Below, in pieces: positions 1 to 21,026 of a DNA stretch of 21,026 bases. Below the pieces are notes generated by a model, which worked only from the letters and a program-made list of their open reading frames with translations, had not been told where the DNA came from and searched no databases. The translations under genes were made by a program, and so were the position numbers. The stretch lies in IMG/VR virus record IMGVR_UViG_3300025168_000827, positions 1 to 21,026 of that record. The stretch is one strand, 5' to 3'. How positions within the stretch are numbered: the stretch's first letter is position 1; every line of letters begins with the position of its first letter. The DNA comes from a virus.

Positions 1-1
1 A

Positions 2-169
2 GCAGGATCAAGATCAAGTGGAAGTTTACTAGGCGTAGATTTTTTAGCTGACGGGTTTAAAGTTTTATCAACTCATGGTAGTTCAAATCAAAGTGGAAAA
101 GAATATGTATATATGGCAATGGCTGACATAGGCGGAAACGGTACACTACCTCCAATTTACGGTAGATAA
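2..169 (+). CDS. 3' end of tail/receptor-binding structural protein (partial)
   Basis: An open frame enters from the left edge and ends with TAA at 167-169, leaving about 55 C-terminal residues. The visible part contains an ADGFK segment, then GKEYVYMAMAD, and a Gly-rich tail. The pattern 'GFK...(x)n...YIYMAFAE' is familiar from the C-terminal concanavalin/lectin-like modules (DUF7483-like) of marine phage tail or receptor-binding proteins, so a tail role is likely by family knowledge and by position just before other tail genes. The N-terminus, and so the full domain make-up, lies outside the window. The start is not visible. Confidence 0.55.
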   Translation, partial: AGSRSSGSLLGVDFLADGFKVLSTHGSSNQSGKEYVYMAMADIGGNGTLPPIYGR

Positions 170-189
170 TTTAAAAAGGAACTAAGAAT

Positions 190-744
190 ATGTGGGCAAG
201 AATCATGGGCAGTCAGTTAGTAGAGATTATTAACACTCCTAAAGGTATGACAATTAATGGTATTCAATACCCTGTTTCAATCTTTACTAGAGCATGGACA
301 GATGTAGCTAGAAAAGCACTAGGTATTGTACCTTATGTATATACTGGTAACTCAATTAATAATATGTTTTATACAACCTCTGAATCTTCTCCTACTGTAG
401 AAGAGGATAGGGTAGTTGTAGCAAAGACACAGACTGCTAGAGATATGGCTAGTATTAAAGTTGTGATGAAGAATCATGTTAGTTCTGTTCTTTCTAGCAA
501 TCTTACTCAAACAGACTGGTATCATATTAGAAAAATAGAAACTGACGAAGCTATTCCTGCTGCTGTGTCTAAGTGGCGTTCTGATCTTAGAGCAAAAGCT
601 ATAGCTTTAGAAACTGCCATAGATGCAGCGACAGATGTTGCAGGTCTTGAAGCTATAACAGTGATAACAGAAGAAATGTTTGATGCAGGTAAGAAAGCCT
701 CAGAGTTTAATGATTGGCCTACTGATCCAAGGATAGAAGAATAA
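190..744 (+). CDS. Tail fibre-associated / tail assembly chaperone-like protein
   Basis: 184 aa. The ATG at 190 has AAGGA at 176-180 as a well-placed ribosome binding site. The C-terminal half carries the pattern LTQTDWYHIRKIETDEAIP (about residues 105-123), followed by a helical, Ala-rich stretch. From family knowledge, this 'TDWY-IRK-ET-AIP' block is frequent in phage proteins encoded beside tail fibre genes and annotated as tail fibre assembly or hypothetical. The N-terminal half is unrecognised, with a short 'GSQLVEIINTPKGMTINGIQYP' type beta segment of the kind seen in such proteins. It follows a tail/receptor-binding gene by 20 nt and precedes a lipoprotein gene, which supports a tail-related job. 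Function is inferred from context and motif only. Confidence 0.5.
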   Translation: MWARIMGSQLVEIINTPKGMTINGIQYPVSIFTRAWTDVARKALGIVPYVYTGNSINNMFYTTSESSPTVEEDRVVVAKTQTARDMASIKVVMKNHVSSVLSSNLTQTDWYHIRKIETDEAIPAAVSKWRSDLRAKAIALETAIDAATDVAGLEAITVITEEMFDAGKKASEFNDWPTDPRIEE

Positions 745-749
745 AACTA

Positions 750-1178
750 ATGAGATATTTAAAATATCTTATTTGTGGACTTGTTCTTAGTGTACTTCCT
801 TCTTGTACCACAGCACAGGAAGTAAACAAATCTTCAGTAACTTGGTCTGAGGGTGACAAGGTAGCAACTTTTTATATCTGTAGAACAGAGAAAGATATAA
901 TGGATATAGCACTTGCAGATACTAAAGGAAGAGAAGCACTTCGTCAAAGTGTGTCCAAAAAATTTATAACTAAAGATTGTTTAAATTTAAATCCTCCTTT
1001 AGGATTTATTGTGAATAAAATTTTAGGAAGTTATTTAGATTCTTCTAAAGACGAAACAAGTATTCTTTCTGTTTCCATACCTGTTAAAGATTTTTCCGGC
1101 GCGCCTCCTAAATCAGATACTGCTGGTTATATTATAGCAGTAGGTAAACCATCTAATTTAAAACATAACTCTTTTTAA
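750..1178 (+). CDS. Small predicted lipoprotein of unknown function
   Basis: 142 aa. The N-terminus has a basic start (MRYLKY), a hydrophobic core at about residues 8-16 and a lipobox-like VLPSC with Cys19. Proline at -2 is less common but tolerated, so a lipoprotein signal peptide is likely. The mature part has two further cysteines (about 44 and 75) that could form a disulfide, and no family I recognise. It starts 5 nt after the preceding gene and lies between tail genes, which is unusual because lipoproteins of phages are normally outer spanins or superinfection-exclusion proteins. A clear outer spanin exists elsewhere in this window (15487-15693), so an exclusion or receptor-blocking role is conceivable, but this is inference. 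The SD upstream is weak. Confidence 0.6.
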   Translation: MRYLKYLICGLVLSVLPSCTTAQEVNKSSVTWSEGDKVATFYICRTEKDIMDIALADTKGREALRQSVSKKFITKDCLNLNPPLGFIVNKILGSYLDSSKDETSILSVSIPVKDFSGAPPKSDTAGYIIAVGKPSNLKHNSF

Positions 1179-1184
1179 GGAAAA
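1177..1184 (+). promoter_or_regulatory. Strong ribosome binding site for the tail fibre-like gene
   Basis: AAGGAAAA begins 1 nt inside the stop codon of the lipoprotein gene and lies 5-9 nt before the ATG at 1190. It is one of the few strong Shine-Dalgarno sites in the plus-strand run, where most starts rely on overlap with the previous stop. It supports 1190 as the start. Confidence 0.6.
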
Positions 1185-1189
1185 CAGCA

Positions 1190-2110
1190 ATGGCTACTTT
1201 TAGTGATAATTTAAGATTAGAACTTCAAACTGATGGAGAAAATCCTAATACTTGGGGTACAATTCTCAATGATAATGTCATTAAGTTAATTGATACTGCT
1301 ATTACTGGATATACTTCTGTTCATGTCTGTACTGGAGGAACTGATGTTGTTTTACCTTTAGGTAATGGTAGTGTAGTACAATCAAGAAATGCAATTTTAA
1401 AATTTGCTGGTGCAGTATCTGCTAATACTAATGTAATCATTCCTGCGAAATCTAAAATTTATATTATTAATGATGAATCAACCAGAGTAAGCAGTTCAAC
1501 ACTTACAGTTAAAACTAGTGCAGCTACAGGAGGAACAGGTAGAGCAATTCCTGTAGGTTCTAGTGAACTAATATACTGTGATGGTGTTTCTGTTTTTGCT
1601 CTTAATAATCTAGGATTAGATTTAGGAACTGCTTCTGAATTAAATTTTGGTACTTCAATTAATGAACTAATTCCTGTATCATCTGCTGATGTAAAGTATG
1701 TTCAAGCTTCTGTATCTTCTAATATATCAGGAAATAAAGTGTTTCAAGGTACAGCTTCCTTTACATCAGCTACAGGATTTACTTCTAAAGTATTTAATAC
1801 ACCTACTACACTAGTAGGTTCTACTTCTATTACCCCTAACTTTGCAGTTAATAATTCTTTTTCTGTTACTCTTACAGCTAATGTCACTTTACAAAATCCT
1901 TCTAATCCTACAGTTGGTCAATCAGGAACAATATATCTTATTCAAGATGGTACAGGGTCAAGGACTATGGTATTTGGAGGAGCATATAAATTCCCGGCTG
2001 GTACTGTTCCTGTCCTAAGTACCTCTGTAAGTGCAGTAGACTTATTTGTATATAATGTAAGAGAAACTTCTGCTGTAGATTCAGTTGTAATTAAAAACTT
2101 TGGGCGATAA
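1190..2110 (+). CDS. Tail fibre-like virion structural protein
   Basis: 306 aa. The N-terminus (MATFSDNLRLELQTDGENPNTWG) is the 'MATF...NLRL...TGE..GTWG..LN.N' motif seen in many marine phage tail fibre/structural proteins. A middle beta-rich part holds KIYIINDES (about residue 91) and ELIYCDGVSVF (about 127-137). The C-terminal third is Ser/Thr/Val rich and ends with a conserved-looking block, SGTIYLIQDGTGSRTM then KFPAGTVPVLSTSVSAVDLFVY, followed by a short tail. The composition (Ser, Thr, Gly, Asn) fits a trimeric beta-structured fibre. It has a strong RBS and sits between the lipoprotein and the stabilization protein. Assignment is by remembered family motifs; a receptor-binding role is not shown. 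Confidence 0.65.
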   Translation: MATFSDNLRLELQTDGENPNTWGTILNDNVIKLIDTAITGYTSVHVCTGGTDVVLPLGNGSVVQSRNAILKFAGAVSANTNVIIPAKSKIYIINDESTRVSSSTLTVKTSAATGGTGRAIPVGSSELIYCDGVSVFALNNLGLDLGTASELNFGTSINELIPVSSADVKYVQASVSSNISGNKVFQGTASFTSATGFTSKVFNTPTTLVGSTSITPNFAVNNSFSVTLTANVTLQNPSNPTVGQSGTIYLIQDGTGSRTMVFGGAYKFPAGTVPVLSTSVSAVDLFVYNVRETSAVDSVVIKNFGR

Positions 2111-2113
2111 GAA

Positions 2114-4036
2114 ATGACATCCACCTCTTCTAAATTTTTTAAACTAGATTTTAAACCGGGATTTCACCGAGAGACTACTCAGTACGCTGAAGCAGGTTCT
2201 TGGTTTGATGGTGATCGTGTGCGTTTTAGAAGGGGTAAGCCAGAGAATTTAAGAGGTTATCAGAAACAACATTCAACTGCTTTTTCTGGTGTAGGTAGAG
2301 ATTTACTTACATGGGCAAATGATAACACACAAAAACTTCTATCAGTTGGTACGGAGAAAAGATTATTTCTTTTAGCTGGAGATGTTAATTTTGATATTAC
2401 TCCTATTGATAGTATAGTTTCTATTGGTTCATTAGGAACAAAAGGAAGTTTTGCCACTGCAACAGGAAGTAAATTAATAGAAGTAAGTTTAAATAATACC
2501 GGAACTAGTGTAGGAGACGGTATACAATTTTCTAATTGTTCTTTAAATGGTTTTACACAAGGTACTAACTTTGCTGCTACATCTTTTGGTGGACCAGTTT
2601 ATGTAGTTGCTTCCACTAGTGGCTTAAATCATTTTTATGTAAGTACTTTACATACTGCAGTTAGTACTGTGACAGGTGGTAAAGGAGTAGCTAGTTTTCT
2701 TATTCCTTCTGGTCAATCAAATAATATACAAGGTTTAGGATATGGAGCAGGAGTATATAATGCAGGTACAAGTTTAGCATCTGCTGCTGGAGGTAGGGGT
2801 TGGAGTAGACCTGCTTTATCTTCTAACATTACTTTCCTTGCTACTCAATGGTCTTTAGATACTTGGGGCGAAGACTTGTTAGCTGTACGTAGAGGTAGCC
2901 AGTTATTTCACTGGGATGCTGATGCAAGTATTACACCTGAAAGAGCAGTTATTGTTAGTACAAGTCCTTCTACTATTAATAGCATAGTCGTATCCCCTAA
3001 TGATAGACATGCTATTGCTTTAGGAACTAATGAATTTGGAAATGGAGACTTTAATCCATTACTAATTAGATGGTCAGATCAAGAAGACTTTACTAATTGG
3101 ACACCATCTGTTTCTTCTACTTCTGGTGAACTACAGCTAATTGAAGGTACACGTATTGAAGGTGCAATACGAGGACGTAATGCAATCCATGTCTTTACTG
3201 ATAATGGTATGTATGCTTTACAATTTGTTGGTCCTCCCTTTATCTTTAGCCTTACACTATTAGGAAGCAACTGTGGTGCTATTGGTCCTCATGCAGCAGT
3301 AGCTGTTGATGGTGCATCTTTCTGGATGGGAGAGAATAACTTCTATGCCTTTGATGGAAGAGTACGTAAACTTGATTGTACTGTTCGTAGATTTGTTTAT
3401 GATAATATTAACTTAGTAAATAAAGATAAAATATTTGCTGCTATTAATTCTGAGTTTCACGAAATAGTTTGGCTGTATCCTTCTGGAGAATCTAGTGAAC
3501 CTAACGCCTATGTAGCATATAACTATATGGAAGATGTATGGACTTATGGTACAGGATTTTATACTACATTTGCAGACAGCAATGTATTCCAAAGTACAGT
3601 TGCTACAGGAGAATTAGCTGGTACAGGAGCAGGTGGTAACCCAGCGGTAAGTATACCTACAAGCACAGGTCAATTTATCTGGGCAAATGAACCTACTTCT
3701 GTATTTACTGGAGATACTTCTATTGCTCTTACATCCTTTCTTGAATCATCTGACTTTGATATAGCAGACGGAACAGACATGATGTTTGTTAATAGGCTTA
3801 TTCCTGACTATACGTTTAATGATACTGGTGTACTACAATTTAAAATGAATACACAAGAATATCCTGCTGCCACTACAATAGGCATAGGACCGTTCACTAT
3901 CAACCGTAGTACAAAGAAGGTAGACTTTAGAGCAAGAGGACGACAAGGCAATGTACGAGTCTCTACGGGACTTCTAGGTACATCGTGGAGATGGGGTAGT
4001 GTACGACTAGCTGCTCAACCGGATGGTAAACGATAA
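2114..4036 (+). CDS. P22 gp10-like stabilization / tail accessory protein
   Basis: 640 aa. The N-terminal pattern FKPGFHRETTQYAEAGSWFDG followed by DRVRFRRGKPENLRGY is the hallmark 'KPGI..T.Y...G.W.DGD.VRFR.G.P.K.GG' seen in marine podophage proteins annotated as stabilization protein (P22 gp10/Phage_stabilise-like) or tail tubular component. Such proteins sit at the portal-tail interface and help keep DNA in the capsid. The rest is beta-rich with repeated short strands and Trp/Tyr motifs (DTWGEDLLAVRRGSQLFHWD, WMGENNFYAFDGRVRKLDC, YNYMEDVWTYG), compatible with a propeller-like fold. The start is 3 nt after the previous stop, and the stop overlaps the next ATG (TAATG at 4034-4038). Specific equivalence to P22 gp10 is inferred. 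Confidence 0.65.
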   Translation: MTSTSSKFFKLDFKPGFHRETTQYAEAGSWFDGDRVRFRRGKPENLRGYQKQHSTAFSGVGRDLLTWANDNTQKLLSVGTEKRLFLLAGDVNFDITPIDSIVSIGSLGTKGSFATATGSKLIEVSLNNTGTSVGDGIQFSNCSLNGFTQGTNFAATSFGGPVYVVASTSGLNHFYVSTLHTAVSTVTGGKGVASFLIPSGQSNNIQGLGYGAGVYNAGTSLASAAGGRGWSRPALSSNITFLATQWSLDTWGEDLLAVRRGSQLFHWDADASITPERAVIVSTSPSTINSIVVSPNDRHAIALGTNEFGNGDFNPLLIRWSDQEDFTNWTPSVSSTSGELQLIEGTRIEGAIRGRNAIHVFTDNGMYALQFVGPPFIFSLTLLGSNCGAIGPHAAVAVDGASFWMGENNFYAFDGRVRKLDCTVRRFVYDNINLVNKDKIFAAINSEFHEIVWLYPSGESSEPNAYVAYNYMEDVWTYGTGFYTTFADSNVFQSTVATGELAGTGAGGNPAVSIPTSTGQFIWANEPTSVFTGDTSIALTSFLESSDFDIADGTDMMFVNRLIPDYTFNDTGVLQFKMNTQEYPAATTIGIGPFTINRSTKKVDFRARGRQGNVRVSTGLLGTSWRWGSVRLAAQPDGKR

Positions 4037-4305
4037 TGCTTTATCCTAACTTACCTGACTATACTAATTTAAAAGCAGATGACCTACAAAGATTTTATAG
4101 AGAATTATTAATATATACTGATGAATTAAAGTTTTTATTAGAGTCAAGAGATAATGAGTTGGATGCTAGACCAACTTCTAATATATTAACAGTAGTAACT
4201 GTAGCTTCTATAGGAAGACCTTCTAATGGTAATGTAGTATTTGCTGCAAGTGCAAGTAAGTTTCGAGGCTTTGTAAGTGGAACAGGATGGGTGGACTTTA
4301 ACTAA
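4036..4305 (+). CDS. Small virion/tail protein with C-terminal SGTGWVDFN module
   Basis: 89 aa. The N-terminal half (residues 1-45) is a charged helical segment (NLKADDLQRFYRELLIYTDELKF). The C-terminal half reads ILTVVTVASIGRPSNGNVVF, then SASKFRGFVSGTGWVDFN. The ending 'A..GKFRGYVSGTGWVDFN' recurs at the C-termini of small proteins next to stabilization/tail genes in marine phages, as far as I recall; no function is known to me. The gene overlaps both neighbours by 1 nt (TAATG), implying translational coupling. Probably a minor tail or connector component; this is inferred from location. Confidence 0.6.
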   Translation: MLYPNLPDYTNLKADDLQRFYRELLIYTDELKFLLESRDNELDARPTSNILTVVTVASIGRPSNGNVVFAASASKFRGFVSGTGWVDFN

Positions 4306-4514
4306 TGACAAGTACAACATATAAAGATTTACTGAATAATACTTATTTAGAAAATATGAATACTGGTTTAACTCAACAACCAGAGTATTTTGGTAAGACA
4401 ACTACTGTAGGACTGGCGAATCAACAACAACCATTGTATACTAATCAGAGTACTATGCAAGCAGATATGACATTAGCACAATCTAATTATATGAATCCAC
4501 AGAGAGTTTTATAA
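4305..4514 (+). CDS. Short Gln/Thr/Asn-rich hypothetical protein
   Basis: 69 aa, rich in Gln, Asn, Thr and Tyr, with no recognisable domain, signal or membrane segment. The start overlaps the preceding stop (TAATG). The stop TAA (4512-4514) is followed directly by the ATG of the 878-aa gene, in the same reading frame. The low complexity and position suggest a small virion component or a module detached from the N-terminus of the next protein. It is probably real because the frame is conserved in an otherwise gapless gene run, but no homologue is recognised. Confidence 0.5.
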   Translation: MTSTTYKDLLNNTYLENMNTGLTQQPEYFGKTTTVGLANQQQPLYTNQSTMQADMTLAQSNYMNPQRVL

Positions 4515-7151
4515 ATGGCTTATATGCAACCACCTCAACGGGGTATTCCTAGACTTTTGGCTATGAAAGACCCTACTAATCCTGTTCTTATGCATATGTC
4601 TCCTATGGAAGCACAGCAAATAACAGCTATGCGTGGTCAAGGGTTTAATCCTCAGACTGGTTTACCTGTATTAGGTAGAGCAGAGGGTGGTATGGTGCAA
4701 CCAGAAAAACCTCCTTATGCTGATGTAGCACAAGAGTTAGAAGAAAAAGGTAGGTACGGAGATACACATCTGCTTCATGTTAGGGATGATGAACTACAAG
4801 GTTTATCTTCTTTAGGTCAGTTAACAATTAATCCAGACACAGGATTACCTGAAGCATTTAGTTTTAAATCTCTTCTTCCCGCAATAGGAGCAATTGCTGG
4901 TGCAGCTTTAGCACCAGTTACTTTTGGTTCAAGTATGTGGGCAGTTGGTGCAATGGCAGGACTAGGTAGTTTTGCTGGTGGACTTGCTGCTGGTCAAGGC
5001 GTAGGACAAGCTGCACTAGGTGGTTTAATGTCAGGTGTTACAGCCGGATTTTTGTCAGGCGCACCTACAGGTTTAGATGCAATTGGATCAGAAGGTGTGA
5101 TGGGTGGTGTTGGTGAATTAGGTGTTGAAGCAGCATTCACAGGTGTAGGAGAAGCAGTACCGGGTGCTATAGGTTCTACTACTGCTAGTATAGCGGGTAA
5201 TACTGCAGCATCACAAGTAGCATCGGCATCTGCGGCTGGTTTAACAGCAGCACCCACACCTATTGGCCCGCCGCTCCTCGGGCAGCCGCTAGGTCCGCCA
5301 ATTCCGCTAAGACAAACCATTGCGCCATTGCGGTCCAATATTGCGGCTAATCCATCCTTTCTGTCAGACCAAGCTGCAAATGTAGCTTCAAGACAAGCTT
5401 TAACCACTACCGCACCAAACATACCTGCAGGTGCATTTGCACGTATTGATCCTACAACTTACAAACCACCCAATGAGTTTAAACAATTTTTTGGTGCTGA
5501 TGATTTAAATAAAGTATCAAGTGGAGACTTAGGTGGTGGATATTTAACAAGATCGCAATCTATAGATGCAGGAATGATGCCAAGTGATATGTCTTTTTCT
5601 GAAAGAGCAGGTCAATTAGCTAGTTCTCCCAGTACATATATAGGAGCAGTAGGTAATGTATTAACCCAACCACCAGAATATGGTGAGTTTGAAGAAGAAG
5701 ATTTAACTCTATCAGGATCATCCTATATTCCTCGTACTCGTAGGTTAGTTGGTGGAGAACAACGACCTGCTGGAACTACAGAAGAAATACGTAATCGTTA
5801 TATTCAGGGTGGCGATGCTCAACCTTTAGTTTCTCCTTATAGGTTTGTAGCAAGTGGAGGTTTAATAGGTTTATCAGAAGGAGGTATGACTAATGGAAAT
5901 TACAGTTCTTATAGTTCTAATAATGACCCTAGTTTTAATGGGGGTGGACAACCAGAACAAATGTCCTTCTTGCCTATATCTTTACAACATATGATGAATA
6001 GGATAGGAGCAACAGACCCTGCTCCTTTTATAGAATTTGCTAAAAGAACACGAGATGTAGAGAGTAGTGGAGGAAGAGATAGGATTAATGATAAAAGTAG
6101 TGCACGAGGTAACTATCAATGGTTAACGAAGGTTGATCCTAAAGCTAAAAAGGGTGAACATAATTCAGTAAAAACTGCTGCAAATAGATTACAGAAAATT
6201 TATAGAGATGCAGAACAAGATATTCCTCAGTGGTTAAAAACTTTAAATATAAACTCTACTAAGAGTACAAAAGATTTAGAAAAAAATGTATTGTCTTTAA
6301 CCTCTGAGCAAGAAGATCAATTATTTTATGCTAATATAAATTTAGCTGATGGCAGTGACCAGTATTTACCACTTATAGCACAGGGTGATACAGAAGCAAT
6401 GTTAAATGCTTATGGTGAAATTCATCATACTAATATGAAAAAACCTACAAGAGATGTAGCAGAAAATATTTTCTTATCTGAGTTTAAGATAGATGTTCCA
6501 AGCAATGTTGGTCAAAGAACAGGATTAAATTCTATTTCTCCAGATGTTTTTTCTGAAACTATGGTTGATAAACGTATAGATACTCCATATACTGTACAAC
6601 AAGGAGATACTTTAAGTCAGTTAGCTGCTCAATCAGGTATGTCTGTAGATGATATTATGAAAGCTAATTTAGGTAAAATTTCTAATCCAGATAAAATTTA
6701 TACTGGTCAACAAATAGCATTAAGTGATTCATCTGATATACCTAATCCTGTCAGCATGGATAGTCAAGGTGATAAATCTTCTATGGATTCTATACTAGAG
6801 ACACTAAAGCAGTTTATTCCCGGTTTTGCTGAAGGTGGTGGTATTAGTCAATACTATGCAGAGGGAGGAGATATAGGTCGTTATTATGAAGGTCAGGTAG
6901 TGGGACAAGGTGATGGTATGTCAGACCAAATGTTGTTTGAAGTAGAAGGAAACAATCCTGATAAAGCGTTGCTAAGTAGGGATGAATATGTTATACCTGC
7001 GGACGTAGTAGCTATGTTAGGTAATGGTTCTTCTAATGCAGGAGCAGAGCAGCTAGATCATTTTATGAAGGGTATTAGACAACAGTCTTTTGGTACTACA
7101 AAACAACAGAAACAAATGAATCCACAACAAGGACTAGCACAGTTAGCCTAA
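4515..7151 (+). CDS. Internal virion protein with lytic transglycosylase-like domain and LysM
   Basis: 878 aa. Order of parts: two copies of an 'H(M/V)..xE..G..(F/I)NP.TGLP' module (about 23-53 and 83-114), a long Ala/Gly hydrophobic stretch that could insert in membranes (about 118-245), and a Pro-rich linker (248-280). A lytic transglycosylase-like region (about 505-655) has DVESSGG with candidate catalytic Glu516 and SARGNYQW at 529-536. A LysM peptidoglycan-binding repeat follows (about 691-735; YTVQQGDTLSQLAAQSGMS), then a C-terminal DKALLSRDEYVIPADVVAMLGNG (about 816-838) that is common in marine phage internal proteins. Likely packaged inside the capsid and ejected to cut a local hole in peptidoglycan during DNA entry. 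The catalytic assignment is by motif; activity is not proven. Confidence 0.7.
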   Translation: MAYMQPPQRGIPRLLAMKDPTNPVLMHMSPMEAQQITAMRGQGFNPQTGLPVLGRAEGGMVQPEKPPYADVAQELEEKGRYGDTHLLHVRDDELQGLSSLGQLTINPDTGLPEAFSFKSLLPAIGAIAGAALAPVTFGSSMWAVGAMAGLGSFAGGLAAGQGVGQAALGGLMSGVTAGFLSGAPTGLDAIGSEGVMGGVGELGVEAAFTGVGEAVPGAIGSTTASIAGNTAASQVASASAAGLTAAPTPIGPPLLGQPLGPPIPLRQTIAPLRSNIAANPSFLSDQAANVASRQALTTTAPNIPAGAFARIDPTTYKPPNEFKQFFGADDLNKVSSGDLGGGYLTRSQSIDAGMMPSDMSFSERAGQLASSPSTYIGAVGNVLTQPPEYGEFEEEDLTLSGSSYIPRTRRLVGGEQRPAGTTEEIRNRYIQGGDAQPLVSPYRFVASGGLIGLSEGGMTNGNYSSYSSNNDPSFNGGGQPEQMSFLPISLQHMMNRIGATDPAPFIEFAKRTRDVESSGGRDRINDKSSARGNYQWLTKVDPKAKKGEHNSVKTAANRLQKIYRDAEQDIPQWLKTLNINSTKSTKDLEKNVLSLTSEQEDQLFYANINLADGSDQYLPLIAQGDTEAMLNAYGEIHHTNMKKPTRDVAENIFLSEFKIDVPSNVGQRTGLNSISPDVFSETMVDKRIDTPYTVQQGDTLSQLAAQSGMSVDDIMKANLGKISNPDKIYTGQQIALSDSSDIPNPVSMDSQGDKSSMDSILETLKQFIPGFAEGGGISQYYAEGGDIGRYYEGQVVGQGDGMSDQMLFEVEGNNPDKALLSRDEYVIPADVVAMLGNGSSNAGAEQLDHFMKGIRQQSFGTTKQQKQMNPQQGLAQLA

Positions 7152-7589
7152 ATGAAAATTATAAAAGTAGATAAAGAACTTATACCATATATGTGGTCTT
7201 TTGTTTCTGATCTTTTAGCTAAACCGTTAGATAGGAGTTTTGGAGAAACAAGATTAGAAGACATATATACTTATTTATGTGAAGGTTATCAAGATTTATG
7301 GATAGTTAAAGATACAGATAACTCTATACTAGTAGCTTGTAACGCACAAGTAGTAATATACCCTACTCAAAAAGTATATCAGATAATTCTTGTAGGAGGA
7401 GGTGGTTTTAAAGTTAAGGACTGGGTACATGAATGTTGGAAAGAAGATTCTTCTATTCTAGAATATGCTAAACAACAAGGATGTGTTAGAATAGAAAGTA
7501 TTGTTAGAGATGGTTTACTTAAAACTTTAAGTGGTTATGATTTTAAAAAAACAGGAACATTAGTTCATAAGATAATTGGAGAATATTAA
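7152..7589 (+). CDS. GNAT-like acyltransferase-fold protein, copy 1
   Basis: 145 aa. It starts directly after the previous TAA, in the same frame. It resembles the short phage GNAT-fold proteins found among internal virion genes: KPLDRSFGETRLEDIY near residues 24-39, a central beta region DLWIVKDTDNSILVACNAQV, and a C-terminal CVRIESIVRDGLLKTLSGYDFKK, where GNAT beta5/alpha4 and the 'GF' end of the fold would lie. The classic acetyl-CoA P-loop (Q/RxxGxG/A) is not obvious, so enzymatic activity is doubtful. A clear paralogue lies 416 nt downstream (8005-8433). The location suggests a virion or scaffold-associated role. Family placement is by pattern memory. Confidence 0.55.
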   Translation: MKIIKVDKELIPYMWSFVSDLLAKPLDRSFGETRLEDIYTYLCEGYQDLWIVKDTDNSILVACNAQVVIYPTQKVYQIILVGGGGFKVKDWVHECWKEDSSILEYAKQQGCVRIESIVRDGLLKTLSGYDFKKTGTLVHKIIGEY

Positions 7590-8005
7590 TGGGACAAGGT
7601 AGTTACATGCAAGGTAATCAACAGTTACCTATGCAGCAGCAACAGGCACAGTACTCACAACAGCCAACAGGTTTAGGTAAACAACCTTCTATGGCTTATG
7701 GAGGATTAAGCAGTCTTCCTGCTACTTCTCAATCTATGCCCACACCTCCACCTAACTTTACTGGTCTGCCTAATCCTGTTCCCCCTTTAGGTGCTATGCC
7801 TCCTGCTTTACCACCTTCAGTTCCTGCACCATCTATGATGGGAATGCCTACACCTCCACCACCTATGCCTTTACAAGCACCTATGATGATGCCACAACAA
7901 TCTGTAGATACAGTAATGATAGAAGATACAATGATGCAACCAACGAATACTACACAACCACAACCATTACCACCATATAGTCCTTTTAATACTAATGGAT
8001 ATTAA
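7589..8005 (+). CDS. Pro/Met/Gln-rich low-complexity protein
   Basis: 138 aa. The N-terminal third is Gln-rich (MQGNQQLPMQQQQAQYSQQP). The remainder is dominated by Pro and Met with runs such as TPPPPMPLQAPMMMPQQ. No known domain, signal or membrane helix. It is probably intrinsically disordered. It overlaps both GNAT-like neighbours by 1 nt (TAATG at each end), so its synthesis is likely coupled to theirs. An internal virion or assembly-linker role is possible; nothing in the sequence proves function. GGAG lies about 8 nt before the start. Confidence 0.6.
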   Translation: MGQGSYMQGNQQLPMQQQQAQYSQQPTGLGKQPSMAYGGLSSLPATSQSMPTPPPNFTGLPNPVPPLGAMPPALPPSVPAPSMMGMPTPPPPMPLQAPMMMPQQSVDTVMIEDTMMQPTNTTQPQPLPPYSPFNTNGY

Positions 8006-8433
8006 TGAACATAATAAGAATACAAACAAACTGCATAGAAGTTACTTGGCCTTATATTAAAGATTTCATACAGAAACCATTAGATAGAAGTATGGGAGAA
8101 AGAAATATAGAAGATATATATTACTCATTAATACATGGTCAACAACAATTATGGGTAGCAGTAGATGAAGAAGATGGTATGTTTGGAATATGCATTACTC
8201 AGATACTAGAGTATCCTAATTTTAAAGCATTATCAATGCCTCTTATTGGGACTAAACCGCATACAATTAAGAAGTGGTTTGATTATGGAATGTGTGATGA
8301 TTCTCCCATAATTAAATGGGCAAGAGAGTTAGGGATAAAAAGAATAGAAGGTTATGCTAGAGATGGTTGGTTAAAGATGACTAAGAAATACAACTTTAAA
8401 AAATACTACACTGTTATAACAAGGGATATATAG
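8005..8433 (+). CDS. GNAT-like acyltransferase-fold protein, copy 2
   Basis: 142 aa, a paralogue of the 145-aa protein upstream. Shared landmarks in the same order are KPLDRSxGE, (L/I)EDIY, QxLW near residue 50, a YP (about 73), W in the middle, S(I/P)I..A...G..RIE and RDG(L/W)LK, then Y.FKK at the end. Copy 2 has GIKRIEGYARDGWLK, closer to typical GNAT C-terminal motifs than copy 1. A canonical acetyl-CoA loop is not evident. It starts on the stop of the Pro-rich gene, and its TAG shares a G with the GTG start of the following gene. Likely arose by duplication; the role in the virion or host modification is unknown. Confidence 0.6.
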   Translation: MNIIRIQTNCIEVTWPYIKDFIQKPLDRSMGERNIEDIYYSLIHGQQQLWVAVDEEDGMFGICITQILEYPNFKALSMPLIGTKPHTIKKWFDYGMCDDSPIIKWARELGIKRIEGYARDGWLKMTKKYNFKKYYTVITRDI

Positions 8434-10772
8434 TGATGGACTTGAAAAATTTTGTTAATGATCTTACAATTACAGATAAGATTTGTCTGTATAATACTTT
8501 GTATGAGGAGTTAGCTTGTAAAGGTATTGACGGAGACACTGAACTTGCTCATGTTAATCAGCAAGAGATGGCAGTCTTGCGTGCAATGGGTGGTTCAGGA
8601 ACAATTAATCCTAATACTAATCTTGTACAATTTGGTGGTGGTGGTGCACCTCCTCCTCCTCCTCCAGCTGCTTCATCTACTGTTACTCAGCAAGCTACTA
8701 TTCCTGATGAACTTAAACCTTTTGTAACAGATATTCTTGAAAAGGGACAAGCTATTCAAGAACGAAGAGAAGATGAAGGATATGTACCTTTTGATGGTCC
8801 ACGTATCGCAGGTTTTTCTGAAGAACAAGAAGAAGCATTTACAGGATTACAGGGACAAGTAGGAGCGGGTCAACCATTCTTTGATATAGCTACTGGATTA
8901 ACTGCATCTAGTGCACAAGCACCTACTGCTGAATCAGTAAGTCAATTCTCAAATCCATTTATACAGAATGTTATAGGTATACAACAACGAGAAGCAGAAA
9001 GATTAGGTGATGTAGAACGTCAGCGGATTGGTGCACAAGCTGTAAAGGCAGGAGGATTTGGTGGTTCTCGTCATGCTATTCTTGAAGCAGAACAGTCTCG
9101 TAACTTACAACAAAGGTTAGGAGATATACAAGCACGTGGTAGTGCTGCAGCTTTTGAAGATGCACAAGCACGACTACAACAACAGCGTGATCGTGAAAGA
9201 CAGGCTGGTGCACAGTTTACAGGATTAGGTGCACAAGTTCCTGCTCAACGTATAAGAGAATTAACTGGTCTTGAAGCTGTTGGTGCACAACGTCAAGCAC
9301 AATCACAACGCGGTTTAGATATAGCACAAGATGAATATGAGATTGCAAGAACATTTCCTGAAAGAAGTTTACAAGATTATAATGCTATTGTAAGAGGATA
9401 TTCGGCACCTATTCCTGCCTCTACATTAACACGGACACAAAGTAGTACACCTGCCCCTTCGTTCTTGCAACAAGCGGCAGGAATAGGAGGATTAGCTTTA
9501 GGTGCAGGTAAAGCATTTGGTGGTCTTAACCAAGGTGGTTTGATTGCTTTAGCTGAAGGAGGAAAACCTGAAAAACCTTCTTTATTAGAAAAACAAGAAG
9601 AAGAGATTACAGAAAAAGCTAACAGAGAATCTTTATCTCAGGGTCAAGAATTTATTAATGAAGACTCTCCTAGATTTGAAGAAGAATTTTCACAAGTTCA
9701 AAATTTAGGTAGGCAGATAGGTAGAAGTATATTAGCTACTCCAGCAGAGTATGCTACTAAGCCGGGGCAGTCTACTCCCGGTGGAGCAGGAGGACAAGAG
9801 TTTAATGTGGGTGGTAACTTTGGCTTTAAGAAGGGAGGTTTAGTTACTTTAGCACAAGGAGAGATGGTAAGCGAAGCAGAAGAAGTGGAGGTAAAAGAAG
9901 AAGCGTTTTCTCCTGCTATAATGGATATGTTAGTTAAGCCAGCTAAAAGTTTGTATAAAAAAGCTGGACAGTATGTTGATAAAGCAGATGCACAATTTGA
10001 TGTAATAGGTGAAAATTTTGGAGGTACTAGAAAAGGATTAGAAGAGGCTAGAAAAAATTTAGAAGAGAAAAATAATATTCTAGGACAAGGGACTATCACA
10101 CCTGATCAAAAACAAAAACAAACAATCACTAAAGGAAAAGGTGGTCAGGAGGAACTTCTTAAAAACATTATGACAACAATAAATAGCAATAATAATTTAA
10201 GTAGTATATCAGATGTGATAGCATCACAAAAAGATGTGAATAAAGAACAAGCTAAACTTAGTGCAGAGAAAAGAAGAATCTTAGCAGCACAGAATAAAGA
10301 TATGGAATTTGGCGCATTAGATGTTGCTGCAGGACTATTGAAGTTTGCTGCCGCTGATCCAGAAAAACATACTACTCAACAACTAGCAATTGCGTTTGGA
10401 GATATGCCAGAGAAGATGCAGAATGATGCTAAAGAAAAGAGGGCAAATGAATTAGCTGTTGCTGGTTTAGATGTAGAGGATGCCAGATTAAAAGCTGATG
10501 GCGAGATGAAGATACTTACTCTTAATATTGCACTGAAAAAAGCAGCGGCTGCAGGAACATTAGAACCAAGGGATGTAGAATCTATTATAACATCTGTTCA
10601 ACAAAATCCGCCAGCAGCAAGAGCAATAGCTAACAGTGGTCGAGTAGATAGTGCAACTAAGAATGCTATACTTTCTGCTCTAAAAACTGTAAATAAAACA
10701 GAGGCAAATTCTAGAATCCCCTCTAAGGAAAATGTACGTCAGAATACTTCTATGAGGTTACAACCAAAATAA
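8433..10772 (+). CDS. Large internal virion protein with coiled coil and Gly-rich membrane-like motifs
   Basis: 779 aa. The start is GTG at 8433, overlapping the previous TAG by one base, with AAGGGA at 8421-8426; an ATG three bases later (8436) is equally possible. Residues 33-70 carry the module GDTELAHVNQQEMAV then GSGTINPNTNLVQF, related to that in the 878-aa protein. Next come a poly-Pro run (73-78) and a block around residues 174-250 with NPFIQNVIGIQQREAERL and GGFGGSRHAILEAEQSRNL, typical of marine phage internal proteins and strongly coiled-coil. The Gly-rich motifs NQGGLIALAEGG (367-378) and KKGGLVTLAQGEM (467-479) follow, with a charged C-terminal half. The function in DNA ejection is inferred from size, order and family pattern. 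Confidence 0.65.
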   Translation: MMDLKNFVNDLTITDKICLYNTLYEELACKGIDGDTELAHVNQQEMAVLRAMGGSGTINPNTNLVQFGGGGAPPPPPPAASSTVTQQATIPDELKPFVTDILEKGQAIQERREDEGYVPFDGPRIAGFSEEQEEAFTGLQGQVGAGQPFFDIATGLTASSAQAPTAESVSQFSNPFIQNVIGIQQREAERLGDVERQRIGAQAVKAGGFGGSRHAILEAEQSRNLQQRLGDIQARGSAAAFEDAQARLQQQRDRERQAGAQFTGLGAQVPAQRIRELTGLEAVGAQRQAQSQRGLDIAQDEYEIARTFPERSLQDYNAIVRGYSAPIPASTLTRTQSSTPAPSFLQQAAGIGGLALGAGKAFGGLNQGGLIALAEGGKPEKPSLLEKQEEEITEKANRESLSQGQEFINEDSPRFEEEFSQVQNLGRQIGRSILATPAEYATKPGQSTPGGAGGQEFNVGGNFGFKKGGLVTLAQGEMVSEAEEVEVKEEAFSPAIMDMLVKPAKSLYKKAGQYVDKADAQFDVIGENFGGTRKGLEEARKNLEEKNNILGQGTITPDQKQKQTITKGKGGQEELLKNIMTTINSNNNLSSISDVIASQKDVNKEQAKLSAEKRRILAAQNKDMEFGALDVAAGLLKFAAADPEKHTTQQLAIAFGDMPEKMQNDAKEKRANELAVAGLDVEDARLKADGEMKILTLNIALKKAAAAGTLEPRDVESIITSVQQNPPAARAIANSGRVDSATKNAILSALKTVNKTEANSRIPSKENVRQNTSMRLQPK

Positions 10773-13700
10773 TGTCTGAAGAACAACAAGCACAACCTGC
10801 CGCTACATCTTATGATGGTCTACAAGAAGATCAGAATGTTATAGATGCAATGTACTATTCGCTAGAGAATTTAGGTGAACCAGTAGCATATGGTAATAAC
10901 AAAGATATCCTTGATGCTTTTCTTACACAGAATAGATACTTTGAATCTAATCTTTTAGATACTGTTCAAGTAGGAAATAAAGTACAGGATATGGATGACA
11001 CTGATAGGCATTTGCTTGGTGTATCTATGGATGCTGTTAACAGAATGCCTAGCTTTGGAGAAGACTCTGCACCTAAGTTGGCTGCTATAGTTGATTATGG
11101 CATAGGAGGAATTACTGATCCTACTAATCTTGCTTCAGCTATTGCAGGTGCGTTTACTGCGGGTGGCGGTACAGTAGCAATACAAGCTACAAAAGAAGCA
11201 GCTAAACAAGGAGTAAAAAAGTATATTCAGGCAAAGATGAAAACACTTATTTCACCTGCAGTCTTGAAAAGTTTAGCTGCAGAAGGTGCGGTTGCTGGTA
11301 CAGGTGGTGCATATCAAAACTATGATAAACAAAATACTCAAATAGATTTAAACCTAAGAGAAGAAATTAACCCTACTGAAATAGCAATACAAGGTATAGC
11401 TGAAGGTACACTTAGTCCTTTATTAGGAGTAGGTGTAGCTACAGTTGGAGGTATTGGTACAACAGCTATTAAAACTTCTTCTCCTTATAAGTATGTTAAT
11501 GAAATACCTAGTGTAGAACGAGCAAGCGCATGGTTAGAAAGAAACTTATCTCCTACTGCAGGAGTATCAGAAACTCAAAGAAGGTTAATAGAACGTAGAT
11601 CAGGAGAAGCATCTAGTGTTAAACAGCAAGGAGAAGAACTTACTGAAGAATTAGATGAGATTATTAAAAGAGATTTTGTTACTGATTCATCTGGTTCATT
11701 GTCTGCAGCAGATAAGCGGTTTGTTGAGGGACAAGAGAGCATTATTAATAAAGCTTTACAGGGGGATGAGGAGGCATTAGGACAACTAGCAGATAGAAGT
11801 GTTGATGCACGAACTGTAATAGATAATTTCTTTACTGTAAGAGATAGGGCATTTGAATATGGAAAATCTTCTAAGCTAAATCCTCAAACTATAGGTACAT
11901 TTAATAAAGACGCAAACTATGTAAGGAGTGTTCCTGAAGCATATGCAACAACTAAACGTGCAAAAAACTTTGATCAGTTTTTAAAAGATGAACCTAATAT
12001 TTTAGAAGAATTAAAAGTAAATATGAGAGATGATCCTTCTAATAAAAGATGGAGTAGCTTTACTAAAAAATATATAGATGAGAAGGGTATAAGAGTAGGA
12101 AGTGCTTCTTTAGAAGACAAGGCAGTTCGTCAATTTGCAGAACAATTATATAAACCTACAAGACAATTTAGAAAAGAAACAGGCGCATTTGAAAAGAAGT
12201 TAGATACACAAGAACTTCCTAGAACAGTAAAGAAAATACTAGGTTACAATACTCGCCCTGCTTTACGTGTAGCAGAGACAATAAATGCTATCATGGATAC
12301 TGCCGTTAGGTCTAACACTGCTGCAGATATAGCTGGAGACGCTATACGTAGGGGTGTGGGGGTACGTGCTACTGATCCTGCTACTGCTGCACAACAGCTA
12401 GGTGTAGATGATGTGATATCTTTAGCAGGTAGTGTACAGAAGAAAGCATTTAAAGGTAAGCAGCCAGAACTTGAAGACACTGTAATGAACCTTCCCTTTG
12501 GTAGGATAGGTGATGATCTTAAAAATGTATACATTACAAAGGAAGAAGGATTAAAACTTAAAGAGTTATTGACTGAAGATTTTATTGGTTCAAGTTTAAC
12601 TACGAGAGATGATTTAATTGGTAGTTTATCTCGTGGTGTTATGAATGTCCAAGGTTTTACAAAGGCAGGTAAAACAATTTATAGTCCTTTGTCTCAACTA
12701 AGAAACATAGCTGGTGCAGTAGGTTATACAGCAGCTAGTGGTAATGTTAAAGGAGTAAAGGATGGACTAACAGCATGGAAGTCTATGTATAAGGGAGGAA
12801 AATCAGACAACGAATTACAACAATCTTTGATAAATGAATTTAAAGAAATGGGATTACAAGGATCAAGTATTGATCTTAACCAAACACTAAGAAGGTTTGG
12901 AGATATTAGTGAACGTATGGATGATGGTACATTTATAGAAAAATTTACTATAAGTGGTGGTGGTTCTGTCTTAGGTAAACCGGGAAGAGGAGTATCTAAG
13001 GCAGCAAGGAAAGCATACGGTGCTTCTGATGATGCTTTTAAATTTGGTGCTTATGTTAACGAAAGAAAAAAAGCTTCAGATGTATTTGATAACTATAGTC
13101 CTGAAGCACGACAGCAAAAACTAGCAGACTTTGAAAGAGAATATCAAATCACCCCCGGTACAGCTACTAAAGAAGATTATATAAAAGAAAAAGCTTCTAT
13201 TAACACTGCTAACATTACTCCTATCTATAGTCGTATACCTCCTCTTTTAGAAAAGATGAGACAAGTACCTGTGCTAGGTACATTTACTGCTTATCCTGCC
13301 GAGCGTTTAAGAAATAGTTATAATGTTTTAAAGCTAGGTTCAGATGAAATGATTGAAGGCTTTGAAACAGGAAACAAGGTCTTACGTAATCAAGGTCTTA
13401 AACGTCTAGGTCAATGGTATGCAGCACAAGGGGCAATCTATACTGGTGCTTATGCAGCTAATGAAGCTGCAGGTAATTCAGAACTGTTAGAAAAAATGCG
13501 TAGTTCTTTACCTGATTGGGAGAAAGATGCTGCTCTTTTAATAACAGGAGAAGATAAAGATGGTAATCCTACTTATATAAATTTAAGTTATCTTAACCCT
13601 GATCAACAACTAGCTGATGCTATTATGCCTATAATGCTGAAGGCAGGTAGGGGTGAGGACGTAACAAAAGATTTAGATAAGTCTTTGTACAGAGCAGCTA

Positions 13701-14533
13701 CAAATATTTTTAAACCTTATCTTAGTCCTTCTCTTGCAGTAGAAGCAGGTAAACCTATGTTTGATATAGTTAAGTCTGTAATATCAGGAGAAGGTCTACC
13801 GGATGATTCGATTCTTAAATTAGTTAAAACAGTAGAACCGGGATACACTAAGATGGTAAGAGACATGGCACAGGATGCTAACGTCTTTGAAAACTTTGGT
13901 GAGATGGGTACAGATGCAGAAAGATTTTTCTACCCTCAAACATTTGGTAATACAGGTGATGATGCAGAAGGATTCTTTGATCTATTAGAAAAGAATGGTT
14001 TATACTTTGGTACTAAAGAACAGGTCTTTGATCCTAAAAAAGTTATGGGTTATAGTTTAAATACTATTAACTCTAATGGGAAAGATATTGCTAATGACTT
14101 TAGAATTGATTTAAGAGAGCAGTTGTCTGACCCACGTACCTTATATACTCCTGAAAATATACTAAAAGATTATGATGAAGTTCTACAGCAGCAGTTTGTA
14201 GGGCAACAGAGTATGCATAAGCTGTTTAAAGATATGAAGGGAATTGTGGGAGACGCTAAACTACGAAAGTATCTACGATCTGTAGATTTACAAGGTGTAG
14301 TACCTTCTAAAAACTCAATAGGTTCTATCATTAGAGGTGATCTTAAACCTATCAGACAATCTCAAAATAGTAAGTTCTGGAAAGATAGAGAACGGCAACT
14401 AAGAGAAAAAACAGGTAACTCTTATGCACGAGAGTTAAGTAATCTTCGCCAAGATATGTCAAAGCTAGAACTTTTCTACATGAATAGTAATTTACTAGGT
14501 GATCCACCTGATGTAGTTATTGGAGAGGATTAA
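10772..14533 (+). CDS. Very large internal virion / DNA ejection protein
   Basis: 1253 aa, the largest product here and last of the big internal proteins, in the position of T7 gp16-type ejection proteins. An acidic, Gln/Ala-rich N-terminus is followed by a helical region. Two Gly/Ala hydrophobic stretches (DYGIGGITDPTNLASAIAGAF at about 108-128; GVGVATVGGIGTTAIK at about 219-234) could contact membranes. Long charged helical parts follow, and near residue 840 the segment FTAYPAERLRNSYNVLKLGSDEM, which recurs in marine podophage large internal proteins. No lytic transglycosylase motif was found in it; that activity appears to sit in the 878-aa protein instead. It starts on the previous stop (TAATG). 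Homology to T7 gp16 is not claimed, only analogous place and size. Confidence 0.6.
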   Translation: MSEEQQAQPAATSYDGLQEDQNVIDAMYYSLENLGEPVAYGNNKDILDAFLTQNRYFESNLLDTVQVGNKVQDMDDTDRHLLGVSMDAVNRMPSFGEDSAPKLAAIVDYGIGGITDPTNLASAIAGAFTAGGGTVAIQATKEAAKQGVKKYIQAKMKTLISPAVLKSLAAEGAVAGTGGAYQNYDKQNTQIDLNLREEINPTEIAIQGIAEGTLSPLLGVGVATVGGIGTTAIKTSSPYKYVNEIPSVERASAWLERNLSPTAGVSETQRRLIERRSGEASSVKQQGEELTEELDEIIKRDFVTDSSGSLSAADKRFVEGQESIINKALQGDEEALGQLADRSVDARTVIDNFFTVRDRAFEYGKSSKLNPQTIGTFNKDANYVRSVPEAYATTKRAKNFDQFLKDEPNILEELKVNMRDDPSNKRWSSFTKKYIDEKGIRVGSASLEDKAVRQFAEQLYKPTRQFRKETGAFEKKLDTQELPRTVKKILGYNTRPALRVAETINAIMDTAVRSNTAADIAGDAIRRGVGVRATDPATAAQQLGVDDVISLAGSVQKKAFKGKQPELEDTVMNLPFGRIGDDLKNVYITKEEGLKLKELLTEDFIGSSLTTRDDLIGSLSRGVMNVQGFTKAGKTIYSPLSQLRNIAGAVGYTAASGNVKGVKDGLTAWKSMYKGGKSDNELQQSLINEFKEMGLQGSSIDLNQTLRRFGDISERMDDGTFIEKFTISGGGSVLGKPGRGVSKAARKAYGASDDAFKFGAYVNERKKASDVFDNYSPEARQQKLADFEREYQITPGTATKEDYIKEKASINTANITPIYSRIPPLLEKMRQVPVLGTFTAYPAERLRNSYNVLKLGSDEMIEGFETGNKVLRNQGLKRLGQWYAAQGAIYTGAYAANEAAGNSELLEKMRSSLPDWEKDAALLITGEDKDGNPTYINLSYLNPDQQLADAIMPIMLKAGRGEDVTKDLDKSLYRAATNIFKPYLSPSLAVEAGKPMFDIVKSVISGEGLPDDSILKLVKTVEPGYTKMVRDMAQDANVFENFGEMGTDAERFFYPQTFGNTGDDAEGFFDLLEKNGLYFGTKEQVFDPKKVMGYSLNTINSNGKDIANDFRIDLREQLSDPRTLYTPENILKDYDEVLQQQFVGQQSMHKLFKDMKGIVGDAKLRKYLRSVDLQGVVPSKNSIGSIIRGDLKPIRQSQNSKFWKDRERQLREKTGNSYARELSNLRQDMSKLELFYMNSNLLGDPPDVVIGED

Positions 14534-14539
14534 TTATAA

Positions 14540-14899
14540 ATGGAGATGGACGCACAGTTTCTATTTCAAGTAGGTGCTGTAGTAGCATCTCTCTCAGGCG
14601 CATGGGCGTTGGTACGTGCACAGGTAGCTGCGTTAAAGTCTACACAGAGAGAGATAAAAAAATATATAGATGAGTTAAATAGAGAACAAGATGTAGTAGA
14701 GAATAACGTAGCTGTTTTACGTAGTCAGATAGGGGTACTTACTTCTATCCTTTCTCCTGATAACTTAGCTAAAGAGTATAAACGTAAGGGAATGGTACAT
14801 GCTCAAATAAGTAAGCTTCAAGAAGAAATGAAATCCATTCAGCACATGCATAATGGTAAACATCCCCCTATAGAAAAGGAGAATAATTATTCAGAATAA
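14540..14899 (+). CDS. Membrane-anchored coiled-coil protein (lysis or virion, unassigned)
   Basis: 119 aa. A single predicted membrane helix near residues 7-26 (LFQVGAVVASLSGAWALV) is followed by a charged coiled coil (about 33-70) and a second helical part (84-102), with a polar C-terminus. This signal-anchor plus coiled-coil layout resembles inner spanins or small phage membrane proteins, but a separate spanin pair lies on the opposite strand (15487-15811), so it may be a holin/antiholin-like or other envelope protein. GGAGAGG at 14522-14528 serves as RBS; ATG 14546 is an alternative start. It is the last gene of the plus-strand run. Confidence 0.5.
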   Translation: MEMDAQFLFQVGAVVASLSGAWALVRAQVAALKSTQREIKKYIDELNREQDVVENNVAVLRSQIGVLTSILSPDNLAKEYKRKGMVHAQISKLQEEMKSIQHMHNGKHPPIEKENNYSE

Positions 14900-14931
14900 T
14901 AAAAATAATCTGTTTGTTATATTTGTGTACT

Positions 14932-15006
14932 CAAAAATGTCACCTTATAGGGCAATGCCTCCATAAGCCTCTAGGAAGACCACACAGAAGAAGTGGTGTA
15001 TTTTTG
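14932..15006. terminator. Structured convergent intergenic region, likely bidirectional terminator
   Basis: The gene-free gap between the converging strands (14900-15050) holds nested inverted repeats. For plus-strand transcripts, ACCAC (14979-14983) pairs with GTGGT (14993-14997) and is followed by TATTTTT (14999-15005). For minus-strand transcripts, CTTAT...ATAAG (14944-14967, with an inner GGGC/GCC stem and AAT loop) is followed by ACATTTTT. In addition CAAAAAT-CACC (14932-14944) can pair with GGTG-ATTTTTG (14995-15006), enclosing everything. Placement at the end of both gene runs supports termination in both directions. The stems are short, so this is a candidate. Confidence 0.5.
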
Positions 15007-15050
15007 GGGTAAGGGTAGCCAAGCCTATCGTTAACCCTACTCATGGGTCT

Positions 15051-15494
15051 TTATATGGCTTCGATTTCTTCTTGTTCCTCCTCAAACCACTTACATTGTA
15101 AGAAAATCTTAGATGATCTTTCTTCACCTAGTATTTCTAAACTTCTAACTATCTCATCCTCTAGTTCTGCAATTGATTTAGGAACTTCGTCATCTTTAGA
15201 TGTTCTGATCTTAGATAAAACTTCCAAAGCTTTAATTGCACTGTTCGTATGCCCATTATTCTTAGCATATGTATATTGATTTTCAATCTCAGTGATGACA
15301 TCAATATTAGTTTCTAATTCTTTTTCTAACTCTTCAATTCTTTCCTGTATATCATTACGCTGTACTAGTCTATGACCTTGTGTATGTGCAGACACATCAG
15401 AGTAACCAGCAATCTTAGCTGACTCAGTAGCATTCCTATATAAGACGTATGCTTGACAGAACTTTTCTTGTTTAAGATTTAATTCTTTAGTCAC
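15051..15494 (-). CDS. terS: Terminase small subunit (Terminase_2-like)
   Basis: 147 aa. The N-terminal LNLKQEKFCQAYVLYRNATESAKIAGYS and AHTQGHRLVQRNDIQERIEELE (residues 6-58) match the terminase small subunit pattern 'LT.KQ..F...Y....NAT.AA..AGYS..TA...G..LL....V...I' (PF03592 type), which binds the packaging site and hands DNA to the large subunit. A long acidic coiled-coil C-terminus follows, as expected for the oligomerisation part. The start is GTG at 15494 with GGGA 8 nt upstream; the ORF has no internal Met, and the family motif begins at about residue 6. It overlaps the outer spanin gene by 8 nt. The large subunit is not in this window, and this is the last gene of the minus run. Confidence 0.8.
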   Translation of the reverse strand: MTKELNLKQEKFCQAYVLYRNATESAKIAGYSDVSAHTQGHRLVQRNDIQERIEELEKELETNIDVITEIENQYTYAKNNGHTNSAIKALEVLSKIRTSKDDEVPKSIAELEDEIVRSLEILGEERSSKIFLQCKWFEEEQEEIEAI

Positions 15495-15693
15495 AGAATT
15501 TTTCCCATGTTAGGTTATGACTTAATAGTTGTCTAGCAGTTTCGTTGGAGAGAGAGTCAGCATCGCTGATTAAAATTGGAAAGGACCAACTACAGAATGC
15601 CGCCTCTCCTCCAACGCTTCCGCAACTGCTTAGAAACATCATCATCAGAAAGCTTGTTAACTTTGTTTTCAATTTTGTTTCTTTCATTTGCAT
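15487..15693 (-). CDS. Outer spanin lipoprotein (Rz1-like), overlapping the inner spanin out of frame
   Basis: 68 aa. A positively charged start (MQMKETKLKTK), hydrophobic stretch and perfect lipobox LSSC place the lipidated Cys at 24, giving an outer-membrane lipoprotein of about 45 residues. The mature part has FCSWSFPILISDADSLSNETARQ then HNLTWEKFC, a pattern I recall from small phage proteins encoded beside Rz-like genes. It begins inside the inner spanin gene (104-nt overlap in another frame), which is the Rz/Rz1-type arrangement. With its partner it would fuse inner and outer membranes at lysis. Met3 (15687) is an alternative start. The stop overlaps the terminase start. Confidence 0.7.
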   Translation of the reverse strand: MQMKETKLKTKLTSFLMMMFLSSCGSVGGEAAFCSWSFPILISDADSLSNETARQLLSHNLTWEKFCD

Positions 15694-15811
15694 TGTCTAC
15701 TGCTACTTCTAGTTCTTTCTTTTTTGCACTATCTTTACCTGCTTTAAAAGCAAATACTAAAGGAAGTATTTTTGTAAAGAAGTTAAATATAGGAGAAAGA
15801 ATAGACCACAT
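15590..15811 (-). CDS. Inner spanin (Rz-like)
   Basis: 73 aa. A single N-terminal signal-anchor helix (about residues 4-21, LSPIFNFFTKILPLVFAF) is followed by a charged coiled coil (KDSAKKKELEVAVDNANERN, to about residue 50). The C-terminus LSDDDVSKQLRKRWRR matches the 'LSD..V...LR..W.R' end of phage Rz-like proteins. It spans the periplasm from the inner membrane to meet the outer spanin encoded inside its 3' half. The start overlaps the holin stop (TAATG). The assignment rests on topology, the C-terminal motif and the neighbouring holin and lipoprotein. Confidence 0.7.
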   Translation of the reverse strand: MWSILSPIFNFFTKILPLVFAFKAGKDSAKKKELEVAVDNANERNKIENKVNKLSDDDVSKQLRKRWRRGGIL

Positions 15812-16059
15812 TACTTTTCTTTTACTACCTTAATCTCACCTTTAACCATTGGTACTTCTTCTACTACTACAGGTTTAGTACCTGTTTGTTTTGCCTTGCC
15901 AACAGTAAGACTGAGAAACTCTACTGCTTTATATATCTTTCCGAGCATAGTATCTGGATCAGGTGTACGAGTACCTGCAATAAAGATACTGGCAATAGTA
16001 ATGATACCTGTAAGAGTAGGGACAATAACATCTAAGTTACTTGTGATATTTTCTAGCAT
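15811..16059 (-). CDS. Holin-like small membrane protein
   Basis: 82 aa. One predicted transmembrane helix (about residues 12-30, VPTLTGIITIASIFIAGTR) is followed by RTPDPDTMLGKIYKAVEFLSL and a Lys/Val/Glu-rich tail. The 'T.TPDP.T..GKIYK.VE.LAL..GKAK' motif occurs in putative holins of marine phages, as I recall. It is expected to permeabilise the inner membrane at lysis. Its position directly upstream of the inner spanin supports this. A strong RBS AAAGGAA (16066-16072) precedes the ATG by 6 nt. No endolysin gene is seen next to it; the only muralytic-like domain here is in the 878-aa virion protein. Confidence 0.65.
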   Translation of the reverse strand: MLENITSNLDVIVPTLTGIITIASIFIAGTRTPDPDTMLGKIYKAVEFLSLTVGKAKQTGTKPVVVEEVPMVKGEIKVVKEK

Positions 16060-16065
16060 GATAAG

Positions 16066-16072
16066 TTCCTTT
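16066..16072 (-). promoter_or_regulatory. Ribosome binding site of the holin-like gene
   Basis: AAAGGAA, 6 nt before the ATG at 16059, lies in the 15-nt gap after the 763-aa gene. It is the best SD site in the lysis cassette and probably sets holin output independently of read-through from the large gene upstream. Confidence 0.6.
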
Positions 16073-16074
16073 TG

Positions 16075-18366
16075 TTAGGAGTTAAACGTACTGGAGTAGT
16101 GTTTTTTATTACCATGACGGGATGACAAATAAACTTCTTGTGCCAAGGTATTGTATTTAGCATAAAACTCTACGTTCATATCTATTTGAGGAGCATCAAA
16201 CAATTGTTCACAGTCTTGTGCCATTGCTAACAATTCCCCGGTAGTCCAAAATTCTTTTTCGTTCATCTCTACCTTCATGTGCTTAACCTTACCATCAAAT
16301 AGAGTTTCCTTTTGTTCTTTTTCAGAAATATCTGGAACAGAACAATCAAAACCAAAGAGATGAAAGTTTCTAAACCCAAAGATATGTAGCATACCTATTG
16401 CTCTCATGGCTGCACACGTACCGCCTGTAACAAAGGTTACATCATCAGGTATTTTAATTTGTTCTTCTTCAGGGTATTCTTCTTTATTATTTATTCTATT
16501 CTTAATAGCTTCTGAATAAGCGTGCCATCCATAGATATTAGATGTTCGTTTAATAATGTATTCAGTTACTGAAGGTTCGGTCATAGACGCAATAAAGAAT
16601 TTAGTGCTAGGGTCTATGTTCTCAAACAAACTTTTACGTACAATACCGTGAGTACTTTCTCCTTCAATGGTACGAGGATCAAGTATAACACAACCCCAAG
16701 GTTTTATGCCAGCCTCTAATAGTTTAGGATAGCTGTGCTTAACACATACTATCTTACCATTAGTCTTTGCTTGTAGTTCTTTTAACTTATCAAAGTCAAT
16801 AGACGAACCACCCGATACTATAATAGCATGTTCTGAATGTCCATAGTATTGTTGTACACTGTTCCAATTATCTATAAGTTTTAGATTAGCATTAATGTTA
16901 TCTACAATATCATCTTTAGGTACACAGTCTTTAGGATGTACGATGATAGGGATACGTCGAAGTTCAATTGGAATATCTTTTAACTTTGAATTATTAAGAA
17001 GGACAGCAAGGTGTACTAACCCACCACCGGAAACCTTATCCTGAGAAGGCAGTACGTGCATACGCTTACCTTCCATCTCGTCACGAATAAGTTTATTAAC
17101 GCCTACTTTTTCCTGAGATACTGTATGTCCATTCTCATCTTTAGAATAGAAGTCATCAAAGACAATGACAGGTACATGCTTTAGATTTTCGTAATCACTT
17201 TTAATAGTATCTTCACTATGACCACCATCAATAAAAGCAAAAGAAACTTTCTTTAATTCTTTCTTAGCTTTACTGAGTGTATCACGTGAGTTACCCTTAT
17301 GTAACTTAAAAGTAAATGTTTTGTTGTCTTCCTTCATCTTGTCAGCAAATTCTGTAAGACGATTAAAGACTGCATCATAAGTGTTGTGTTGTTTTATATT
17401 TAGTTCAAGGCTATCTGTTTCTGCTGTAGCATCCTCAAATAAATCAAAGCCAATGTAGTGAAATTTATTTATGTTTTCAAAGGAAGCTAGTGCCATTTCA
17501 ATTGCTCTACCTCCATTCCATGTACCAATCTCTACAATCTTCTTTGGTTTGTAGCATCGAACAAGTGTAGCAAGCTGTCCATAACGAGGAAGCACTACAT
17601 CTTTAGAGAATCCTTGTTCAGACATTACTTCATTCTTACGATCACCCTTATAGTGCATCATAAACTTGCTCAAAGAAGACTGTTCAAAGACAGCCAATCC
17701 TTTAGCATCCGGTGTAAGGTTATGAACCTTCATACCATGTGCTGCATATATGTTAATGAAGCGGGTCATAATAAAGGCATCAGTCCATTCACGATAAGCT
17801 ACAACTTCTCCAATGTCATAGCATCCTCGAATGTCTGCGAGAAAGTAGTGAGGCATTTGATAGTCAAGATTAAAAGCAATGAAGCCTGTCTCACTAAAGT
17901 CAATAGACGTTCTTCCAAGATGTACCAACTCTGAATCTTTAGGAAAAGACTCAAACAATATTTCTTCATTAAGCTTACTGTGTGTGATTACATCTGCATC
18001 CATCCAGATTAACCAACCACCTTTAATCTCATCTTCAGAAATTTCCATAAAGTAATCAGTCAAGGCGTATACTTTATGACACCACTTCAAAGCATCCATA
18101 CGCCAGTTGTATTCCATCTGACCATTCTCTGTGCCATCATGGTGCTTCATACGCTCAAGGTAAGCAGTACGATCTTCTACTAAATCTAAATCCCTATACT
18201 CGATGACAGGAGACTTAGGAAACTCTGCAATTTGTTCATCACTACACGTATCATAGTAAGCTACCAGCTTTAGATCATCTTCCCAATGTTCTACTACTGA
18301 CTCAAGCATACTCTTAGCATATCCGCTGTAGTTCTTTCCGCTGAAAGAGGTAACAAAATTAACCAT
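16075..18366 (-). CDS. Three-domain glycosyltransferase-methyltransferase-MAF (DUF115-like) fusion
   Basis: 763 aa. Domain 1 (about 1-245) is a GT-A-type glycosyltransferase: TSFSGKNYSGYAKSMLESV at the N-terminus, then WLIWMDADV with the metal-binding DAD at 123-125, and MHYKG at 237-241. Domain 2 (about 258-460) is a class I SAM-dependent methyltransferase (Methyltransf_24-like): IVEIGTWNGG (277-286), FIDGGH (378-383) and VFDDF (402-406). Domain 3 (about 510-680) resembles DUF115/MAF: AIIVSGGSSID (514-524), VILDPR (560-565), VTGGTCAAMRAIG (646-658) and HLFGFDCS (669-676). MAF proteins transfer nonulosonic acids to flagellin Ser/Thr. The fusion would add and methylate a sugar on some cell-surface, virion or host target; which target is unknown. 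It lies 2 nt after the GT8-like gene. Confidence 0.75.
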   Translation of the reverse strand: MVNFVTSFSGKNYSGYAKSMLESVVEHWEDDLKLVAYYDTCSDEQIAEFPKSPVIEYRDLDLVEDRTAYLERMKHHDGTENGQMEYNWRMDALKWCHKVYALTDYFMEISEDEIKGGWLIWMDADVITHSKLNEEILFESFPKDSELVHLGRTSIDFSETGFIAFNLDYQMPHYFLADIRGCYDIGEVVAYREWTDAFIMTRFINIYAAHGMKVHNLTPDAKGLAVFEQSSLSKFMMHYKGDRKNEVMSEQGFSKDVVLPRYGQLATLVRCYKPKKIVEIGTWNGGRAIEMALASFENINKFHYIGFDLFEDATAETDSLELNIKQHNTYDAVFNRLTEFADKMKEDNKTFTFKLHKGNSRDTLSKAKKELKKVSFAFIDGGHSEDTIKSDYENLKHVPVIVFDDFYSKDENGHTVSQEKVGVNKLIRDEMEGKRMHVLPSQDKVSGGGLVHLAVLLNNSKLKDIPIELRRIPIIVHPKDCVPKDDIVDNINANLKLIDNWNSVQQYYGHSEHAIIVSGGSSIDFDKLKELQAKTNGKIVCVKHSYPKLLEAGIKPWGCVILDPRTIEGESTHGIVRKSLFENIDPSTKFFIASMTEPSVTEYIIKRTSNIYGWHAYSEAIKNRINNKEEYPEEEQIKIPDDVTFVTGGTCAAMRAIGMLHIFGFRNFHLFGFDCSVPDISEKEQKETLFDGKVKHMKVEMNEKEFWTTGELLAMAQDCEQLFDAPQIDMNVEFYAKYNTLAQEVYLSSRHGNKKHYSSTFNS

Positions 18367-18368
18367 AT

Positions 18369-19112
18369 TTATTCTTGCCTTTCTTCTTGTTTCATCTCAT
18401 AGCATAGTTCTTGCCATTCTTTAGCATATAAATTATCTATATCTCTCTTGCCTTCCCAGTTCCTAAAGAGTGGTCCTCCTGTAGTAAAGTGTACTGCTTT
18501 AGGCTGTATACTCTCAGAACTATGGCCATCTAACCAATTCCATTTCTCGTTCAAGCTTCCAATATTTTCTGACCAATAAAAGGAATGTAACCAAGCACCT
18601 GATTTAGTATTAACATCTGATACTGTTAGTTCATTTTCTATTTCAGGATGATCACAATTCCATAGAACAAAGCTTGACCAGTTCTTTCTAAAATAACTTT
18701 GTTGTAATTTACCATCCATCTTTTTCTTATCATTAGGTACATAGGTATGCTTCACACAAGAAACAGCATTAGTCTTAGTATTATTGTGAAAGACTTCCAT
18801 GATATCTCCGCGAACAAACATATCACAGTCCATGAATAAAGCTTGACCATCTAAATGGTTTAGAAAAGGTACAAGAAATCTTGTAAAACTAAACTCAGTT
18901 GAAAAAGGTTTACGATCAAAGACATCTACTTCCTGTCCGTTATCTAGTACACCGTTCCTGTGGTACATACCCATACGTCTTAGCTTATCTTGTTTAATAG
19001 GTACTATATTAATAGGTTCAGAAGAATATTTCTTAATAGAATATTCTAGTACCCTATAGTATAGGTCTTCTTTAGGATCATATCCAATATATATTGTAGG
19101 TAATCTACTCAT
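18369..19112 (-). CDS. GT8-like glycosyltransferase
   Basis: 247 aa. N-terminal IYIGYDPKEDLYYRVLEYSI and FSFTRFLVPFLNHLDGQALF, followed directly by the metal-binding DCD of MDCDM (DxD at about 93-95), match GT-A-fold family 8-like glycosyltransferases of phages and bacteria. The C-terminal KAVHFTTGGPLFRNW is the HxTxGGP-type motif that closes the nucleotide-sugar pocket. Expected to use a UDP- or CMP-sugar in the cytoplasm; acceptor unknown. It is the first gene after the promoter at 19154-19182, with GAGAAAGG (19117-19124) four bases before the ATG. It lies 2 nt from the three-domain protein downstream, so the two glycosyltransferases are co-transcribed and probably act in one pathway. Confidence 0.75.
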   Translation of the reverse strand: MSRLPTIYIGYDPKEDLYYRVLEYSIKKYSSEPINIVPIKQDKLRRMGMYHRNGVLDNGQEVDVFDRKPFSTEFSFTRFLVPFLNHLDGQALFMDCDMFVRGDIMEVFHNNTKTNAVSCVKHTYVPNDKKKMDGKLQQSYFRKNWSSFVLWNCDHPEIENELTVSDVNTKSGAWLHSFYWSENIGSLNEKWNWLDGHSSESIQPKAVHFTTGGPLFRNWEGKRDIDNLYAKEWQELCYEMKQEERQE

Positions 19113-19116
19113 TGTA

Positions 19117-19124
19117 CCTTTCTC
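19117..19124 (-). promoter_or_regulatory. Ribosome binding site of the GT8-like gene
   Basis: GAGAAAGG (reverse complement of CCTTTCTC) lies four bases before the ATG at 19112 and supports that start. It is downstream of the promoter in the 75-nt leader. Confidence 0.6.
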
Positions 19125-19153
19125 TATTCCAAAGTTATTTAATTACAAATCAC

Positions 19154-19182
19154 ATCTTACTATAAGATACAAGTCTTGTCAA
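19154..19182 (-). promoter_or_regulatory. Strong sigma70-like promoter with a palindrome over the -10
   Basis: Read on the minus strand, a perfect TTGACA (-35; 19177-19182) is followed after exactly 17 nt by TAAGAT (-10; 19154-19159; 4 of 6 matches to TATAAT). It lies in the only sizeable gap of the minus run, between the oxygenase stop at 19188 and the GT8-like start at 19112. It should drive the glycosyltransferases, holin, spanins and terminase. A 6-bp inverted repeat, ATCTTA-CTA-TAAGAT (19154-19168), overlaps the -10 and could be an operator or simply part of the AT-rich core. No phage-type T7 promoter is seen here. Confidence 0.65.
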
Positions 19183-19187
19183 GAAAA

Positions 19188-19754
19188 TTATTGAAAAGGT
19201 TCACCTCTAAACCAACAGACTAAAGAACATCGCTCTCCTTCTTTTACTTTAGTAACACGATGGAACATGAAGGACGGAAATACCGTTATACTTCCTATCC
19301 TACGCATGTCTTTTAGAGTAGAGAATTTCTTACTGTCTTGTGGATGTACCCAATCTTGTATCTGAAAATCTCCTCCTTTAAAATTATCATCAAGAGTTAC
19401 ACTCATAGAAAGTTTTCTTACATATGTATCAGATACAGTCTCTACCCCGGTATCCATATGCCAATTATAGAATTGACCTTTACCATAAAAGGAAACTTGA
19501 GGTGTCTCGTAACAATTAATATTAAAGTTCCAACCAGCTTCTTGATTAGCTTTCTCTGCATACAGTTGTAATATGCTGGTCAGTTCAGGATTTTCTAACC
19601 ATGCAATCCTGTTGTTTCTAACCTCTTTCATTTTAATATCGTTGCCTTCTTTATAAACTTTAGCCTCATCCTTATCTAATTCTTTCCCAATGTTAGCTAA
19701 ACCTTTACAAAGTTCTTTAGGTAACTCGTCTTTATAAGAACAATAAGTATGCAT
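19188..19754 (-). CDS. 2-oxoglutarate/Fe(II)-dependent oxygenase (PKHD-like)
   Basis: 188 aa. The jelly-roll iron triad is visible: NWHMDTG gives His99 and Asp101, and FMFHRV gives His165, with Arg175 in GERCSLVCWF as the 2-oxoglutarate anchor. Supporting motifs are FYGKGQFYNWH (about 89-99), LSMSVTLDDNFKGGDFQ (115-131) and TVFPSFMFHRVTKVKEG (157-173). This matches the 2OG-FeII_Oxy/prolyl 4-hydroxylase-like family common in marine phages; it hydroxylates an unknown small molecule, protein side chain or nucleobase. Its ATG overlaps the RNR stop (TAATG), with GGAG (19759-19762) as RBS, so it is coupled to RNR expression. No signal peptide, so cytoplasmic. Confidence 0.8.
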   Translation of the reverse strand: MHTYCSYKDELPKELCKGLANIGKELDKDEAKVYKEGNDIKMKEVRNNRIAWLENPELTSILQLYAEKANQEAGWNFNINCYETPQVSFYGKGQFYNWHMDTGVETVSDTYVRKLSMSVTLDDNFKGGDFQIQDWVHPQDSKKFSTLKDMRRIGSITVFPSFMFHRVTKVKEGERCSLVCWFRGEPFQ

Positions 19755-21026
19755 TAAACTCCGCAGCTGCCTCCGTGTCCTGTGATGTCACAAATATCAT
19801 GTGTCTCTAGTCCTTCTTCAAACTCTTCTCCTAACTTAGCAACAGCTTCCTTGTAAGGTACAGTTGTTAATGGCTGCCCACCTCGACATGAGTCAGGGTA
19901 TACAGTAAAGCCACGTAAGCGGTGTGCGTAAGAGGCAAGAGTGTTAGTAAAATCATCAACAGTATCTTCATTGTTTAGCTTACTGCCCCATGATGGTAGA
20001 TTAATAGTAGAAGAGATGGACATATCTACATAGTCTTGTACGTCAGCTTGAAACTTCATGCGTCTTTTATAATCTTCTGCAAGATCAAGAGCAGACTCAA
20101 TGTCATCTGGCTTAGTATCGTATAGGTCAATTAATTCTTGTGCTGCACTGTCTACTACATACTGATAGTGCCAACGTGTACCACCTTTTAAATACCTACG
20201 CTTGTAGGCTACAGCATATATAGGTTCTACCCCTGTGCTTGTTCCAGCAAGGATGCCAATGCTTCCTGTAGGTGCAATAGCACGATTAGCTACTGGCCTA
20301 CTAACTTCCATTTCATCAGCAGTCTTCCTAGAAATATCATCACTCACTCCCTTATAAACTCCAAGCCATTGATGCAGTTCATCAGTTACTTCATAACTAG
20401 ACCCACGCTTGATAAGCCACTCGTGCATACCCATTAAACCAAGACCTAGCCTACGATTTTTATTACGTACATCGTACACTTTCTGATAGGGAAGCTTTGC
20501 CTTGAGTGTACCACACATAAGAAACTTTGTAGCTAGTGCTACTATATCTTTAAATTCTTTTATTGTATCTACTCTGCCAAGGTTAACCGACCCTAAATTA
20601 CATACGTCTGAATCTGATTCGGATGTTACTTCTGTACAAGCGTTACGAAGTGTTTCATTTTCTTTATCAAAGAAGTTAAAACTAAACCCCGGTTCAGCGG
20701 TCTGTAAGGCTTGGCGGGTATTCTGCTTAAAAGTATTCCCCACATCTCCTGTCTCCCAATAGTTTAATAGCCATTCAGTATCGTAGTTCACACTAATATT
20801 TGTCATATCCATTGGTGCGACAAAGTTAAAGTCTTGTTCCTTAACCTGACCAATAGTAAAACCTGTGCTACCAACAGGCATCTCATACCAGTTTTTACTA
20901 GTAAGAAACTTATCAATGTCGGCATGTTTCCAATTAAGACTAGCATAGATAGCAGACCTACGGCTACCCCCTTGCATAACCCTTCGACCAATTTCATTTA
21001 TCATTAGCATCTTTGGTATAGGTCCA
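19754..21026 (-). CDS. Ribonucleotide reductase, C-terminal part, probably adenosylcobalamin-dependent (partial)
   Basis: About 424 residues, open to the right edge; the frame reads on upstream of the Met at 21010 (residues numbered from it), so that Met is internal. Family motifs are RNACTEV (122-128) with the central Cys125 and Glu127 of the NxCxE active site, DVCNLGSVNLG (135-145) containing a second Cys, RRLGLGLMGMHEW (186-198) and APTGSIGILAGTSTGVEPIYA (246-266). The C-terminal cysteines 407 and 416 (DICDITGHGGSCGV) are the redox pair that re-reduces the active site. The pattern reads most like class II (B12) phage enzymes rather than class I NrdA, but the distinguishing N-terminal part is outside. 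Supplies dNTPs for phage replication. Confidence 0.8.
   Translation of the reverse strand, partial: GPIPKMLMINEIGRRVMQGGSRRSAIYASLNWKHADIDKFLTSKNWYEMPVGSTGFTIGQVKEQDFNFVAPMDMTNISVNYDTEWLLNYWETGDVGNTFKQNTRQALQTAEPGFSFNFFDKENETLRNACTEVTSESDSDVCNLGSVNLGRVDTIKEFKDIVALATKFLMCGTLKAKLPYQKVYDVRNKNRRLGLGLMGMHEWLIKRGSSYEVTDELHQWLGVYKGVSDDISRKTADEMEVSRPVANRAIAPTGSIGILAGTSTGVEPIYAVAYKRRYLKGGTRWHYQYVVDSAAQELIDLYDTKPDDIESALDLAEDYKRRMKFQADVQDYVDMSISSTINLPSWGSKLNNEDTVDDFTNTLASYAHRLRGFTVYPDSCRGGQPLTTVPYKEAVAKLGEEFEEGLETHDICDITGHGGSCGV

Follow-up and report, generated by a model that had tools for sequence, protein, structure and literature searches.

MAF proteins are flagellin nonulosonate transferases in motile bacteria. 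The core of the Maf proteins resembles the sialyltransferase Cst-II, and their N-domain is weakly methyltransferase-like (PMC11339370). The same core fold and Pfam family are found in archaeal MptE, a stand-alone pterin enzyme (6-hydroxymethylpterin diphosphokinase). Multi-domain viral glycan enzymes are known as well, the nearest by domain content being A064R of the chlorovirus PBCV-1, a 638-aa protein of the order GT-GT-MT that uses its three domains to attach two rhamnoses and one O-methyl group to the PBCV-1 capsid glycan; PBCV-1 also encodes GMD (PMC9614988). Virion glycosylation by phage glycosyltransferases has been described in mycobacteriophages (Freeman et al. 2023, cited in PMC10877033 and PMC12619734).

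The DNA analyzed here is an IMG/VR virus contig of 21,026 bases (the window), on the minus strand of which lies an ORF of 763 codons that runs from an ATG at 18366 to a stop ending at 16075 (16075..18366, stop included) and contains no internal stop. The initial annotation had seen in its product a GT-A domain, a methyltransferase and a MAF-like fold joined in one phage chain, and Pfam, Foldseek and the intact ORF confirm this three-domain fusion. Like A064R, the protein appears to be a single soluble chain made up of a GT-A domain, a sugar O-methyltransferase and one more transferase domain; A064R differs in belonging to an alga-infecting virus, in the order of its domains, in having no MptE/MAF domain and in having a known target, the major capsid protein. 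We propose, with about even confidence, that the phage protein is a soluble, cytosolic glycan-decorating enzyme with three active sites, made by marine podovirus-like phages, with a virion protein as its likeliest target, and by analogy it may work as A064R does, building and capping a glycan with one chain. The present combination of domains and its genomic setting are not described in the literature that we searched.

Domain organization of the 763-aa protein

All features of the window given below are on the minus strand. Domain 1 (residues 1-245; 17632..18366) is assigned by Foldseek and by phage homologues as a GT-A glycosyltransferase of GT6/GT8-like type, with a predicted DxD nucleotide-sugar/metal site, DAD, at residues 123-125 (17992..18000) that is present in 42 of 43 ORFs. 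Residues 1-245 of the window copy match no Pfam family, glycosyltransferase families included, and Glycos_transf_2 was found for domain 1 in two of 27 family members (best E=0.07), so that the domain is GT-A-like as judged from its model, with no match to a CAZy/Pfam GT family. Domain 2 (residues 246-458; 16993..17631) is a predicted class I SAM-dependent O-methyltransferase of the COMT/TylF type, assigned by Foldseek and by PF13578 (Methyltransf_24), which covers residues 278-398 (E=1.6e-9, 39 bits against a cut-off of 26.3). It carries the SAM-binding motif I, EIGTWNGG (residues 279-286; 17509..17532; 43 of 43 ORFs), FIDGGH (378-383), of which DGGH (380-383; 17218..17229; 42 of 43) is the predicted catalytic/metal site, and FDDF (403-406). 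The sugar O-methyltransferase profiles TylF and RMNT_CmcI are weakly matched by domain 2 in several members, a likeness that hints at a sugar-methylating enzyme.

Domain 3 (residues 459-763; 16078..16992) belongs to the MptE-like/MAF_flag10 superfamily according to Pfam, AlphaFold2 and Foldseek. PF01973 covers residues 488-677 (E=8.1e-17, 62 bits against a cut-off of 34.6) and is matched by all 27 family members. The sequence VSGGSS (residues 517-522; 16801..16818) aligns with G.GPS of Maf and with GGGPS of a solo prophage protein, and thus represents the 'GxGPS' loop of the superfamily, and the stretch from TGGTCA (647-652) to FGFD (671-674), at 16345..16428, lies in the conserved C-terminal half of PF01973. 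Every motif quoted in the initial annotation was located in the 763-aa translation.

Structure models

By sequence, the PDB yielded no significant match to the whole protein, to the full alignment, or to domain 1 or domain 3, which made structure comparison necessary. A full-length AlphaFold2 model built from 27 diverse members has a mean pLDDT of 79, which indicates folded domains, and a pTM of 0.48, too low to fix how these are arranged. Foldseek comparison of this model with the PDB returned three kinds of match, namely Maf (5mu5, E=6.5e-8), GT-A glycosyltransferases of the GT6/GT8 type (LARGE1, alpha-1,3-GalT, BoGT6a and glycogenin; E 1e-7 to 9e-6, probability 1.00) and COMT-like O-methyltransferases (SafC, COMT, 3tfw and 3duw); the GT6 matches include 4ayl, a bacterial enzyme described as metal-independent. 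A separate model of domain 3 (pLDDT 79, pTM 0.79) matched 5mu5 at E=2.5e-7 and archaeal MptE 8sd5 at E=1.4e-6, and below E=0.001 it matched only 5mu5 and archaeal MptE (8sd5/8sbu), followed by SteA and thiamin pyrophosphokinases. Since no GT6/GT8-kind GT-A enzyme occurs among the best 50 matches of domain 3, the GT-A matches of the full model belong to domain 1. In the full model DAD directly follows a predicted strand (residues 118-122), and EIGTWNGG starts where the predicted strand 276-280 ends, the place expected for such a motif. The MAF-like character assigned earlier to domain 3 holds in the predicted structures.

The third domain and the Maf/MptE superfamily

The initial annotation also credited domain 3 with MAF-like activity. 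Understood as the transfer of nonulosonate to flagellin, this would have the domain use a CMP-nonulosonate and alter the host flagella. The shared MAF_flag10 core fold, with 5mu5 as the best solved match, speaks for such a role. A Rossmann-like domain precedes the core in both Maf and the phage protein; this resemblance may be old, and the flagellin role should not be carried over with it. The flanking domains of Maf are missing: Pfam found no match to a Maf N-terminal profile in the three-domain protein, only about 85 residues follow the PF01973 match, there is no Maf C-terminal domain, and upstream stand a GT-A domain and a genuine methyltransferase instead. The score against the NCBIfam model PseD is 27.5 bits compared with a cut-off of 670, a value to be read with the fact that the full-length Mafs tested also score below that cut-off, which makes a tree the stronger test. 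PF01973 matches were taken from 289 alphaproteobacterial genomes. They are of two sizes, long Mafs, mostly of about 610-720 aa but in some cases above that, and short genes with products of 265-320 aa. The domain-3 profile scored 32-68 bits with the short genes L106, L113, L084 and L085 and 2-24 bits with flagellar-type alphaproteobacterial Mafs, and in the tree the phage domain 3 groups with these four and L112 on a branch split from the alphaproteobacterial Mafs with a support of 0.98. There is also no flagellar context, and no nonulosonate or CMP-sugar gene was recognised near the three-domain gene; the sugar genes found are gmd and ColD. Lacking the Maf flanking domains and grouping with short stand-alone MptE-like genes, domain 3 is, judged by its sequence, a member of the Maf/MptE superfamily and not specifically a flagellar Maf, and a flagellin nonulosonate transferase is very unlikely. 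The earlier reading thus stands as far as glycan modification by three domains is concerned and fails for the flagellar role of domain 3. As to a pterin function, domain 3 shares its fold with archaeal MptE; MptE differs from domain 3 in being a stand-alone enzyme, the identity between the two is 15-17%, and no folate/methanopterin gene was recognised in the neighborhood.

Two of the stand-alone relatives of domain 3 were placed in their genomic setting. The L106 gene belongs to a prophage, where it is flanked by a terminase gene and a head-tail connector gene and has sulfotransferase genes beside it. The L084 gene is part of an LPS locus, with a heptosyltransferase gene on one side and an O-antigen ligase gene on the other. 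Such a prophage, with sulfotransferase-like genes and a stand-alone MptE-like gene in that position, is found at L081:7485-10056 (G086). Two neighbor assignments made by eye, an N-terminal methyltransferase in L071 and the phage context of L083, lack a Pfam match and do not enter the evidence.

Relatives of the single domains in phages and bacteria

Stand-alone homologues of domain 1 are encoded by the Pelagibacter phage Mosig (Mosig_00189) and the podovirus ct7QV12; they are 24-27% identical to domain 1 and retain DxD, SE.GF and H.KG, and in both phages the gene stands beside separate methyltransferase/GT genes. In Mosig EXVC030M (00191-00188) the domain-1 homologue adjoins a GT8-like homologue and is preceded by two methyltransferases, an arrangement that recalls the fusion and its neighbor. 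However, the Mosig genes are separate, their methyltransferases are of the FkbM type and, unlike in the fusion, no MptE-like domain was found among the neighbors scanned. None of the phages with a host record matches domain 2 or 3. Two further candidates were rejected: gp162 of Caulobacter phage C1 has a partial MptE-like match below the cut-off (23.9 bits) and no BLAST similarity to domain 3, and the neighbor of the GT8-like gene in Synechococcus phage S-SCSM2R is not a domain-1 homologue.

Distribution and conservation of the fusion

A first scan gave 11 near relatives of the three-domain gene and a second gave 49 loci in viral contigs; one further relative came from a MAG labelled Sneathiella, the contig of which is itself phage (RNR, terminase small subunit). 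Forty-two related loci were read, and each contains a full-length ORF, uninterrupted by stops, of about 742-781 aa; they lie in marine phage contigs, show 41-100% identity and retain all three domains. The uncommon all-in-one enzyme of the initial annotation is hence a one-chain fusion indeed but no lone oddity, being carried throughout a marine phage group. In a tally of 43 ORFs, which includes a second copy on contig G002, the DxD, SAM motif I, DGGH and domain-3 motifs were each retained in 40-43; apart from one divergent member, the few misses reflect narrow search patterns (e.g. GGTCS for GGTCA). Comparison with five close relatives (dN 0.01-0.12, dS 0.3-2.1) gave a dN/dS of about 0.03-0.13 per domain, so that all three domains are under purifying selection.

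The divergent member (L051:5992-8337, on a phage contig binned as Sneathiella) has NTN for DAD, NIEE for H.KG and GGGN for DGGH. The predicted catalytic residues of domains 1 and 2 are thus lost in it while the domain 3 motifs are intact, indicating that the three activities are not obligately coupled. With NTN in place of DAD, the glycosyltransferase of this member need not be dead, since the GT6 match 4ayl reportedly works independently of metal. On the same contig a separate methyltransferase-like gene comes after the three-domain gene, at 8294-8959. Contig G002 (IMGVR_UViG_3300025168_000039, 106,894 bases) carries two different three-domain copies, one near 46 kb and the other near 101 kb. 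Each copy has a phage-like gene order around it, and the contig probably consists of two phages joined in assembly.

Except for the phage contig G001, the full-length fusion was absent from two samples of 385 and 398 proteobacterial genomes (~780), in which single-domain relatives are present. The BFVD contains a 714-aa protein of an uncultured Caudovirales phage, A0A6J7X5Q0, that probably represents the same fusion, as it can be aligned from end to end with 29% identity; it is already in UniProt, uncharacterised and with an automatic name only. The phage proteins A0A6J5PVH5, A0A6J5L5C1 and A0A6J7XC21 are automatically named MptE-like and have mainly that part in common with the fusion. A fusion of this kind has therefore probably been deposited before, but we met no description of it in the literature searched, and the open-access literature gave no report of phage MptE-like or DUF115 proteins of such a kind.

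Gene neighborhood and sugar supply

The three-domain gene has a near-fixed place in the order RNR - (2OG oxygenase) - (Hsp20) - GT8-like - three-domain gene - (small ORF) - terminase small subunit. Directly upstream, and apparently co-translated with it, is a gene for a GT8-like glycosyltransferase of 247 aa (18369..19112), which occurs in all 26 loci that have enough upstream sequence; in most clades its end runs 4-8 nt into the three-domain gene, and the spacing in the window is 2 nt. The match of the window gene to PF01501 is weak (E=0.0043), and the 40%-identical Mosig_00188 exceeds the cut-off with 30.9 bits. A possible origin of domain 1 and the GT8-like gene by duplication is not supported, a profile comparison of the two giving a probability of 10% over 59 columns around DxD. 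Downstream lie a conserved small ORF of 82 aa (15811..16059) and the conserved terminase small subunit gene (15051..15494; PF03592, E=1.8e-15). An Hsp20/IbpA-like gene stands between the 2OG oxygenase and GT8-like genes in many relatives (L006-L033) and is absent from the window phage.

Further upstream are a 2OG-Fe(II) oxygenase gene in the same direction (19188..19754; PF13640, E=2.6e-13; present in 22 of 26 loci) and the gene of the ribonucleotide reductase large subunit, which is cut at the window edge (19754..21010; full ORF L002:4251-5936). An oxygenase and an RNR adjoining glycosyltransferases might suggest DNA hypermodification, with sugars put on phage DNA bases, and DNA-modifying phage glycosyltransferases are known (cited in PMC12619734). 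However, among the replication genes examined, which are those for a T7-like primase-helicase, PolA, ThyX and T7 endonuclease I, no base-hydroxymethylase, TET/JBP-type oxygenase or DNA base methylase was recognised, and the GMD/ColD enzymes together with a sugar O-methyltransferase suit glycans better, so that we consider this explanation scarcely probable. Taken with the structural genes, the replication module points to a phage of podovirus-like type, about 45-57 kb in size.

The sugar genes of this group are best seen on a second contig, L002, which shares 11,968 nt with the window (99.95% identical) and runs on to a gmd gene (L002:1109-2140); given this overlap, the phage population of the window has gmd itself. 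Its product scores 498 bits against TIGR01472 (equivalog cut-off 415), and all main-clade contigs long enough to span the region have a gmd that exceeds this value. It lies upstream in most main-clade contigs and downstream in the L036/L043 clade; no gmd was found on the contigs of L045 (15.7 kb) and L051 (33 kb) or beside the second G002 copy. In a sister clade of about 66% identity, gmd is directly followed by a gene for ColD (GDP-4-keto-6-deoxymannose 3-dehydratase), located at L015:1317-2528 (IMGVR_UViG_3300030406_002209) and on sister contigs. This ColD has the active-site signature in which His-His replaces the PLP lysine (FFSHHI, FFSHHIQTMEGG), and its best match is 2gms (E=2.3e-100), with perosamine synthases far behind at about 1e-27. 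By homology, gmd and ColD equip a phage for the initial two reactions of colitose synthesis; ColC (reductase/epimerase) was not recognised, and the open-access literature holds no report of phage-encoded colitose. As far as gene content can tell, the genomic setting is one of supply of a GDP-6-deoxy (or 3,6-dideoxy) sugar.

Proposed function and acceptor

In the scheme that we infer for donor, order of steps, domain 3 chemistry and acceptor, a short glycan would be built by the three-domain protein together with the neighboring GT8-like enzyme. Domain 1 would draw on a GDP donor supplied by the phage GMD (and ColD in the sister clade) to add a sugar, probably a 6-deoxyhexose; domain 2 would O-methylate a hydroxyl of the added sugar as a cap; and domain 3 may transfer or anchor another sugar or a phospho-group onto the acceptor. 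The likeliest acceptor would be a phage virion protein made in the cytoplasm, with a host envelope glycan as a close second.

With the same enzymology directed at the host envelope, LPS/O-antigen sugars would be changed in infection, for example blocking re-adsorption or superinfection. GMD and ColD are O-antigen sugar enzymes, the stand-alone relative of domain 3 in a bacterial LPS locus points the same way, and in one alphaproteobacterium a domain-1 gene stands immediately before gmd. Most known phage O-antigen modifiers, however, use a membrane-bound glycosyltransferase, a flippase or a polyprenol-linked enzyme, and among the genes examined no membrane flippase, membrane-bound or lipid-linked glycosyltransferase, or polyprenol-linked enzyme was recognised; nor was any integrase or lysogeny gene in the stretches examined. 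We therefore regard the host envelope as a possible but somewhat doubtful target and, because no membrane-bound sugar enzyme was recognised, favor virion proteins by a small margin. The three-domain gene belongs to the module on the replication side, opposite the structural genes, and thus has no tie to any one virion protein.

A bolder version of virion glycosylation, which we offer as speculation and think rather unlikely, is that a self-contained phage glycan pathway (GMD with or without ColD, the GT8-like enzyme and the fusion) coats the phage's own virions with a methyl-capped 6-deoxy or 3,6-dideoxy sugar. Such a pathway would be a bacterial-virus counterpart of the chlorovirus capsid-glycan system, and its MptE-like domain would be a new type of protein glycosyl- or glycosylphosphotransferase.

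If our proposal is true, a widespread group of marine phages produces rare sugars for itself and needs a single enzyme with three sites to build a capped glycan from them. Virion or envelope glycosylation would then extend past mycobacteriophages and chloroviruses, some members of the large MptE-like/DUF115 group of phages would gain a function, and a compact enzyme would be at hand for preparing methylated 6-deoxy-sugar conjugates. The reading is directly testable, as it names three predicted active sites and the proposed sugar donors.

Other features of the contigs

The structural module of the window contains two paralogous small proteins of ~142-145 aa that fall in the same cluster (7152-7589 and 8005-8433) and flank a proline/glutamine-rich ORF of 138 aa. 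At the end of another phage contig, a transposase-like ORF (IS4 type by eye; L067:10492-11760) marks an insertion or an assembly joint.
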